Below are positions 1 through 64,000 of a stretch of 64,000 nucleotides of DNA, piece by piece. Source of the DNA: Rhodopirellula halodulae (GTDB taxonomy: Bacteria > Planctomycetota > Planctomycetia > Pirellulales > Pirellulaceae); the NCBI RefSeq assembly GCF_020966775.1, contig NZ_JAJKFV010000029.1, positions 179,001 through 243,000 of the forward strand, in the 5' to 3' direction. Positions within the stretch are counted from its first letter, which is position 1. Each line of letters starts with the position of its first letter. The notes beneath the pieces were generated by a model. The model saw only the letters and a list, made by a program, of their open reading frames with translations. It made no database searches and had not been told where the DNA came from. Both the position numbers and the translations under genes were made by a program.

Positions 1-186
1 AACATCTTTCAACGGGTCGAAGTTCAGTTCGGCCTTCTTCTCCAGCCAAAATGGTGACCCCGTGTCTTCACTGAAATGCCAATGGACGGTTTTCAAGGTG
101 TGTTCATTGAGTTGATCGAGTGCTTGATCCGCGGCAGCTTGGACTTGGGGATCGATCGGGGCAGGAGTATCTCCAACAAGACTCAT
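1..186 (-). CDS. N-terminal fragment of an unidentified protein (gene runs off the left edge)
   Basis: Sixty-two codons are open from an ATG at 186 down to the window edge with no stop. The peptide begins MSLVGDTPAPIDPQVQ and contains the stretch HWHFSEDTGSPFWLEKK. From memory of planctomycete proteins, an early 'HF..dTGsPFWLe' stretch resembles the start of phenylacetate-CoA ligase-like (PaaK/F390 synthetase) proteins, but this is a weak impression from a short N-terminus and I do not assign a function. The gene is transcribed away from the secreted protein at 345-1601, which ends upstream of it on the same strand and is separated from it by a terminator. Confidence 0.55.
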   Translation of the reverse strand, partial: MSLVGDTPAPIDPQVQAAADQALDQLNEHTLKTVHWHFSEDTGSPFWLEKKAELNFDPLKDV

Positions 187-282
187 GGTGGCCTCAGGTG
201 GGAACGTGGCGAGAGGAGGGAAGGGAGGTGATGGAACACCAGCCATTATGCCAGAAAGGAAAGCGGACGACGATCGGCGCAT

Positions 283-319
283 AAAAAAAGGCCGCGGGAT
301 GAGACGGTCCCGCGACCTT
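283..319 (-). terminator. Rho-independent terminator of the 345-1601 gene
   Basis: On the minus strand a 10-bp stem, GGTCGCGGGA paired with TCCCGCGGCC (one T-G wobble), closes an 8-nt loop and is followed by seven T residues. It lies 26 bases past the stop codon of the glycine-rich protein gene. It is the only clear hairpin-plus-T-tract terminator I found in the window. Confidence 0.85.
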
Positions 320-344
320 CTAAAAGTCAATTTGTTATTTCAGC

Positions 345-1601
345 TCAGGGGATAGCTGGGCTAGCAGGTTGAGGTGGGAAGACGTTGTTGTTGTCATCGT
401 CATCCAACGCTGCTGCAACGATGCCGAGACCAGCCAGCGAGGCGATTCCGCCCAATCCGCCGCCGAAGCCTCCACCACCGTAGCCGCCGCCTCCGCCAGC
501 GAATCCGCCGCCGTAACCACCACCGGCGAATCCACCGCCACCGATTGGGTTACCGAATGCATCGACAGGATTGCCGAAGGCGTCGACCGCACCGCCGAAG
601 CCATCTGCAACCAAACCGTCCTCAACGATCATGCCGTCTTCGACAATGCCTTCTTCGACGACGACTGACTCTTGGATGATGACTTCATTGCAGGCTTCGA
701 TGGCCATTGGCAATGGAGCGACCTGCATGGCGAACTGCGTGCAACAGCAGCAGCAATCGTTGCTTCCGAATCCAACAAACGTTTCGCCTTTGTTATTCAC
801 CATCGCGGTGTCGGCATTCGCGGTTGCTTCGTCGACCAGTTCGAAACCAGCCATGCCCAATCCGGACAGGCCAATTGCCAAGATCGAGTATTCGCCAGCA
901 TCCACATTTGCGAACTCGAATGAGCCATCGCGGTTGCTGACAACACGGTCAATGGTTTCGCCGTCGTGGATCAAGAAAATGTTCAACAGACCGGCGTCGG
1001 TCAATTTTTGACCTTCCGCACCAGCCATGTGGATGCGGCCTTTCATGCCACCGTTGTTTTGAGCGACGCGGAAGAGGTTCTCGCCCACGACTTGGCTCGA
1101 GATGCTCTTCAAGTCGGCTTTCGCGATCGAAGTCAGGCTGTCTTTGCCAGCAGGTGGCAAGTAACGAATGATCGAAGTCTTGATGATCGAGTAGTCGATT
1201 CCCGCTGCCGCAATCTCTGCGGTCTTCGGGAAGACTTCGGAAGAGGCCATTTCGTCGCTGACGACGTGCATGGCACAGCAAGCGAAGATGCCGTCGGCAC
1301 GAGCGGACAATGCATAGACACCAGGAGCGACGTCGGCGAACGTGAATTCACCTGATTCATTCGTTTGAGTGCGGATCGTCTTACCAGACGCATCGGTCAT
1401 CACGACAGTTGCTTCCGCGATCGTTTCCGACGAACCATCTGCCGAAGGCAGAATCAAGCGACCCGAAAGTTCACCTTCCACGGCTGGGTTGACCCACTGG
1501 GGAACGGTGAGGTGGTCGTTGAGTTTGACGTTCGAATCTTGAGCAACGGCGACGGTCATCGTCATTGCGAGCATGCCGAAAAAGGCAGCAAAGCGTTTCA
1601 T
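345..1601 (-). CDS. Secreted carboxypeptidase-regulatory-like repeat protein with Cys run and Gly-rich tail
   Basis: The 418-residue product starts at the ATG followed by a clear signal peptide (MKRFAAFFGMLAMTMTVAVA, cleavage before QD); the reading frame is open further upstream, but that part carries no signal sequence. Two beta-sandwich modules of carboxypeptidase-regulatory type follow: about residues 45-115 (GELSGRLILP..., ...GEFTFADVAPGVYALSA) and 185-260 (GGMKGRIHMAG..., ...GSFEFANVDAGEYSI). Next comes a run of five consecutive cysteines (NDCCCCCTQ), an acidic Val/Glu/Ile stretch, GNP repeats and a Gly/Tyr/Phe-rich tail ending in an Asp/Asn run. No enzyme motif is seen. A surface or cell-wall structural role is my inference. 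It has its own terminator and is divergent from 1826-2251. Confidence 0.85.
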   Translation of the reverse strand: MKRFAAFFGMLAMTMTVAVAQDSNVKLNDHLTVPQWVNPAVEGELSGRLILPSADGSSETIAEATVVMTDASGKTIRTQTNESGEFTFADVAPGVYALSARADGIFACCAMHVVSDEMASSEVFPKTAEIAAAGIDYSIIKTSIIRYLPPAGKDSLTSIAKADLKSISSQVVGENLFRVAQNNGGMKGRIHMAGAEGQKLTDAGLLNIFLIHDGETIDRVVSNRDGSFEFANVDAGEYSILAIGLSGLGMAGFELVDEATANADTAMVNNKGETFVGFGSNDCCCCCTQFAMQVAPLPMAIEACNEVIIQESVVVEEGIVEDGMIVEDGLVADGFGGAVDAFGNPVDAFGNPIGGGGFAGGGYGGGFAGGGGGYGGGGFGGGLGGIASLAGLGIVAAALDDDDNNNVFPPQPASPAIP

Positions 1602-1825
1602 GGTGTGTCTCTGGTAAGGGTGTCTCAATTGCCTAATAAGCTGACGACGCACGTCTGAACGTGCTCGCGGAAATGGAATTCCAGCCAGTCGAACAACAGT
1701 TTTGTTGGGGTCCACCCGAAAGTCACGGCAAAATCGCCGAAAAAGTGAAATTCGTGGCAGATTAGGTAAGTTGTGAGTCCGAAGTGTAGGCAGGATGAGG
1801 GGAAGGGACAAGGTTCTTTGTGTGA

Positions 1826-2251
1826 ATGATGAATGAAGTGCCCGCACCAAACCCTTACAGCGTTTCAGCGTCGATTTCGCCGGAAATCCAGGTCCGTTCT
1901 GATTGTGCCCATCTACGACGCGGAACGTTTCTGTTTCGTCAGATTGAATTTGAAGCTCCCTTTCGGGCGACGCTCACCTACGACGGATGGTGGTTCCGTC
2001 AGAAGGTCGCCCTGCAACCAAGTGACGACGGCCTCGCTCCTCTGCAAGTGTGGTTTCGAGTGAGCTGGGTTCGGATCCATTCAGCCTTCGAATTCGATCT
2101 GCCCGAAGAATTCCCGCTCGACCCCGACTGGGACACTTTCGCGAATCCGGTCACGAGGGTTCGGGGCGAGATCACCTTCGCGAAGACTCTAGCGATCCGT
2201 CAGTTTCGGATCTGGTTGGGCGAGACGGTGATCTACGACGAAATTCGTTGA
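1826..2251 (+). CDS. Hypothetical protein, 141 residues
   Basis: A compact soluble protein with no signal peptide or membrane segment. It is rich in Trp, Phe and Arg and has alternating beta-like segments (FRATLTYDGWWFRQKVAL, LQVWFRVSWVRIHSAFEF, AIRQFRIWLGETVIYDEIR). Two ATG codons in tandem at 1826 and 1829 could both start it. I do not recognise the family. It converges with the methyltransferase gene at 2275 with a gap of only 23 bases, and is divergent from the secreted protein gene across 224 bases that must hold both promoters. Confidence 0.6.
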   Translation: MMNEVPAPNPYSVSASISPEIQVRSDCAHLRRGTFLFRQIEFEAPFRATLTYDGWWFRQKVALQPSDDGLAPLQVWFRVSWVRIHSAFEFDLPEEFPLDPDWDTFANPVTRVRGEITFAKTLAIRQFRIWLGETVIYDEIR

Positions 2252-2274
2252 AAAAAGGAAACGCACGCGAATTT

Positions 2275-3363
2275 TTAGACGGTTACCGCTGCACAAACCT
2301 CACAACGATTTCGTGCGAGTTGCCGAACTTCCAATCGCTTGACACCCCACGAGCGAATGAAGTCACACCACCGATTGAGGTTCTCGGCGTTGTCGTACTG
2401 GCCGAGCTTCATTGTGATCAGCAAGCCTCGAAAATCGGTTTCGCGGCTGTCGATCATATTACGGACCGTGCTCAGCGTGGCGTCGGGTTTGACGGTTGAA
2501 TCCACCAGCAGCCATTTGGCCCCGCGAAAAACACGTCGGGGTAGGTCCCCGGCCCGCGCTGGGTAATGAATGAATCGCGGGTGGTTGTTGATTCGCGGGT
2601 CCATCTCGGCGGGGTCGACACCGATCACGTCCATTCCCATTTCGAGCAGTCGTCCGCAAGCTCCACCGGGAGCGCTGCCAACTTCCACGGCCAAATCGCC
2701 CGGCCGCATGTCAAATCCGCTCCATGCGATGGACTCGGCGGCTTTGAAGTAGGCTCGGGAGATCGGTTCGTAGGCGGGCTGCACCGGTTGCACGCCACCC
2801 GGCCATCGCGTTGGTAAAGTGGTGGCTTCGTGCATCCCAAAGAACCACTGTGACGGATCCACCAACACAACGTCCAACACCCGTTCACCGCTTTCCGCGA
2901 TTTGGTTGGGTTCGGTGCACTTCAATATCGGAGTGCCGCCAGTCGCCACGTGCAGATCGTTGAGGCCTTGGAAAATTTCATCGGCGACGGCTGCGGAGAC
3001 TTCGTCGATGCCGGGTTCAAAATCAAATTTCCCGATCGCGGTTCGGTCGCGAGGCCAAACATGCAGTTGGTCAAAGGCTACCGTTTCATTCGCGATTGCT
3101 GCTTTCAATTTTTCGATCAATTGGGACGAGTGGTCTCCTTTGGCTGACCCCAGCGATTTGGCGGTCGTGCGGATGAACACCCCGGTGGGAGACTGTCGTG
3201 GTTGATCATGTTTCGCGGTCACAAATCCCGGACGAGAAAAGGCGAGGCGCCAACCTTCGCGAGCGATTTGTTCTTTGACTAAGCCTTCCGCACCGTGCGC
3301 GCAGCACATCATTGCGAAGGAACTCTTGGAGAGAGAACTCTTAGATGCAGTGTCGTGGTTCAA
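2275..3363 (-). CDS. RlmM-like FtsJ-type 2'-O-methyltransferase
   Basis: The 362-residue protein carries a C-terminal Rossmann methyltransferase of the FtsJ/RrmJ type. The SAM loop is [15 protein letters not shown] (about 227-240), followed by IGVDPAEMD. The four catalytic positions of 2'-O-ribose methyltransferases (K-D-K-E) can be assigned: K207 (RAYFK), D288 (LLVDST), K319 (LITMKLG) and E355 (NRCEV). The overall plan, with an N-terminal substrate-binding part beginning near '[14 protein letters not shown]', fits RlmM, which methylates C2498 of 23S rRNA. The start codon overlaps the mnmG stop as ATGA, so the two are probably translationally coupled. That the substrate is rRNA is inferred from family and neighbour. 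Confidence 0.82.
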
Positions 3364-5330
3364 GTCGCGTCCGATGATGTGATGGCAGAGGAAGGATTCG
3401 TCTTGGAGTTGGTTTGCGACAGATAATGATTTTCCAAGTGAGCCAGCACCAACGCGAGGTCGGCGGGAGTGATGCCGCTGATCCGTTTGGCTTGGCCCAA
3501 GTTGATCGGACGCACTCGGTTGAGTTTCTCTTTCGCTTCCGTGCGCAGCGGCCCGATACGGTCATAGTCGAAGGAGACCGGGATCGACTTTTCCGCGTGT
3601 CGCGATTGCTTGTGGACTTCGGCTTGCTGTCGATCGATGTAGCCCGCGTACTTGATATCGATCATGCACTGCTCGGCGGCTTCTTTTCCGATCTCACCGA
3701 GTTCTGGTACCTGCTCCCGCAAGGATTCCCAGGTCACTTCCGGGCGACGCAAATAAACGTCACCGCGAACAACGGGACCGGTAGGCGGTTGGATCTTGGC
3801 CGCCTTCAAGAGTTCGTTGCCGCGTTCGATGTCTCGTCGTTTGTTCTGGAACCGCTCGCGACGTGCGGCATCAATCAAACCCAATTCGTCCGCTTGTTGC
3901 GTCAAGCGGCGATCAGCGTTGTCTTGTCGCAGCAGCAGGCGATATTCGGCGCGGCTGGTGAACATGCGATAAGGCTCGTCGGTGCCACTGGTGACCAGGT
4001 CATCGACCAGCACGCCAACATAGGCATCTTGTCGGGAGGGCACCCAAGGTGTTTGGGCTGCGACCAATCGAGCGGCATTCAATCCGGCCAACAACCCTTG
4101 CCCGGCGGCTTCTTCATAGCCGGTTGTTCCATTGATTTGGCCGGCAAAGAACAGTCCGCTCACGGCTTTGGATTCCAAGTGCGGCCAAAGCTGCGTCGGC
4201 GGGCTGAAGTCGTATTCCACCGCGTAGCCATAACGCATGATGGTGGCTTTTTCCAAACCGGGAATGCACCGAAACATCGCGTCTTGCACGTCGCGTGGCA
4301 GGCTGGTTGAGATGCCGTTGACATAGACTTCGCAGTTCTGGCGTCCCTCGGGTTCCAGGAACAACTGATGACTCGATTTGTCCGCGAATCGAACGACTTT
4401 GTCTTCGATGGATGGGCAATAACGCGGGCCTCGCGAATCGATTTGTCCGCTATACATCGGAGCACGATCCAAGTTGGCTCGGATCAGGTCATGCACTTGC
4501 TCGTTGGTGTGAGCGATGTGGCAAGCCATCTGTGGCGAGGTGATCGCGTCATTGAGATAGCTGAAGGGTTGCGGGTCCTCGTCACCGGGTTGTTCTTCTA
4601 AACCGGCGTAGTCGATTGTTCGTGCGTTGAGCCGGGGGGGCGTTCCGGTTTTGAAACGATCCAAGGTGAAGCCCAGGCGATGCAGCGCACCGCTGAGTCC
4701 CGCCGTCGTGCCTTCACCCGCTCGGCCGCCGGCACTTTGTGATTTGCCGGTGTGCATGATGGCTTGCAAAAACGTTCCCGTCGTCAGGATCACGGTTCTG
4801 GCATAGTACGCCGCGTCGCCACGAACTTGGACGCCGATAACGCGCTGGGTTGCCAGCCGATCGCTTCCCTCCGCGATGGGTTCGGTAATGAGGTCTTCCA
4901 CGACCTCTTGCCGCAGATCCAAGTTGTCCTGGTTTTCGATGCGGAACTTGATGAAGTTCTGATAGGCCTTCTTGTCGGCTTGAGCACGCGGGCTGTGCAT
5001 CGCAGGCCCTTTGCGGCGGTTCAACATCCGAAACTGAATTCCGGTGGCGTCGATGGCTTCTCCCATCAACCCGCCCAACGCGTCGACTTCACGGACGATT
5101 TGTCCTTTCGCGACACCGCCGATGGCCGGATTGCATGACATCTGACCGACCGTGTCCAGGTTGGTGGTCAGCAACACCGTTTTGGCTCCGACACGCGCCG
5201 CAGCGGCGGCGGCTTCGGTTCCCGCGTGACCGGCTCCGATCACAACGACGTCGTAGTCGTAACGATTTTGAGGTTTGTTCGCGGTCAATGGTTGAAGTCC
5301 ACAGTCGGGAAACGCCGATGTTCGAAACAC
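3360..5330 (-). CDS. mnmG: tRNA uridine-5-carboxymethylaminomethyl(34) synthesis enzyme MnmG (GidA)
   Basis: FAD-binding partner of MnmE that forms the (c)mnm5 group on U34 of tRNAs reading split codon boxes. The dinucleotide motif [14 protein letters not shown] is near residues 29-42. Family hallmarks follow: [42 protein letters not shown], the FKTGTPPRL segment, [25 protein letters not shown] and [17 protein letters not shown]. At 656 residues it is slightly longer than the usual 620-630, mainly from about 25 extra N-terminal residues, so a later start is possible. It is the first gene of a two-gene unit with the RlmM-like methyltransferase. No mnmE is present in the window. Confidence 0.97.
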
Positions 5331-5390
5331 GGATTGTCTGATGCGCGGTGACGCGTCGATTCACGCCAAACCCCAGATTTTGACCAAACC

Positions 5391-7727
5391 ATGCGATTTG
5401 ACCAGCACCAAAGTCGAAGGAACCGTCGCTCAACCGCGTTTCGGCGAGTTTTGTTGGCGATGGCGATCACGACTGGATTGGCCGAAGGTTCCGGTATCGC
5501 CGGAGGGGTATTGGTCGACACGCCACACCTGCACGCGCAAGACGTCGCGAATGTGGTGATGAATTCGGATTCGTTTCAGATCCCATTCAACATCGCCAAC
5601 ACCGGGACCGCACCGGTCGAAGTCCAACTGTATGTGGCTGTGCCGGCAGAGGCGACCGATGCTCAATCGCCCGCTGCAAACGGGCCGGGCGAGGTCGTTC
5701 CGGGACAGAGTCCTTTTGCGAACTCCAATCCCTACGCCACCGCGGGCACTCGAACGACTTCGAATCCTGGGGCATCCGCTCAGCGGAAACCGGGGCAATG
5801 GAAGCTGTTGGATCGCCAGCCACCGGACGCTCGCCAATTTCACATTCGCGAAATGGGCGAAGGCACGTTTTGGTTCGCGACCCGAACGTTGGATGCCCAA
5901 GGACGTCCGTTCCCGCCCGGGCCCATCGTTCCAGAATTGAAAGTCGTCGTTGATACAAAAGGACCGGAAATCGATCTGGATGCCGACGCGGACGCGGATG
6001 GTCGAGTTGTGGCCCAGTTCTCGATTCGCGACGTCACGGAAACGCGTCAGGTGACGGTTCACTACGTGACAGATACGACTCGGCGATGGCAGGTCGCGAC
6101 GCTCGAGCGAGACGGAAACACTGCGCGATTGCAACTGCATCCGCAAGACGACTGGAAGCAACTCTCACTGCGAATTCGTGCGGTCGATGAGGCCGGCAAC
6201 GAAAGCATCGTCAGCGAGTTGCTGCAAAAGCCTCGCGTTGCGGTGAAACCCACAACACGATTTGCTTCGGGGCCCAATGAGTACGGCGGGCCGTCGTTGG
6301 GTTCGGGGATCTTCGGTGCCTTTGGCGATGCGCCTTCGCTACCACCGGCGGGTGGTCCTGCACTTGGATCGCCGGATGGGCCGGAGATGTTGCCGTTGCC
6401 ATCGGGAGCTTTGTCGTCACCGACGGATAGCAGTAACGCGGCGGAGGTTGATCCGCTGGATTTGGATTCCCCCTCACAAAGTTTGCCAGCACCGGCGAGA
6501 CCACAGACTCCCGCGGAAGCCATGCGACCTTTGGATGCGGGACCTTCTCAGCAACTGCCATCGGTTGAGAATTCGCCGGTGGAAAATGTTCCCGCCGGAA
6601 TTCCTTCGGTTTCGACTCCCACGCAGGCGAATTCGGTCCCGAACTTGCCTCCGCAAACTCAGGCCAATCGCCCACCGGTTCAATCAACTCCGGGGTCCAC
6701 CACAGCAGAACCTGAAACTCCCTTCCACGTCGGCCCTGCGAGTCCCGAGTCCGTGCCCGCGCCACGTGGTGAGAACCTGAATGGCCCATCGGAATTGAAT
6801 GCTCCCGAAGCAAACGGTCCTGTGGATCGCATTCAACACGCGAAACCGAAGCAAGTCACGAACAGGCCGTCATTGGATTTGGGGGGCGAGACGTCTTCCG
6901 GTGCTCCTTCGCCGTGGTCTCCTATTCCGGCTGATCGCAACCAACGCTCGGCGACCACTGCTGGGCCAGGTGCCTCATCCGAAAAAGCTCCCACCCAATT
7001 GCAGTACGAATCGCAACGGATTCCAGCGGTGACCATGCAGCGTCAATCATTGGATCCGCGAGAAGCTCTGGACTTGAAGCGTTTGGCGGAACGTTCCGTG
7101 ATCCGCCACAGCGACAGCAATCGTTTCAGTTTGGACTTTGAAATCGAAGCGATCGGTGGACGCGGGGTCGAGGCCATCGAACTTTACGGCACCACGGACG
7201 GCGGTATCACTTGGAAACGTTGGGGCATGGATCCCGACAAAGCCAGCCCCTTTGACATTGAAACCAACGGGGAAGGAATCTTCGGTTTCCGGATCGTGGT
7301 CGTGGCCGCGAATGGATTGGCCAGCCCGCGTCCGATCAGTGGTGAGGCTCCTGATATCGTGGTGGTCGTTGATCAGACCAAGCCGGAAGTCAGCATCAAC
7401 GGCGCTCGTTATGGCGAAGCCGATCGGGCGGGGTCTTTGGTGATCACCTATCGCTGCGACGACCAATATTTGATGTCGCGTCCGATCTCACTTTCCTTTA
7501 GTGATACACCTGACGGACCTTGGACCACCATCGCCGCTGGTCTGCGGAATCTCGGAGATTACGTGTGGCCGGCCGACCCTCAGCTACCTCGTCAAATTTA
7601 TCTGCGGATTGATGCGACGGACCAAGCTGGCAACGTCGGCAGCTACGTGCTGGATCAACCACTCGATACGCGTGGGCTCGCACCACGAGCACGAATCCGA
7701 GCGTTTCGCTCCATTTCCAGCCGCTGA
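5391..7727 (+). CDS. Large secreted Pro/Ser-rich protein with Ig/Fn3-like ends
   Basis: The 778-residue product begins with an Arg-rich n-region and a hydrophobic core ending LHAQ, a good signal-peptidase site. Residues about 50-290 look like beta-sandwich modules (FQIPFNIANTGTAPVEVQLYVA; IRAVDEAGNESIVSELL). About 290-560 is low-complexity Pro/Ser/Asn/Ala-rich linker. About 575-760 repeats the beta-sandwich character (IEAIGGRGVEAIELYGTTDGGITWKRW; IDATDQAGNVGSYVLDQP). The pairing of 'DEAGNES' and 'DQAGNVG' at matching places suggests related modules at both ends. No catalytic motif is visible. It is divergent from mnmG with only 60 bases between them. Function is unknown; the protein is probably exported to the envelope. 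Confidence 0.75.
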   Translation: MRFDQHQSRRNRRSTAFRRVLLAMAITTGLAEGSGIAGGVLVDTPHLHAQDVANVVMNSDSFQIPFNIANTGTAPVEVQLYVAVPAEATDAQSPAANGPGEVVPGQSPFANSNPYATAGTRTTSNPGASAQRKPGQWKLLDRQPPDARQFHIREMGEGTFWFATRTLDAQGRPFPPGPIVPELKVVVDTKGPEIDLDADADADGRVVAQFSIRDVTETRQVTVHYVTDTTRRWQVATLERDGNTARLQLHPQDDWKQLSLRIRAVDEAGNESIVSELLQKPRVAVKPTTRFASGPNEYGGPSLGSGIFGAFGDAPSLPPAGGPALGSPDGPEMLPLPSGALSSPTDSSNAAEVDPLDLDSPSQSLPAPARPQTPAEAMRPLDAGPSQQLPSVENSPVENVPAGIPSVSTPTQANSVPNLPPQTQANRPPVQSTPGSTTAEPETPFHVGPASPESVPAPRGENLNGPSELNAPEANGPVDRIQHAKPKQVTNRPSLDLGGETSSGAPSPWSPIPADRNQRSATTAGPGASSEKAPTQLQYESQRIPAVTMQRQSLDPREALDLKRLAERSVIRHSDSNRFSLDFEIEAIGGRGVEAIELYGTTDGGITWKRWGMDPDKASPFDIETNGEGIFGFRIVVVAANGLASPRPISGEAPDIVVVVDQTKPEVSINGARYGEADRAGSLVITYRCDDQYLMSRPISLSFSDTPDGPWTTIAAGLRNLGDYVWPADPQLPRQIYLRIDATDQAGNVGSYVLDQPLDTRGLAPRARIRAFRSISSR

Positions 7728-7735
7728 TCGCTTTT

Positions 7736-7778
7736 TTGAGGCCGACGTCACGCTTCCATTTGCATGACGTTGGCTCAA
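7736..7778 (+). terminator. Hairpin after the 5391-7727 gene, possible terminator
   Basis: Ten base pairs (GCCGACGTCA at 7741-7750 with TGACGTTGGC at 7765-7774, one G-T wobble) are extended by TTGA/TCAA across a one-base bulge. It begins eight bases after the stop codon. There is no T-tract on the 3' side, so termination is only a suggestion. Confidence 0.4.
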
Positions 7779-7849
7779 CGGATTGAGCTCAGGCGAATGG
7801 GTCGGGGTTCCAACGTCACGATTCAAACCGCTAATGAACGAAACTGATC

Positions 7850-8899
7850 ATGTCGCTTGAGTCTCCTTCTTCCATGCGCGTTCTGCTCAGCCAATCGGGC
7901 GATTTGTCGGATTGCATTTTGACGCTGCCCATGGCGTGCTCCCTTCGCGATCATTTTCCGGACGCCACCATTGCAATGGCTGTCTCGGTCGAAGGGGCGG
8001 ACTTTCTGAATAGCCATGCTGCGATCGATGAAGTGATTCAGTTGCCAACGCGATGGAACCGATCCCCGCGTGGAATTCGTTCCGTGAAACAGCAACTGAC
8101 GGCGAGCAGCTTCGACGTGGCCATCGATTGTCACGATACCTTTGTGTCCGCGTTGGCATGCCAGTTGTCAGGCGCCGAGCGACGAATCGGATGGGATACC
8201 GGCCCGACCTTCGCGCCGCGACGAGGTTTGTTGAATGAATTGGTGACTCCGGTGTTTCACCACGTCGTCGATCAACGTTTGGAGTTGTTGACGCCTCTGT
8301 CGATCGATCGGCCGCGTGCCCGATTTGATTGGCCGGTCAGCAGTGAAGACCATCGTTGGGCAATGCGTTACCGGCACCAGTGGGCCGGTCGAGATTTGGT
8401 GTTGATGGACACCGGTCGCGTGTCGACTTCCGTTGGATGGATGTTTGACCGTTACGCAGCAACGGCCAGGTACATCGCGGACCGCTACGGGATGCACACG
8501 ATCGTGACTTGGCGTTCATTCGAAGAACGACTGAAGGCGGAGCAGGTGGTTTCGTGTGCCGCCGGAACCGCGACGCTGGCTCCGGATTTGACCCTCGATT
8601 TGACCGCCGCGCTCTGTCCATTGGTTCACGCGGTCATCGCGGAAGACACGCCCGTTTTGCACGCTGCGGTAGCCGCGGGAGCGAACGTCGTTGGTCTGTA
8701 CGGTGAACCGGAAGGCCCCCTGTCGCCCTCCGCTCGTGGCCCTTATCAAATGGAAGCTTTCGCGATGCAACCGGCCGCACAAACCGCTTTTGGCCGAGGC
8801 GGATTGAATCGTCGCGAAGCCATTCAACGCATTGGCGTCGAACACGTTTGCCAATGGTTGGACAAAATTCAGGCTGCGGACGTCGCGCGAGCCGCTTAA
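7850..8899 (+). CDS. Glycosyltransferase family 9 (heptosyltransferase-like)
   Basis: The 349-residue protein has the GT9 layout: an N-terminal Rossmann half beginning MRVLLSQSGDLSDCILTLPMACSLRDHFPDATIAMAVS, the segment FDVAIDCHDTFVSALACQLSGAERRIGWD, and a C-terminal half with DLTAALCPLVHAVIAEDTPVLHAAVAAGANVVGLYGEPEGPLSP, which matches the sugar-nucleotide-binding region in ADP-heptose:LPS heptosyltransferases. The conserved N-terminal core starts at the ATG at 7874, so either that or 7850 could be used. It is the first gene of the surface-polysaccharide cluster. The actual sugar donor cannot be told from sequence. Confidence 0.88.
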   Translation: MSLESPSSMRVLLSQSGDLSDCILTLPMACSLRDHFPDATIAMAVSVEGADFLNSHAAIDEVIQLPTRWNRSPRGIRSVKQQLTASSFDVAIDCHDTFVSALACQLSGAERRIGWDTGPTFAPRRGLLNELVTPVFHHVVDQRLELLTPLSIDRPRARFDWPVSSEDHRWAMRYRHQWAGRDLVLMDTGRVSTSVGWMFDRYAATARYIADRYGMHTIVTWRSFEERLKAEQVVSCAAGTATLAPDLTLDLTAALCPLVHAVIAEDTPVLHAAVAAGANVVGLYGEPEGPLSPSARGPYQMEAFAMQPAAQTAFGRGGLNRREAIQRIGVEHVCQWLDKIQAADVARAA

Positions 8900-8923
8900 C
8901 TCATCCAAGGCCCTGCACCCGAT

Positions 8924-9061
8924 ATGACTGACCGCGTTGGCATCGTTCCGTTCGGGGGCACGTCAAGGAAGCAATTGCCAACTAGTTTCGCGGGTTATCT
9001 TGAAAATCGAAACGCTTTCAGCGTCGACGGACCGTGCGAAGAAAACATCGCGGAGTTTTGA
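8924..9061 (+). CDS. Possible 45-residue small protein
   Basis: An ATG frame of 45 codons lies in the gap between the GT9 gene and the three-part protein, starting 24 bases after the GT9 stop. The peptide begins MTDRVGIVPFGGTSRK and ends CEENIAEF. It has no membrane segment or recognised motif. It is listed because it sits in an otherwise empty 450-base gap on the cluster's coding strand. It could easily be chance. Confidence 0.2.
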   Translation: MTDRVGIVPFGGTSRKQLPTSFAGYLENRNAFSVDGPCEENIAEF

Positions 9062-9352
9062 GGGCGGTCGATGAGGCATGGACCGAGCGGATCTTCAGTG
9101 GCGATCACAGGCCCGATTGATCCAATCCAAAGTCGTTCGTCCCGTGATGCAAAACCGATGTGGCTATTGCTAGCAATCAGAATCGGTAGTCGAAGACGTC
9201 TCCGCAGCCTTGCCTGAAGTTAGCGTGTTGGTGAGTTGGCCCTGCGGGCAGGTGGGTGTGGCGTGGCGAATCGATCTTGTCCTGCCAGATGCGCACTGAG
9301 TAGTGTCGAAGTTTGCACCACAACGTTTCTAGTCCGCACACACTGCGATCAC
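9062..9352. other. Intergenic sequence upstream of the three-part protein
   Basis: I see no conserved gene, tRNA or clear hairpin here. The downstream reading frame is open leftwards to a TTG at 9236, but residues from that extension (ALRAGGCGVANRSCPARC...) look like translated noncoding sequence. The ATG at 9353 is therefore preferred. The stretch probably carries the leader of the polysaccharide genes. Confidence 0.4.
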
Positions 9353-11266
9353 ATGGATCATTCAGTCTCGCGTCGGAAGGTGGAAAACCTGGTCAGCGCC
9401 GGTTCACATCAAGCACGCAAACTAGCCCGCCGTTTCAGCCTGAAAAGATTGGTGCGAAATGTCTGGCCTTCGAAACGCAGAAAAGGAGTCCGACGGTTTG
9501 TCGATCCTTCGATTGGTCGTGAGGGTTTGTTCAGGACGCTGAATGATCGTAATGTCAATTATGTTGTTTTGCGGTGGTTTGAGAATGTACCCGAATGGCC
9601 TGAGGGTGAAGACATCGATTTGCTGATTGATGTCGACGACCTGCACCTGGTGGATGATCTGTTCGTCACGAACAGTCGAGAAATTCCATGCGACGTTTAC
9701 GGTACCGGACCGGCGAAAAACGCATGCTGGAAAGGCCTGTCGTACTACCCTCCGTATCTCGCTGAGCAGATCGTCCAATCTCGAACATTGTATCGGGACC
9801 TCTGCTACATCCCTGATGAAGACCATTACTTCCTGTCATTGGCGTATCACGCTCTTTACCACAAAGGAAGTGCTTCTGGGTTGCCGTGGGACGATAGCGA
9901 CGCAGCAACAAAGTCGAGCAAGCAGCAAAGCGATCACGACTATGCTGACCGATTGAAGGCTGCCGCGCCTGCCAAATTCATCGACACTCCGATGACGATG
10001 AAGGGGTTGGAGTGTCTGCTGACGAGTCAGTCTTGGAATCCCCCCGTTGACACTTTGCGACGGTACGCATCGCTGCGACCAGAACTTGCCCAATTTCTTC
10101 CGCCCCCCATCGAGAACAAAGATGGTGAGCTGATTGTCGTGCTGTTCCGGCAATCCGCAGTGGACAATCATATCTTGGAAGAAGCGATTTCGCTGTTCCG
10201 TCAAAAGCACCGTTTGGAAGTGGTCGGTCAACACGAGCTGTCGACTGAATCAGCGAAGCTTGCTTCCAAACACATTCGGGGAGGAAACTGGGATGAAGGT
10301 CCGTTTCCTCAGTCTGGAGGATTGCCCGCTGTTGCTCTGGCTTTGTTTGACTATCACCCAGTCGAACCGACACCAGCGGAAAAGGAACAGTATCCCTACA
10401 TACAGAATCGTCGAGTTCTTTTCAAAAAAGAGATCAGGCGTCTGCTGAACAAGCGTCTGCCAAAATCACAGTGGAACAACTGTGTGCATTCCAGTGACGA
10501 CGAGCTTGAAGGGTTGGAATACCTCGAGATCATCGACCCCTCCTTCCATGCGGAAGTACAAACGCAGCTCAGTTACTTGCGGCGTCATTACAAGACTCCT
10601 GAGCCAGTCATTCGCTCACTTCGCAAGCCGGCCAACCGCTCAAAAACGGAGCTGGTCGAATGGAATGGAAAAGAAGCTGTTCGGAAAACGTTTCGGCCAA
10701 GCTTCAAGCGGTTCTGTGATCGCGAAATATTTATCTATCAGACCTTGGGGCCGAAACTGGAGACCGTGCCAGAACTGCTGGACTTCGACGAATACAGCTT
10801 TGTGCTCCCAAAGTACGAAAACTGCTTGGCCGGTTTGTCTCTTCGCAAACAAGGCAAGCTTCTGAAACCCTACGCGAATCAGGTGATCGAATTGCTTCGC
10901 GCCACATTCGCGTTGGAACGTGCCATCATTGATTTTCATCCGGGCAATTTGATCCTGACGCCGGGAGGTGATCTCTATTTCGTCGACTTTGAGTTTGCTC
11001 AACCAATTCCGGATTGGCCAAGTTCGTTCATGCAGTCACCGGATCTCGTCGGGCTTCCACCGGGCTTCTCGGGCGATCGTCCCAGCAATTTGCCTGAAAA
11101 CGGCTATTCCTACGACGACTTCTGGAAGCCAATCTTTCAGTGCAGCCTCGAGGAACTCATCCGGCAATGTGACGTCGATCCCACGTCTGCTGCGGAGCAA
11201 AGTTTGTCAATCTCTGATCTGCCACCAGGTGAGAACTCGGATTCCCGTCTTCGGCAAGCAGGATGA
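9353..11266 (+). CDS. Three-part protein: nucleotidyltransferase-like, NDK-like and APH-type kinase-like domains
   Basis: The 637-residue protein sits in the glycosyltransferase cluster. Residues about 55-180 resemble a nucleotidyltransferase-type domain (NYVVLRWFENVPEWPEGEDIDLLIDVDD, acidic pair D87/D89). Residues about 259-405 resemble nucleoside diphosphate kinase: ELIVVLFRQSAVDNHILEEAI at the first strand and helix, then the active-site-like NNCVHSSDDELEG with H379 where NDK has NxxHGSDSxE. Residues about 435-570 look like a small-molecule or RIO-type kinase: K445 (VRKTF), hinge FVLPKYEN, catalytic loop IIDFHPGNLIL with D527 and N532, and metal site FVDFEF with D545. Each assignment rests on motif reading only. 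The order and location suggest phosphorylation and nucleotide activation of a polysaccharide precursor or lipid, which is inference. Confidence 0.75.
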   Translation: MDHSVSRRKVENLVSAGSHQARKLARRFSLKRLVRNVWPSKRRKGVRRFVDPSIGREGLFRTLNDRNVNYVVLRWFENVPEWPEGEDIDLLIDVDDLHLVDDLFVTNSREIPCDVYGTGPAKNACWKGLSYYPPYLAEQIVQSRTLYRDLCYIPDEDHYFLSLAYHALYHKGSASGLPWDDSDAATKSSKQQSDHDYADRLKAAAPAKFIDTPMTMKGLECLLTSQSWNPPVDTLRRYASLRPELAQFLPPPIENKDGELIVVLFRQSAVDNHILEEAISLFRQKHRLEVVGQHELSTESAKLASKHIRGGNWDEGPFPQSGGLPAVALALFDYHPVEPTPAEKEQYPYIQNRRVLFKKEIRRLLNKRLPKSQWNNCVHSSDDELEGLEYLEIIDPSFHAEVQTQLSYLRRHYKTPEPVIRSLRKPANRSKTELVEWNGKEAVRKTFRPSFKRFCDREIFIYQTLGPKLETVPELLDFDEYSFVLPKYENCLAGLSLRKQGKLLKPYANQVIELLRATFALERAIIDFHPGNLILTPGGDLYFVDFEFAQPIPDWPSSFMQSPDLVGLPPGFSGDRPSNLPENGYSYDDFWKPIFQCSLEELIRQCDVDPTSAAEQSLSISDLPPGENSDSRLRQAG

Positions 11267-11577
11267 CCACAGTCGCTGGGGCCTCGCGAATACCTTGATG
11301 CTCGGGCGAAATGAACGCTCGCTGTTGTTTGCGAGCGAAAGACTTTTGACGAGTGTGAATACGGTGTCGCCTCGAAATTCGAAGTGGTACCGCTCAAGAC
11401 GAACTGAACGCTTCACACTTCTGTTGGCGACGCTCTCGGAGTCGCCACGAGTAGAATTCAAACCATATTTTTACTTGATGAAGAATGGTTGAACTGGGGT
11501 AGCTTCTGTTGCCGGAAAAGTGAGTCCGGATCTAGGATCCGCGTCACACGAAATCCCCCCGTTTCAAGCGGTTCGAA
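11267..11577. other. Noncoding gap with two short inverted repeats
   Basis: No convincing gene is visible. Two perfect 7-bp stems occur: CGCTCGC/GCGAGCG at 11316-11337 and TGGCGAC/GTCGCCA at 11425-11447. Neither is followed by a T-tract. They could be RNA hairpins that attenuate read-through from the three-part protein gene into the methyltransferase gene, or could be chance. Confidence 0.35.
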
Positions 11578-12576
11578 ATGAATAATAAGTACGCTGTTGG
11601 CACTTCGTTGGAGCCAACTGTCGCCACGCTACAAGCCAGTGTGAGTTCAGGGAAATCTCGGTCACGAAAGTCCGAACGTTTTGACGCGACGACTCACTCA
11701 ACTTCATCCACAGTCCTTCCCTACTCTGAAACAGAGTCACTGTGGAAACGATGCAGGCGATTGCCCTGGACAATGCTCCATCAGCTCACAGGGGGCAAGA
11801 TCGCACAGGCATGTCTGGCTCGCACCGCCATCGTTTCTCAGCGGATGATGGGAATCGGAGCGGGGGCGGGAGTAATGAATAGCGGAGAGGCCAACTTATT
11901 CAAAATGTTACGACGCCGAGCAAGTGGATCTCTCGTCGTCTTTGACGTCGGAGCCAACCATGGGCAATTCTTGAGTTTGGCACGCAAGTCACTCGAAGGG
12001 GCAGACTATCAAATTCATTGTTTCGAACCCTCCAAAGAAGCTTTTCGGTCTCTCCTGAGCCGTGGACCTGAATCACGGGTCATACTCAACAATTTCGCGG
12101 TGGGAAACAGTGAAGGAACTCGCGTGCTGTACTACGATCGATCTGGTTCGGGGATGGCGTCGCTGACTAAACGAGAGCTTGCCCATCGAGGGATCCAATT
12201 TGACCAGTCAGAAGACGTCTCGGTCGCCACGCTTGACAGCTATTGCGAAACACGCGAAATCCACAACATTGATTTGCTCAAACTCGACATTGAAGGCCAT
12301 GAGCTGGAAGCTTTGAGAGGAGCCGAGAGAACATTTGACAGAAACGCCGTCGGCATGGTGATGTTTGAGATGGGCGGCTGCAATGTCGATACACGCACGT
12401 TTTTTCGAGACTTCTGGCGGTTCTTCACCGATCGCAAAATGACCCTGCATCGAATCACTCCCTCGGGGCGTTTACTGGAAATTCGTCGTTACAAAGAAAC
12501 TCACGAGCAATTCCGAACCACAAATTTTGTCGCTATCCGGCAGGATGATCAGCAATCGGAAATGGAAAGCTGCTGA
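11578..12576 (+). CDS. FkbM family methyltransferase (first of three)
   Basis: The 332-residue protein has the FkbM core. Motif I is VVFDVGANHGQFLSLARKSL (about 120-140), then IHCFEPSKEAF, a middle segment with VATLDSYCE, and LLKLDIEGHELEALRGAE, the family's 'DxEGxE' signature. The C-terminal TNFVAIR is also typical. FkbM enzymes O-methylate sugars or polyketides. The first 80 or so residues, Ser/Thr-rich then basic (WKRCRRLPWTMLHQLTGG), lie outside the core, so the true start could be later than 11578. Neighbouring glycosyltransferases point to methylation of a surface polysaccharide. Confidence 0.87.
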   Translation: MNNKYAVGTSLEPTVATLQASVSSGKSRSRKSERFDATTHSTSSTVLPYSETESLWKRCRRLPWTMLHQLTGGKIAQACLARTAIVSQRMMGIGAGAGVMNSGEANLFKMLRRRASGSLVVFDVGANHGQFLSLARKSLEGADYQIHCFEPSKEAFRSLLSRGPESRVILNNFAVGNSEGTRVLYYDRSGSGMASLTKRELAHRGIQFDQSEDVSVATLDSYCETREIHNIDLLKLDIEGHELEALRGAERTFDRNAVGMVMFEMGGCNVDTRTFFRDFWRFFTDRKMTLHRITPSGRLLEIRRYKETHEQFRTTNFVAIRQDDQQSEMESC

Positions 12577-12714
12577 GGCTTTGTTCCCATAGGCGAACTG
12601 GGAGAAATTCTAGGTTCTCCAGGTTTTGGATTCGGTCTTGCAGCGAGAGGCCGCCATTTGATATGCCCTGGTGATCCCCGCATCTTGCCAGGACGCTTAG
12701 CGAATTGAATCAGC

Positions 12715-13563
12715 ATGGCTACACCGATGAAGCCTGAAATCAGCGTGATCATCACAACGTTCAATGCACCCGATGAGCTGTGGCTCGTCCTGGTTGGATA
12801 CCAGATGCAGACGGAACGCAATTTCGAGATCTTGATCGCCGATGACGGTTCCGATTCGAAGACGGCAGCCGTGATTGAACGATTTCGCCAAACGTGCGAT
12901 ATAGAAACGCATCATGTCTGGCACGAAGATGCGGGCTTTCGGAAATGCGAGATCCTGAACCGGGCCATTGAACTGGCCAACAGTGATTATCTGCTTTTCA
13001 CGGATGGAGATTGCATCCCCAGGCCGGACTTTCTTGCGGTCCACCTGCGTGAAGCGGAGCCGAAGCGGTTTCTGTCTGGCACCTACAACAACCTCCCAAA
13101 GTCGTTCAAAGGACTGATCACTGAATCGAATGTTCGTTCAGGAACCGTGTTTCAGTCGAAATGGCTTCGTGAGAACGGGATGCCGCAGAATTTTAAAAGC
13201 CTTCGGCTAATCCAAAACAAAGCTTTGATTTCCATTCTGAACCGTCTTACCACAACCCGTCCCACTTGGAATGGATGTAACGTCTCGGGGTGGAAGTCGG
13301 ACGTTATAGCCGTCAACGGGTATGACGAAAGAATGCGATACGGAGGACTCGATCGCGAAATTGGTTTACGGATGAACAATTTAGGAATTCGTGGGAAGCA
13401 AATTCGATTCAAGGCCATTTGCTTGCACGTTGATCATCCACGGGGTTACATGAACGACGAAGATTTGAAAAAGAATCTGTCGATTCGCAATGAAACCATC
13501 CGTGGCAATGTCACCCGCACCCCTTACGGTATCCAGCGTGACGGTATCCAGCGTGCGGCGTGA
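12715..13563 (+). CDS. Glycosyltransferase family 2 with galactosyltransferase-type C-terminus
   Basis: The 282-residue GT-A enzyme begins PEISVIITTFNAPDELWLVL. ILIADDGSDSKT supplies the nucleotide-binding Asp pair, YLLFTDGDCIPRPDFL the DxD metal site, and WNGCNVSGWKSDVIAVNGYDERMRYGGLDREIGLRM the acceptor-side motif seen in the Glyco_transf_7C group. No membrane segments are present, so it is probably a cytoplasmic enzyme acting at the inner face of the membrane. The extreme C-terminus contains a duplicated GIQRD/GIQRA caused by a perfect 15-bp tandem repeat. The stop codon lies two bases before the likely start of the fucosyltransferase gene. Confidence 0.9.
   Translation: MATPMKPEISVIITTFNAPDELWLVLVGYQMQTERNFEILIADDGSDSKTAAVIERFRQTCDIETHHVWHEDAGFRKCEILNRAIELANSDYLLFTDGDCIPRPDFLAVHLREAEPKRFLSGTYNNLPKSFKGLITESNVRSGTVFQSKWLRENGMPQNFKSLRLIQNKALISILNRLTTTRPTWNGCNVSGWKSDVIAVNGYDERMRYGGLDREIGLRMNNLGIRGKQIRFKAICLHVDHPRGYMNDEDLKKNLSIRNETIRGNVTRTPYGIQRDGIQRAA
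13526..13555 (+). repeat. Perfect 15-bp tandem duplication inside the GT2 gene
   Basis: ACGGTATCCAGCGTG occurs twice head to tail (13526-13540 and 13541-13555) in the last codons of the glycosyltransferase gene. The unit is five codons, so the frame is kept and the C-terminus gains YGIQR/DGIQR. It looks like a recent slippage duplication and a possible site of length variation between strains. Confidence 0.9.
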
Positions 13564-13565
13564 CA

Positions 13566-14513
13566 ATGAATTCAGTCCATCGTGAATTGTCTGAATCCGT
13601 TCGCGTCGCCGACGGCCGTATTGCTGATGAAGCCGGCGTAAACCGTGGGGTGAGTGATCCAAGCAAGGCTTGCGTGATTTCAATTAGCGGCGGGCTCGGG
13701 AATCAGATGCTCCAATACGCTGCTGCTCGAGCGTATTCGATTCATCATGGATGTTCCTTGTTCCTGGATCTGAAGTTTTATTCCAGTCGACGGCATCGGT
13801 CTTTTGAGTTGGATGCGTTTCCGATCCAAGCGGAAAATTGGGTGAAGCCGAGTCTGATCAGTGAATTTGTGAATAAGTTGCGAGGAGGCAGGGAATCGGT
13901 TCCAGTCTATCAAGAAGAATCCAAGCGATTTGACCCACGATTCTTTGAAACGAGTCCACCGCTGAAGCTTCGCGGTTACTTCTTTTCTGAGAAGTATTTT
14001 TTACCCTATGCGGATCAAATTCGGTCTGAGTTGACTCCACCTGTAGCACCGGACCAACCCGCACGTGAGATGGCTCGCCGTCTCAGTGAGAATATGTCGA
14101 CGTCATTGCATGTTCGTCGGGGTGACTACGTGAGCAACCCGAATGCACGGCAGCGGTTCTGGAGTTGCACAAGCGAATACTTTGAAGCGGCGATTGAGAT
14201 GTTGCCTGCTGACTCAACTGTCTTTGTTTTTTCCGATGACATTGAGTGGGCGAAGAAAAATATCCGCTCGTCTCGAAAAACCGTTTTCGTCAATGATGAA
14301 CTGAAGCGAGCTGGGTCGCCTGATACCGGTTTGAGAGACTTGTGGCTGATGACGCATGCCAAGTCGCATGTGATTGCCAACTCGTCGTTCAGTTGGTGGG
14401 GAGCTTGGCTATCTGGTTCAGAAGCGAACTTGACGATCGCTCCCAAAAAATGGTTTAACGATCCAGAGGTCGATGACTCTGATATTGTTCCGTCAACATG
14501 GCTACGGATCTAG
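13566..14513 (+). CDS. Glycosyltransferase family 11 (alpha-1,2-fucosyltransferase type)
   Basis: The 315-residue protein has the three GT11 signatures: the N-terminal donor-site motif ISGGLGNQMLQYAAARAYS, the HxRRGDY motif as LHVRRGDYVSNP near residue 180, and NSSFSWWGAWLS near the C-terminus, with VFVFSDDIEWAKKN between. The family transfers fucose from GDP-fucose to the 2-OH of an acceptor sugar. An in-frame GTG at 13560 overlaps the preceding stop, but the ATG at 13566 is the more likely start. Together with the preceding GT2 it is probably one transcription unit. This is the best clue to the chemistry of the polysaccharide: a terminal or branch fucose-like sugar. No GDP-fucose synthesis genes are in the window. 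Confidence 0.9.
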   Translation: MNSVHRELSESVRVADGRIADEAGVNRGVSDPSKACVISISGGLGNQMLQYAAARAYSIHHGCSLFLDLKFYSSRRHRSFELDAFPIQAENWVKPSLISEFVNKLRGGRESVPVYQEESKRFDPRFFETSPPLKLRGYFFSEKYFLPYADQIRSELTPPVAPDQPAREMARRLSENMSTSLHVRRGDYVSNPNARQRFWSCTSEYFEAAIEMLPADSTVFVFSDDIEWAKKNIRSSRKTVFVNDELKRAGSPDTGLRDLWLMTHAKSHVIANSSFSWWGAWLSGSEANLTIAPKKWFNDPEVDDSDIVPSTWLRI

Positions 14514-14576
14514 CGGCAGTTTCGGGAGCCCTCGTATTTCCGACCTGTTTGGTTTCTCAATTCCAGTATTGAATAC

Positions 14577-15272
14577 ATGTTCAACTACCTTCTGAAATAC
14601 TCACGCCGCAAAATTGACCCGATTGATCTGCTTCAGCGGCTGACCGAAGGCAAGGGCGAGTATCGCAGTCTTGTGCATGTTGGTGCTCATCTGGGTCAGG
14701 AACGGTCAAACTACGAATCGAAAGGTTATCGTAAGATTCTGTGGATCGAAGGTTCAGAAGAAATCCATGCGAAGCTCGCAAGTTTGCTGCTGAAGCATGA
14801 CGGTCCTGCCGAGCACAGCACCGCTTGTGCACTGTTAAGTGATCGCGACGGGGACGAACTGGGGCTTCGTTGTTTCAGCAATGATGGCATGTCGAATTCT
14901 ATTTTTGCTCCCGCGGACCAGTTGAAGCAAAGATGGCCTACAGTCCAAGAAACTGGCGAAGTCGAAGTCCAGCGTTCAGTCACACTCGATCGGCTACTGG
15001 CGGACACTCCATTCTCTCAGAACTGCGACGTTTTGGTTGTGGACGTGCAGGGGGCGGAATTGTTGGTTCTCAAAGGTGGTCTTGCAACGCTGCAACGCGT
15101 GAAGGCGGTGGTTTGTGAGGTGTCCACCGTGCCCTACTACGATGGCGGAGTTCTATTCGATGAATTGAATCAATTCATGGAGTCCCATGGATTCCAGGCA
15201 ATGTCGACGCCTCGTCGCCACGGTGACATGCTCTTTATGCCGAAGACGGCACGGGCCAAACAGGCCGCGTAA
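14577..15272 (+). CDS. FkbM family methyltransferase (second of three)
   Basis: The 231-residue protein is a compact FkbM enzyme: SLVHVGAHLGQERSNYESKG near residues 31-50 (SAM loop), KILWIEGSEEIHAKL (acidic residue after the second strand), and CDVLVVDVQGAELLVLKGGLATL, with VQGAEL replacing the usual EGxE. The C-terminus VCEVSTVPYYDGGVLFDELNQFMESHGF is typical of the family. It sits 63 bases after the fucosyltransferase gene. Sequence divergence from the other two FkbM proteins here is large, so the three probably methylate different positions or sugars rather than being recent duplicates. Confidence 0.85.
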   Translation: MFNYLLKYSRRKIDPIDLLQRLTEGKGEYRSLVHVGAHLGQERSNYESKGYRKILWIEGSEEIHAKLASLLLKHDGPAEHSTACALLSDRDGDELGLRCFSNDGMSNSIFAPADQLKQRWPTVQETGEVEVQRSVTLDRLLADTPFSQNCDVLVVDVQGAELLVLKGGLATLQRVKAVVCEVSTVPYYDGGVLFDELNQFMESHGFQAMSTPRRHGDMLFMPKTARAKQAA

Positions 15273-15329
15273 GTTCGTGGCTTCTTCACTTCTACCCTTC
15301 TGCGCAACTCAATTTCGGAAATTCCTCGC

Positions 15330-16133
15330 ATGTCGAATCAACTCAAACAGCTCAAGCAGACATGGCGGCTTTGTGGCTCGGTTGCGAACGCATTCAAAGG
15401 CAAGGTTCGGACTGCACTCGGTATTCGCAAGCCAACGAAGACATGCCAAATTCCCGAGCTGAAACACATTGTTGACGAAACGTTCCTCGAAAAACAGGAT
15501 CGCGTTTTCGTCGAGGTCGGAGCTTACGACGGTGAGCGATTTTCCAATACCTCGTGGCTCGCTGATGCCGGATGGCGGGGTTTGTATGTTGAGCCATCGA
15601 AGCAGTTCTCTCGCTGGTGTCGTTTGCGTCACATGCTCAATCGCGTGACGGTTCTGAACGTTGCCGCGGGAAGTGAGGACGCCAAGGCCACGCTTCAGCA
15701 AATTGGTTCGCTCAGTACCATGAGCCAAGCAACATTCGAGGAATACGACCGAATCACTTGGGCGAAACAGCAGGTTGCAAAGGAATGTAAGCAGCAGCAA
15801 ACGGAAGTGCTTCGGCTGGACCGAATTCTTGCCGATCAAAAGATTCCACGCTCCTTTGATATCCTTGTCGTGGACGTGGAAGGCTACGAAGAGAATGTTT
15901 TCTCTGGCTTTTCATTGTCGCAGTGGAAGCCGAAGCTGATCATCGTGGAGTTGTGTGACATCCATCCAGACTTCCAAGACAATCGGGAACTTGTGGAATC
16001 CGCGAGGCGTGTTCGACAAACGATTCTTGATGCGGGCTACCGAGAGAAATACGCCGACAGTATCAATACGGTCTTTGAGGTGGAAGAGACTTCGGCGTCC
16101 GTCACGGCGACGAACAATCGAATCGCCGCTTGA
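15330..16133 (+). CDS. FkbM family methyltransferase (third of three)
   Basis: The 267-residue protein begins with a Lys/Gln-rich helix (SNQLKQLKQTWRL), then DRVFVEVGAYDGERFSNTSWLAD (SAM loop, about 60-82), WRGLYVEPSKQFSRW, VLNVAAGSEDAKATL, and FDILVVDVEGYEENVFSGFSLSQWKPKLIIVELCDIHPDF, the FkbM 'DVEGxE' signature. It is the last plus-strand gene of the polysaccharide cluster and converges with the GT-A gene at 16226. Confidence 0.87.
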   Translation: MSNQLKQLKQTWRLCGSVANAFKGKVRTALGIRKPTKTCQIPELKHIVDETFLEKQDRVFVEVGAYDGERFSNTSWLADAGWRGLYVEPSKQFSRWCRLRHMLNRVTVLNVAAGSEDAKATLQQIGSLSTMSQATFEEYDRITWAKQQVAKECKQQQTEVLRLDRILADQKIPRSFDILVVDVEGYEENVFSGFSLSQWKPKLIIVELCDIHPDFQDNRELVESARRVRQTILDAGYREKYADSINTVFEVEETSASVTATNNRIAA

Positions 16134-16225
16134 TCAGTTGCATGTGGCCCGGGAGAAAGAAGATTCAAAGAGTTCTCAACACTTCACTGCGGGACTCAGA
16201 TTGCCTGCTGTCGTTTGTGGCAGTC

Positions 16226-17224
16226 TCAATCGGTGACAAGCTTCCAATCGGCAGAGGCTTTGACCGCCTCATCGATCGAGACGTCTGCAAAGCTGCGAAG
16301 GATTGCAGAGTCACGATCGTTCTGAAGACGATCCTTGCTCGATAAGGTCGCTCGGAATCGTCGCCACGCGGAAGGCGACACGCAACGCTGCAATTCCGCC
16401 ACCTGAAGAGCGGACGCTCGATCAGAGATGACTGTCTTCAACCGTTTCGCGTACCGGCTGTTGGGGTTCTGGTCGAGTTCGTAGTTTCCGAAGCCGTGGT
16501 CAGGCTTCAGGTACTTCAAGTGCCAATAAAGAAAACCGACGAACTTCCGCGTGAGGTTGCCTCGATGGAAACGCTCAAAGCGGCGGTCATGCGTGAAATA
16601 CGTATTCTCGCTGACCGGGAAAAAACCGATGTCACCGCCGCCCGAGATAGGATCGTCCAGTGGAACTGACAGCTCGCCGCTCTTGTTCAAGAGAAGGTTG
16701 GGACCCGAAAAACAGTGCATCTCATTGAATGAGGTGCCAAGCTTTCGGATGGAATCCGTCGCTTTCTTGAGTGCTGAGCCGATGGCGAGATGGTCATCGT
16801 CGAGCTTTGTCGCAACCTGATAGCGTGTCGCTGCGAGCGAAAAGTTGTAGTAATTCACCAGACTGTTCGGCGAATCGCCGGGGGTTTCGATATGACCGGT
16901 GCTGCCTGGTGGATACACTCGGTCAACGTAGTGAATGACTCGCAGTTTCTCCTCGCCAAATTCAGACTTCAGATTCTCCAGGATCTCGACCGAGCGATCA
17001 GTGCACTGATTGTGGACGGCAACGATTTCGTCAAAGCAGTCGATGTGGCTGCGGATCGTCGCTTCCAAGAACGCTTCGCCGTTGCGAATGCGCATGAAGG
17101 CGGAGATTCCGGGTAAACGTTCTGCCACGTTCAAGTGTTCTCGTTGGAACCGGTAGTCAGAAACCGTAGGCCCCAAATCACTTATCGTTGTCTTTGGATC
17201 AGGCGAGGTATTTGAATCAGGCAA
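16226..17224 (-). CDS. GT-A fold glycosyltransferase (family 2-like), opposite strand
   Basis: The 332-residue protein carries LPGISAFMRIRNGEAFLEATIRSHIDCFDEIVAVHNQCTDRSVEILENL, the opening fold of family 2-type glycosyltransferases, and YQVATKLDDDHLAIGSALKKA, where LDDDH is the likely metal-binding acidic motif. A segment SGGGDIGFFPVSENTYF and a basic C-terminal half follow. The only start covering the fold is a TTG at 17224, since the first ATG in frame falls inside the first strand. It points against the rest of the cluster, so it has its own promoter. Donor and acceptor are unknown. Confidence 0.78.
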   Translation of the reverse strand: MPDSNTSPDPKTTISDLGPTVSDYRFQREHLNVAERLPGISAFMRIRNGEAFLEATIRSHIDCFDEIVAVHNQCTDRSVEILENLKSEFGEEKLRVIHYVDRVYPPGSTGHIETPGDSPNSLVNYYNFSLAATRYQVATKLDDDHLAIGSALKKATDSIRKLGTSFNEMHCFSGPNLLLNKSGELSVPLDDPISGGGDIGFFPVSENTYFTHDRRFERFHRGNLTRKFVGFLYWHLKYLKPDHGFGNYELDQNPNSRYAKRLKTVISDRASALQVAELQRCVSPSAWRRFRATLSSKDRLQNDRDSAILRSFADVSIDEAVKASADWKLVTD

Positions 17225-17561
17225 GCTTCGTTACCGCACGAGAATTTAGGCTGAGAATTGCTTTGTCGTCAGAGCGTCGCGGGGTGAAATGCATAGCGGC
17301 GGCGATTGCCAATCAGATGGGAATCTTCGGTGCGAAGCCGACGAGGCAAACGGCCCATGGTTACCGCACAGAGAGTGCTGATCCCAACGACAAATCACCT
17401 CGCCATAGTTTTACACGGTGCCCTCTGTCGTACCATCCGGGCACATCCGCCGACGACACGATCGCAACTGCGAAGCCGCCAGCTTCAAGATTTTTCAGCT
17501 CGAGCGGCCGAACATGCCTCCTATGGCTGATGAAATGCGCCCATCGCTGCCGATGCAAGCG
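17225..17561. other. Noncoding gap upstream of the opposite-strand glycosyltransferase
   Basis: About 340 bases with no gene I can support on either strand and no strong hairpin or repeat. It should contain the promoter for the 16226-17224 gene and the 3' end region of the FmdB gene. Confidence 0.4.
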
Positions 17562-17789
17562 TCACATCTGGCAACCGCCGCCGCAGCAGCGGGGGGCACC
17601 GCAGGCTTCGCCTCTGCCTGCCATGGGGAGGCTGGATCCGTTGCTCATCGACGGAGCGGCCGGAACGCTGAGGACGCGAGTCAGTTCCGAGTTCTCGCAT
17701 TTCGGGCAAGCCACGTCTTCGTCGGGCGAACGCACCAAAATTTCGACCACATCGTCACACGATTTGCATTCGTACTCGTAAAGAGGCAT
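17562..17789 (-). CDS. FmdB-type zinc ribbon protein
   Basis: The 75-residue protein starts MPLYEYECKSCDDVVEIL and continues VACPKCENSELTRVL, giving the two CxxC knuckles of the FmdB/CxxC_CXXC_SSSS zinc ribbon family. The ATG at 17789 is chosen because MPLYEY is the family's invariant start; a longer frame adds only MWNQK. The tail is Gly/Cys-rich (GEACGAPRCCGGGCQM) and adds four more cysteines, as often seen in this family. Proposed as a small regulatory or metal-handling protein; true function unknown. Confidence 0.88.
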   Translation of the reverse strand: MPLYEYECKSCDDVVEILVRSPDEDVACPKCENSELTRVLSVPAAPSMSNGSSLPMAGRGEACGAPRCCGGGCQM

Positions 17790-17949
17790 CTTCTGATTCC
17801 ACAAGGAAAGTCAACCACGAAACGGAAAGCCAGACAGAGTATGGCAAGTCCTCATTGTCGTTCAAAGTCGCGGTTTGCACCACTGGATTTTGAAGTCTGA
17901 GGAACGCCGTCGGTGCCAGCACCAACCCCATTCCACGCGAGATGAAACG

Positions 17950-18621
17950 ATGCAGCCTGTGATCTCTCTACCACCGATGACCTGCGATCAGGTTCGCGAA
18001 ATTGACCAGGTCGCAATGAATCGCTACCAAATGCCCAGCATTGTCTTGATGGAAAATGCGGGACGCGGAGCAGCCGAAGCCATCCAAGCAATCGTGCCTG
18101 ATGGTCGAGTGGTGATTTTGTGCGGCAAAGGCAACAATGGCGGTGACGGTTTCGCGATCGCCCGGCATCTGCAGTTGGCCGGTCGCGAGGTGAGAATCTT
18201 GGCCATCGCGAATTTGGATGAACTCAAAGGGGATGCGGCAACGCAGGCTCGCATTGCCCAAGCATCCGGGATCGAGATTGATGTGCCCGAAGGAACGATC
18301 GACTCGGCGTTGAATTCAGCGGAGGTGATTGTGGACGGTTTGCTCGGCACGGGAGCGAAACCTCCGCTGCGTGGGCGATACGCTGAGTGGGTGGAGTCCG
18401 CGAATCGGGCTGATGCCACGCGAATTGCGTTGGACATTCCGACGGGGCTGGATGGTGACACGGGTGAAGCCGGTGAGCCGACCTTTTGTGCCCATCACAC
18501 GCTGACCTTTGCCGCATCGAAAGTCGGATTCGCGAAAGCGAACGCGGGTATTCATACCGGAGACGTGCAAGTCATTGCGATTGGGGTTCCGCTGAAATTG
18601 CTCCGCGAATTTGCCGGCTGA
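17950..18621 (+). CDS. nnrE: NAD(P)H-hydrate epimerase (YjeF N-terminal domain)
   Basis: The 223-residue enzyme interconverts R and S forms of damaged NAD(P)HX for repair. The start at 17950 (MQPVISLPPMTCDQVREIDQVAMNRYQMPSIVLMENAGRGAAEAI) gives the normal N-terminus. VVILCGKGNNGGDGFAIARHL is the nucleotide-binding loop, VIVDGLLGTGAKPPLRG and IALDIPTGLDGDTGE carry the catalytic Asp region, and ALTFAASK-like HTLTFAASKVGF closes it. It lacks the C-terminal ADP/ATP-dependent dehydratase domain found in fused NnrD/NnrE proteins, so the dehydratase must be elsewhere. The ankyrin lipoprotein gene follows 50 bases later. Confidence 0.92.
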   Translation: MQPVISLPPMTCDQVREIDQVAMNRYQMPSIVLMENAGRGAAEAIQAIVPDGRVVILCGKGNNGGDGFAIARHLQLAGREVRILAIANLDELKGDAATQARIAQASGIEIDVPEGTIDSALNSAEVIVDGLLGTGAKPPLRGRYAEWVESANRADATRIALDIPTGLDGDTGEAGEPTFCAHHTLTFAASKVGFAKANAGIHTGDVQVIAIGVPLKLLREFAG

Positions 18622-18671
18622 GGCGGACGGCTTGCTTGGCCCGACCCTGCCGCGGCGAGTATGGTATCGCG

Positions 18672-19355
18672 ATGCAAACAGCCACACTTTGGACGCGTCG
18701 CGTTCCCGCCCGTCGGTCTCTCACTTCCACCTGTGTTTGGGTGGGGCTTTGTCTCGTCGTGATTGGATGTGAATCGAAGCGTTTGTCGCCCGAGGATTTC
18801 CCGCGTCGCGAACGGGAAGAAGTGCTCGCGCCGGAAGCTCCTGAGGGGATGGCGACTTCTGACGACGTGCCGCTGCCGAAGCTATCACCCGAGGACAAGT
18901 TCAGAGAGGCCGCGATGTTGGGCGACTTGGCGGGCGTGAAGCGAATCGCGTCGCAAGGCGTCGATGTTGCTGATGTGGATGAATACAAACGCAATGCTAT
19001 GCAGATGGCGGCGTTTGATGGTCACACGCCAGTTGTGGAATGGTTGCTGTCAAAAGACGTGCAAGTTGACCATCGTGATTCTTTTGGACGCACGGCGTTG
19101 ATGTATGCGTGCACGGCCGACAATGCAGAGACCGTGAAGTTGTTGCTGGATCACGGTGCCGATGTGAATTTAGTCGACAACGAAGAAAACTTTTCGCCGT
19201 TGATGTTTGCCGCGGCGGAAGGCCAGTTGGAAGTTGTCGAGCTGTTGCTGAAAGCGGGAGCGGATCCAACCAAGGCCGACATTGACGGTGAAACCGCGAT
19301 TGATTTTGCCAATTCCAACGGCCACGCCGAAGTCGCGAAACGATTGCGACAGTGA
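18672..19355 (+). CDS. Ankyrin-repeat lipoprotein
   Basis: The 227-residue protein starts with a lipoprotein signal (VGLCLVVIGCESK, lipobox Cys about residue 33). After a Pro/Glu-rich spacer come ankyrin repeats: FREAAMLGDLAGVKRIASQGVDV, NAMQMAAFDGHTPVVEWLLSK, TALMYACTADNAETVKLLLDHGADVN, SPLMFAAAEGQLEVVELLLKAGADP and TAIDFANSNGHAEVAKRL. It is probably anchored to a membrane with the repeats in the periplasm for protein binding. The frame is open upstream into the nnrE gene, but the ATG at 18672 is the one that gives the signal peptide. Confidence 0.88.
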   Translation: MQTATLWTRRVPARRSLTSTCVWVGLCLVVIGCESKRLSPEDFPRREREEVLAPEAPEGMATSDDVPLPKLSPEDKFREAAMLGDLAGVKRIASQGVDVADVDEYKRNAMQMAAFDGHTPVVEWLLSKDVQVDHRDSFGRTALMYACTADNAETVKLLLDHGADVNLVDNEENFSPLMFAAAEGQLEVVELLLKAGADPTKADIDGETAIDFANSNGHAEVAKRLRQ

Positions 19356-19387
19356 AGTGGCCGGTTGGCGTCGCGGCTTGGGCATTG

Positions 19388-19417
19388 AGGCCTGAAGCAC
19401 TCAGGCCTGAAGCACTC
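19388..19417 (+). repeat. Perfect 15-bp tandem repeat between ankyrin and sucB genes
   Basis: AGGCCTGAAGCACTC occurs twice head to tail and is followed by a degenerate third copy (AGACCTG). It lies in the 86 bases between two converging genes. It could be a small variable repeat or part of the 3' ends of both transcripts. Confidence 0.85.
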
Positions 19418-19441
19418 AGACCTGTGCAGATTTGGCGTGGC

Positions 19442-20797
19442 CTAGACTTCCAAGAACAATCGCGAAGGGTCTTCGATTGTCTCTTTGATCGCGACCAAGA
19501 AGCCAACCGCTTCGCGACCGTCCACGATCCGGTGATCGTACGTCAACGCCACGTACATCATCGGGCGAATGACAACCTGACCGTCTTCCGCGACGGGACG
19601 TTCTTGGATTGAGTGCAAACCCAAAATACCGCTTTGAGGTGGATTGACGATCGGGGTGCTCAGCAGCGATCCGTAGATGCCACCGTTGCTGATCGTGAAT
19701 GTACCGCCCATCAAGTCGCTGGGTTGCAGTCGGTTTTCGCCGGCCAGGCGTGCGTATTCCGCGATGCTGCTTTCCACTTCGGCAAACGACATGCGTTCCA
19801 CATTGCGAAGAACGGGAACCACCAAGCCTTTGCCGCCACCAATTGCGATGCCGATGTCTTGGTAGTTGCGATAGACCATCGAATCGCCACGGATTTCCGC
19901 GTTGACGGCGGGGAAGCGTCGAAGGGCTTCCACGGTGGCTTTGGCAAAGAATGACATGAAGCCCAGTTTGACGCCGTGCTTCTTGGTGAAGGCGTCTTTG
20001 TACTTGCTGCGGATCGCCATGACGGGAGCCATGTTGATCTCGTTAAATGTGGTCAGAAGTGCCGCGGTCTGTTGGGCCTGGACCAGCCGCGAAGCGATCG
20101 TGCGTCGCAGCATGCTCATCGGCTTCACTTCTTCCGAACGATATCCGCTGCTGGTCATCAACGAAGGCACGTCAGACGACGACATCGGTTGGGACGGCGA
20201 TGAAGGAACCGCGGGTGCGGAAGGTGCCGGTGCGGGCTGGGACGCCGCAGATTGTGACGGGGCGGGAGCAGCGGGTGCCGCTGGCCGTGATGAACCGTTG
20301 CGGATGTACGCCAGGACGTCTTCTTTCAGCAATCGTCCGCCGGGGCCGGTCGCGGGAACTTGCGATGCGGTCAATTGGTGTTCGTCCAACAACCGCTGAG
20401 CAGCCGGCATCACGAATTGGCCACTTCCGCCACTGGACGATGTCGGTGAGGGGGCCGGAGTCGAGGCGGGGGCTGCTGTTGCAGGAGCTGGGGTGCTGGC
20501 GGGCGCGGAGCCGGAATTATCGGGAGCGGCCCCGCCACCGTCGGCGGGTTGTTCCGCGGCTTGGATCGAAGCGATTTGTTCGCCGACTTCGGCGAATTCT
20601 TCGGTTTGTTTGGTGATCGATTGCAGGTATCCGCTGGCGGGAGCCGGAATTTGCACCGAAGCCTTTTCGGTTTCGATCTCGACGAGGTCTTCGCCGTTCT
20701 TGACCCAGTCGCCTTCTTGTTTGAGCCAATTGCCGATTTGAACTTCGCTGATCGACTCACCAACGGTAGGAACTTCGACGGGAATGATGTCGCTCAC
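19442..20797 (-). CDS. sucB: Dihydrolipoyllysine succinyltransferase, E2 of 2-oxoglutarate dehydrogenase
   Basis: The 451-residue protein has a lipoyl domain with lipoylated K45 (ETEKASV), a long Ala/Pro/Ser linker, an E3-binding domain ([37 protein letters not shown], about 138-170), a second Ala/Pro linker, and a catalytic domain ending [15 protein letters not shown] with H422 and D426. The early [22 protein letters not shown] and the segment [13 protein letters not shown] fit succinyl rather than acetyl transferases. Neither sucA nor lpd is next to it: neighbours are a converging ankyrin gene and a divergent EEP gene. Its E1 and E3 must come from elsewhere. Confidence 0.93.
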
Positions 20798-21193
20798 GGG
20801 AACGTTTCAACCACTGCAAAAAGAGATCTGGGAAGGGATGAACACCCAGAATAACGAGCCGGACGAACAGTGTCAGCCGCTCACCGCTCGTTTGAAACAT
20901 TCGGGAAAGAAGAATGACCTACCTCGTGCCGTGGGGCCGCATTTGGCCGGAATGCCATTGCCGTTGCGGGTAACGCCCGCAGAGTGGCGCGGCGATCAAC
21001 GTCGCATTTCCCCGCATGAGTCAGCCGCATGAAACTGTGCGGGTTTTGACGAAGAGGGGGGTGAGTGTCCTTTCTTTGGGCTGCAAGGATCGGACGGCCG
21101 ATGCAACACGATGGTGGCCGATTGGATTCTGTCCGTTGGCACCAAGTCATTTCGCCCCACGCCGTCCTCGCCCCAATCGTTCCGGAGGCAGTC
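20798..21193. other. Divergent promoter region between sucB and the EEP-like gene
   Basis: About 400 bases between two divergent genes. Short frames here have no recognisable content. A good ribosome-binding sequence, GGAGG, lies six bases before the ATG at 21194, supporting that start over an upstream one in the same frame at 21065. Confidence 0.5.
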
Positions 21194-22444
21194 ATGTCCG
21201 ATGCACCCGAGAAAGGCCATCCCATCCAAATGGCTTTGATCGTCGTGTTGTTGATCGGCGGCGGATGGTACTTCTTCAAGCATTACGATATTGACGGACT
21301 GGACGGAGTCGCGATCAAACCCAAAGCCGACTTCGCTTGGGAGGAATTGGACGAGCCGTTCACGTTCACATCCTCGGTCGAAGATTCACAAGCGTCGCCG
21401 TGGCCGGTGGATGATACGGGGAATCCGATCGAGGCGGACCCGGTGATCTACAGCCCCAGCGACATGGTGCGAAACGACCCGGTCGCGAAAGAGCGGATTT
21501 GGGGGAACCCGATTTTTCAACGCGGCAACGAATCCGGTTCAAAGACCAACGCCCCCAAGCGTCCCGCCCAGTTCAAAAATTTGCGGATCGCCTCTTGGGC
21601 ATTGGATGGGTTTGGCCCAACCAAACTCGCCAGCAATGTTTGTCGAACCAATTTGATCCGAGTGGTTCGGCAGTTTGATCTGATTGCTCTGCAGCAAGTG
21701 TCATCGATCCACAAAGATTTGGTGCCGCGGATGGTGGATGCGATCAACGAAAATTCGCTGGGTAGCGGCGGACCGGTTTACGACTACGTGCTCGGTGGCT
21801 CGACCGGTCCAGCCGACCGAGGTGAGCAGATGGTGATTCTGTTTCGCCCTGACCGGATTCGTGTTGATCGGACGCAAACCTACACGGTGGCGGATCCGGA
21901 TCAGCAGATGCTCTATGATCCGTTGGTGGCCTGGTTTCGAGCTGCCCAACCGAGTGCTGATCGAGCCTGGACCTTCACGGTCGCGAATGTGCGCATCGAT
22001 CTCGGGCGGGCTCCCAGCGAGGTGGCATTGCTGGGCCAATTGTTTGATTCCATTCGCGACGACGGACGCGGCGAAGACGACATCTTGATGGCCGGGTTGT
22101 TCCAGGCGGACGACGCTTATTTGCTACCAACGATGGCATCGCGATCCATGCGAGCGGCGGTGAGTAGCACGCCGACCGATGTGTTCGGTCGACACCAAAC
22201 GGAGAACATCGTTTTTGATGCGGAGTCCACCGCCGAAGCCATCGGACGCGGCGGCGTGTACGACTTTCTTCGTGTGTACAATCTCAGCCTGTCGGAAGCC
22301 CAAACGGTTTCCAGTTACTTGCCGGTGTACGCTGAATTCTCCGCGCTAGAAGGAATGCCGGTTGCCAATCAAGCGACCATGGACCGAGCGGTCGTGCAGC
22401 AGGCTTCGCTCCCGAGCGGTCACCAAAGCGTCTCGCGGTATTGA
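21194..22444 (+). CDS. Membrane-anchored EEP (DNase I-like) fold protein lacking catalytic residues
   Basis: The 416-residue protein has one N-terminal membrane anchor (IQMALIVVLLIGGGWYFF) and then an endonuclease/exonuclease/phosphatase-fold domain from about residue 128. The fold is clear: LRIASWALDGFG, LIALQQV, QMVILFRPDRIRV, WTFTVANVRIDLG, ILMAGLFQ, SYLPVYAEF. Every position normally needed for catalysis is altered: Asn to A136, Glu to Q168, His to R267, Asp and Asn of GDFN to L302 and Q304, and Asp-His of SDH to S374-Y375. It is therefore probably not a nuclease or phosphatase but a binding or scaffold protein. The cysteine desulfurase gene follows 76 bases later. Confidence 0.8.
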   Translation: MSDAPEKGHPIQMALIVVLLIGGGWYFFKHYDIDGLDGVAIKPKADFAWEELDEPFTFTSSVEDSQASPWPVDDTGNPIEADPVIYSPSDMVRNDPVAKERIWGNPIFQRGNESGSKTNAPKRPAQFKNLRIASWALDGFGPTKLASNVCRTNLIRVVRQFDLIALQQVSSIHKDLVPRMVDAINENSLGSGGPVYDYVLGGSTGPADRGEQMVILFRPDRIRVDRTQTYTVADPDQQMLYDPLVAWFRAAQPSADRAWTFTVANVRIDLGRAPSEVALLGQLFDSIRDDGRGEDDILMAGLFQADDAYLLPTMASRSMRAAVSSTPTDVFGRHQTENIVFDAESTAEAIGRGGVYDFLRVYNLSLSEAQTVSSYLPVYAEFSALEGMPVANQATMDRAVVQQASLPSGHQSVSRY

Positions 22445-22520
22445 AGGTTTCGCTGAAGTCACGATGAAAGAAAACGCTGCTTGATTTGGACGGTGTGAGT
22501 TTCTTTGGTGGGAGAGGTTG

Positions 22521-23708
22521 ATGATTTATCTTGATCACCATGCCACCACGCCATGCGATCCGCGGGTGGTGGATGCCATGTTGCCGTTTTTGACGGAGCA
22601 ATTTGGCAACCCGCATAGTGACTCTCACGAAGCCGGACGCTTTGCCAGGAACGCGATCGACCAATCGTTGCGAACCATCGCGACGATCGTGAATGTGCCT
22701 CAGGAGAGTGTCGTCGTGACGTCCGGTGCGACGGAAAGCATCAACTTGGCACTGCGTGGCGTGATGATGCATCCACGCTGCAAGCGACCCAAGCTTGTGA
22801 TCTGCGATACCGAGCACCCGGCTGCTCTGGAGGTCGCAGAGGACTTGCAACGACAAACCATTGCTGATGGGCGAGCCATCGAGGTGGTGCGAGTGCGAGT
22901 CCATCCGCATGACCATTCGTTGGCCGGACAAATCGATCTCGATCATCTTCAAGAGTTGGTGGATGACCAAACTGCGCTCGTATGCGTGATGATGGCCAAC
23001 AACGAGATCGGCGCGATCGCGCCGATGCCGTCCGTCGCCGAGATCACTCATCAGGCCGGGGCGTTGTTGCACTGTGATGCGACGCAGGCCGTTGGGCGGA
23101 TGCAGGTGGATGCCAAACGGTTGGACATCGATCTGTTGACCGCGTCGGCGCACAAGTTCTATGGCCCCAAGAGCGTCGGATTCTTGGTAGTTGGCAATGG
23201 CAATCGACGTGTTCGATTGCGTCCGCAAATGGTCGGTGGTGGTCAGCAACGTGGTCTGCGCGGTGGGACACTCAATCCCGCGTCCATCGTTGCGATGGCA
23301 TCAGCACTTCAGTTCGCGATGGAAGACTTGGCAGATGACAGCAAGCGAATTGCTCGATTGAGGAATCTGCTTTGGCAGCGTTTGAAGGACGGCGTCGAAG
23401 GCATTGAAATCAACGGGCCCGATTTTCAAACCGAAACGGCAACGCGTTTGGTTGGGAATCTCAATGTGCGTTTGCAACGGATTGAAGGCGAAGCCTGGAT
23501 GGCGGCAACGCCCGACATCGCATTCAGCAGCGGCTCGGCTTGCAGCAGCACGGAAGCATTGCCGAGTCATGTGTTGACCGCGATGGGATTGAGTGAATCC
23601 GAGGCTCGACGCAGCGTTCGTTTTGGCGTCGGTCGGTTCAACACGGAAGAAGAAATTTTTTCGGCCGCCGATCAGTTGATCGCGTCGCATCGGAAATTGG
23701 TGGGTTAG
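22521..23708 (+). CDS. Cysteine desulfurase (NifS/IscS family)
   Basis: PLP enzyme that takes sulfur from cysteine for Fe-S clusters and thio-modified RNA. The 395-residue product begins MIYLDHHATTPCDPRVVDAM. VTSGATESINLALRG binds PLP phosphate, MMANNEIGAI and HCDATQAVG line the cofactor, H211-K212 in ASAHKFYGPKS give the Schiff-base lysine, and C341 in SSGSACSSTEALPSHVL is the sulfur-accepting cysteine. An upstream TTG at 22518 is possible, but the ATG at 22521 has GGAGAGG at good spacing. No iscU, iscR or mnmA is adjacent, so IscS or NifS type cannot be decided from context. Confidence 0.93.
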   Translation: MIYLDHHATTPCDPRVVDAMLPFLTEQFGNPHSDSHEAGRFARNAIDQSLRTIATIVNVPQESVVVTSGATESINLALRGVMMHPRCKRPKLVICDTEHPAALEVAEDLQRQTIADGRAIEVVRVRVHPHDHSLAGQIDLDHLQELVDDQTALVCVMMANNEIGAIAPMPSVAEITHQAGALLHCDATQAVGRMQVDAKRLDIDLLTASAHKFYGPKSVGFLVVGNGNRRVRLRPQMVGGGQQRGLRGGTLNPASIVAMASALQFAMEDLADDSKRIARLRNLLWQRLKDGVEGIEINGPDFQTETATRLVGNLNVRLQRIEGEAWMAATPDIAFSSGSACSSTEALPSHVLTAMGLSESEARRSVRFGVGRFNTEEEIFSAADQLIASHRKLVG

Positions 23709-23733
23709 CCGAGTTGGTCTCTGACGAGATCTG

Positions 23734-24621
23734 TCACTGACCGAACAAAAACGCCAAGCGACATCCGGCAGCCAAAACGATCACAGCCGTGACCCGCCGC
23801 AATCCGATCGGTGAAAACCAACCGGAGGCGGCGGCGTTGCCGAGCTGTCCACCCAGCAAAACGCTGACCAGCAACCATGGCCACCACGGTGCGTGAGTTT
23901 GCAGTTGGTCGTGGATCTCACTCAGAGACCATGCGTGCTTGCTGCCTTGTCCGATCAATCCCGCGATGGAATTGACCAGGATAAAGAGCGATGACGTGGC
24001 GGCGATTTCGCGAGCGGAACCCCAACGCGTGAGGTGCAACACGGGCGAAAGGAAGATGCCTCCTCCAATGCCAACCAAGCCTGCTAGCAAACCCAAGAGT
24101 GCTCCCAAACCAAGTTGCCAACTTGTTCGAAAATTGAACGAAAATTTCATCCGCTTCATTGGCGGATGCTCTGGTTCGTTGGATTCCGAATTGCCCAACG
24201 AATGCACGGACTTAGTCGACGCCGAACTGGTGGCGTCTGACGTCGTTGCGGAGTTCTCGCCACCTCGTCCACTCAACAGCAGCATGCATCCTGCTACGAT
24301 CAACGTGGTGCTAAGCAATGGCACGAAAATTTCGCGGTCCAACGGAATGGATCCTCCGATCCAAGCCATCGGGATGGAACCCAAAACCAATGGAATGCAA
24401 CGAGCCCACGGCATTTGTTGACGACGAGAGAATCGCCAACAGGACCCCGCAACAACCATCAAGTTGCAGGCCAACGACAACATCGGAAGGACGCGATGAT
24501 CCACTCGGTGCAGCACCAACAACGCGGTGTACGTGGACCCGCCTCCGAAACCAGCACTGCTGTACACCAGTGCGGCCACAAAGAACCACGCGACAATCCA
24601 GAATTTTCCACCTAATAACAT
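23734..24621 (-). CDS. TauE/SafE family membrane exporter
   Basis: About 295 residues with multiple hydrophobic segments. The first, FWIVAWFFVAALVYSSAGFGGGSTYTALLVL, carries the family's glycine-rich motif, and the repeat LGALLGLLAGLVGIGGGIFLSPVLHLTRWG in the second half is the matching motif of this internally duplicated family. A basic, Ser/Thr-rich cytoplasmic loop joins the halves. TauE/SafE proteins move organosulfonates, sulfite or related anions. The frame continues to a GTG at 24669, but the ATG at 24621 puts the first membrane segment at the N-terminus. It converges with the cysteine desulfurase gene, so a sulfur link is suggestive only. Confidence 0.82.
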   Translation of the reverse strand: MLLGGKFWIVAWFFVAALVYSSAGFGGGSTYTALLVLHRVDHRVLPMLSLACNLMVVAGSCWRFSRRQQMPWARCIPLVLGSIPMAWIGGSIPLDREIFVPLLSTTLIVAGCMLLLSGRGGENSATTSDATSSASTKSVHSLGNSESNEPEHPPMKRMKFSFNFRTSWQLGLGALLGLLAGLVGIGGGIFLSPVLHLTRWGSAREIAATSSLFILVNSIAGLIGQGSKHAWSLSEIHDQLQTHAPWWPWLLVSVLLGGQLGNAAASGWFSPIGLRRVTAVIVLAAGCRLAFLFGQ

Positions 24622-24775
24622 GCTCAGCCAATCGTTAACCCTGTGCGCCTCGCTCACGCCGAGCGTCACCGTTTTCGGGGATCACCGAACGGTGCCCATA
24701 GCGGCTTTGCCCGCGAAAAAACTGTGTCTCATCTGTGCACTGTCTTCTCTTTGTTGTTTCTCGAGGTGATCTGCC

Positions 24776-27700
24776 ATGCGGCAATTCCGTATCGTTTTCA
24801 GCGTTATCGTGGTCTCGAGTCTGTTGCTCGGTCTGCTGTATCCACCTTTGAGGCATTCCATGGCCGCTGAATCCAAACAAGACGCGAAATGGCGAACAGA
24901 GCAGTTCGAGGCTGCTGATCAAGCTCTGAAGAAAGGTCTGCCCAAAACCGCTCTGGAGCATTACGACGCCATCGTACCCGCCGCGATTGCGGAATCTGAC
25001 CACGACGACGCGCTGTTCGCCATGGGCATGCGTGCTTCGCTGAAAGGTCAGCTGGAAGGCGGTGGTGCGGAAGAGCGGATTCTGCAATTGCAACAAGAAC
25101 TGCAATCGGCACCCGAAGGAACCAAACCACTGCTGCAGGCGTTGTTGGCGGAATGGTTCTATTCGTATCAGCAACAAAATCAATGGCGTTTCCGCAACCG
25201 GACGGAGGTCGAAACACAGGAGGAGGACACCACACCAATCAAGTCAGCGGATGACCTGAAAACTTGGAGTGCTCAACGAATCATTCGTCACGCCGGCAGC
25301 CTGTTCGATGCCGCTTTGGCGGAATCACAATCGCTGAAGGATGTTGACCTCGAATCGATCCAGCGATTGGTGAATCAGGGAAGTGCACCCGAATCCTATC
25401 GCCCGACGGTCTACGACTTCTTAGTGATGCAGGCCGTTGACCACTTTGTGGACGCTCATTCGATTTACTCCGGTCCGATTGAGCGTTTCGAGTTGGAAGC
25501 CAATTCACCCGTGTTGGATTCGGTCGACAAGTTTTTGGCGTGGGAGATTCCAGAGCTGGATGCCGAATCACCACTGCGACGTGCGACCATTTTGATGCAA
25601 GAGTGGGTCGCGTTTCGAAAAAGCCAGTCAGCGGACAACCCCGATGCGTACTTGGATGCGGATTGGACGCGTTTGATGTTCGCGGATCAAAACGTGGTGA
25701 GTGGCGACAAAGATGATCGTGTGCAAACCGCCGTGAAGCGTTTCATGAGCGAACATCGTGACCACGAAATCAGTGCCCGAGCGAGCTTCAAATTGGCTCA
25801 GATGGCGATGAGCAACGAAGACTTCGTATTGGCTCATCAACTCGCCAGCGATGCCGTGCGTTTGCACCGAGACAGCTTCGGAGGAAGACAATGTGCGGCC
25901 TTGATCGAGCAAATCGAATCGCCCGAGCTGAATTTGAGCACCGAAGGCATTTGGAATCCTGAGCTCAATGAATCCGCCCATCCGAAGATTGAGATCAGCT
26001 ACAAGAACGTCACGCGAGTGCACTTCAAATTGCTGAAGTTGGATTTCGATCGCATGCTGCGTTCTGGCAGAGCCATCCCGAACGAAGATCGCTATTGGCT
26101 TGAGTCGTTCGCCGATGCACCGGTCGAGCAAGCGTGGTCGGTGGATTTGAAAGCGACTGAAGACTATCAGACCAAAATCCATCGTCTGGATGCCCCATCG
26201 GATCTATCCAAGGGGCCGTATCTGTTAGTCGCAAGCGGGGACAAAGAGTTCAGCGATCAAGAAAACTATCTGGCGTGCAACCTGATTTGGGTGAGTGAGT
26301 TGGCTCTCGTGACCGAAGGTCGTTGGAACCAAGACTCCTTGGAAGGTTATGTCTTGGATGGCGCGTCAGGCGAGCCCGTTTCCGAGGCGACGGTCGAGGT
26401 TTATCGATTCACCGATGAAGGGGCTACCAGGAACAATCGCAACAATGGCTATCGGTATCAATCTCTGCCATCTCTGTCGACAGACCGAGACGGCCGATTC
26501 GAGCTGAAAGGTTCTGACCAACACAATTTGTTGCTGGTCGCTCGCAATGGAAAGCATCGTCTGCCCGCGACGCAGCATCATTCGCTCGGCCATTCGCGGC
26601 GTCCGCCTGCTCTTGATGCAAATAGAAAGGGACGAACGGTTTTCTTTACCGACCGAGCCATTTACCGGCCTGGGCAAACGTTGCGATTCAAAGCCATCGC
26701 CACCACGTTTGATCAACAAGAAAACCACTACGCGACCCACAATCGTCAAGCGATGAAGGTCCAGTTGATCGATCCCAACAACCAGGTCGTTGACACGTTG
26801 GATCTGAAGACAAACGACCGCGGCAGTTGTCATGGCAGTTTCCAATTGCCCACCAGCGGATTGACCGGGCAGATGCGTTTGGTCGTGCGGGAATTCCCGG
26901 CCGGTAGCGCGACGGTGCGGGTGGAAGAGTACAAACGGCCGAAGTTTGAAGTGAAGCTAGAAGCCCCGAGCGATCCCGTTCGCTTGGAAGAATCGGTGAC
27001 TGTCACTGGCAAAGCGACCGCGTACACCGGTGCTGCCATCAACGATGCTGTGGTTCGCTACACCGTGGTTCGTGAAGTTCGATATCCCATCTGGTGGGGA
27101 TGGCGTTGTTGGTGGATTCCCACGCCGCCATCGAATCCACAAACGATTGTTCAAGGTGAAACCACAACGGATGAATTGGGGCGTTTCCAAATCGACTTTG
27201 ACGCCGTTCCGGATGCATCCGTCGATCGCGAAAGTGAGCCGACGTTCCGCTATCTGATCACGGCCGATGTGGTCGACACGACAGGTGAGACCCGGTCAGA
27301 CAACCGTACCGTGACGGCTGGGTACACAACCTTGGCCGCCAGGATGAATGTCGAGAATCCAGACTGGCTGACCTCGAACGAGTCAATCGACCTGAAGGTT
27401 CAAACGACTTCTTTGGACGGCGAAGCACAAACCGCTGAGGTCAAGATTGAGTTGTGGTCTTTGAAAGCACCCGACGAGATTGCACAGCCACTTTGGGGAT
27501 CAAGTCCGCTCTCGATGAAGGATGATGTCGAAGGGCAAGTTCGAGCGGACGATATAAACTCGTGGCCGTTGGACGAGCTGCAAGATTCAACCACACTGAC
27601 GACCGACGCATCGGGCCGCGGAGAATGGAATGTCTCGCTGAAAAAAGGACACTACCGCGCGGTGTTGTCAGCGGTGGATTCAGCCGGCAATTCCGTTTCG

Positions 27701-30700
27701 GCGATTCTGCCGTTGCGAGTGATTGACCCGGACGCGGATCACTTGGGGCTCCCTCTGCCCAGCCTGTTTGTTATGCCGAAGTCCTCCTTGGAACCGGGTG
27801 AAACTTTCGAGGCGATCTGGGGAACTGGCTACGAGTCCGCCCGAGCTCTGGTGGAAGTGGAACATCGCGGAAAGTTGCTGCAAAGGTATTGGACGGCGGG
27901 TGACACGACGCAGGTGAAGATCCGTCAAGCCATCGATGAGTCCATGCGAGGCGGGTTCATCGTGCGAGTGATGATGCTTCAAGACAACCGTTTGCATCTT
28001 CATCAACAGTATGTCGATGTGCCGTGGACGAACAAACAGTGGACGATCCGTTGGGAGCGTTTCGTTTCGAAATTGAAACCCGGTGCGGAGGAAACTTGGA
28101 CTGCGGTGATCGAACCGAACGGTTCTGAGGCCGAAGCCCAGCAAGAGCGTGTCATGGAGATGGTCGCGACCTTGTATGACGCGTCGCTGGACGTTTTCGC
28201 GAAGCACCAGTTCATGTCTGGTTTCAACATGTTCTATCGCGATCGTAGCTATCGCCATCCGCAGCTGAACAACAACTGGGAAGGCTTGCGAGTGCTGTCC
28301 TATTGGGCTCGTCAGGGTTATCCGAATGGGGATCTGAGTTACGCGGATTGGGTCAACGAGTTTCGGTTGAGCAACCATTTTGGTCGCCCGATGCCGATGG
28401 CTCGAGGAATGTCGAGCAACATGCTGTATGCGGAAGCGGACATGGCGATGGCTGATGGAGCGGTTCCAGCATCGGCACCGATGATGAAATCTGCCGGACG
28501 CGCTGCGGCAGGGGCCGAGTTGGAATTGGCCGAACAAGCCGCGGATGATGCTGGGCCTCCGGCCGAAACAGTGCCAGACATTGATCTCTCCGGCATTCCT
28601 CCGCGAAAGAACTTGAACGAGACGGCTTTCTTCTTCCCCGAATTGATCGCGGACGAAAACGGCGTGGTGAAGATGAAGTTCACGATGCCGGAGGCGCTGA
28701 CCCGTTGGCAGTTGTTGGGATTTGCCCATGGTGCCGATCTGGCATCCGGCACGATCTCGGGGACTGCCGTGACGAGCAAGGACGTGATGGTTCAGCCGAA
28801 CCCGCCGAGAACCCTTCGTGAAGGCGATGAGATCGAACTGACGGTGAAGGTCAGCAATCAATCCGCCTCCATGCAATCCGGCGTGGTCGCGTTGAATCTG
28901 TCGTCCGCCGCGACCGGTGAATCGGTGGATGAGCAGGTTGGCAACTCGCAACCGAAACAGTCGTTCGAGATTCCTGCCGGGCAATCCAAAACGTTCTCGT
29001 GGCGAATCTCTGTTCCGGATGGCATCGGCTACTTGGTTTACAAGGCGGTCGGGTCAACCGGACGATTGTCGGACGGAGAAGAAGGTTATTTGCCAGTCCT
29101 GACGCGTCGCGTGTTGGTTCACGAATCCATCTCGCTGCCTATCGACGGTGCCGAAACGAAGACGTTTACGTTGCCAAAATTGTTGCAGGGAAAAAGCAGC
29201 ACGTTGAAGAGCGAATCGTTAACCGTGCAGATGACATCGAACCCGGCGTGGTACGCGGTGATGGCACTGCCGTACTTGATGGAGTACCCGCACGAATGCA
29301 GCGAGCAAACCTTTCATCGTTTGTACGCCAATCTGTTGGCCCGGCACATCGCGACGTCCGATCCTCGGATTGAGCGTGTGTTCCAGCAATGGCGGAACCA
29401 GCCCAAGGCTGCTGGACGCGAAACGTTGGACAGTCCGCTGGCCCAAAACGAAGATCTGAAATCAATTGCTCTGTCGGAAACACCCTGGGTGTTGCAGTCG
29501 CAATCAGAATCTGAGGCTCGACGAAACGTTGGCATCTTGTTCGATACCAACCGTGTCAATGATCAAGCCGATCGATTGACGCGTCGATTATTAGAGCTTC
29601 AAAAAGACGACGGCAGTTTTGCTTGGTTCGACGGAGGACCGGCCAACGATACCATCACGATGATCATCGTGACGGGCTTTGGTCGACTGAATCACTTGGG
29701 CGTGGATGTCGATATGCAAGCCGCCATGGCGGGCCTGAAACACTTGGACGAGTATGCCAAGAAATTGTACGACCGCATCAAAGCTGAAGATCGCGGCAAA
29801 GTGCATGTCTCGCCGACGATCGCGATGTTGTTGTACGGTCGAAGCTTCTATCTCGATCAGCCGGTTGCCGTTGAGCACAAGGAAGCGGTGGAGTACTGGA
29901 CACAGCAGCTACAACAACACTGGTTGTCACTGCCCAGTCGAATGAGCCAAGGGCACGCTGCATTGGCGCTGCACCGGTCCGGTCGATTGGATGCGGCTCG
30001 CGAAATTGTCGCGTCGCTGATCGAACGATCGGTGGTCGATGAACAAGGGATGCACTGGAACGATCCGCAATCAGGTTGGTGGTGGTACCAAGCACCGATC
30101 GAAACACAAGCGATGATGATTGAAGTGTTGGACGAGGTGGCCGGTGACGCCAAGCGAGTCGAGCAATGTCAAGCTTGGTTGTTGCGTCAAAAAGAAACTC
30201 AATCTTGGGAAACCACCAAGTCCACCGCCGACGCGGTTTACGCGTTGTTGCTTCGAGGCACGGACAAGTTGGCAAGCAATGAAGTCGTCGACGTGGCCGT
30301 TGGACAAACGGACGTTCCCAAGGCCAGTGTCGAAGCGGGAACGGGGTTCTATCAGCACCGATTCTCAGCAAGTGAGATCACGCCGCAGATGGGATCGATT
30401 CGGGTGAAGAAGACAACACCCGGCATCGCCTGGGGTGGTGTTCACTGGCAATACTTCGAGAACATCGAAAACATCACGCCGCACGACGGCACGCCGTTGC
30501 AAGTCGAAAAACAGCTGTTTGTCGTTCGTGCGACTGACTCAGGGCCAGTCCTGCGTCCGGTTGGCGACGAACCGGTTCGCGTCGGGGACGAGTTGGTTTC
30601 GCGTCTGATCATCCGCAGCGATCGTGACATGGAATTCTTGCATCTTCGGGATCACCGAGGCAGCGGCACGGAGCCGGTGAATGTGCTGTCGCAATATCGC

Positions 30701-30910
30701 TCGCAAGACGCGCTCGGTTACTACCAAAGCACGCGTGATGCGGCCGAGCACTTCTTCATCGGGTACCTGCGAAAGGGGACCTACGTGTTGGAGTCGCGTT
30801 GCCGAGTTCAACTTCGCGGGAACTACCAAACCGGAATGGCGAGCATCGAGTCGATGTACGCACCTCAGTACAACAGCCACAGCGAAAGCCACGCACTGGA
30901 AGTGAAGTGA
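24776..30910 (+). CDS. Alpha-2-macroglobulin family protein with thioester motif
   Basis: The 2044-residue exported protein has a signal peptide ending HSMAA near residue 31. An N-terminal helical, TPR-like part (about 35-380) precedes macroglobulin domains: a carboxypeptidase-regulatory-like module (YVLDGASGEPVSEATVEVYRF, near 525), the MG2-type RTVFFTDRAIYRPGQTLRFKAI (about 620), VEEYKRPKFEVKL, the A2M core LTRWQLLGFAHGADLASG (about 1305), and the thioester motif YPHECSEQTFHRLYANLL with C1508 and Q1511. Bacterial A2Ms are thought to trap foreign proteases. The usual partner gene pbpC is absent. It stands alone, divergent from the exporter. Confidence 0.93.
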   Translation: MRQFRIVFSVIVVSSLLLGLLYPPLRHSMAAESKQDAKWRTEQFEAADQALKKGLPKTALEHYDAIVPAAIAESDHDDALFAMGMRASLKGQLEGGGAEERILQLQQELQSAPEGTKPLLQALLAEWFYSYQQQNQWRFRNRTEVETQEEDTTPIKSADDLKTWSAQRIIRHAGSLFDAALAESQSLKDVDLESIQRLVNQGSAPESYRPTVYDFLVMQAVDHFVDAHSIYSGPIERFELEANSPVLDSVDKFLAWEIPELDAESPLRRATILMQEWVAFRKSQSADNPDAYLDADWTRLMFADQNVVSGDKDDRVQTAVKRFMSEHRDHEISARASFKLAQMAMSNEDFVLAHQLASDAVRLHRDSFGGRQCAALIEQIESPELNLSTEGIWNPELNESAHPKIEISYKNVTRVHFKLLKLDFDRMLRSGRAIPNEDRYWLESFADAPVEQAWSVDLKATEDYQTKIHRLDAPSDLSKGPYLLVASGDKEFSDQENYLACNLIWVSELALVTEGRWNQDSLEGYVLDGASGEPVSEATVEVYRFTDEGATRNNRNNGYRYQSLPSLSTDRDGRFELKGSDQHNLLLVARNGKHRLPATQHHSLGHSRRPPALDANRKGRTVFFTDRAIYRPGQTLRFKAIATTFDQQENHYATHNRQAMKVQLIDPNNQVVDTLDLKTNDRGSCHGSFQLPTSGLTGQMRLVVREFPAGSATVRVEEYKRPKFEVKLEAPSDPVRLEESVTVTGKATAYTGAAINDAVVRYTVVREVRYPIWWGWRCWWIPTPPSNPQTIVQGETTTDELGRFQIDFDAVPDASVDRESEPTFRYLITADVVDTTGETRSDNRTVTAGYTTLAARMNVENPDWLTSNESIDLKVQTTSLDGEAQTAEVKIELWSLKAPDEIAQPLWGSSPLSMKDDVEGQVRADDINSWPLDELQDSTTLTTDASGRGEWNVSLKKGHYRAVLSAVDSAGNSVSAILPLRVIDPDADHLGLPLPSLFVMPKSSLEPGETFEAIWGTGYESARALVEVEHRGKLLQRYWTAGDTTQVKIRQAIDESMRGGFIVRVMMLQDNRLHLHQQYVDVPWTNKQWTIRWERFVSKLKPGAEETWTAVIEPNGSEAEAQQERVMEMVATLYDASLDVFAKHQFMSGFNMFYRDRSYRHPQLNNNWEGLRVLSYWARQGYPNGDLSYADWVNEFRLSNHFGRPMPMARGMSSNMLYAEADMAMADGAVPASAPMMKSAGRAAAGAELELAEQAADDAGPPAETVPDIDLSGIPPRKNLNETAFFFPELIADENGVVKMKFTMPEALTRWQLLGFAHGADLASGTISGTAVTSKDVMVQPNPPRTLREGDEIELTVKVSNQSASMQSGVVALNLSSAATGESVDEQVGNSQPKQSFEIPAGQSKTFSWRISVPDGIGYLVYKAVGSTGRLSDGEEGYLPVLTRRVLVHESISLPIDGAETKTFTLPKLLQGKSSTLKSESLTVQMTSNPAWYAVMALPYLMEYPHECSEQTFHRLYANLLARHIATSDPRIERVFQQWRNQPKAAGRETLDSPLAQNEDLKSIALSETPWVLQSQSESEARRNVGILFDTNRVNDQADRLTRRLLELQKDDGSFAWFDGGPANDTITMIIVTGFGRLNHLGVDVDMQAAMAGLKHLDEYAKKLYDRIKAEDRGKVHVSPTIAMLLYGRSFYLDQPVAVEHKEAVEYWTQQLQQHWLSLPSRMSQGHAALALHRSGRLDAAREIVASLIERSVVDEQGMHWNDPQSGWWWYQAPIETQAMMIEVLDEVAGDAKRVEQCQAWLLRQKETQSWETTKSTADAVYALLLRGTDKLASNEVVDVAVGQTDVPKASVEAGTGFYQHRFSASEITPQMGSIRVKKTTPGIAWGGVHWQYFENIENITPHDGTPLQVEKQLFVVRATDSGPVLRPVGDEPVRVGDELVSRLIIRSDRDMEFLHLRDHRGSGTEPVNVLSQYRSQDALGYYQSTRDAAEHFFIGYLRKGTYVLESRCRVQLRGNYQTGMASIESMYAPQYNSHSESHALEVK

Positions 30911-31264
30911 TCCCTCAAGGATGACTTGTTGAAGCTGATGACCGTTGAAACCGATGACCCTGCGAGCCGCCACACGAAGGCGGCTCTCGCGGTGCTTCGT
31001 ATTGGCTCGCTGAAGGGGTGTTCGTTTGCCGTTGTGGTTTTGCTACTCGATGTATCACAAAACCTTCATGGAGTGCCTTCTGTTTGAGCAGGGGGGTGTT
31101 CAACGTTCGGGCATGGCTCTCGATCGGTCGCCATGGATTCAGGCTAAAGGCGAGGAAGGCTCCTTAAGTCGCGTTGGTACGAAAGCTGCGTTCGGAGCCG
31201 GGACCTTCGCTGGAAAGTAAGTGCCAGTGATGATTTCTGAACCCGAAACTCCAGCAGCATTTAG
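30911..31264 (+). other. Noncoding gap with a GC-rich hairpin
   Basis: The 354 bases between the macroglobulin and HAD genes contain an 8-bp perfect stem, GAGCCGCC/GGCGGCTC at 30964-30986, just past the macroglobulin stop. It has no T-tract and could be a stem that protects or ends the transcript. The rest shows no gene or RNA signature that I recognise. Confidence 0.4.
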
Positions 31265-32113
31265 ATGAAAACGGGCTTTTTGATCGACATGGATGGCGTC
31301 ATCTACCGCGGTAGTGAATTGATTCCAGGTGCGGATCAATTCATTGATGTATTGATTCGCCAGGACATCCCATTTCTGTTTTTGACGAACAACAGCCAAC
31401 GCACTCGCCGCGACGTTCAAACGAAACTTCAGCGGATGGGGATCTTCGTGGAGGAAACCCACATCTTCACCTGTGCGATGGCAACCGCACGATTCCTCGC
31501 CAAGCTAAAGCCGAACGGGACCGCTTACATCATCGGCGAAGGCGGCTTGTTGCAGGCCATGCACCAAAACGGTTTCTCGATCGTTGATCATTCACCGGAC
31601 TTCGTCGTGGTTGGTGAGGGACGCACCATCACGCTCAACGCATTGGAGTCAGCGGTCGACATGATTCTCGGCGGAGCCAAATTGATCGCGACGAATTTGG
31701 ATCCGAGTTGTCCCACGAAAAACGGGACTCGCCCCGGTTGCGGTGCGACCGTCGCCTACCTGGAAGCGGTGACAGGTCGCAAGGCATTCAGCGTTGGTAA
31801 ACCGAGTCCCATCATGATGCGGGCCGCTCGCAAAGAACTCAAACTGGCAACGTCGCAAACCGTGATGGTGGGCGACACCATGGAAACGGACATCTTGGGA
31901 GGCGTTCAAATGGGTTACCGAACGGTGTTGACCTTGTCCGGTGGCACCAAGCGAGAGGACTTGGAGCAGTTCGCGTTTGGACCCGACGTCATCGTGGATT
32001 CCATCGCAGACCTTTGCGATGTCAGTGACTTCGTGGAAACGAGTTTGCCCGTTGGCAATCGGGAAGACGACACGGTGACCAACTTCGCCGCCTGGGCTGC
32101 CGCGAACGCGTGA
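31265..32113 (+). CDS. HAD-IIA family sugar or nucleotide phosphatase (NagD-like)
   Basis: The 282-residue enzyme has HAD motif I as FLIDMDGVIYRGSELIPGA (D8 and D10), motif II at FLFLTNNSQRTRRDV, the IIA cap region (YIIGEGGLLQAMHQNGF, VGEGRTITLNALESAV, LIATNLDPSCPTKNG), motif III K in VGKPSPIMMRAARK, and motif IV in TVMVGDTMETDILGGVQMGYRTVLTLSGGT. NagD-type enzymes remove phosphate from nucleoside monophosphates or sugar phosphates; substrate is not readable from sequence. The ATG at 31265 is the natural start because motif I begins at residue 6. Confidence 0.9.
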   Translation: MKTGFLIDMDGVIYRGSELIPGADQFIDVLIRQDIPFLFLTNNSQRTRRDVQTKLQRMGIFVEETHIFTCAMATARFLAKLKPNGTAYIIGEGGLLQAMHQNGFSIVDHSPDFVVVGEGRTITLNALESAVDMILGGAKLIATNLDPSCPTKNGTRPGCGATVAYLEAVTGRKAFSVGKPSPIMMRAARKELKLATSQTVMVGDTMETDILGGVQMGYRTVLTLSGGTKREDLEQFAFGPDVIVDSIADLCDVSDFVETSLPVGNREDDTVTNFAAWAAANA

Positions 32114-32299
32114 GCTTTGGTGTCTTCCGAGTTCAAGCTAGCGTTCTTGTCCAGCAACACGATTGACTGGGCGAGACAAGCTCAGTGAGAGGCGGGTTGC
32201 TTCGTGCCGTATTGGACCGCCATGCATCACTTTCAAAGTGAACGGAGTAGAATCTGCCAAGCCAACGATTGGTTGCGATTCAGAATCCGGGGACAGGCC

Positions 32300-32872
32300 A
32301 TGCTTGAACGAGTTCAATCGATCATTTCTGCCATTCAATTCAATTTGAAAGTGCAGTCGCTACCCGATCGCGTCTATTTGCGAGAGGTGATGTTACCGGC
32401 GATGGCAGCGGCGGATGCCGCGGACGTGTTGCTGGTGGGGACGCGTCGTTACACACGACGCTACCCCAACCAATTTCATCTTTCGCGAACTCAGGTTTGG
32501 ACAATGGATGTTGAGCCTTCGGTTGCGCGATTCGGCAACGGCCAATGGCACCGAACCGGTGATATCTGCCGCGTGAATCAAGTGTTCGAGAACCAGCGTT
32601 TCGATTTGATTCACCTGAATGGAGTGCTTGGTTTTGGCGTGAATGATTCGGAGCAAATTCAGGGCATGGTGGATGCGTGTCATGAGGCACTGCGCCCAAA
32701 TGGGTATGTCATGATCGGTTGGGATGCCGATCGGACGGAGGATCCAACGCACGATCCGGGAATCGCGTCCAGGTTTGAGCACGCTGATTACATGGGCCTG
32801 CCGGCCCGGCATCGGGTTACCGGCATGGATGGCCATGACCACGTGTTCGACTGGTTTCGTCGACTCGATTGA
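32300..32872 (+). CDS. Small class I SAM-dependent methyltransferase-like protein
   Basis: The ~190-residue protein resembles the Methyltransf_11 group. ADVLLVGTRRYTRRYPNQF takes the place of the SAM loop and lacks the usual GxGxG, TMDVEPSVARFG supplies the acidic residue after the second strand, FDLIHLNGVLGFGVNDSEQIQGMVDACHEALRPNGYVMIGWD is the typical motif around strands four and five. The loss of the canonical glycine loop means SAM binding is not assured. The frame is open upstream to 32204, but a start at 32300 (MLERVQSIIS) gives a domain of normal size. Confidence 0.7.
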   Translation: MLERVQSIISAIQFNLKVQSLPDRVYLREVMLPAMAAADAADVLLVGTRRYTRRYPNQFHLSRTQVWTMDVEPSVARFGNGQWHRTGDICRVNQVFENQRFDLIHLNGVLGFGVNDSEQIQGMVDACHEALRPNGYVMIGWDADRTEDPTHDPGIASRFEHADYMGLPARHRVTGMDGHDHVFDWFRRLD

Positions 32873-32884
32873 AAAGGGTGGGAG

Positions 32885-32933
32885 GTGGCGAGACGGTTTG
32901 GTTGCTGCCCCTCCAACCCGACCGTCCCGCCAC
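32885..32933 (+). terminator. Long imperfect hairpin after the methyltransferase gene
   Basis: GTGGCGAGACGGT (32885-32897) pairs with ACCGTCCCGCCAC (32921-32933) at 12 of 13 positions across a 23-nt loop. It begins 13 bases after the methyltransferase stop. No T-tract follows, so it may be a transcript-end stabiliser or a Rho-assisted terminator rather than a classical one. Confidence 0.45.
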
Positions 32934-33199
32934 AGGCTCCTCGCCCTATCAAGTTCTTTCAGTGGTCTGAATCATTCGCCAATCTGGCTGATCACGAAAT
33001 CGATGTGCGAGTGAACCAAGCTGAATGTGATGAAGCCATCCGTGGCAGCGGCTGTGAGCCTTCCATGATGAATGGATGGATTGATGGTTGCGCCGCATTC
33101 GCCACACATCAATCGAACAGGTGTTTCGATAGTATTGGAGACGGTTTGCGAGTAATCTATGACGGTATTCCCTCATGATTGCGTGGCTCATTTTGAAGA
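32934..33199. other. Leader region of the PAS-LuxR gene
   Basis: No gene is supported between the hairpin and the regulator gene. It should hold the regulator's promoter, but I see no box pair good enough to mark. Confidence 0.35.
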
Positions 33200-33919
33200 G
33201 TGGCTGTGTCCGATCCCACCGAATCATCGACGAAAAACGTTGCTTCTGTGAGACCCGTGCGTGTGGACGCACCCGAGTTCGATCCGAATTCGATTTGGAC
33301 TGCGCTCACTCAAACAGCCGGAATCGGAGTCTGTGTTACCGATCACGAGGGACGTCTGATCTATGTGAATGACACCGCGATGGTGCTTTTCTCTGATGTG
33401 CCCGGGCTCGACTACACGGGCAAGTTCATTCACGACTTCCATCCACCGCAGTATGTGAAGGAACGTTTGGCGATGATCGCTCGAGTCTTGGCGGAAGGAA
33501 AACCGCTCGCGATTCGGCATATCTATCACGGCAAACAAATTCATTCGACGGTTTGGCCGATTCGGGATTCGAAGCCGCCCTATCACCGGGTCGTGGTGGT
33601 CAGCCGAACCACGTCGGGATTGTTAAAGACCGAGTTGGACAAATCGATCGAGACCGTTCGCACGGAGTTCATCGACTATGGACCTCTCAGCATACTGACG
33701 CAGCGAGAGGTGGAAGTTGCCGTGTTGCTTGGGCACGGCATGAGTGTCCCGAAAGTGGCCAAATTGCTGCAACGCAGCCCGAAGACGATCGAGCGTCACA
33801 AATCCGCGATCACTCAGAAGCTTGGCCTACATGGCCAAGCTGAACTGGTGATGATCATTAGCGAAATGGGGCTGGATCTGGATGACGCAAAGCTGAAACG
33901 ATTGCCCGCGACCGAATGA
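33200..33919 (+). CDS. PAS domain - LuxR-type DNA-binding regulator
   Basis: The 239-residue protein has an N-terminal PAS domain (TAGIGVCVTDHEGRLIYVNDTAMVLF, about 37-62, continuing through TGKFIHDFHPPQYVKERL and IRHIYHGKQIHSTVWPI) and a C-terminal LuxR/GerE helix-turn-helix: LTQREVEVAVLLGHGMSVPKVAKLLQRSPKTIERHKSAITQKLGL (about 172-216). There is no receiver domain, so the signal is probably a small ligand or redox state sensed by the PAS fold. It starts with GTG at 33200 (a second GTG is at 33206). It converges with the DUF1080 gene. Targets are unknown. Confidence 0.87.
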   Translation: MAVSDPTESSTKNVASVRPVRVDAPEFDPNSIWTALTQTAGIGVCVTDHEGRLIYVNDTAMVLFSDVPGLDYTGKFIHDFHPPQYVKERLAMIARVLAEGKPLAIRHIYHGKQIHSTVWPIRDSKPPYHRVVVVSRTTSGLLKTELDKSIETVRTEFIDYGPLSILTQREVEVAVLLGHGMSVPKVAKLLQRSPKTIERHKSAITQKLGLHGQAELVMIISEMGLDLDDAKLKRLPATE

Positions 33920-33964
33920 CGAGTCGAGGCGTGGTTCACCACGCCATTTGCAAATTCTCAGCGT

Positions 33965-35296
33965 TCACTCTTCGCTGGCGGGAACCAGCATCTCGACTTT
34001 GCGGAAGTCGACTTCGAGGTCTTGGTTGCCGTGCAGTTGCAGCGCGACCACGCCGGAGTCAGCCAAGTCGTCCACGACGTAATCGGCGGCCAAGCAATCG
34101 TTCAAGTGAACGACGATTCGCTTGCCCGATACACTGACGACCATGGTATTCCAAGGTGTGTCATTGCCTTCGGACGTGACGATTTTCTTATCCAGTTGCT
34201 TGCCTTCGCGAGCTTGCTTCCAACGCCTTTCAACGACGGCACGCCGATCCATGGGGAACTTTTCTTCCAGGTAGTGGAGCGGTTGCACCAACCAACCAGC
34301 ACCCCCGGTCTGATACAAGCCGCCCACGTTTTCGCTGCCATCGATTTCGCACTGAACGCCTTTGACAAACGGTTTGTTGTCGGTGATTTGGCTACGGACA
34401 AAGAAGCCGCTGTTGCCTTGGCGGAATCGGTATTCGATTCGATAGGTGCCATCGGTCATGGTTTGTTTGCTGTACAGCATGCCGTTGGGTTCATTGGCTT
34501 CGCTGCTGGCACGACCTTGCAAGATGCCATCGACCACTTCCCATTTTCCGCCGCCGACAGTTTCCCATCCGTCCAGGGATTTGCCATCGAACAACGGCTT
34601 CCATTCGTGGCGTCCCAATTCGCGGACTTTGAGATTTCGGAAACGATAGGTTTGACCCTTTTCGCCATGGTGTTGCAGACCAACGCGGCCGCTCAGGTTG
34701 ACCGGATCAAAGTAGTCCGTGGTCGGAACATCGTTGACAAAGAACTGCAGATGGTTGCCAACGCATCGGATGCGATAGCGATTCCATCGGTCACGATCGA
34801 AGGCGGCTTGGGCTTCGGGTTGTTCCCACAGCGGTACCAACCATTGGCGGCGACCTTCGTCATACAGCCCACCCGACCAGCGTCGATCGGTGGGGTCCGC
34901 TTCGGCTTGATAGCCAAAGACCTTGTTCGGAGCGACCTGACCACGTGCCATGAAGCCGCTGTTCGACTTGCCCTCGGGCAGTTTGACTTCTCCTTCGAAC
35001 TCGTAGTCGTGATAGAGCTTCTCGGTGACCAAGAAAAACTTCTTGTCAGCGGTTAAGTGAATCTCGCCATCGACGACTTCGGTTTTGCCCCATTCGTAAG
35101 GATTGGTCCATCCTTCCAGCGACTTGCCATCGAAGATTGGTGTTGCGTCGGCGAGTTGGCTAGGCGTTGCGTTCGCATCTGCCGGTTCCGCATCATCCGC
35201 CACCGCGAAAGACGATGCCGATGTACCAGCGCACAGCAGCACCACGAGGGCCAGCGATTGAGGACGGAAAGGTGGGAGCCAAGAAAGATTGGTCAT
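33965..35296 (-). CDS. Secreted protein with two DUF1080 (3-keto-disaccharide hydrolase-like) domains
   Basis: The 443-residue product has a signal peptide (SLALVVLLCAGTSASSFAVA) and two DUF1080 jelly-roll domains. The first starts at ATPIFDGKSLEGWTNPYEWGKTEVVDGEIHL (about residues 50-225), the second at KPLFDGKSLDGWETVGGGKWEVVDGILQG (about 235-440), each with the FDGKSLxGW signature and a late 'LQxHG' motif (VGLQHHGEKG; VALQLHGNQD). The family includes laminarinase-like folds and 3-keto-glycoside hydrolases acting on sugars. The start at 35296 is set by the signal peptide. It is divergent from the small membrane protein and sulfatase, consistent with a polysaccharide-degradation neighbourhood. 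Confidence 0.9.
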   Translation of the reverse strand: MTNLSWLPPFRPQSLALVVLLCAGTSASSFAVADDAEPADANATPSQLADATPIFDGKSLEGWTNPYEWGKTEVVDGEIHLTADKKFFLVTEKLYHDYEFEGEVKLPEGKSNSGFMARGQVAPNKVFGYQAEADPTDRRWSGGLYDEGRRQWLVPLWEQPEAQAAFDRDRWNRYRIRCVGNHLQFFVNDVPTTDYFDPVNLSGRVGLQHHGEKGQTYRFRNLKVRELGRHEWKPLFDGKSLDGWETVGGGKWEVVDGILQGRASSEANEPNGMLYSKQTMTDGTYRIEYRFRQGNSGFFVRSQITDNKPFVKGVQCEIDGSENVGGLYQTGGAGWLVQPLHYLEEKFPMDRRAVVERRWKQAREGKQLDKKIVTSEGNDTPWNTMVVSVSGKRIVVHLNDCLAADYVVDDLADSGVVALQLHGNQDLEVDFRKVEMLVPASEE

Positions 35297-35419
35297 AGGG
35301 GAGTGATTTTGATGGAATGGGGATTGAGTCGATGGGACGCCAATGAACTCACGGCGCATCGGCGAATTGCCAGTATACTCCAGGAAACGTTTTTCTCCGA
35401 GATTCCCGCCAAGAGTGGC

Positions 35420-35881
35420 ATGCCAAACTATTCCCGCATCGCATGGAAGATCCTCGCCTCGGCCATGGAGTCTTCGCGTGAAGAGGAGGGGAAAAAACGG
35501 GAACGAGTGGACACTTCGGCAAATGCCGTGGAAACCTCGTGGCGAAGGCGAGTCATCGGCGGTCTGGCACTGGTGATGCTGGTGGCGGGCGGGGTGGCCT
35601 ACTTCACATCCGTCGGTGAAGAAACGCTTGGTTCCGCTTCTGCGCACGCGTTTGCAACAGCGGCTCTGGTTCGTGTGGGGTTGGTGCTGGGAGCACTTTG
35701 GTTGGCGTGGGATTCTCTGCGTCGGCCGGCAAAGTGGTTGCCACCGGGGCTGGCGGTTGCCGGGGTGATCGGCATCGTTGTCGTTGCCGCGCAGCCTCGC
35801 TTGCTGCTTGCGATCGGACCGGCGTTGGGTGTGCTGGGGGTCTTGTCCGCGGTGATGCGGGTGTTCCGAACTAAATCATGA
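35420..35881 (+). CDS. Small membrane protein, four hydrophobic segments at most
   Basis: About 153 residues from the ATG at 35420, or 138 from the ATG at 35465. The N-terminus is charged (SSREEEGKKRERVDTSANAVETSWRRR) and is followed by hydrophobic stretches: VIGGLALVMLVAGGVAYF, AALVRVGLVLGALWLAW, LPPGLAVAGVIGIVVVAA, and LLLAIGPALGVLGVLSAVM. The C-terminus is basic (RVFRTKS). I do not recognise the family. It is 22 bases before the sulfatase gene on the same strand, so the two may be co-transcribed. Confidence 0.6.
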   Translation: MPNYSRIAWKILASAMESSREEEGKKRERVDTSANAVETSWRRRVIGGLALVMLVAGGVAYFTSVGEETLGSASAHAFATAALVRVGLVLGALWLAWDSLRRPAKWLPPGLAVAGVIGIVVVAAQPRLLLAIGPALGVLGVLSAVMRVFRTKS

Positions 35882-35903
35882 CTTCAAAAAAAGGTGGGAT
35901 TGG

Positions 35904-37292
35904 ATGACGCAAGCGATCGTTTGGCGGCAGCGAATTGCGACTCGCCGCGGATGCACCGGGTTTGCCCTGCCAGCTTTGCTGGTTGCGACCATGGCTTCGT
36001 GCATGACATCGAGGTTCTGTCATGCGGAAACATCGAGTGACAGCCAATCTCATCAGCGGCCCAACATAGTCCTGATCATGGCCGATGACATGGGGTTTGA
36101 ATGCATTGGAGCAAACGGATCGTTGGACTATCAAACACCCAACATTGATCGGATTGCCAGTGAAGGTTTGCGATTCGAACATTGTTACTCGCAACCGATC
36201 TGCACGCCGTCTCGCGTCAAGCTGATGACCGGCCAATCCAACAAACGCAACTACGTGAAGTTTGGGATGCTGGATCGCGAGCAAACCACGTTTGCACATT
36301 TGCTGAAGGAAGCGGGGTACCGAACCTGCATCGCCGGAAAATGGCAATTGGGTAGCGAACTGGATTCACCACAGCATTTTGGTTTTGAACAATCGCTGCT
36401 GTGGCAACACACTCGCGGTCGCATGGACGCCAAGAAGCACGACACGCGATATCCCAACCCTCGGCTGGAGCGAAACGGTGTGGAAGAAAACCACACCGGC
36501 GGCGCGTTCTCATCGGATCTCTTCGCGGACTTTTTGTGCGAGTTCATGGAAGAGAATCGCGATCAACCGTTTCTGGCTTACTACCCGATGGCATTGGTGC
36601 ATTGTCCGTTTTGCCCGACGCCTGATTCCAAGTCGTGGGATCCTGAATCATTGGGCAGCAAGACTTACAAAGGCCAGCCTGAGCACTTTGGCGACATGGT
36701 TGCCTATGTCGACAAAATCGTGGGGCGGATCGATCAGCACCTGCGCGACCTGGGAATTCGCGAAAACACTTTGTTGTTGTTCACCGGAGACAACGGGACC
36801 GACACCCCGATCGTGACACAGACGCGATTTGGAGAGGTGGTTGGGGCCAAAGGTGAGATGGTGGACGCGGGCAATCATGTGACCTGCATCGCTCGGTGGC
36901 CCGATCAGATCGACGCCGGACGAGTGACTTCGCAAATCGTCGACTTCAGTGATTTTCTACCGACGATGTGTGAGGTGGCGGGGGCGCGTGTACCCGAAGA
37001 ATTGCCCATCGATGGGATAAGCTTCCTTCCAGTGCTTCGCGGCGAAGAGGGCAAGGGACGCGAAGCGATGTTCATGTGGTATGAACGCAACGGTCGCCCG
37101 AAGAAGGCTCGAGAATTTGCTCGCAACCAGCGCTACAAGTTGTACGGCGATGGCGAGTTCTTTGACGTCCAAGAAGACCGCAACGAGAAGTCGCCGCTGA
37201 CTTCGTTGATATTGGAACAGGAACAAATTCGCGAAATATTGCAGGCCAAGATCGACTCATTCGCGGACGTTGTGCCGCCTCAGGCCCGCTAG
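35904..37292 (+). CDS. Sulfatase (arylsulfatase A family), formylglycine type
   Basis: The 462-residue secreted enzyme hydrolyses a sulfate ester. It has an N-terminal hydrophobic segment (FALPALLVATMASCMTS), metal-binding RPNIVLIMADDMGFECIGANG, and the formylglycine consensus C-T-P-S-R within SQPICTPSRVKLMTG, with C100 to be oxidised by a formylglycine-generating enzyme. LLLFTGDNGTDTPIV supplies the second metal-binding Asp-Asn pair. The cysteine-type motif is intact. Multiple sulfatases are typical of Rhodopirellula, which degrades sulfated algal polysaccharides. No sulfatase-maturing gene is nearby. It converges with the ferredoxin gene. Confidence 0.93.
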   Translation: MTQAIVWRQRIATRRGCTGFALPALLVATMASCMTSRFCHAETSSDSQSHQRPNIVLIMADDMGFECIGANGSLDYQTPNIDRIASEGLRFEHCYSQPICTPSRVKLMTGQSNKRNYVKFGMLDREQTTFAHLLKEAGYRTCIAGKWQLGSELDSPQHFGFEQSLLWQHTRGRMDAKKHDTRYPNPRLERNGVEENHTGGAFSSDLFADFLCEFMEENRDQPFLAYYPMALVHCPFCPTPDSKSWDPESLGSKTYKGQPEHFGDMVAYVDKIVGRIDQHLRDLGIRENTLLLFTGDNGTDTPIVTQTRFGEVVGAKGEMVDAGNHVTCIARWPDQIDAGRVTSQIVDFSDFLPTMCEVAGARVPEELPIDGISFLPVLRGEEGKGREAMFMWYERNGRPKKAREFARNQRYKLYGDGEFFDVQEDRNEKSPLTSLILEQEQIREILQAKIDSFADVVPPQAR

Positions 37293-37332
37293 CAATGAAG
37301 TCGCCTGCAACGAAGTCGACCAGTGAAGAGAA

Positions 37333-37695
37333 CTACTTGGTCGTCCACTCGGGAGCCGGTTGGATCTCGTCCGCCACGGCGCCGCCTTGGTCTTTGCGAC
37401 CGCTGCCTTCCAGACGACTGATGACTCGAACCGTCATGTCGTGATCGCAATTGATTTGGCAGCTAAGCCGGACGCCCGGCTCCGTCACTTCACGCACGCG
37501 AAGGGTTTCTTTCTCGGCAGCGGTGATCTGCTCGGGTTCTCCTTCCACGAATTCCACGCGGCAAGTGGTGCATCGCGAAACACCGCCGCATGCGTGCAAC
37601 TGATCCGTTCCCGCTTCTTCCACCAAGGCTTTGACCAACCGTTTGCCGGCGGGGACATCGAAGGTACCAACGTTTTCAACGGTGAGTTTGGGCAT
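37333..37695 (-). CDS. 2Fe-2S ferredoxin
   Basis: The 120-residue protein carries the adrenodoxin/ferredoxin-type ligand set: CGGVSRCTTC (C-x5-C-x2-C, about residues 36-44) and a fourth Cys in VRLSCQINC near 80. The start MPKLTVENVGTFDVPAGKRLVKAL is chosen over a longer frame because it opens on the first beta strand. The C-terminal tail beyond about residue 95 is acidic and extends the usual ferredoxin length. The reductase and target are not adjacent, though it lies 96 bases downstream of the lysA-type gene. Confidence 0.9.
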   Translation of the reverse strand: MPKLTVENVGTFDVPAGKRLVKALVEEAGTDQLHACGGVSRCTTCRVEFVEGEPEQITAAEKETLRVREVTEPGVRLSCQINCDHDMTVRVISRLEGSGRKDQGGAVADEIQPAPEWTTK

Positions 37696-37791
37696 GGAGT
37701 CTTGGTGGTGCAAAAGAGGAACGAGGAAAGCACGGTGGAATCGCCCGTGCGAAATGGCTGACACAGGCAGCAAGCCTGGGTCGACGACAAT

Positions 37792-39075
37792 TCAGCTGAC
37801 CGCGGCGGATTGTTTGCGTTCGACTTGAACGGAATCGAAATCCACGGTGCAGAAGTAGTCATCGAAGGTTTCCGCACGTCGAATTTGGCGGAAGTCACCC
37901 GAGTCATTGAAGACGATCTCTGCCGAACGCAAGCGACCGTTGTACTGGAAGCCCATGCTGTGGCCGTGAGCACCCGCATCATGAATGATCGCAATGTCCC
38001 CAACTTCCGTCGCGGGCATTGGTCGGTCGATCGCGAACTTGTCGTTGTTTTCGCAAAGGGACCCAACCACATCGACCGTGCGATCCGCGGGTTGGTCTTC
38101 TTTGCCCATCACCGTGATGTGGTGGTAGGCACCGTACATTCCGGGACGCATCAGGTTGCTCATGCAAGCGTCGACGCCCACGTAGTCCTTGTACGATGAT
38201 TTTTGGTTGATGACTTTGGTGACCAAATAGCCAAATGGGCCGGTCATTGCGCGACCGTTTTCCATCAAGATTCGCACGGGAGCCAGTCCCGCGGGAACCA
38301 AGATCGAATCGTAGCGGTCTTTGACACCCGCACCGAACGCGGTCAAGTCAACGGGATCTTGTCCAGGTTTGTAAGGCACACCAATGCCGCCGCCCAAGTT
38401 GATGCACTCGACCGAGATGCCCGTTTCGCGATGAATTTCAACCGCGAGTTCGAACAGCATCTCAGCCGTTTGCAGCAAGGCTTCGATGTTCAGTTCGTTG
38501 CTGACCACCATCGCGTGCAAACCGAAACGGGTGATGCCGAGTTCTGCACAACGACGGTAGCCATCGATCAGTTGCTGACGGGTGCTGCCGAACTTGGCTT
38601 CTTTGGGATCTCCAATGATCACATTGCCTTGACGTTCCGGACCGGGGTTGAAGCGGAACGAAACCATTTCTGGCAATGGGCTGAGTTGTGAGATTTGATC
38701 AATGTGATGAGGCGTGTCCAGATTGATGATCGCGCCGAGCTTGTTGGCGATCTCGAACTCTTCCATTGTCGTGTTGTTGGACGTGAACATGACGTCCTGA
38801 CCGGTAATGCCCAAACGCTCGCACGTGATCAGTTCGGCGACGCTGCTGCAATCCGCTCCGCTGCCCTCCTCAGCCATCATCGCCACGATGTGAGGGTTCG
38901 GGGTGGCTTTGACGGCAAAGTATTGCTGGAAGCCATCGTTCCACGCGAACGCTTCGTTCAGGTCGCGGGCGCGCTGGCGGATGCCGTCTTCGTGGTACAG
39001 GACGAACGGCGTGGGATGGTCTTCGATGATTCGATCGATCAATTCGCGATCGAATGGCAGTGGTTGATAGTGCAT
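37792..39075 (-). CDS. lysA: Diaminopimelate decarboxylase (PLP, alanine-racemase fold)
   Basis: The 427-residue enzyme decarboxylates meso-diaminopimelate to lysine. PLP Lys is K56 (QYFAVKATPNPHIV), ECINLGGGIGVPY binds the phosphate, SLCENNDKFAIDR contains the catalytic Cys, and DAGAHGHSMGFQYNGRLR the C-terminal substrate-binding residues. The region FRFNPGPERQGNVIIGDPKEAKFG is typical. Homologues in this group include carboxynorspermidine decarboxylases, so lysine specificity is likely but not proven. ATG at 39075 is preferred over the TTG at 39090. It is in a same-strand run with the ferredoxin and export protein genes. Confidence 0.88.
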   Translation of the reverse strand: MHYQPLPFDRELIDRIIEDHPTPFVLYHEDGIRQRARDLNEAFAWNDGFQQYFAVKATPNPHIVAMMAEEGSGADCSSVAELITCERLGITGQDVMFTSNNTTMEEFEIANKLGAIINLDTPHHIDQISQLSPLPEMVSFRFNPGPERQGNVIIGDPKEAKFGSTRQQLIDGYRRCAELGITRFGLHAMVVSNELNIEALLQTAEMLFELAVEIHRETGISVECINLGGGIGVPYKPGQDPVDLTAFGAGVKDRYDSILVPAGLAPVRILMENGRAMTGPFGYLVTKVINQKSSYKDYVGVDACMSNLMRPGMYGAYHHITVMGKEDQPADRTVDVVGSLCENNDKFAIDRPMPATEVGDIAIIHDAGAHGHSMGFQYNGRLRSAEIVFNDSGDFRQIRRAETFDDYFCTVDFDSVQVERKQSAAVS

Positions 39076-39156
39076 CGGTGGGCTCAGCAATCGGTTGAAA
39101 ATGCTTCGACAGAAGTCACCGAAAGAATAGTCGCCGGGACAACTTTCGGAAACCGA

Positions 39157-41301
39157 TCAGTTGCCCTCATCGAAGGAGAACCCGAACCCGGTGAAGGGCA
39201 CAATCCCGTAAATTCCCTCGGTAAAGACCTGACTGACGAAGCGATCAAACAACCGAATGGGGCTGGGGGGAACGATGACCACATCGCCATCCTGCAACCA
39301 AATTTCGTCCGCCGGATGCGATTGTTTGGCCAGCAGAGCTCCTCGCAAATCCAGCATGGTTGAGAGCAATTCCCAGTTCGGCCCACGACGGAAAATCACG
39401 ACTTGTCGCAGGTTGGCCCCGGGAACGTAGCTGCCGGCCAGCGCCATCCCGCCCAGAACGGTCGTGGGGGCATCGATCTCGAATCGTCCGGGAGCTGCGA
39501 CTTCGCCCAGCACGTACACATAGTGTGGTGCCTGCTGCTCTAGCACCACCTCGACGTCCAAACCGGCGGACATCGAATCGTAACGGAGGATGATTTCTCG
39601 TTTGAGTTCGCTGAGCGTCAGCCCCTGAGCCGGGACGGCGCCCAATCGTGGCAAGCGGATGGTGCCTTCCGGCGTGATGGTTTGCACGGTTTGCTGCGGG
39701 TTGAAGCCTTCCGAGCCACTGATCGCTTCGCGAATCTGGCGGGCGACGTTTCCGGTTGCCACGGGAGTGACATCGATCGATGGATCGGGGTAGTACTCTT
39801 CGTAACGCTCGTTCAGCAGATCACGCAACTGATCGATGGTTTGTCCTGCGGCGTGAATCTGGCCAATGAAACGAAGCGTCAGCGTTCCGTCGGGCTGGAT
39901 CTCCAAGCCACGTTCGAGGGTTCCGCGAGTGAGCTTTTCATCGGCTTCGGATTCGATCAACAGTTCATCGCCGACGACCAGGCGATAGGCTCCCACCGAG
40001 CGCACGGTCTTGATCAGGAAAGTCAATTGGACTTGATCACCTGCTCGCAATCGATATTCATGCAGGGGAGCACTTCGCGCCGGACCGACATAATTGCCGG
40101 GACCATAAAGATTGAACGGCATGCTTTGAGGGCACCGCCAGCACTGGCAAGCGGGACGAGTTCCCGTGCCAATTCCGATGTGCGAGTTGATCTGTTCCAA
40201 GCCGCGACCGTTGCGATCCACGCACCCGCCGCATGACGAGCAGGTCACGCTACTGGGATGTCCGGAGAAACGTGCACCGCCATGGGAGGCGAACGAAGCC
40301 GGAAGCGGCCAACGTTCGACCTCTCGCTGCACCATCTGGGGCCATGCGGGAGTGGTCGGGGATGACGAAGGTTGCTGATCGTGTTTTGATCGACCTTTGG
40401 GGGCTTCCGTCTCGACAATGGAGCGCGAGGCTGGCTGGCGATCCGTTTTCTTCGAAGGCGTCTTTGGATCTTGTTCGGTTTTTGAGTCCGTTTCGCGGTT
40501 CTGTTTGTTGGCTTGCGATTTCAACTGATCCTGTTTGGGCAGCCGATCCAACTTGGGTTCGGGCAGCACGGGTGCGCGGAGTGCTTCTAGGTCGCTGGAG
40601 GATTCGACGGATCGGTCTTCGTCCATCAAAGCTTGCAAGCGTTTTGCATTGTCGTCTTGCTTGGACGCGGACGAGTTTGCTCGGCTGGAACGCTGTTGAT
40701 TGGGGACCGGCCGAAAGGTGGGGACTTCGTCATCGGAAGACGCATCACTGCCACCCAAACGCTGTGGACGTGGGGGAGCGGTTTCGTTCGAGGGCGATGT
40801 GCGTGGGCGCAGCGGTGGTGGCAATTCGGAGCGTGTCGCTGGCGGCGTTGACGGGGCCTTGGTTTCCGCTGGTTGGCTCGGCGGAGTTGCCGGGGTGGCG
40901 GTTTCTTCCGCCGAATCATTCACTTGCGGCGAAGGAAGACCGGGGATGCGATCTCGTGATCGGGATTCAAAGCGGGCGCGTGCCTCCAGTTTGGCACGTT
41001 CCGTTCGCAGGTTGTGCTCTTCCAAGCGGCGGCGGTAGTCACGCAGCGAATTGACTTCGAGCAGTTCGTCTGGATCGATCTCCGGAGGGTTGTCCGGCAA
41101 GTCATCCATGTTGAGTGACGGAGACGGAAGCGTTTGTGTGTTCCCACCCAACGGTGTCGGTCGCGAATTGGCTTCGGGGGTCGCCTTTCCCGGAGACACC
41201 AATTCCTGTGCCGAGACCGAAATGCCTCCAGCCCACGGCAGCAACAATCCGGCAGCCAGCAATGAGCGACGGATGGCTGATCGAACGCGAGACGGGTTCA
41301 T
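39157..41301 (-). CDS. Wza-type polysaccharide export outer-membrane protein with Cys cluster
   Basis: The 714-residue protein begins with a signal peptide (SLLAAGLLLPWAGGISVSAQ). Residues about 25-350 are a Pro/Ser/Glu/Arg-rich disordered stretch. The export domain starts near 405 at YRLRAGDQVQLTFL, is followed by YRLVVGDELLIES and RGLEIQPDGTLTLRFIGQIHAAG, and then SLBB-like repeats with VYVLGEVAAPGRFEI and IWLQDGDVVIVPPSPI. Between them lie two Cys sets, C354/C357/C360 (CSSCGGC) and C385/C387/C390 (CQCWRC). It is probably the outer-membrane channel for the surface polysaccharide, though far from the GT cluster. Confidence 0.87.
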   Translation of the reverse strand: MNPSRVRSAIRRSLLAAGLLLPWAGGISVSAQELVSPGKATPEANSRPTPLGGNTQTLPSPSLNMDDLPDNPPEIDPDELLEVNSLRDYRRRLEEHNLRTERAKLEARARFESRSRDRIPGLPSPQVNDSAEETATPATPPSQPAETKAPSTPPATRSELPPPLRPRTSPSNETAPPRPQRLGGSDASSDDEVPTFRPVPNQQRSSRANSSASKQDDNAKRLQALMDEDRSVESSSDLEALRAPVLPEPKLDRLPKQDQLKSQANKQNRETDSKTEQDPKTPSKKTDRQPASRSIVETEAPKGRSKHDQQPSSSPTTPAWPQMVQREVERWPLPASFASHGGARFSGHPSSVTCSSCGGCVDRNGRGLEQINSHIGIGTGTRPACQCWRCPQSMPFNLYGPGNYVGPARSAPLHEYRLRAGDQVQLTFLIKTVRSVGAYRLVVGDELLIESEADEKLTRGTLERGLEIQPDGTLTLRFIGQIHAAGQTIDQLRDLLNERYEEYYPDPSIDVTPVATGNVARQIREAISGSEGFNPQQTVQTITPEGTIRLPRLGAVPAQGLTLSELKREIILRYDSMSAGLDVEVVLEQQAPHYVYVLGEVAAPGRFEIDAPTTVLGGMALAGSYVPGANLRQVVIFRRGPNWELLSTMLDLRGALLAKQSHPADEIWLQDGDVVIVPPSPIRLFDRFVSQVFTEGIYGIVPFTGFGFSFDEGN

Positions 41302-41368
41302 GGGACGATCCGTGAAGGACAAAGGGCCGTGAAGGACGGAGGGACGGTGTTCGCTTGCAACACTGGTC

Positions 41369-42832
41369 TCACCAAAACAAATTGGGCCGCGAATTCGCGG
41401 TGCGAGATTCTGGCGAAGGAACAGTCGGGTCAACGATGCGAGATTGCATCGGTGCCGAGTAAGTTTGCGGTGTGTTGCGAGCTGGCTCGCGGAACCCATG
41501 CTCCGGTGCAGAGGCTGGTTGACGGTTGATGGAGCTTGGTTGCCGTGTTGCGGGGCGAGTTGCAACTTGTTGGTTCGTTCTGGCGAAGTCGGTGGGCGAA
41601 AGGACTTGAATGGGTAGATCGATCGGCAGATTGGTGGTTGCCAATCGATGTTCGCATTCGGACGCCAGTTGCACGTCGCCGGATTGTTGAGCTGCCCGTT
41701 TGAGGTCCTCGACGTTTTGTCGCGTGGGTTTTTGTTGCACGCTCAGCAGCAACAGTTCTTTCGCAATGGCTGGCATGGACCGGTGCAGCAAGCTGCGGCC
41801 GAGATCGGCGGTGGCCTGCGGGTTGTCGGGACCAATCTCCACTGCGGCACGGCGGTACATCAGCGCCAATTCCGATGCGTGCAATCGTGAGCGGGCTTCA
41901 GTGGCCGATGCGTTGGGGCTGGTTGCCGTGTTGGTCGATTCTAAATCCGCCAAGATCATGGTGGCTTCCGCGGCCAAGGGGCCTCCCGCGGTGGCTTCCA
42001 CCCAAAGTTGCCTTGCGTAATTCAAGTAAGACTCAATCGCACGTTCCGCAGTCAGCGACGAGGTGTCAACGTTGTGCAACACCGGCGTTTGGTGGACTTC
42101 GATCAGACGGCGAAGCGCGGCTTCATCGACCGGTCCGTAGCGTCCCGTGAAGTCCGTCGATTCACGAATCGCGGTGATGGCTTCTTGCAACTGGGACGTG
42201 TGCAAGTTGCCGCCGGTTTGCGAATCTCGAAGCGATGCGATGATGCGAAGAGTCTGGGTTGCGGATTCTTTCGCGGTATGAAACGCCCCGCGTCTCGCGG
42301 CGAAGTGGGCACTGCGAAGTTCGCCGACCGCGGACTGGGCGAGTTCGGATGTCCTCGCGTGATGGTTGATTGGATCCGAAACGGGCATTGGACGCGAGGG
42401 CTCACGCGGAGCCATACCAATCGATTCGGTCGCGTTGGTTTGTGCTTGCGATGCGACTCGGCGTCGGACGGGTGTGGGGTCTTCCGCCGGCGCCGGAGCG
42501 GTCATGATGATCGTGACCGGGGGCGGTGTGGCCGCGACAGGATCTGGTTTGGGTGGCGACCACGCGGGTTGCGCATTTGACGTTGGTGGCAACGCGAGTG
42601 GTCGAGGCTGCCAAACTCGGCGCTGACTCGTCTCGCTAGATGAGCTGCGGTTGTCGTCCCCCAGCAATGGCGTTGCTGAGGTGAGAGCGATCAGGCCGGC
42701 CAAGCATGCCCGACGAAGCTGAACAAACCGAGCGGCTCGGACGCCTTCGAACGCACGATGGCATCGCGCGTTCCGAAGACGATCGGCGCAGTCCCGGTCC
42801 GTCATTTCACGTCGTATCATGTTGCGATCCAT
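41369..42832 (-). CDS. Secreted TPR-like protein next to the export gene
   Basis: About 487 residues from the ATG at 42832. A charged n-region precedes a hydrophobic stretch (RRACLAGLIALTSATPLLG) that could be a signal peptide. A Pro/Ala/Ser-rich linker follows, then an Ala-rich helical region, with repeat-like segments HFAARRGAFHTAKESATQTLRIIASL, AERAIESYLNYARQLWVEA, LHASELALMYRRAAVEIGPDNPQATADLGRSLLHRS and LLLSVQQKPTRQNVEDLKRAAQQ, suggestive of TPR or similar helical repeats. The gene ends 67 bases before the export protein gene on the same strand, so they may act together in polysaccharide export. The start could be later, at 42820 or 42805. Confidence 0.65.
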   Translation of the reverse strand: MDRNMIRREMTDRDCADRLRNARCHRAFEGVRAARFVQLRRACLAGLIALTSATPLLGDDNRSSSSETSQRRVWQPRPLALPPTSNAQPAWSPPKPDPVAATPPPVTIIMTAPAPAEDPTPVRRRVASQAQTNATESIGMAPREPSRPMPVSDPINHHARTSELAQSAVGELRSAHFAARRGAFHTAKESATQTLRIIASLRDSQTGGNLHTSQLQEAITAIRESTDFTGRYGPVDEAALRRLIEVHQTPVLHNVDTSSLTAERAIESYLNYARQLWVEATAGGPLAAEATMILADLESTNTATSPNASATEARSRLHASELALMYRRAAVEIGPDNPQATADLGRSLLHRSMPAIAKELLLLSVQQKPTRQNVEDLKRAAQQSGDVQLASECEHRLATTNLPIDLPIQVLSPTDFARTNQQVATRPATRQPSSINRQPASAPEHGFREPARNTPQTYSAPMQSRIVDPTVPSPESRTANSRPNLFW

Positions 42833-43229
42833 CGCAGCTCGAGCGTTCCTAGGGGATTCATCCTTGAATTCCCGATGTCCAACTCGCGGTTGATGGCGGT
42901 GTGTTCGGCAGGGTCCACCGAGAAAATGCCATCGCAAGAGCAAGACCTAAGGGGCGTATCGACTTGCCCGATGGGCCGTCTGAACCAGGAGCCGCCGCCA
43001 TCGGGTGGAATCAAGGCTCGGAACACGCGTGATCGCTATTGGAAAAACGACCGGCATAATCGGCACGGTTGATGGCTCACGATCATCGGCTAGCCCGGCG
43101 AATTTCTGCAGCGGGTGGAAGAATGAAGCCTTTGATGGCGTCCGCGGGTGTCAGAAGCTGGTCTACGAACTTGGCAGATTCTCTGGGAGAACTCTTTCCA
43201 GCCCTTCCAAACGATGAGGTTTGACCGTG
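42833..43229. other. Divergent gap before the pseudopilin gene
   Basis: About 400 bases between divergent genes. Besides the small frame at 43072 described separately, no gene or RNA is recognisable. It should hold promoters in both directions. Confidence 0.4.
43072..43224 (+). CDS. Possible 50-residue leader protein
   Basis: An ATG frame of 50 codons ends five bases before the pseudopilin start. The peptide is Arg-rich at first ([17 protein letters not shown]) and amphipathic later ([17 protein letters not shown]). It has no database-recognised motif that I can name. Its position immediately before the next gene makes translational coupling possible, but the frame could be chance. Confidence 0.2.
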
Positions 43230-44210
43230 ATGACGTGGCACGGGGGAAAAAGCAGCGTCGAGCATCGTGGATGTACAAAGCGTGGATTCACCCTGGTCGA
43301 GTTGTTGGTGGTGATCGCCATCATTGGGATCCTAATCGCGTTGCTCTTGCCCGCTGTGCAAAGCATCCGTGAGGCGGCCCGCCAGACCAAGTGTCGCAAC
43401 CGCATCCGGCAAATTGCGTTGGCATGCCAGAATTACGAATCGATGTTTCGCGAATTGCCGGGATACTCCGGTGAAGTCCCGCCGTTCCTGGTGGCTTTTC
43501 CGAGCGGTCGCCAATTTGACGCCCGATTCAACGGTGGGAATTGGATGGTCCAAGCGATGAAGCAGATGGAGCAGGCCAATTTGGCACCTCCGCTGGCGAA
43601 AATCGGGGCCGCCCCGTTGGTTTCGCCCACTGACCGAGTCCAAATGCACGTGCAGGCGGCCGTCGCAACGTTCCATTGTCCGACTCGTCGTGATGCCGAT
43701 GCCTATCCGTTGCTGGAACCGTACCGCAGTCGTTACGGCGAATCCGGCGGACGCACGGATTACGCGATGTGTGGAGGTTCGGCGACGATCAGCGAAACAG
43801 ACGAACGAGTCATTCACCATGAGGACGAAGGTGTGTGGCGTCTGGGGGGCCGAACACCATTGGCTCGATTGCTGGATGGACTGAGCAACACGTATTTGAT
43901 CGGTGAGAAGGCGATGGATTCGCTGAGGTACACGACCGGGGACTGTTTCGGCGACCGGGCGCCGCTGGCTGGATACACGGGGATTGGCACCACATCGCAC
44001 TCGTATGTTCGCTTTGCCGCCCGGCAGCCTTCGTTGGATCAGCCCGACAATTGTCTGTCCTGTCATGACTTTGGCAGTGCCCATCCGGCCGGGTGGAATG
44101 CGGCGATGGCGGATGGATCGGTGAAAATGTTGACGTACACTCAAGACATTGAGATTCACCGTGCGTCCGCCTCCATCGACGGTCGCGAAATACCGACCTA
44201 CGAGCACTGA
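43230..44210 (+). CDS. DUF1559 protein with prepilin-type N-terminus
   Basis: The 326-residue protein has the prepilin cleavage and methylation signature [28 protein letters not shown] (G before F is the cleavage site, E at +5). After it comes the DUF1559 family body: [23 protein letters not shown], and the C-terminal '[15 protein letters not shown]' motif. Such proteins are very numerous in planctomycetes and are thought to assemble into pseudopili or a secretion apparatus. Start choices are TTG 43221, GTG 43227 and ATG 43230; the ATG is preferred. The tiny CxxC gene and lipoprotein gene follow on the same strand. Confidence 0.92.
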
Positions 44211-44217
44211 GCCAGAT

Positions 44218-44412
44218 TTGACTCAATCCAAACTGCCCAAAAAGTCGATTTGCAAATGGGACAAATCGACCCTTGCGGACGCCTTGCCATTGCTGGCCCA
44301 GCAAATTCGCCATGCGGAGTATGTCTGTCGCAAATGCGGTCGATCAGCGGCCGAAAAAAAACTGCTATGCAAAGCCGTACGAATGGACTCGTTGAGCGAA
44401 ACGAAAGCCTAG
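44218..44412 (+). CDS. 64-residue CxxC small protein
   Basis: A TTG-started frame of 64 codons lies between the pseudopilin gene (8 bases before) and the lipoprotein gene (stop four bases before its TTG). The peptide is basic and carries YVCRKCGRSAAEKKLLCKAVRM at the C-terminus: a CxxC knuckle plus a third Cys 11 residues later. From memory, a small planctomycete protein of the same shape ('C.kCgR.A..kk.LCk') exists, so I think this is a real gene. It may bind a metal or nucleic acid. There is no closer ATG; an upstream ATG at 44149 would overlap the preceding gene. Confidence 0.55.
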   Translation: MTQSKLPKKSICKWDKSTLADALPLLAQQIRHAEYVCRKCGRSAAEKKLLCKAVRMDSLSETKA

Positions 44413-44416
44413 CCCC

Positions 44417-45868
44417 TTGAATCGAATTTTCGCGAAACGCAGCGGTGTGGCTTGGTTGGTTCGAGCGGCATCAACGCTCGTCTTGGTCGCTGGCCTCGCG
44501 GGTTGTTCGTCGTCCAGTTCATCCAGCGGCGAGGGGGATGCCTCGTCGTCGCAGCAGTTTGTGATCGCCCGCGGCGAGCCCCGCGATCGGTTGCGTCAAA
44601 TCTTTGCTCGCTATCGCGGCAGTTCCTTCTATCGCGACTCCAGCGAAGTCGTGTTGCGGATCGTGCCAGCGGATTCGTCGATGGCGACTCCACCCGCAGA
44701 TCCGATGGTGGCGGAATTGTTGGCTGGCGGGAACCAAACGCAACGTGCTCCGTTCCGCGTGCGTTGGACGGGGAAGCAATTGGATGTCCAGGCTTACTCG
44801 GTGCGAATGCGGGTGGATGCGAGCCAAGATTCCGGGCCGGTTGAATTGAACGCTTGGTTTGATGAGCCGGAGACGCGACACTTTGATTCGCAAATGCTGG
44901 TGGATCGATGGCAGAAACCCAAGTCGCAACGGATCGACTTGGATCGCGTGATGCGGGATGAGGTGCTGCGAAGCAAATTGTCCGCGGGGCTCGCGGGACC
45001 GCCGCCACAGTTGGAATGGTTGTTCGCGGGAGATCCCATGTCCGGGATCTTTGAACCATCGGCGGAATTGAAGTGGTTGGAGGACGATGTCTTTGCGGGA
45101 CAGAAAATGCGCCGCATCGCGGCGCAAACCGAAGGCAAGTCTTATGTGTTCTGGATCGATCCAACGGCCAGCGTGATCCGGCGTGTGGAGCTGCCGTTGC
45201 CTCCCGTGGATGGGCTGGATCGATCTCGAAGTTCGTTGACGTTGGAGTTTCGCGAAGCCAGTTTCGCTCCGCCGGCCAATGAAGAAGATGCGTTTGAGTT
45301 TGATTTTCAACCGCCGTTTCGTGCTCAGCGAGTGACGCAGTTTGTACCCGTGCCGCCACCGCCACCGTCCAGTCTGTTGGGACGACGGATGCCCAACGAC
45401 ACGATGCGTACCTTGACCGGCACCGGTGACAATTCGCGAGTCGTGCTGTTCCGACTGTCAGAAGATGAGGACGCAAATATTCGCGAGCCGCATTGGATTG
45501 CTTCGGCGGTGATGCGGGCTCGTCAAGCAAATCTGGCCGGAGTTCATTGGGCTGCGACCACGGCGGATGAGTCACTGCAACGAGAGCTAGCCAAGGCGTG
45601 GACCGGAGCCGTGACCGTGATGAGCGATCGTTCCTTGCGTGACGCATTCGGGTTGTTGCGTTTGGGACCGGGCGGGATCGCACTGATTGATTCCGACCAG
45701 ACGGTGCTGCTGACGGAGCGGCGGATCAACGCCAGTTCCGTCGGCAATGTTTTAGCAGCGCTGGCGGATGATTCCGCGGGCGTCGATGTGCCCGCGAAAA
45801 TCCAAAGCGACTATGAGCAACTGCAGCGGTCCTACGAGGCCGCGTTGGCCAAGGTGTTGCAGCCGTAG
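44417..45868 (+). CDS. Lipoprotein with LolA/MucB-like and cysteine-less thioredoxin-like parts
   Basis: The 483-residue protein begins with TTG and a lipoprotein signal whose lipobox is LAGLAGCSSSSSSS (Cys about residue 30), followed by a poly-Ser stretch. Residues about 50-300 resemble the LolA-type outer-membrane lipoprotein carrier fold (FRVRWTGKQLDVQAYSV; LEWLFAGDPMSG; RVELPLPPV). Residues about 340-460 follow the thioredoxin fold order (RVVLFRLSEDEDANIREPHW, LAGVHWAATTADESL, AFGLLRLGPGGIALIDSDQTVLL), but the CxxC site is missing. It overlaps the end of wecB by 37 bases, tail to tail. Function unknown; both domain calls are inferences from pattern. Confidence 0.75.
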   Translation: MNRIFAKRSGVAWLVRAASTLVLVAGLAGCSSSSSSSGEGDASSSQQFVIARGEPRDRLRQIFARYRGSSFYRDSSEVVLRIVPADSSMATPPADPMVAELLAGGNQTQRAPFRVRWTGKQLDVQAYSVRMRVDASQDSGPVELNAWFDEPETRHFDSQMLVDRWQKPKSQRIDLDRVMRDEVLRSKLSAGLAGPPPQLEWLFAGDPMSGIFEPSAELKWLEDDVFAGQKMRRIAAQTEGKSYVFWIDPTASVIRRVELPLPPVDGLDRSRSSLTLEFREASFAPPANEEDAFEFDFQPPFRAQRVTQFVPVPPPPPSSLLGRRMPNDTMRTLTGTGDNSRVVLFRLSEDEDANIREPHWIASAVMRARQANLAGVHWAATTADESLQRELAKAWTGAVTVMSDRSLRDAFGLLRLGPGGIALIDSDQTVLLTERRINASSVGNVLAALADDSAGVDVPAKIQSDYEQLQRSYEAALAKVLQP

Positions 45869-47001
45869 TGGTCGGCGATCGCATCGAGGATCTTTTCCGA
45901 TGCGGTCCCGTCACCGTACGGATTGGTCGCGCGTGCCATCCGGTCGTAGGCCGCTCGGTCACTCAGCAATTCGCTGACGCCGCGAACGATGTTTTGTCGG
46001 ACAGGACCGACGAGCCGAACCGTTCCGGCATCCACGCCTTCGGGGCGTTCGGTTGTGTCTCGCATGACGAGCACGGGTTTTCCGAGACCCGGTGCCTCTT
46101 CCTGAACCCCGCCTGAATCGGTCAGCACCAATTCGCACGCTTGCATCAACGCGACGAATGGTCGGTACGATTGCGGAGGCAGCAACAGCACATTTTCGAA
46201 TTGACCCAAGGCGGCTTTCACGGGGCCGGAGACATTGGGGTTGAGGTGAACTGGATAGACAAATCGAACGTCGGGGAAGCGTTCGGCCAGTTCTGAAATC
46301 GCTTGGCAGATCTCTTCAAATCCACCGCCAAAGTTTTCGCGTCGGTGCCCCGTGATCAACACAAATCGTCGCTCACGCCAATCAGCCGGCAACACGGACG
46401 AAAGTTCCTCGTCAATTTTCGCGGCAACGGCGGGATCGGTTTGCTGCTGGACTTCCAGATGCAAAGCGTCGATGACCGTGTTGCCCGTCACGTGAATTTT
46501 CGATGCGTCGATGTGCTCACGAAGCAAGTTGGCTTGGCTGACTTCGGTGGGGGCGAAATGCAATGTGCTGATGGGACTGGCCAACACTCGATTGGCTTCT
46601 TCGGGGAAGGGACTGGCCAGGTTGCCCGTTCGCAAACCGGCTTCGATGTGGCCGGTCGAAATGCGGCGGTAGAAACAAGCCAGGGATGCCATCAACACCG
46701 TGGTCGTGTCGCCTTGGACGAGTGCGAAATCGGGTTTTTCAGTTTCGAGAATTTGGTCGATGGACGCGATCAGTTTGGACGACAGCCCCGCCAAGGTTTG
46801 TCCGGGGGTCATCACGCCCAAATCGTGATGGACCGGCAAATCGAAGATGTCGATGACTTGGTCCAGCATTTCGCGGTGCTGGCCCGTCGAGACGGAGAGC
46901 AGCTCAAAACGGTCGTCCTGAGCGAGCTTTTTGATGACCGGTGCGACTTTGATGGCTTCGGGACGTGTCCCAAAGAAGACGGCTATTTTCGGGCGATTCA
47001 T
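45832..47001 (-). CDS. wecB: UDP-N-acetylglucosamine 2-epimerase (non-hydrolysing)
   Basis: The 389-residue enzyme makes UDP-ManNAc from UDP-GlcNAc for surface polysaccharide. It begins KIAVFFGTRPEAIKVAPVIKKL, then VSTGQHREMLDQV, DFALVQGDTTTVLMASLACFYRRISTGHIEAGLRTGN with catalytic-site residues H and E, PTEVSQANLLREHI, ILITGHRREN-type VLITGHRRENFGGGF, and LTDSGGVQEEAPGLGKPVLVMRDTTERPEGV. All of these are intact. It is divergent from a sugar epimerase and overlaps the lipoprotein gene at its 3' end. This enzyme plausibly feeds the polysaccharide made by the GT cluster or exported by the Wza-type protein. Confidence 0.95.
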   Translation of the reverse strand: MNRPKIAVFFGTRPEAIKVAPVIKKLAQDDRFELLSVSTGQHREMLDQVIDIFDLPVHHDLGVMTPGQTLAGLSSKLIASIDQILETEKPDFALVQGDTTTVLMASLACFYRRISTGHIEAGLRTGNLASPFPEEANRVLASPISTLHFAPTEVSQANLLREHIDASKIHVTGNTVIDALHLEVQQQTDPAVAAKIDEELSSVLPADWRERRFVLITGHRRENFGGGFEEICQAISELAERFPDVRFVYPVHLNPNVSGPVKAALGQFENVLLLPPQSYRPFVALMQACELVLTDSGGVQEEAPGLGKPVLVMRDTTERPEGVDAGTVRLVGPVRQNIVRGVSELLSDRAAYDRMARATNPYGDGTASEKILDAIADHYGCNTLANAAS

Positions 47002-47099
47002 GAACTAAACTGCGGTGCAACTTCACGGGAGCGGTTTTCGCGGCCCACTATAGTTTGAATCTTCTCACTGCCCATCACTCAACTTCACACCTGGATGCG

Positions 47100-48086
47100 A
47101 TGACGGATTCCACCAGCAAAACCTATCTTGTTACCGGATGTGCTGGCTTCATCGCGAATGAGGTCGCGGCTCAGTTGTTGGAGGCGGGGCATCGTGTTGT
47201 TGGCATCGACAATGTCAACGACTACTACGATGTGCGTCTGAAACAGCATCGGCTGGAGAAATTGACCCAGGACGCATTCACCTTCGTTCGAGGTGACATC
47301 GAAGATCAAGCCACGTTGCAGAAAATCTTCGACGAAAATTCATTCGATGCGGTGCTGAATTTGGCGGCTCGGGCGGGAGTGCGTTACAGCATGGAAAACC
47401 CGCACGTCTACATGACCACCAACGCGATGGGCAGTTTGAATCTGCTCGATCAAATGCAGCGGACCGGCGTGAAGAAGTACGTGCTTGCGTCAACGTCCTC
47501 ATTGTATGCGGGCCAGCCCATGCCGTTCGTGGAGACGTTGCCGGTCAACACACCAATCTCGCCCTATGCCGCCAGCAAGAAAGCGGCGGAGGCGATGGCG
47601 TATTCGTATCATCACCTGTACGACATCGACGTTTCGGTTTGTCGTTACTTCACCGTGTATGGACCCGCCGGCCGACCCGATATGTGCATCTTCCGGTTCA
47701 TCAAATGGATCGACGAAGGAACGCCAATCGAATTGTTTGGCGATGGTGAACAGGCTCGGGACTTCACCTATGTCTCGGACATCGCGGCGGGAACCATCGC
47801 GGCATTGAAACCAGTCGGCTATGAAGTCATCAACCTTGGTGGTGGTGGGACTCCGGTGTCGCTCAACGACATCATCGGGCGATTGGAAAACTTGCTCGGC
47901 AAGAAAGCGAAGGTCGAACACAAGACCTTCCACAAAGCGGATATCAAGATCACCTCCGCGGACATCCAAAAGGCGAATGAGCTGATCGGTTGGACACCCA
48001 AGGTCGAATTGGACGAAGGGTTGGCCGCTTCGGTCGATTGGTATCGTCAGAATCAACCTTGGTCCAGTGAGCTGACGTTGCCCTGA
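47100..48086 (+). CDS. NAD-dependent sugar epimerase (UDP-glucuronate 4-epimerase type)
   Basis: The 328-residue extended short-chain dehydrogenase has YLVTGCAGFIANEVAAQLLEAGHRVVGIDNVNDYYDVRLKQHRL at its N-terminus, a pattern typical of UDP-glucuronate epimerases (ID.vNdYYD..LK..RL). The catalytic Tyr-Lys pair is SPYAASKKAAE, the active-site Ser-Thr triad part is LASTSSLYAG, and VCRYFTVYGPAGRPDMCIFRF, GDGEQARDFTYVSDIAAG and INLGGGGTPVSL follow. Glucose 4-epimerase activity is an alternative. The ATG at 47100 is chosen over 47055. It is divergent from wecB across about 100 bases. Confidence 0.92.
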   Translation: MTDSTSKTYLVTGCAGFIANEVAAQLLEAGHRVVGIDNVNDYYDVRLKQHRLEKLTQDAFTFVRGDIEDQATLQKIFDENSFDAVLNLAARAGVRYSMENPHVYMTTNAMGSLNLLDQMQRTGVKKYVLASTSSLYAGQPMPFVETLPVNTPISPYAASKKAAEAMAYSYHHLYDIDVSVCRYFTVYGPAGRPDMCIFRFIKWIDEGTPIELFGDGEQARDFTYVSDIAAGTIAALKPVGYEVINLGGGGTPVSLNDIIGRLENLLGKKAKVEHKTFHKADIKITSADIQKANELIGWTPKVELDEGLAASVDWYRQNQPWSSELTLP

Positions 48087-48112
48087 AAGGCGACTCGGCC
48101 GTTCAATCGTAG

Positions 48113-48132
48113 CTGGATTCGATCGAATCCAG
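48113..48132. promoter_or_regulatory. Perfect 20-bp palindrome between epimerase and fusion genes
   Basis: CTGGATTCGATCGAATCCAG is its own reverse complement with no mismatch. It is 26 bases after the epimerase stop and about 110 before the redoxin fusion start. It could be a regulator-binding site for the downstream gene or part of a transcript-end hairpin; there is no T-tract. Confidence 0.5.
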
Positions 48133-48241
48133 GGCCCATCATCGCTGACCCGTACAATTCGACACGGAAGTGCCGGTGACAGGCATCTGCCGTTTCAGTC
48201 AAGATATGGAGCGGTTTGGTTCTGTTTGAGAGAGGTTCACG

Positions 48242-49972
48242 ATGCGTCTTCGGTTGATCTGTGTTTTGCTGGCGTGCCTGTCATTTGGCTGTCTTTCGTG
48301 TAATGCCAGCAACGCGGCGGAGTCTGTCATTGGCCAGAAGGTCCAATCATTCGCTTTGCCCAACGCTTACGGCAAAGAGGTTTCGCTGGACGATTTCACT
48401 GATCGCAAGTGCGTGGCCATCGTGTTCCTGGGGACGGAATGCCCGCTGGCCAAACTCTACGGTCCGCGACTGAACGACTTGCAGGCTAAATTCGGCGAGG
48501 GTGGTTTGCAGGTCATCGGCGTCAATTCGAATAAGCAAGATAGCCTGACCGAAGTGGCCGCCTATGTGCATCGTCACGAAATCACGTTTCCGATGCTGAA
48601 AGACAAAGGCAATGTCGTTGCCGATGCGATGGGAGCCCAACGAACACCCGAGGTGTTTTTGGTCGATGCGGACCGTGTGGTTCGCTATCATGGACGGATC
48701 GATGATCAATATGGAGTCGGCTACTCACGCGACAAGAAAACGCACTCGGATTTGGCGATTGCCGTGGAGGCGTTGTTATCAGGAGATCAAATCGCCCAAC
48801 CACAAACCGAAGCCGTTGGGTGCCACATCGGCCGGGTGAAAAAGATCGCCGAGACAGGCGAGGTGACTTTCTCAAAACACATTGCGCCGATCTTCCATGC
48901 ACGTTGTGTCAGTTGCCATCGCGAAGGTGAGATTGCTCCGTTCACTCTGACAAGCTACGAGGATGTCCTTGGTTGGGAAGACACGATCTTGGAGGTCATC
49001 GATGACAACCGTATGCCGCCTTGGTCAGCCAACCCGGATCACGGAGAGTTTGCCAACGACGCCAGATTGTCCGCTGAAGAACGATCGTTGATCGAGCAAT
49101 GGGTGGACGGCGGTATGCCAGAAGGCGATCCGAATGACCTGCCAGAGCTACCGAAGTTCACCGCCGGTTGGCAAATCGGTGAACCCGACCAAGTCATTCA
49201 AATGCGAGACAAACCTTTCACGGTTCCAGCGGAAGGGGTTCTGGATTACCAGCGATTTGTGGTGGACCCGGGGTGGACGGAAGACAAATTTGTAGTGGCC
49301 TGCGAAGCTCGGCCTCAGAACCGATCGGTGGTGCACCACATTTTGGTGTTTGTGATTCCGCCCAACGGCAAGCGAGTCGATCTGCAAAAAGTGTTGGTGG
49401 GGTACGCACCCGGAAGCACTCCGTTGGAGCTGAACGATGGGATCGCGATTCATGTTCAAGCTGGCAGCAAGCTGTTGTTTGAGATGCACTACACACCCAA
49501 CGGGACGGTCCAGGATGACTTGTCCTACATCGGTGTGAAGTTCACTCAACGTGAAAACGTCGCGAAGGAGCTGAAAGGTGCGGTCGCGATCAACACGAGA
49601 TTTAGAATTCCGCCCGGCGAGGCCAACCACGTGGTGACGGCCTCGAAAGGTGTCAACTCGGACAAGAAACTGTTGAGCATGACGCCCCACATGCATTTGC
49701 GTGGCAAAGCATTTCGCTATGTCGCGAGATTTCCCGATGGAACAGAGGAAATCTTGTTGGATGTCCCTCGGTACGATTTCAATTGGCAGATCAAGTACAT
49801 CTTGAAAGAGCCACGATTGATTCCCAAAGGCACCTCGATTCATTGCCGCGCCGTTTTCGACAATTCTGAATACAATCTCAGTAATCCTGACCCGTCCAAA
49901 ACCGTCGGATGGGGAGAGCAAAGCTGGGACGAGATGATGATTGGATTCATGGATTATGTGGATGCGGATTGA
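48242..49972 (+). CDS. Redoxin - cytochrome c - copper monooxygenase (PHM-like) fusion
   Basis: The 576-residue exported protein has an N-terminal signal (LLACLSFGCLSCNA). A redoxin domain (about 28-190, FALPNAYGKEVSLDDFTDRKCVAIVFLGTECPLAKLY) keeps one cysteine where thioredoxins have two. A cytochrome c-type heme site CVSCH follows at 222-226, with MPPWS as a distal Met candidate near 260. The C-terminal half (about 300-576) resembles the copper type II ascorbate-dependent monooxygenases: SVVHHILVFV, LLFEMHYTPNG and MTPHMHLRGKAF are histidine and methionine-rich copper-site candidates. Electrons could pass from the cytochrome to copper; this is inference. The peptidase gene overlaps its end. 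Confidence 0.82.
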   Translation: MRLRLICVLLACLSFGCLSCNASNAAESVIGQKVQSFALPNAYGKEVSLDDFTDRKCVAIVFLGTECPLAKLYGPRLNDLQAKFGEGGLQVIGVNSNKQDSLTEVAAYVHRHEITFPMLKDKGNVVADAMGAQRTPEVFLVDADRVVRYHGRIDDQYGVGYSRDKKTHSDLAIAVEALLSGDQIAQPQTEAVGCHIGRVKKIAETGEVTFSKHIAPIFHARCVSCHREGEIAPFTLTSYEDVLGWEDTILEVIDDNRMPPWSANPDHGEFANDARLSAEERSLIEQWVDGGMPEGDPNDLPELPKFTAGWQIGEPDQVIQMRDKPFTVPAEGVLDYQRFVVDPGWTEDKFVVACEARPQNRSVVHHILVFVIPPNGKRVDLQKVLVGYAPGSTPLELNDGIAIHVQAGSKLLFEMHYTPNGTVQDDLSYIGVKFTQRENVAKELKGAVAINTRFRIPPGEANHVVTASKGVNSDKKLLSMTPHMHLRGKAFRYVARFPDGTEEILLDVPRYDFNWQIKYILKEPRLIPKGTSIHCRAVFDNSEYNLSNPDPSKTVGWGEQSWDEMMIGFMDYVDAD

Positions 49973-50720
49973 TGGGAAGAGGGTAGGGCGGCGATTGCAC
50001 GGCTGGGTCGCCGGTTTTGCCGCGTTGACGCTTTGTTCAAGCGTCCTGGGGGACGAGCCGAAATCACAACCGGAACCACGGTTTGATCCTGTGGTCCGTC
50101 GCATCGAAGGTTGGACGGTTCACGTGGACCCAGTGCTGCTAGCAGGCGAGGGCAGAGACGAAGATCACCGGTCGTTGACCATGTTGGCGAACCATCTGCA
50201 GCGCATTGAAATTCTGGTGCCGCCGAAGACGCTGCAGAAGCTTCGGCAAGTTGAAATTTGGATCGAGAAAGAGCATCCATCTTTGGCTGCGATGCAGTAT
50301 CACCCCGGCCGTGGGTGGTTGATTGCCAACGGGCACGATGAGCGATTGACCAAGAAGGTGCATGTGCCTCACGCGGATCAGTTGCTTTCCAAGGAACAAA
50401 TGTTGAAACATCCAGCGGTGATTTTGCATGAGCTTGCCCACGCCTATCACGATCAGTTCCTCGGGTTCAATCACCCGGAAGTCATTGCGGCGTTCGAGGC
50501 GGCTGAGTCGGCCAAAAACTATGAACAGGTTCTCTCGCACACCGGTCGAACCGTTCGCCACTACGGGCTGAACAATCCACGCGAGTATTTTGCCGAGGGG
50601 ACGGAAGCCTACTTCTATCGCAACGACTTCTTTCCGTTTGTGCGAGCCGAGCTCAAGACACATGATCCTGAACTTCATGAGTTGCTCGGCCGTTTGTGGG
50701 GTGAAAAACCTACGAGATGA
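49962..50720 (+). CDS. Secreted HExxH metallopeptidase
   Basis: The ~252-residue protein has a hydrophobic leader (LHGWVAGFAALTLCSSVLG) and a zinc-peptidase site HELAHAYHDQ (H156, E157, H160). A downstream acidic helix EYFAEGTEAYFYRNDFF near 207-222 is a likely third zinc ligand. The motif pattern resembles the anthrax lethal factor-like family, without certainty. ATG at 49962 overlaps the fusion gene by 11 bases, suggesting translational coupling; ATG 49956 is also possible. It probably cleaves a protein in the periplasm or outside; whether it processes the fusion partner cannot be seen. Confidence 0.8.
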   Translation: MRIDGKRVGRRLHGWVAGFAALTLCSSVLGDEPKSQPEPRFDPVVRRIEGWTVHVDPVLLAGEGRDEDHRSLTMLANHLQRIEILVPPKTLQKLRQVEIWIEKEHPSLAAMQYHPGRGWLIANGHDERLTKKVHVPHADQLLSKEQMLKHPAVILHELAHAYHDQFLGFNHPEVIAAFEAAESAKNYEQVLSHTGRTVRHYGLNNPREYFAEGTEAYFYRNDFFPFVRAELKTHDPELHELLGRLWGEKPTR

Positions 50721-50755
50721 ATTCGCTCGGGCTCCGTTGAACGTTCACTCTGGAG

Positions 50756-51493
50756 TCAGGAACCCTCGTGGTCGTCGGCCAGACGAGCAGCATTCTCGTC
50801 GCAGGCGTTTGGCATGAACTTCTTCAAAGCTAGGTGAGTCGGGAAGTAGATCAACGTTGGCAAACCCGCGAGCATCACACCCAGCCAAGCCCATGACGGC
50901 ATCCATGATTGAGGCTGTGAGTCGTCCATCCCGAAAACGTAGTTCACGTTTTGAGGTTGATTGGGATAGTCGAGTTCCGCTCCGGCCGCGGGTAGCAAGA
51001 AGTAGCAAACCAACATCAAACCGCAGGCAAGGATGGACCATCCCGCAAAGGCTCGACGGTCGTAACCCAGACGCCATACGAAATACACCAGCAGAATGGG
51101 CAGCCAGAAGTGGAAGAAGGATAGGCCACGGGCGAAGAGCGAAATCCCCGAATCAAACATGTAATCCGTCATTCCGGTCACGGGAAGTCCGACGAGCTGT
51201 CCCAGGAAATCGACCTGCCAAAGGGCTTGCGGGATCAGGATTCCGACCGCGGCCATCGAAGCAAATATCGAACGCTCAGTCCATGTTGCGGCGAGGGCGA
51301 GGAAGAGAGCGACGTCGCAGAAGTATAGGAAATTGGTTGCTCCGTATTCGTGCCAGTAATAGGGCACCAGAACCATCATGAAACCGGTGAACGCGAGTTT
51401 GACAGTCAGCGGGATTTGATGTCTGTCTGCACCAGACGCCAGCATGTCATCGCGAGAGAGGGTGTCTTCGGAAAAAGATTCGATGGAGCTCAT
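50756..51493 (-). CDS. Multi-pass membrane protein of unknown function
   Basis: The 245-residue protein begins with a soluble N-terminus (MSSIESFSEDTLSRDDM) and then about seven hydrophobic segments: VKLAFTGFMMVLVPYYW, FLYFCDVALFLALAATW, IFASMAAVGILIPQALWQV, LFARGLSFFHFWLPILLVYFVW, FAGWSILACGLMLVCYFLLPAA and WAWLGVMLAGLPTLIYF. The motif HEYGATNFLYFCD and the ending acidic-basic tail look conserved, but I cannot name the family. It converges with the peptidase gene 35 bases away. The start at 51493 is taken over 51508 for a natural Met-Ser N-terminus. Confidence 0.75.
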   Translation of the reverse strand: MSSIESFSEDTLSRDDMLASGADRHQIPLTVKLAFTGFMMVLVPYYWHEYGATNFLYFCDVALFLALAATWTERSIFASMAAVGILIPQALWQVDFLGQLVGLPVTGMTDYMFDSGISLFARGLSFFHFWLPILLVYFVWRLGYDRRAFAGWSILACGLMLVCYFLLPAAGAELDYPNQPQNVNYVFGMDDSQPQSWMPSWAWLGVMLAGLPTLIYFPTHLALKKFMPNACDENAARLADDHEGS

Positions 51494-51662
51494 GATGGGC
51501 GGTTCCAAAAAGCAGCGAAAATGGGATCACCCATTCAATGAGCCCGGATGGAACAGGACTTTGCGCAGAAAATGCGGGCGTCACCAGTTTTTAAAACGCT
51601 TGCCGACATAGGACTCGCCGGCTGGTCCGCTCTCAGCGACGGGCCAATCACGCGAGCGGGTC

Positions 51663-52703
51663 TCAGTCCTTTTTGAATTTCAAGAGATCGTACGACTGAG
51701 CGGAAGTGCGATCGATGAGGTTCAATGGTGACCAGTCGTATTCGAGGTAACGCTGCGTTTGCTTGGTCACGACATAAGCTTCGCCGCCGGGACGCAGATA
51801 GATTCCGGCTGCAACGAGGAAGTGTTCGGCGATTTGAAAGTCACCGTAATAGGGCGGATTGAGCAGAACGAGATCGCACGGTGGCAGGTCAGGCAGTCGA
51901 CCGTCATGGTTCACGATGGCTGTCAGGTTGTTGATTCCATTCTGCTCCGTCGCACGCTGAACGCACTGCACCGCGCGAGTGTTGCAGTCGACCGCGTATG
52001 CATGCCCGGTTTCCGATCGCAAAGCCGCCGCCATCGCGACGGCGCCATTTCCGCAACCAAGTTCCAGCACGACGGAGCCCTTCGGAACGGCAACGTTGCG
52101 TATCATCACCGCCGCGGCGCGGTCGACGGAACGATGTGAAAAGACCGACGGTCGCGAATGAACGGAGATAACGCGTTCGTCCACTCGATGAGTGAACTCG
52201 GCATCGAAGGTCTTTTGTTTGAATCGGTCGGACGTTTTTCGAACGCCATACACGCGGCCGCCCGGTTGATCGTGACAACGAACCTTGGAACCCAACACTT
52301 GCAACTGCGATAGCAACCAAGCGTCTTGTGCGGCGTTCACTGCGGCCCACAACTCGCCGCCGACCTTCAGTCGTTTCCAAGCTTGATGAATCAGATCTCG
52401 ATTCATTTCTGCTTCGCCGTTTTTCAATACCGGCAACACGGCCAGGTCAATGACCTCGTCAGGCAAGTCAGGCTGGCAGACCACCTGGACGGCGTCGTCG
52501 GCAATTTCGTTTGCCAATTCAGCCCGATGAGAATCCACGAACCAACTGACAACGTTGCCATCCGCGATCCGGTCCGCCAAGGCGTTGGCGATTTGACCGC
52601 GACCGGGTGACATAACCAATGCGGCGGTCGGCGAGGTGCGAACCAACTCGTCCAGTTGGTCCAGCAACAATTTTTCCGAAGGAAGCGGCGGCAGATCACT
52701 CAT
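51663..52703 (-). CDS. RsmC/RlmG-like SAM-dependent methyltransferase
   Basis: The 346-residue protein has a degenerate N-terminal half and a catalytic C-terminal half, the arrangement of RsmC and RlmG, which methylate guanine N2 in rRNA. SAM motif I is VLELGCGNGAVAMAAAL (213-227), YAVDCNTRAVQCVQ gives the acidic residue, and LVLLNPPYYGDFQIAEHFL contains NPPY (N282-P-P-Y285), the signature of amine methylation. The ATG overlaps the GH10 stop by 8 bases. It is the last gene of a five-gene minus-strand set led by the Gfo/Idh/MocA gene. Confidence 0.87.
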   Translation of the reverse strand: MSDLPPLPSEKLLLDQLDELVRTSPTAALVMSPGRGQIANALADRIADGNVVSWFVDSHRAELANEIADDAVQVVCQPDLPDEVIDLAVLPVLKNGEAEMNRDLIHQAWKRLKVGGELWAAVNAAQDAWLLSQLQVLGSKVRCHDQPGGRVYGVRKTSDRFKQKTFDAEFTHRVDERVISVHSRPSVFSHRSVDRAAAVMIRNVAVPKGSVVLELGCGNGAVAMAAALRSETGHAYAVDCNTRAVQCVQRATEQNGINNLTAIVNHDGRLPDLPPCDLVLLNPPYYGDFQIAEHFLVAAGIYLRPGGEAYVVTKQTQRYLEYDWSPLNLIDRTSAQSYDLLKFKKD

Positions 52704-54510
52704 GGTCGACTCCGATTTGAAGCGTCACTGTATCGTCGGAGTCGACGTGGATGGTTTGAAACCGGACGACGTTTTGCGTTTCGGCTTCCACGCGATGGGT
52801 GCCAAGGAAGACTCGTGCCATCGCCGTTCCATCATTGTCCGTTTGAATGGTTTGGTCGGTCCACCATTTGTCAAAGATCATCTCCTCCCAAACTGCCGCA
52901 TTGGGTTTGAGACTCCAGTCCGTACGGATCATGGCACCGTTGGGGCGCCACATGTCGCCTTCCCAAAAACCCCACGTCGTGAATCCTGTCGTGACGGGAT
53001 GGGCGAACACGAGCGTTAAAAAATCGCGAGTGAATTGGGCTTGAGTGGCCTCGTCGCGCGTGTCGACATCGAACTCGGTGATCTCAATCGGCAATTGAAA
53101 ACGCGAAAGCTCGTTGAGGACTTTCCAGGCGTCCGGCATCGAAATCAAGTCGGATTGAAAATGGCACTGCAGGCCGATGCCTTCGATGGGGCCGCCCCGA
53201 TCGAGGATCGATTGGATCTGTTGCAGGTAAGTTTGCAGAAACTCGTCACGCTTCACTCCGCCGGTCATCAGTCCGTATTCATTGATGAACCATCTGGCGT
53301 TGGGCTGGGCGTTTTGGCCGCGTTGGAACACATCAGCGTAGTAGTCTTCGCCTAGAACGTCGCCGACCAGAGACACATCACGAAGTTCGTTCAGCCCATC
53401 CCAAACAGCGATTGGCATTTCACTCGTACGCTCGAGAGCTGAGTCCAGCGCCGACTCGAGTTCCTCGCGAAATCGCGTGGGTTGATTGGAGAGTTGTTTG
53501 ACTCGATCGGGAATGAATTGTGGGTAGAGCAGCACGTGGGTCTTGAGCTCCAGTTCTTCTTCACTGGCCCACTGAGCGATGGAGTCCGCTCGAACCACAC
53601 CAGACGGACGGTCGGTTCCCCAATCGGCCCAATAACGTGGCACGGTGACTCGGTTGAACCATCGCGTGGTTTGCTGGCGAAATTTTTCCGCATCCTTACC
53701 GGCTTGAATGGGGGTATCACCGACGAACGTTCCGAACGCGTAAGCTTGACGTTGCTGTTGGATTCGCACTCGAGCATTTGGGATCGGCTTGCCGGTCGCG
53801 TCCATGACTCGAACAGTGAGGTTTCGTTTGCGATGACGTTCGATGCTGCGTTCCGCTTCCGCGCGCCAAGCGTCCTCGTTCTCGCCAGGGTAGAGAAGCT
53901 TGGTGAAGGGCAGACTGGCCTCGGGAACGTTGCCAAACGCGATCAATTGCAAGTCACGAATCTCGATTCGTTGAGCCTTCGCCGCGCACTGGATGGAGGC
54001 GTACACACGTTTGGCGGCGTAATTCTGCTTGGCTCGAAAGCAAACCCGAAACGGATGCCAAGTCGGTGGGACATCGAAGGTTCGAAAGCCGTTTTTTTCG
54101 TCAATGGCATCCCACGGATCGTTGACCGCCATCGAAACGTGCAGCGTGCCGTTGCCGTCGGTCGGTGGCAATGCGCGGGCATCAAACGAAACGCAGAAGG
54201 CGTCTTCTTTGGCAACGGTTGCATCAATCGGCGGGCACTGAATCTGCAACGCCCAGGCTTCCTCTTGCGCGACGGGCGAGTCGACGACGACCAGGTTTCC
54301 ATTGCGACGCAGACCGCCGGCACCGGGACGAACGTCCAAACGAAAACCCGCCATCGGAACGATTGTGGTTCCGGTGGCGGGTTGGTCGGGATTGGTTGCG
54401 TTGGGTGTTTGTGCGAAGGCACATGAAGCCAAGACCAACGAAAACGACAGAGCGATCGCGAGCAAACTCACCGCGGCGCAGCCCACGAACGTCGCTTGCT
54501 CACGATTCAT
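52696..54510 (-). CDS. Glycoside hydrolase family 10 (endo-xylanase-like)
   Basis: The 604-residue secreted enzyme has a leader (ALSFSLVLASCAFA) and an N-terminal carbohydrate-binding-like region (about 50-200), then the GH10 barrel from about 260. Acid/base E375 in AVWDGLNELRD and nucleophile E479 in PIEITEFDVDTRD match the family's WDxxNE and xTExD patterns, and IGLQCHFQSD is also characteristic. The C-terminus TWGFWEGDMWRPNGAMI is the end of the barrel. It probably hydrolyses beta-1,4-xylan or a related polysaccharide. It lies 4 bases from tyrS and overlaps the methyltransferase, so it is in a housekeeping operon. Confidence 0.92.
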   Translation of the reverse strand: MNREQATFVGCAAVSLLAIALSFSLVLASCAFAQTPNATNPDQPATGTTIVPMAGFRLDVRPGAGGLRRNGNLVVVDSPVAQEEAWALQIQCPPIDATVAKEDAFCVSFDARALPPTDGNGTLHVSMAVNDPWDAIDEKNGFRTFDVPPTWHPFRVCFRAKQNYAAKRVYASIQCAAKAQRIEIRDLQLIAFGNVPEASLPFTKLLYPGENEDAWRAEAERSIERHRKRNLTVRVMDATGKPIPNARVRIQQQRQAYAFGTFVGDTPIQAGKDAEKFRQQTTRWFNRVTVPRYWADWGTDRPSGVVRADSIAQWASEEELELKTHVLLYPQFIPDRVKQLSNQPTRFREELESALDSALERTSEMPIAVWDGLNELRDVSLVGDVLGEDYYADVFQRGQNAQPNARWFINEYGLMTGGVKRDEFLQTYLQQIQSILDRGGPIEGIGLQCHFQSDLISMPDAWKVLNELSRFQLPIEITEFDVDTRDEATQAQFTRDFLTLVFAHPVTTGFTTWGFWEGDMWRPNGAMIRTDWSLKPNAAVWEEMIFDKWWTDQTIQTDNDGTAMARVFLGTHRVEAETQNVVRFQTIHVDSDDTVTLQIGVDHE

Positions 54511-54514
54511 CAGT

Positions 54515-55813
54515 TCAGCCTTGAATCTTTAGCAACGCATATTTGCGTTTGCCTCGACGCAGCACAAACACGGTGCGTCCGTCGAGATCGTCTTCGGTCA
54601 ATCGTTTCTGCACGTCTTCCACGCGATTGTTGTTGACGTAGACGCCACCTTCCGACAGAGACCGTCGGGCATCGCCGCCGCTGTTGCAAAGCTTCGCAGT
54701 TTGCAAGGCTTCGACGATCCAAAGGCCTTCGCCTTCGAGAGCCGATCGTGGAACATCGCAAGACGGAACATCCGCAAAGATCTCGCGAAGTTGATCGTCC
54801 GTGGTGTCGCCAAGCTCGCCGCCGAATAGGATTTCGGTGGCGCGCTTAGCCGATTGCAATCCACTTTCTCCGTGGACCAATTCAGTCAACCACTGGGCCA
54901 AACGTTTTTGAGCCGTTCGACGTCCCGGGTCGTTCTTGGTCGTTTCTTCCAGTTCCTCGTATTCCGATCGTTCGATTTCGGTCAGGTACGCGAGGCAACG
55001 CATCACGTCGTCATCGGCGACGTTGACCCAGTACTGGTAGAACGCGTAGGGGCTGGTTCGTTCTGGATCCAACCACACCGCACCCGATTCGGTTTTGCCC
55101 ATCTTGCGACCGTCGCTGGTTGTCAGCAGCGGCGCGGTGATGCCGAACAATTGCTTGCCCAGCATGCGGCGGCCCAAATCGATTCCGGCGGTGATGTTGC
55201 CCCATTGGTCGCTGCCTCCGGCTTGAATGCGGCAATCATGGGTCTTGGCCAGGTTCACGAAGTCGTAGGCCTGCAGCAGCATGTAGCTGAATTCGGTGTA
55301 GCTCAAACCCGCTTCGCTTTCCAAGCGACTGCGAACGGATTCTTTGCCCATCATTGCACCGACGGGAAAGTTCTTGCCAACGTCACGAAGGAATTCGAGG
55401 TAGGAGTAATCCTTCATCCAGTCGAAGTTGTTCAGCAGTTTTGCCGCGTGGTCGCCTTCGAAGTCCAAGAAGTGACGCATTTGGGCGGCGACACCTTCGA
55501 CGTTCTTTTGCAGTTGATCGGCCGAGAGCAAGTTGCGTTCTTCGCTTTTGCCGCTGGGGTCGCCAATCATGCCCGTTGCGCCACCGACCAAAGCGATCGG
55601 ATTATGTCCTGCACGTTGGAAGCGACGCAGCATCATCAACTGCATCATCCCGCCGACGTGCAGCGAGGTCGCCGTCGGGTCAAACCCGATGTAGATCGTT
55701 TGCGGGCCGGAGTTGAGCAATTCGGCGATGCCGTTTTCATCGGTGGTTTGATTCAGCAAACCACGCCAACGGAGATCTTCAATCAGGGGATTGGTGGCGG
55801 TCGAGGAGGTCAT
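54515..55813 (-). CDS. tyrS: Tyrosyl-tRNA synthetase
   Basis: The 432-residue class I synthetase has the HIGH-like motif as TSLHVGGMMQLMML, IALVGGATGMIGDPSGKSEERNLL, QAGGSDQWGNITAGIDL (tyrosine site), and the KMSKS-like loop DGRKMGKTESGAVWLDP. A C-terminal S4-like RNA-binding part contains GDARRSLSEGGVYVNNNRVED. The start at 55813 overlaps the ispD stop as ATGA; a GTG 18 bases earlier is less likely. The enzyme charges tRNA-Tyr. It follows ispD and precedes the GH10 gene in one unit. Confidence 0.97.
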   Translation of the reverse strand: MTSSTATNPLIEDLRWRGLLNQTTDENGIAELLNSGPQTIYIGFDPTATSLHVGGMMQLMMLRRFQRAGHNPIALVGGATGMIGDPSGKSEERNLLSADQLQKNVEGVAAQMRHFLDFEGDHAAKLLNNFDWMKDYSYLEFLRDVGKNFPVGAMMGKESVRSRLESEAGLSYTEFSYMLLQAYDFVNLAKTHDCRIQAGGSDQWGNITAGIDLGRRMLGKQLFGITAPLLTTSDGRKMGKTESGAVWLDPERTSPYAFYQYWVNVADDDVMRCLAYLTEIERSEYEELEETTKNDPGRRTAQKRLAQWLTELVHGESGLQSAKRATEILFGGELGDTTDDQLREIFADVPSCDVPRSALEGEGLWIVEALQTAKLCNSGGDARRSLSEGGVYVNNNRVEDVQKRLTEDDLDGRTVFVLRRGKRKYALLKIQG

Positions 55814-56544
55814 ACGAATTCGCTTCGGCACTCGTTCAGGATGGCCTCCGCGATGCGGAGGTCTTCGGGGTAGGTGATTTTCAAATTGTCAGCAGAACCT
55901 GTGACAAGTTGAACGGGGTGTCCGGTTCGCTCGACCAACTGCGCGTCGTCAGTCGCCATGCGTCCACGGTCCCGTGCATAAGCTTGACGAATGACGTCGA
56001 TCGCGAAAACCTGGGGGGTCAGCGCGACGTACATGTTTCGCCGGTCAACGGTTTGGCTGCCCGATCCGGTGTCTCGTTTCAACGTGCCGGAGACGGGGGC
56101 CACCAACAACGCCGCCCCGGATGAGGCGGCTTCGGCAAAGACGCGATCCAAATCGCTTTGCCGGACGAGTGGGCGAGCAGCGTCGTGGATGGCGACTCGG
56201 TCGATGGTGGGAGGTTTCGCCCGGTCGCCAGGTTCGTTTGTAAAACGAAGTACTTCGTCCAAGCCGGCTTGAACGCTTTCGCTGCGAGTCGCACCGCCGC
56301 GGACCAATCGGATGGGCAGGTTGCAGTTCAGCTCGCTGATCTGTTCGCGAAAAATCGCTTCGTCGTCGGCGGAGACAGCGAGAACCAGCAGTCCAACATC
56401 GCCTCGCACTTCAAAGCGATCCACCGCGTGTTGCCAGAGCGGTTTGCCGTCCAAGGTCGCAAAGAGCTTGTTGGATTGGCTGCCGAAGCGTTGCCCGCTG
56501 CCGGCGGCGGGCATGATCACGGCGATGGATCCCGAGCGTGTCAT
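55810..56544 (-). CDS. ispD: 2-C-methyl-D-erythritol 4-phosphate cytidylyltransferase
   Basis: The 244-residue enzyme of the MEP isoprenoid pathway joins CTP with MEP. The nucleotide-binding AVIMPAAGSGQRFGSQSNKLFATLDGKPLWQHAV is at the N-terminus, VAIHDAARPLV and VALTPQVFAIDVI follow, and MATDDAQLVERTGHPVQLVTGSADNLKITYPEDLRIAEAIL is the C-terminal signature. It is unfused (no IspF part). The gene is 16 bases downstream of the Gfo/Idh/MocA gene and overlaps tyrS by four bases. Confidence 0.96.
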   Translation of the reverse strand: MTRSGSIAVIMPAAGSGQRFGSQSNKLFATLDGKPLWQHAVDRFEVRGDVGLLVLAVSADDEAIFREQISELNCNLPIRLVRGGATRSESVQAGLDEVLRFTNEPGDRAKPPTIDRVAIHDAARPLVRQSDLDRVFAEAASSGAALLVAPVSGTLKRDTGSGSQTVDRRNMYVALTPQVFAIDVIRQAYARDRGRMATDDAQLVERTGHPVQLVTGSADNLKITYPEDLRIAEAILNECRSEFV

Positions 56545-56560
56545 CGATGAGCGACGCCGA

Positions 56561-57757
56561 TTAAACGCGAGCGACGGGGTGCTTCAGTGGCAACCAAGCC
56601 GCATTGTCTTGGCTGCTGGCGACGCACTGTTGGATGAAGTACATGCCTTCCACGCCGTCGTGAACGCTAGGGTAAAGCGACTTGGCACGATCGATCGTTT
56701 CACCTTCGGCACGTTTGGCCATGTCGTCGAACGCCGCCGCGTAGACGTTGGCGAATGCCTCGAAGAACGCTTCCGGGTGGCCCGATGGCAAGCGGCACGA
56801 AGCGGCCGCGATCGGGTGGGTGTAAGGAGCGTTCGGGTCGCGAGTGTAGATCTGATGTGGTTTTCCGTTCTGGCGGAAGATCAGCTCATTCGGGTTTTCT
56901 TGTCGCCATTTCAGCGAACCCTTGGTGCCATCGATCTCGATTTCCACATCGTTTTCGCGACCGTGGCTGATCTGCGATGCGGTCACGGTTCCCAGTGCAC
57001 CGTTGTCGTAGCGAATCACAGCGGTGCCATAGTCGTCCAGTTTGCGACCTTCGACGAACGACTTCAGGCTGCAACTGACCGTTTCTGGCAACACGCCGGT
57101 CATGAATCGACCGAGGTTATAAGCGTGCGTGGCGATGTCTCCGAAGGCACCCGCAGCACCGCTTTTGGATGGGTCGGTTCGCCAGGAAGCTTGCTTCTGC
57201 TCATCGTCTTCCAGCTTGTCGCGGAGCCAGCCTTGGATGTATTGGGCTCGGATCGCGTTGATCTCGCCCAATTCGCCGCCCAGGATCATTTCGCGAGCTT
57301 GGCGAACCAACGGGTAACCGGTGTAGTTGTGTGTCAGAGCGAAGACGACATCGGAGTTTTCAACCGTCTTCAGCAATTGTTCGGCTTGATCCAAGTCGAA
57401 CGTCATGGGTTTGTCGCAGACCACGTTGAAGCCGGCTTCGACAGCGGCCTTGGCGATTTCAAAGTGCGTGTGATTGGGCGTGGTGACGCTGACAAAGTCG
57501 ATGCGTTGATCTTCTGGCAGACGCGATTCGGCGTCCAACATGGCTTCGTAGCTGCCGTAAGCTCGCGATTCATCCACTCCGTAACCCGGTGCGGATTGGC
57601 GGCTACGTTCGGGGTTGCTTGAGAAAGCACCCGCGACCAATTCACTGCGGTTGTCCAGTCCAGCGGCAACGGTGTGGACGCGGCCAATGAATGATCCCAG
57701 GCCTCCGCCGACGATTCCCATGCGGAGTTTTCGATTCAGGGGAGCATTGAGCGACAT
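56561..57757 (-). CDS. Gfo/Idh/MocA family NAD(P)-dependent oxidoreductase
   Basis: The 398-residue protein has the NAD(P) Rossmann motif LRMGIVGGGLGSFIGRVHTVAAG near residues 11-32, the DxxxVTTPNHTHFEIAKAAVEAG segment, and CDKPMTFDLDQAEQLL where the family usually has EKP. It is typical of sugar or inositol dehydrogenases. The start at 57757 is set by the motif. It heads the minus-strand set leading into ispD, tyrS and GH10, which suggests it is co-transcribed with them. Its sugar substrate is not known. Confidence 0.9.
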   Translation of the reverse strand: MSLNAPLNRKLRMGIVGGGLGSFIGRVHTVAAGLDNRSELVAGAFSSNPERSRQSAPGYGVDESRAYGSYEAMLDAESRLPEDQRIDFVSVTTPNHTHFEIAKAAVEAGFNVVCDKPMTFDLDQAEQLLKTVENSDVVFALTHNYTGYPLVRQAREMILGGELGEINAIRAQYIQGWLRDKLEDDEQKQASWRTDPSKSGAAGAFGDIATHAYNLGRFMTGVLPETVSCSLKSFVEGRKLDDYGTAVIRYDNGALGTVTASQISHGRENDVEIEIDGTKGSLKWRQENPNELIFRQNGKPHQIYTRDPNAPYTHPIAAASCRLPSGHPEAFFEAFANVYAAAFDDMAKRAEGETIDRAKSLYPSVHDGVEGMYFIQQCVASSQDNAAWLPLKHPVARV

Positions 57758-57898
57758 GATGATTTTTCGCGAGAAACGGGGAAAGTGCCGGGCTAGGAAA
57801 CGAGATTCCAATCGTAAAGTTCCCGGCCGGTGCGTACAATCACAGGCTGAATGAACTCCATTGTTCCCTTCCCTCGAACGTTTGCTGAGAAACGATTC

Positions 57899-58573
57899 AT
57901 GAAAGACATTGCAGATCCCACCTCGTTGGCCGTCGTTCCAGCCGAATCAACGCGATGCTGTGGGGGCCGCGGATGGATGGCGGGCATGTTGGGAGTGACT
58001 TTGGCCGCGGTGGGAACGGCGGTTTACTTCGCCGGCGTTGCCTCGGAAGCTCGCCACGGTTCGGCCTTGCAAGCGGCGATTGCTGACCAACTGTCTGGTC
58101 AGAATGGAGTTTCTGGCGAATTGGCCAACTGGGAAAACTTGCCCGTCGCCAACGCAACCGCGGCCGTCAGCAGTGAGAAGTTCTCTCTGGCAACCGGTCC
58201 CGTCAGCGACCAAGCCGACGGATTGTTTGTTTTGGACCACAATTCGGGGCTGTTGCAGTGCAGCGTCATGTACCCGCGAGCCGGTCGTTTCATGGCAACA
58301 TTCACAGTGAACGTGGCGGACTCGCTGGGAACCGACGGCAAAGGCGGCAGCTACATCATGGCCACCGGCGTGGCTGATTTTCCTCGCAGCAGTAGCAACC
58401 CGGTCGGCCGCTCCGTGATTTATATTTTGGACACTTCGTCCGGCAATTACGCTTGCTACGGTGTTCCTTTCAACGCTCAGGCCATGAATGCCAATCGTCC
58501 TCAGCAAGGTTTGTTGGTCTTGATCGGACAAGGCACGGCCAACCCGATTGTTGATCGCGATAACCTGCGTTGA
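57899..58573 (+). CDS. Hypothetical exported or membrane-anchored protein
   Basis: The ~224-residue protein (start at 57899; an upstream ATG at 57851 is possible) has one hydrophobic segment (GMLGVTLAAVGTAVYFAGVASEA, about residues 29-51). The outer part alternates Gly/Ser/Asn-rich beta-like strands: FVLDHNSGLLQCSVMYP, FMATFTVNVADSLGT, SYIMATGVADFPR and IYILDTSSGNYACYGVPF. I do not recognise it, though similar small planctomycete proteins of this kind are plausible. It lies 19 bases before the DUF2585-like gene on the same strand. Confidence 0.65.
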   Translation: MKDIADPTSLAVVPAESTRCCGGRGWMAGMLGVTLAAVGTAVYFAGVASEARHGSALQAAIADQLSGQNGVSGELANWENLPVANATAAVSSEKFSLATGPVSDQADGLFVLDHNSGLLQCSVMYPRAGRFMATFTVNVADSLGTDGKGGSYIMATGVADFPRSSSNPVGRSVIYILDTSSGNYACYGVPFNAQAMNANRPQQGLLVLIGQGTANPIVDRDNLR

Positions 58574-58592
58574 TTGCTGAGCGAACGTTGTT

Positions 58593-59192
58593 TTGAATCG
58601 GTCGGGCAATCTCGAATCTGGCGTGCAAGCGTCTGGGCGAACCGGCCGTCGGTGGGCGGCTTGGTGGTCGTTGGGCCTGATTGTTGCCATGGCGATTTTG
58701 CTGTCGGCGATGGGGCGGCGATTTTGGTGTGAATGCGGTTCGTGGGTTCCCTGGTCGTGGGACATTTGGACCTCCCACAATTCCCAGCACCTGATTGATC
58801 CGTACTTCTTTTCGCACGTGCTGCACGGGGTGCTGTTTTGTTTCGCACTCCGGTTGGTGCCGCGGTGGGATTCCTCGACTCGATTTGTGATCGCGGTGTT
58901 GTTGGAGGTGGGATGGGAGATCTTGGAAAACTCACCCCTCATCATTCAGCGCTACCGCGAGTCGACCATGGCGGTCGGCTACACCGGTGATTCCATCGCC
59001 AACTCGATCACGGACGTGGTCGCCTGCACGCTCGGTTTTTTGTTCGCCACGCATTATTCCTGGAAGGCATCGATCGGTTTGCTGTTGGCCACGGAGGTTC
59101 TGATGCTGGTCACGATTCGGGACAGTTTGCTGTTGAACATTGTGATGCTGGTCACGCCGATCCCCGCGATTCAGCAGTGGCAGACGGGGTGA
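58593..59192 (+). CDS. DUF2585 (UPF0314)-like membrane protein
   Basis: The 199-residue protein starts with TTG and has about five hydrophobic segments. [43 protein letters not shown] and [20 protein letters not shown], followed by [23 protein letters not shown], are the family's conserved stretches (HxxxDxYxxSHxxHG and WExxENSxxIIxRYR). Function is unknown. The cysteines near the first segment (CEC) are notable. No ATG is available before the first membrane segment. Confidence 0.8.
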
Positions 59193-59315
59193 TTCGATCT
59201 TGCGTCGGACCTCGCCCGGGTGGTATTGGGGAGCGTGAATGTTTGGAAATCAGCGTGTAGGACGCTGGATTTCACCGAATAAGACTGACTCCACGCCACG
59301 GAAGGCTGAATCAGG

Positions 59316-62300
59316 ATGTCTGCTGGACGATTCCATTTGATCGCGTTGACGCTTGTCGTCGGTGCTTGGTTTGTAGGTTGGGATACCCGATCCTTCGCCG
59401 CGGAGGCGGAATGGATTTGGGCATCGGGCACGGCAGCCGACCAATCGATCCCAAACGGCGAAACATGCTGGTTTCGCAAGTCGCTGAACCTGCGGCATCG
59501 CGGCGAAGCGATCGTCGAAATCGCGGCCGACGACGCCTACGAAGTGCACGTCAACGGACGCAAAGTCGGTGAAGGCGAGTCTTACCGGCAGATGCAGGAG
59601 TTCAACATCAGCGACTATCTCGAACCGGGACGCAACGTCGTCGCTGTTCGGGTGCAAAATCAACAAGGCAACACCGCGGCTTTGGTGGCTCGTGTTTCCA
59701 TTCGTCCCGAAACCGGTGACAAGTGGTTCACATTCAGCACCGATGACAGTTGGAAAACCAACCTGCAAGAAGTGCCCCTTTGGAACACAGCCGCTTACAA
59801 CGACGGTGGATGGCAACCCGCATCGGTCTTCGGGCGGCTGGGCGAAACCGCTCCGTGGGACCGCGAACCCAGCGTGGCGGTCGAAACCGCGAAAGAGAAT
59901 TCTGAACGTTTTCAAATCCAGCGTGGTTTCGGCGTTCAACGTTTGATCAACGATGAGCAGGTCGGCTCGGTCATCGCGATGGCCTTTGACGAATTCGGCC
60001 ATGTTTTGCTTTCGCAAGAAGCCGGCCCGTTGTTGATCGTGACGGACCAAGACGAAGACGGTATCCCCGAAGAGGTCGCGACTTACTGCGACGAAGTCGA
60101 ATCCGTGCAGGGTATTCTGCCGCTCAATGGCGAAGTCTTTGTCACCGGCAACGGACCCGACGGATCCGCCCTGTATCGACTGATCGACAACAATCGCGAC
60201 GGAAAACTCGAAACGGTCAAAACCGTGGTGAAATTCAGCGGTGATGGCGGGGAACACGGGCCTCACGGTTTGCGTTTGGGACCCGACGGAATGATCTATG
60301 TCTCGGTTGGCAGCTACGTCAAACCGGTTGGCAAGACCGGCAACGGTGAAACTCTGCAAGATATCTATGAAGGCGATTTGCTGCCTCGCTATGAAGATCC
60401 GGGCGGGCACGGTCGAGGCGTTCGGGCTCCCGGAGGCACGGTCATCCGAACCGATATCGAAGGCAAGGTGATTGAGCGAATCGCAGGTGGTTTCCGCAAC
60501 GCTTATGACTTGGTGTTCCATCCGGAAGGCAATCTGTTCATCCACGACGCTGACATGGAAGCCGATGTGGAAACGCCCTGGTACCGTCCCACCGCGTTGA
60601 TGGACGTGACGGAAGCCGGCGAATTCGGTTGGCGAACCGGTTGGGCGAAATGGCCCGAGTATTACCTGGATCGTTTGCCAAACGTGCTGGACACCGGTCG
60701 TGGTAGCCCGACGGGAATCGAATGCTACGAACACCACATGTTCCCGGTCCGCTATCACAACAGCCTGTTCATGGCGGATTGGTCCGAAGGACGCATCTTG
60801 AATGTACGTCTGAAGCCATCCGGCAGTGGATACCAAGCTGACAGCGAAGTGTTCTTGAAAGGGCAGCCGTTGAACGTCACCGACTTGGCCGTCGGCCCGG
60901 ATGGTGCGTTGTATTTCTGCACCGGAGGTCGAGGCACGGCCGGAGGTGTTTATCGCGTCGTCTATCAAGGAAAAATCCCTGACGCCATGAAGCAACTCGG
61001 CAGTGGCATTGCCGCCGCCGTTCGCCAGCCTCAGTTGGATTCCGCTTGGGCGCGACAAAGCATCGCTGCGATCCGACGTGAGTTGGGAGCAGACTGGGAT
61101 CAACAACTGGCCGGTGTCGCCTACAGCGATGAAAACCCACCGTCGTATCGCATCCGCGCGATGAACTTGATGCAGATGTATGGCCCGGTTCCCAGCGATG
61201 ATTTGCTGATCGAACTCTCCAAAACAGAAAGTGAACCTGTGCGTCGTCGCGCGGCCATTCAACTTGGTCTGAATCCATCGTCGCGGGCCAAGGCTCGTTT
61301 GGAAGAAATGCTTGGCGATAGCGATTTGCGTGTCCGCCGTGCAGTATGCGAGGCGATGTTGCGAAGTGGCCAAATCCCTGAAGATCCACAACCATTGATC
61401 GCATTGCTCGCTGACGAAGACCGCACGCTGGCCTACGTGGCTCGTCAGGTTCTGCAGCGGATCCCAGCGGTCAAATGGAAAGAAACCGTCATCTTGCACG
61501 AGGACACTCGCACCGCATTGGTCGGGATGTTGGCGTTGGTCGCGGCGGACACGAACAAAGCCACAGGACTGTTGGTTCTGAAGCGTTCCAGCAACATGAT
61601 GAAGGGCTTTCTCAGCGACAAAGATTTCGTCGATATGCTGCGGTTGTGCCAGGTGACGCTTCACCGATGTCAAATCAAGGCCAATGACGTGCCATGGTTG
61701 TCACGTCAAATTGCCGAAGAGTTCCCAGCCGGCGATTCGCGAATGAATCATGAATTGATTCGTTTGGCGAGTTACCTGCAGGGGGAATCGCTCGTTCCTC
61801 GTGCCATCGAGTATTTGGAAAGCGATGCGCCGGAGATGGATCGTGTTTTGGTGGCGATGTGTTTGCAACGAATCGATCGTCAATGGTCGGCTCGTGAACG
61901 ATTCGCGTTGCTGAAGTTCTACGAAGGCGTGGCGGCTCGCGACAGCGAAGGCTCTCTGCCGATGTACATGGTGGGAGTGACCCGCGATTTTGCTCGTCAC
62001 CTTTCCGAAGATGACATCCAAGCGATCTTGGACGAAGGCAGTCGTTGGCGCAACTCGGCCTTGGGTGCATTGTTCCAACTGAAGCGTCCGATCGACGAGG
62101 CCACGGCGGAAAAACTACGAACCTTGGATGACGAGCTCAGCGAAGAAACGAAAGTCGACGACGTGCACCGTCGTTTGCGAACAGGCATCATCGCGATGTT
62201 GGCTTCCTCATCGGACGATGCCTCCGCGGCCCACCTGCGAAAAATCTGGCGAACCGAACCGCAACGCCGGGCCGTGGTGGCCATGGCGCTCGCTCAGAAT

Positions 62301-63107
62301 CCTGATGGAGAGAATTGGGATTACTTGGTCCGCAGCTTGAACGTATTGGATGGTCCAGCCGCCAATGAAGTCGTGACGCGGCTTCAGGGTGTGCCCATCG
62401 CAACGGACGATCCAATGGCTTTGCGTTCGCTCGTGCTGATGGGGCTGCGTGCGGAGAAAGAAGGGACCAACTTTGAGCCCGTGGAACGTTTGCTGGAACA
62501 CTGGACCGGCATGCAGCGTCCGGAAGGCGTGAAGCGGTCCATGGCGCCATGGCAGCGTTGGTATGCGAAGACATTCCCCGACCGTCCAGTAGCCGAATTG
62601 CCTCGCGAAGACGAGTCTCGCTGGGACTTCGAGCAGTTGATGACTCACTTGGAAAGCAAAGAAGGCGAAGCGGGCGACGCACATGCCGGAGCCGAGGTGT
62701 TTGCACGGGCTCAATGTGCGAGCTGCCACCGGGCTGGCAATCAAGGCACTGTGATCGGACCAGATCTGACCAGCGTTGCTCGACGCTTCACCAAACGTGA
62801 GATCATGGAGTCCATTTTGTATCCATCCCATGTCGTCAGTGACCAATACGCCAGCAAGAAAGTGTTGACGTTGGACGGTGAGGTTTATGTGGGCATGGTC
62901 AGCAAAGCTGGGAGCGAGCTGCAAATTCGCGATGCGAACAATCAAGTCACCACGCTGTCGGAAGCCGAAGTGGACCTGATTCAACCAAGCCGTTCCAGCA
63001 TCATGCCCAGTGGCTTGCTCGACGAACTGTCGCTGCAAGATATCACGGACTTGATGGCTTTCCTGAACGAGTCGCGACGCGTCCAAGTCGCGACCCGTCC
63101 TGAGTGA
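59316..63107 (+). CDS. PVC-type dehydrogenase/HEAT/cytochrome c protein
   Basis: The 1263-residue exported protein has a signal peptide (ALTLVVGAWFVGWDTRSFAA), an N-terminal galactose-binding-like or lectin-like beta domain (about 30-180; AEWIWASG, YEVHVNGRKVGEGES), a six-bladed glucose/sorbosone dehydrogenase-like propeller (about 200-560; GEHGPHGLRLGPDGMIYVSVGS, GGFRNAYDLVFHPEGNLFIHD), HEAT repeats (about 600-1090) and a C-terminal cytochrome c with CASCH at 1134-1138 and a Met candidate near the end. This is the PVC-type membrane-bound dehydrogenase architecture. It probably oxidises a sugar or alcohol in the periplasm and passes electrons to the cytochrome. Confidence 0.9.
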   Translation: MSAGRFHLIALTLVVGAWFVGWDTRSFAAEAEWIWASGTAADQSIPNGETCWFRKSLNLRHRGEAIVEIAADDAYEVHVNGRKVGEGESYRQMQEFNISDYLEPGRNVVAVRVQNQQGNTAALVARVSIRPETGDKWFTFSTDDSWKTNLQEVPLWNTAAYNDGGWQPASVFGRLGETAPWDREPSVAVETAKENSERFQIQRGFGVQRLINDEQVGSVIAMAFDEFGHVLLSQEAGPLLIVTDQDEDGIPEEVATYCDEVESVQGILPLNGEVFVTGNGPDGSALYRLIDNNRDGKLETVKTVVKFSGDGGEHGPHGLRLGPDGMIYVSVGSYVKPVGKTGNGETLQDIYEGDLLPRYEDPGGHGRGVRAPGGTVIRTDIEGKVIERIAGGFRNAYDLVFHPEGNLFIHDADMEADVETPWYRPTALMDVTEAGEFGWRTGWAKWPEYYLDRLPNVLDTGRGSPTGIECYEHHMFPVRYHNSLFMADWSEGRILNVRLKPSGSGYQADSEVFLKGQPLNVTDLAVGPDGALYFCTGGRGTAGGVYRVVYQGKIPDAMKQLGSGIAAAVRQPQLDSAWARQSIAAIRRELGADWDQQLAGVAYSDENPPSYRIRAMNLMQMYGPVPSDDLLIELSKTESEPVRRRAAIQLGLNPSSRAKARLEEMLGDSDLRVRRAVCEAMLRSGQIPEDPQPLIALLADEDRTLAYVARQVLQRIPAVKWKETVILHEDTRTALVGMLALVAADTNKATGLLVLKRSSNMMKGFLSDKDFVDMLRLCQVTLHRCQIKANDVPWLSRQIAEEFPAGDSRMNHELIRLASYLQGESLVPRAIEYLESDAPEMDRVLVAMCLQRIDRQWSARERFALLKFYEGVAARDSEGSLPMYMVGVTRDFARHLSEDDIQAILDEGSRWRNSALGALFQLKRPIDEATAEKLRTLDDELSEETKVDDVHRRLRTGIIAMLASSSDDASAAHLRKIWRTEPQRRAVVAMALAQNPDGENWDYLVRSLNVLDGPAANEVVTRLQGVPIATDDPMALRSLVLMGLRAEKEGTNFEPVERLLEHWTGMQRPEGVKRSMAPWQRWYAKTFPDRPVAELPREDESRWDFEQLMTHLESKEGEAGDAHAGAEVFARAQCASCHRAGNQGTVIGPDLTSVARRFTKREIMESILYPSHVVSDQYASKKVLTLDGEVYVGMVSKAGSELQIRDANNQVTTLSEAEVDLIQPSRSSIMPSGLLDELSLQDITDLMAFLNESRRVQVATRPE

Positions 63108-63199
63108 TCGACGTCACTCGGAATTGCATTGACGTCTGAGAGGTTGGGTGCATCGACCATGCCAATGGTCGCTGCATCCAGCGGTTGAACCTAGATTGC

Positions 63200-64000
63200 C
63201 TACCAACTCGGCAGTCCAATCCGCATCGCGCTGGTTCTCTCGGCAAGGTCAAACTCGTAAGGGTCGACCGGTCCGATCCATTCCATCATGTCCTCGTGTT
63301 GTTTGTGGTTTGGATCAGCGAGGGCATCAAGCAGATTGATGTATCCCCACACGCCACCGCAATCTTCGGGCGGACAGGCATGTTCCCCTGCCGTGCAGCG
63401 GGGGAATGTCTCACGCGGTTCGCGGTTGTCGCGGAGAATTTTTTCTAGCTTGATCTCATGCTCCCAACCGTCGCCGAAGTCGTATTCGTAGCGTAGTTTG
63501 AGCTTGTTGCCGAACTGACGCACCAAGTCGCTGATCAGCATATTGTCGTAGGCTTCGCTGTTGCCGTCGTCGTACTCCAAAAACTTGGAAGAACAATACG
63601 TTCGATCCTTGATCTTGAACTGGTGCAGGTGCGAATTGGTCCAACCCATCGCGGTTTGGATATGTGAATGGAATGTTTCCATGTCCACGTCCGTCGTTTC
63701 GATCTGCCGCCAAATCGTCGGAGTCGAATGAATCAATGTGATTTTGAAACGATAGATGTCGGACGTCATGCGCTCTTTCCACTTGGCCAAATTTTTGGCT
63801 CGGCGTCGCTCCGTTTTGCGTCTTGCGATGATTTCATCCGCTCGTTGGTCGATGAGTGTTTGGGGAGCGTCTTTCGGTGTCCAAAATTGCAAGCTGACGT
63901 GTATCGCTTTCCTCCATTTGGGAAGTGAAGCCGGATTCACCAGTACTTCAACGGATCTAGCTTCACCGTCCTTTCGCTCAATCAGACCATTCTTTTCGAG
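63200..64000 (-). CDS. Plasmid pRiA4b ORF-3-like protein, N-terminus off the right edge
   Basis: The frame is open from the stop at 63200 to the window edge. The pRiA4b ORF-3 core is plain: YRFKITLIHSTPTIWRQIET, MGWTNSHLHQFKI, YEYDFGDGWEHEIKLEKIL, CTAGEHACPPEDCGGVWGYINLLDALADP, with clustered acidic and Cys/His residues. A GTG at 63940 could start it, but the codons beyond it read LEKNGLIERKDGEARS, which looks like the wing of a helix-turn-helix, so I think the gene continues past the edge. Function of the family is unknown; it is often on plasmids and other mobile DNA. Confidence 0.82.
   Translation of the reverse strand, partial: LEKNGLIERKDGEARSVEVLVNPASLPKWRKAIHVSLQFWTPKDAPQTLIDQRADEIIARRKTERRRAKNLAKWKERMTSDIYRFKITLIHSTPTIWRQIETTDVDMETFHSHIQTAMGWTNSHLHQFKIKDRTYCSSKFLEYDDGNSEAYDNMLISDLVRQFGNKLKLRYEYDFGDGWEHEIKLEKILRDNREPRETFPRCTAGEHACPPEDCGGVWGYINLLDALADPNHKQHEDMMEWIGPVDPYEFDLAERTSAMRIGLPSW

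Follow-up and report, generated by a model that had tools for sequence, protein, structure and literature searches.

A conserved fusion of nucleotidyltransferase-like, divergent NDK and kinase-like domains in a surface-glycan gene cluster of Rhodopirellula

Background

In a 64,000-nucleotide stretch of the Rhodopirellula halodulae genome (hereafter, the window), the gene at positions 9353-11266 encodes a conserved fusion of three domains: a putative remote NTP_transf_5-like nucleotidyltransferase (NTase), a divergent NDK domain in which the catalytic histidine is kept, and a kinase-like domain putatively related to WaaP/Kdo glycan kinases. The gene lies in a surface-glycan cluster, and the three-domain combination is real and common to scattered relatives. 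In the most economical view, the protein would be an enzyme that decorates a surface glycan with phosphate or activates it, each reaction step of which we infer.

NDK is known mainly as a housekeeping enzyme, and planctomycete envelope chemistry is, to our knowledge, poorly known. In the open-licence literature we found no paper on such a fusion of NDK, and nothing on NTP_transf_5 (PF14907). The initial annotation of this DNA had proposed, from motifs, a three-part protein with NTase-like, NDK-like and kinase-like domains. That observation is confirmed: the gene is real, every motif-based domain call was supported by profile tests against permuted controls, and the motif sites (D87/D89; NNCVHSSDD with H379; D527, N532 and D545) all lie where they had been placed.

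Results

A real gene under purifying selection

The intact reading frame (Table 1), the shared start methionine and the dN/dS ratios establish the open reading frame as a real gene under purifying selection. The same start methionine is found in the aligned Rhodopirellula europaea protein (L002), which is 84% identical over residues 1-637, and in another ortholog of the same genus (L126, on a single contig of 7,145,576 bases). Comparison of three Rhodopirellula gene pairs gave dN/dS ratios of 0.02-0.10 across the NTase and kinase segments. The NDK segment had the lowest dN of the three domains in each pair (0.03-0.05); its dS was saturated, and hence undefined, in two of the three pairs, and dN/dS was 0.04 in the third. 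The C-terminal tail (residues 606-637) changes fast, with dN of 0.20-0.49.

The source genome contains one match to the protein at E up to 10. Searches with the single sequence returned weak kinase-loop matches in Pfam (APH, E=0.005) and NCBIfam (LanKC, E=0.001), and three PDB chains at E of 0.11 or worse, with no NDK among them; the domain evidence therefore rests on relatives. A full-length AlphaFold model built from two sequences reached a pLDDT of 31.8 and was set aside.

Table 1. Features of the window (plain coordinates) and of related stretches (handle before the colon)
Feature	Location	Strand	Basis
Whole gene, 637 aa, ATG to stop	9353..11266	+	frame read through
NTP_transf_5-like nucleotidyltransferase domain, residues 50-250; D87, D89, D114 candidate metal carboxylates	9500..10102	+	hhalign, conservation
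Divergent NDK domain, residues 255-405 (R266, RGGNW 309-313, R362, N376, H379, S381, D382)	10115..10567	+	hhalign, PDB profile search, AlphaFold, Foldseek, residue map
H379, aligned with the catalytic (phospho-)His of NDK	10487..10489	+	His in 13/13 members with the domain
Kinase-like domain, residues 415-605; K445, E458, D527, N532, D545	10595..11167	+	residues, hhalign, weak Pfam APH/Pkinase/ABC1
GT9 glycosyltransferase	7850..8899	+	PF01075 E=1.5e-17
FkbM methyltransferase	11578..12576	+	PF05050 E=6e-21
GT2 glycosyltransferase	12715..13563	+	PF00535 E=1.7e-17
GT11 glycosyltransferase	13560..14513	+	PF01531 E=2.6e-30
FkbM methyltransferase	14577..15272	+	PF05050 E=3.4e-19
FkbM methyltransferase	15330..16133	+	PF05050 E=1.3e-24
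N-domain + P-loop part	L019:385-1680	-	hmmsearch; weak thymidylate-kinase match
N-domain + P-loop part	L029:1198-2817	+	hmmsearch; weak thymidylate-kinase match
N-domain preceded by stretch ending KIHGTNSPEEVRHDLALLFG	L015:532-2121	+	N-domain by hmmsearch
WaaP/Kdo-type kinase fused to GT2 part	L043:5814-7430	-	PF06293 E=5.6e-11
WaaP/Kdo-type kinase	L043:18455-19834	-	tblastn
WaaP/Kdo-type kinase	L044:6695-8410	-	tblastn

A patchy and modular family

With the protein as query, matches were found in 7 of 196 genomes of the order, the source genome counted. Family profiles gave matches in 3 of the 13 genomes searched in the genus, in 6 of 43 genomes in family f7, in 2 of 9 in the class to which genome G247 belongs, and in at least 5 of 397 in the source's own class, a set that overlaps with the earlier ones. 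Across the phylum, profile A1 gave hits with E of 0.001 or lower in at least 67 of the 392 genomes, most of these rows covering the kinase part of the profile alone; in both the phylum and the own-class searches two candidates were scored per genome, so these counts are lower bounds. From the phylum search we accepted as family members the protein itself and those of G373, G247 (two copies) and G348; two proteins of G205 and the stronger of the two rows of G473 were classed as stand-alone kinases. Candidates from G314, G566 and G528 were rejected as members, their match being confined to the N-domain part. No relative of the protein was found in the plasmid collection by tblastn or in viral contigs by pattern scans.

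The final alignment (A5) comprises 14 members, 13 with the NDK domain and 7 with the C-terminal kinase. The three Rhodopirellula proteins consist of NTase, NDK and kinase domains; four others (L003, L004, L046 and L124) carry the same three preceded by an extra N-terminal region, as read from the alignments. The kinase is absent from L005, L006 and L007 (extra region, NTase and NDK) and from L047, L048 and L049 (NTase and NDK, with the start codon chosen by us inside longer open frames), and L008 retains the extra region and the NTase only. The family is patchy and modular, and its C-terminal kinase, absent from 7 of the 14 members, is optional; a fixed series of all three activities is therefore not required.

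The extra region spans about 150-200 residues in L003-L008, L046 and L124 and is absent from the three Rhodopirellula proteins. By eye it is like a degraded Rossmann or methyltransferase domain; it gave no Pfam match at E up to 1.

The N-terminal domain is a putative remote NTP_transf_5-like nucleotidyltransferase

The NTase-like call for the N-terminal domain is supported by hhalign, which suggests a remote relationship to NTP_transf_5. The profile of the 14 members aligned with that of 11 NTP_transf_5 proteins over 176 columns (Prob 77.0, P=2e-5). The score was 41.5, compared with 24.8 for the highest-scoring of 80 permuted controls and 18.0 for the middle domain against the same set. Both groups share a DxD motif, a third carboxylate further on and then a helical region; they differ in that the KG motif of the compared NTP_transf_5 proteins is LRW here, and identity in the profile alignment is 10%. 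D87/D89 is kept in 12 of 14 members, L049 and L008 being without the DxD, and the D114 column is Asp in 10 members and Glu in 2, the remaining 2 having other residues. The Pfam model PF14907 itself gave no match at E up to 1 among 12 members and none at E up to 0.001 in the source genome.

The same N-domain was detected by hmmsearch in proteins from L015, L019 and L029 (E=5.7e-15, 2.3e-12 and 2.6e-11, computed for a single-sequence search space; the lowest E among 900 shuffled sequences was 9.1e-5). The NTP_transf_5 profile matched L029 and L019 at 1.5e-5 and 8.4e-5, marginally better than shuffled sequences (1.9e-4), and gave no match to L015. In the L019 and L029 proteins a P-loop motif stands in place of the NDK domain, and the partner part resembles a nucleotide-kinase-type domain, with thymidylate-kinase matches of E=0.00069 and 0.14, respectively, both below the cut-off; neither protein had a kin-profile match above shuffled sequences. 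The N-domain may thus recur with nucleotide-kinase-type partners, and its pairing with NDK or, apparently, thymidylate-kinase-like parts suggests a chemistry that consumes or returns nucleotides. By eye, L019 sits among genes resembling an exopolysaccharide cluster.

In L015, the stretch in front of the N-domain, ending KIHGTNSPEEVRHDLALLFG, is by eye like the NDK His motif, but an NDK-like part was not supported (E=0.0074, no better than shuffled sequences) and we treat it as a lead. Pfam and NCBIfam returned no match for L015, and relatives were absent from plasmids, phages and viral contigs.

The middle domain aligns and folds as a divergent NDK

Residues 255-405, compared as a profile of 11 members with 59 canonical planctomycete NDKs, gave an hhalign Prob of 95.8 (P=7.3e-9) and a score of 56.2; among 100 column-permuted controls the highest score was 28.5. 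Windows of the protein lying outside the domain or overlapping it by a few residues scored 14.8-20.0, and half-overlapping ones 35.6-36.0. With all 13 NDK-bearing members the result was Prob 96.0 and P=4.7e-9. Against 30 close NDKs the signal was weaker (Prob 33.7, P=7.7e-5), and there was none with those 30 when the family was represented by two Rhodopirellula sequences or by L047-L049.

When the family profile was run against PDB sequences, 51 of the 53 distinct matches at E up to 10 were named NDK (best E=5.3e-6); the other two were thioredoxin domain-containing protein 6 (E=0.0041) and ribosomal protein L13 (E=1.1), and the matches included no solved protein of the nucleotidyltransferase or kinase type assigned to the two flanking domains. 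At an E threshold of 1, the Pfam NDK model (PF00334) was detected in 3 of the 12 members scanned (best E=1.9e-6), one of them, L046, over its cut-off (28.2 vs 27 bits), and the NCBIfam NDK model matched 4 of 14 (best 2.4e-5).

For residues 254-410, AlphaFold run with two sequences gave a best pLDDT of 71.3 and a pTM of 0.70, with the other four models at 50.9-61.4 and the lid region (residues 310-322) mostly below pLDDT 50. The strands and helices of the best model follow the NDK order, and H379 falls in the last short strand. Among the best 50 of 724 Foldseek matches in the PDB (E up to 10), 47 were named NDK, NDPK or NME and the remaining three were axoneme chains (9fqr_HY, 9fqr_HX and 7jrj_K). 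These 50 had E-values from 1.1e-3 to 9.2e-3, none at or below 0.001, probabilities of 0.84-1.00 and TM-scores by query length of 0.32-0.51, modest values from which we consider the model rough; Foldseek also uses sequence, so the fold match is not fully independent of the homology. Both lines agree with the motif-based NDK call for this region, and a non-NDK fold, the outcome set beforehand as refuting it, did not appear.

A canonical NDK is present in 40 of 40 genomes of one set, the source included, and in 54 of 59 of another. With an ordinary NDK in all 40, the fused domain is not the housekeeping enzyme and has another task.

Separately, four open reading frames of 400-445 aa (on G205:C295, G231:C297, G244:C66 and G250:C169) showed split NDK matches, covering about positions 1-51 and 68-128 of the profile, as if an insert sat inside the NDK domain.

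The catalytic histidine is kept and several other pocket residues are replaced

The profile alignment maps H118 of NDK to H379, N115 to N376, R105 to R362, K12 to R266, F60 to W313, Y52 to S305 and E129 to Y390 (human residue numbers were set on the motif by eye). By this alignment, through which the second refuting outcome set beforehand (H379 away from a nucleotide pocket) was examined, H379 appears to occupy the phospho-His position proposed for it. Shared with NDK are the homology over the whole domain, the N-x-x-H followed by S and D, the arginine at R105 and an aromatic residue at F60. The differences are an arginine at the K12 position in 13 of 13 members, no Tyr at Y52 and no Glu at E129 in any of the 13, a variable T94 column (the alignment is gapped around R88/T94), extra residues before N115, and the fusion to other domains. 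In addition, the lid region contains an RGGNW motif that is invariant here. Residues H379, D382, R266, R309, N312, W313 and P325 are identical in all 13 NDK-bearing members; R362 is kept in 12 and N376 in 10, with His in the other three. L048 is without R362 and S381.

In NDK the base is clamped by F60 and V112, the ribose is bound by K12 and N115 and the phosphates by R88 and T94, and E129 holds H118 (PMC10253429, PMC7461546); NDPK activity is weak or absent in human NMEs that lack some of these residues (PMC7461546). We accordingly read the middle domain as NDK-derived, with its histidine maintained by selection and ordinary NDP-kinase activity unlikely.

The C-terminal domain is kinase-like and putatively related to WaaP/Kdo kinases

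The K, E, D, N and D residues are complete in all ten sequences with the kinase domain, seven fused and three stand-alone. Against a set of 13 Kdo/WaaP-type kinases, ten of which came from 30 fetched loci and three from L043 and L044, hhalign gave Prob 83.9, P=7.8e-6 and a score of 45.3 over 113 columns; the best of 60 permuted controls scored 20.1, and the other two domains 13.4 and 13.9. Kdo/WaaP was the one kinase family compared by profile, and the result would place the domain in the kinase superfamily rather than in a subfamily. The features shared with Kdo/WaaP kinases (PF06293) are these five residues and the glycan-cluster setting, whereas the likeness is seen by profile comparison only, with no hmmscan match to PF06293 in the members scanned.

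The initial annotation had named the APH family as one comparison for this domain. Its kinase-like character stood, in the residues and the Kdo/WaaP alignment; the APH cut-off was missed, the protein scoring 17.1 bits vs 23.2 for PF01636. Over 12 members at E up to 1, Pfam returned APH in two (best 7e-5), Pkinase in two and ABC1 in one, and NCBIfam LanKC matched 7 of 14 members (best 4.5e-5), far below its cut-off. Given these other weak matches, WaaP is not singled out.

Glycan genes surround most members

The location beside glycosyltransferases, part of the initial description, extends to the family: glycosyltransferase genes lie near 10 of the 14 family genes. These neighbours were called by Pfam in the window, L008 and L046, by Pfam of some genes and blastp clusters in L002 and L040-L044, and by eye in L126. 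No glycosyltransferase was seen near the genes of L047, L048, L049 and L124, where neighbours were judged by eye, with Pfam run on six in all. In the window, the fusion gene follows the GT9 gene and is itself followed by FkbM, GT2, GT11, FkbM and FkbM genes. The GT2 gene belongs to a blastp cluster (c3 of five) also found near the family gene in L002, L040, L041 and L043. All three stand-alone kinase copies lie near glycosyltransferase-type genes as well (L050 and L051 by Pfam, L052 by blastp cluster).

When three WaaP-type kinase domains were searched by tblastn over 17 stretches, L043 (two copies) and L044 were matched, both being neighbourhoods of members without a fused kinase; a further weak match (E=6.6e-4) was the family's own kinase domain in L002. 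A WaaP-type neighbour therefore accompanies 2 of 7 kinase-less and 0 of 7 kinase-bearing members, in stretches some of which are short, a difference that is suggestive and not significant.

In R. europaea the blastp partner of the upstream GT9 gene (L002:13228-14298, - strand) is found on the opposite strand at the far end of the cluster, which indicates that the cluster has been rearranged. In L126, a transposase-like open reading frame (12012-12941, + strand) is seen by eye between the ortholog and an FkbM gene.

Discussion

The reading that we favour, and hold tentatively, is an enzyme whose handling of phosphate serves to decorate or activate a unit of a surface glycan or a lipid-linked sugar; the reaction is inferred. 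In the proposed scheme, the C-terminal kinase would phosphorylate a sugar acceptor at the expense of ATP, and the N-domain would pass a nucleotidyl or substituted phosphate group to that acceptor or, in the manner of LicD-type enzymes, obtain the group from a nucleotide donor. Nucleotide binding would fall to the NDK-like domain, with W313 where F60 stacks on the base, and H379 would carry a phosphate, either for recycling of the spent nucleotide or for relay between the two active sites. NTase and NDK would form the core pair, and the kinase a detachable module, fused or supplied by another gene. We favour this reading because of the profile tests on each domain, the invariant NDK residues, the complete kinase residues and the glycosyltransferase neighbours, together with the WaaP-type genes near L043 and L044, the recurrence of the N-domain and the ordinary NDK elsewhere in the genomes. 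Against it stand the replacement of K12, Y52 and E129 and the variable T94, the lack of R362 and S381 in L048, the loss of DxD in L049 and L008, the absence of the NDK domain from the latter, the 4 of 14 genes with no glycosyltransferase seen nearby, the small number of WaaP-type neighbours, and the weak matches of the kinase part to other kinase models.

In one alternative, which we regard as rather unlikely, the NDK-like domain is catalytically dead and acts as a nucleotide sensor or oligomerisation platform, leaving the chemistry to the NTase and the kinase. Such a dead NDK-like domain is exemplified in eukaryotes by RP2/NME10. The loss of E129, K12 and Y52, with the weak or absent NDPK activity of such human NMEs (PMC7461546), means that the domain may only bind or assemble. 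However, a dead domain would be expected to drop the histidine in some members, and all 13 NDK-bearing members, from at least two classes, have H379, D382 and an arginine in place of K12, with R362 in 12 of them and N376 in 10. The initial annotation had suggested a route to a precursor, with phosphorylation, the charging of a histidine and the activation of a sugar or lipid on one chain. Spelled out, the kinase would yield a sugar-1-phosphate or lipid phosphate, the NTase would convert it to a nucleotide-activated precursor and the NDK would regenerate the NTP, much as in fused kinase-pyrophosphorylases such as FKP and HldE. Three phosphate- or nucleotide-handling domains on one chain beside GT11, GT9 and GT2 genes are consistent with it, but we consider it improbable: the N-domain aligns with NTP_transf_5 proteins (the sole comparison set), the kinase is missing from half of the members, and the kinase family compared by profile, WaaP/Kdo, acts on assembled glycans.

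A protein-directed or regulatory role, with the C-terminal kinase phosphorylating a protein and H379 taking part in a protein phosphorelay, would fit the weak Pkinase and LanKC matches. These, however, span about 40-55 residues round the catalytic loop only, most neighbourhoods contain glycan genes, and the stand-alone kinases share that setting, so that this role seems very unlikely. Within the favoured reading of a glycan-directed enzyme, the boldest form makes the NDK fold a phospho-His relay by which phosphate would be handed, within one polypeptide, between the nucleotidyltransferase and the glycan kinase; the RGGNW lid would then select a donor or acceptor that is not a nucleoside diphosphate. 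We rate this form as a distinctly long shot.

Conclusions

The domain boundaries and residues given here make the NTase-NDK-kinase fusion directly testable. A lineage whose NDK fold has been joined to an NTase and a glycan-type kinase within surface-glycan clusters, the catalytic histidine being kept and other residues of the pocket exchanged, would suggest that planctomycete envelope chemistry includes a step not yet described, and, if the relay reading were true, this would be a new kind of enzyme for phosphorylated surface glycans.
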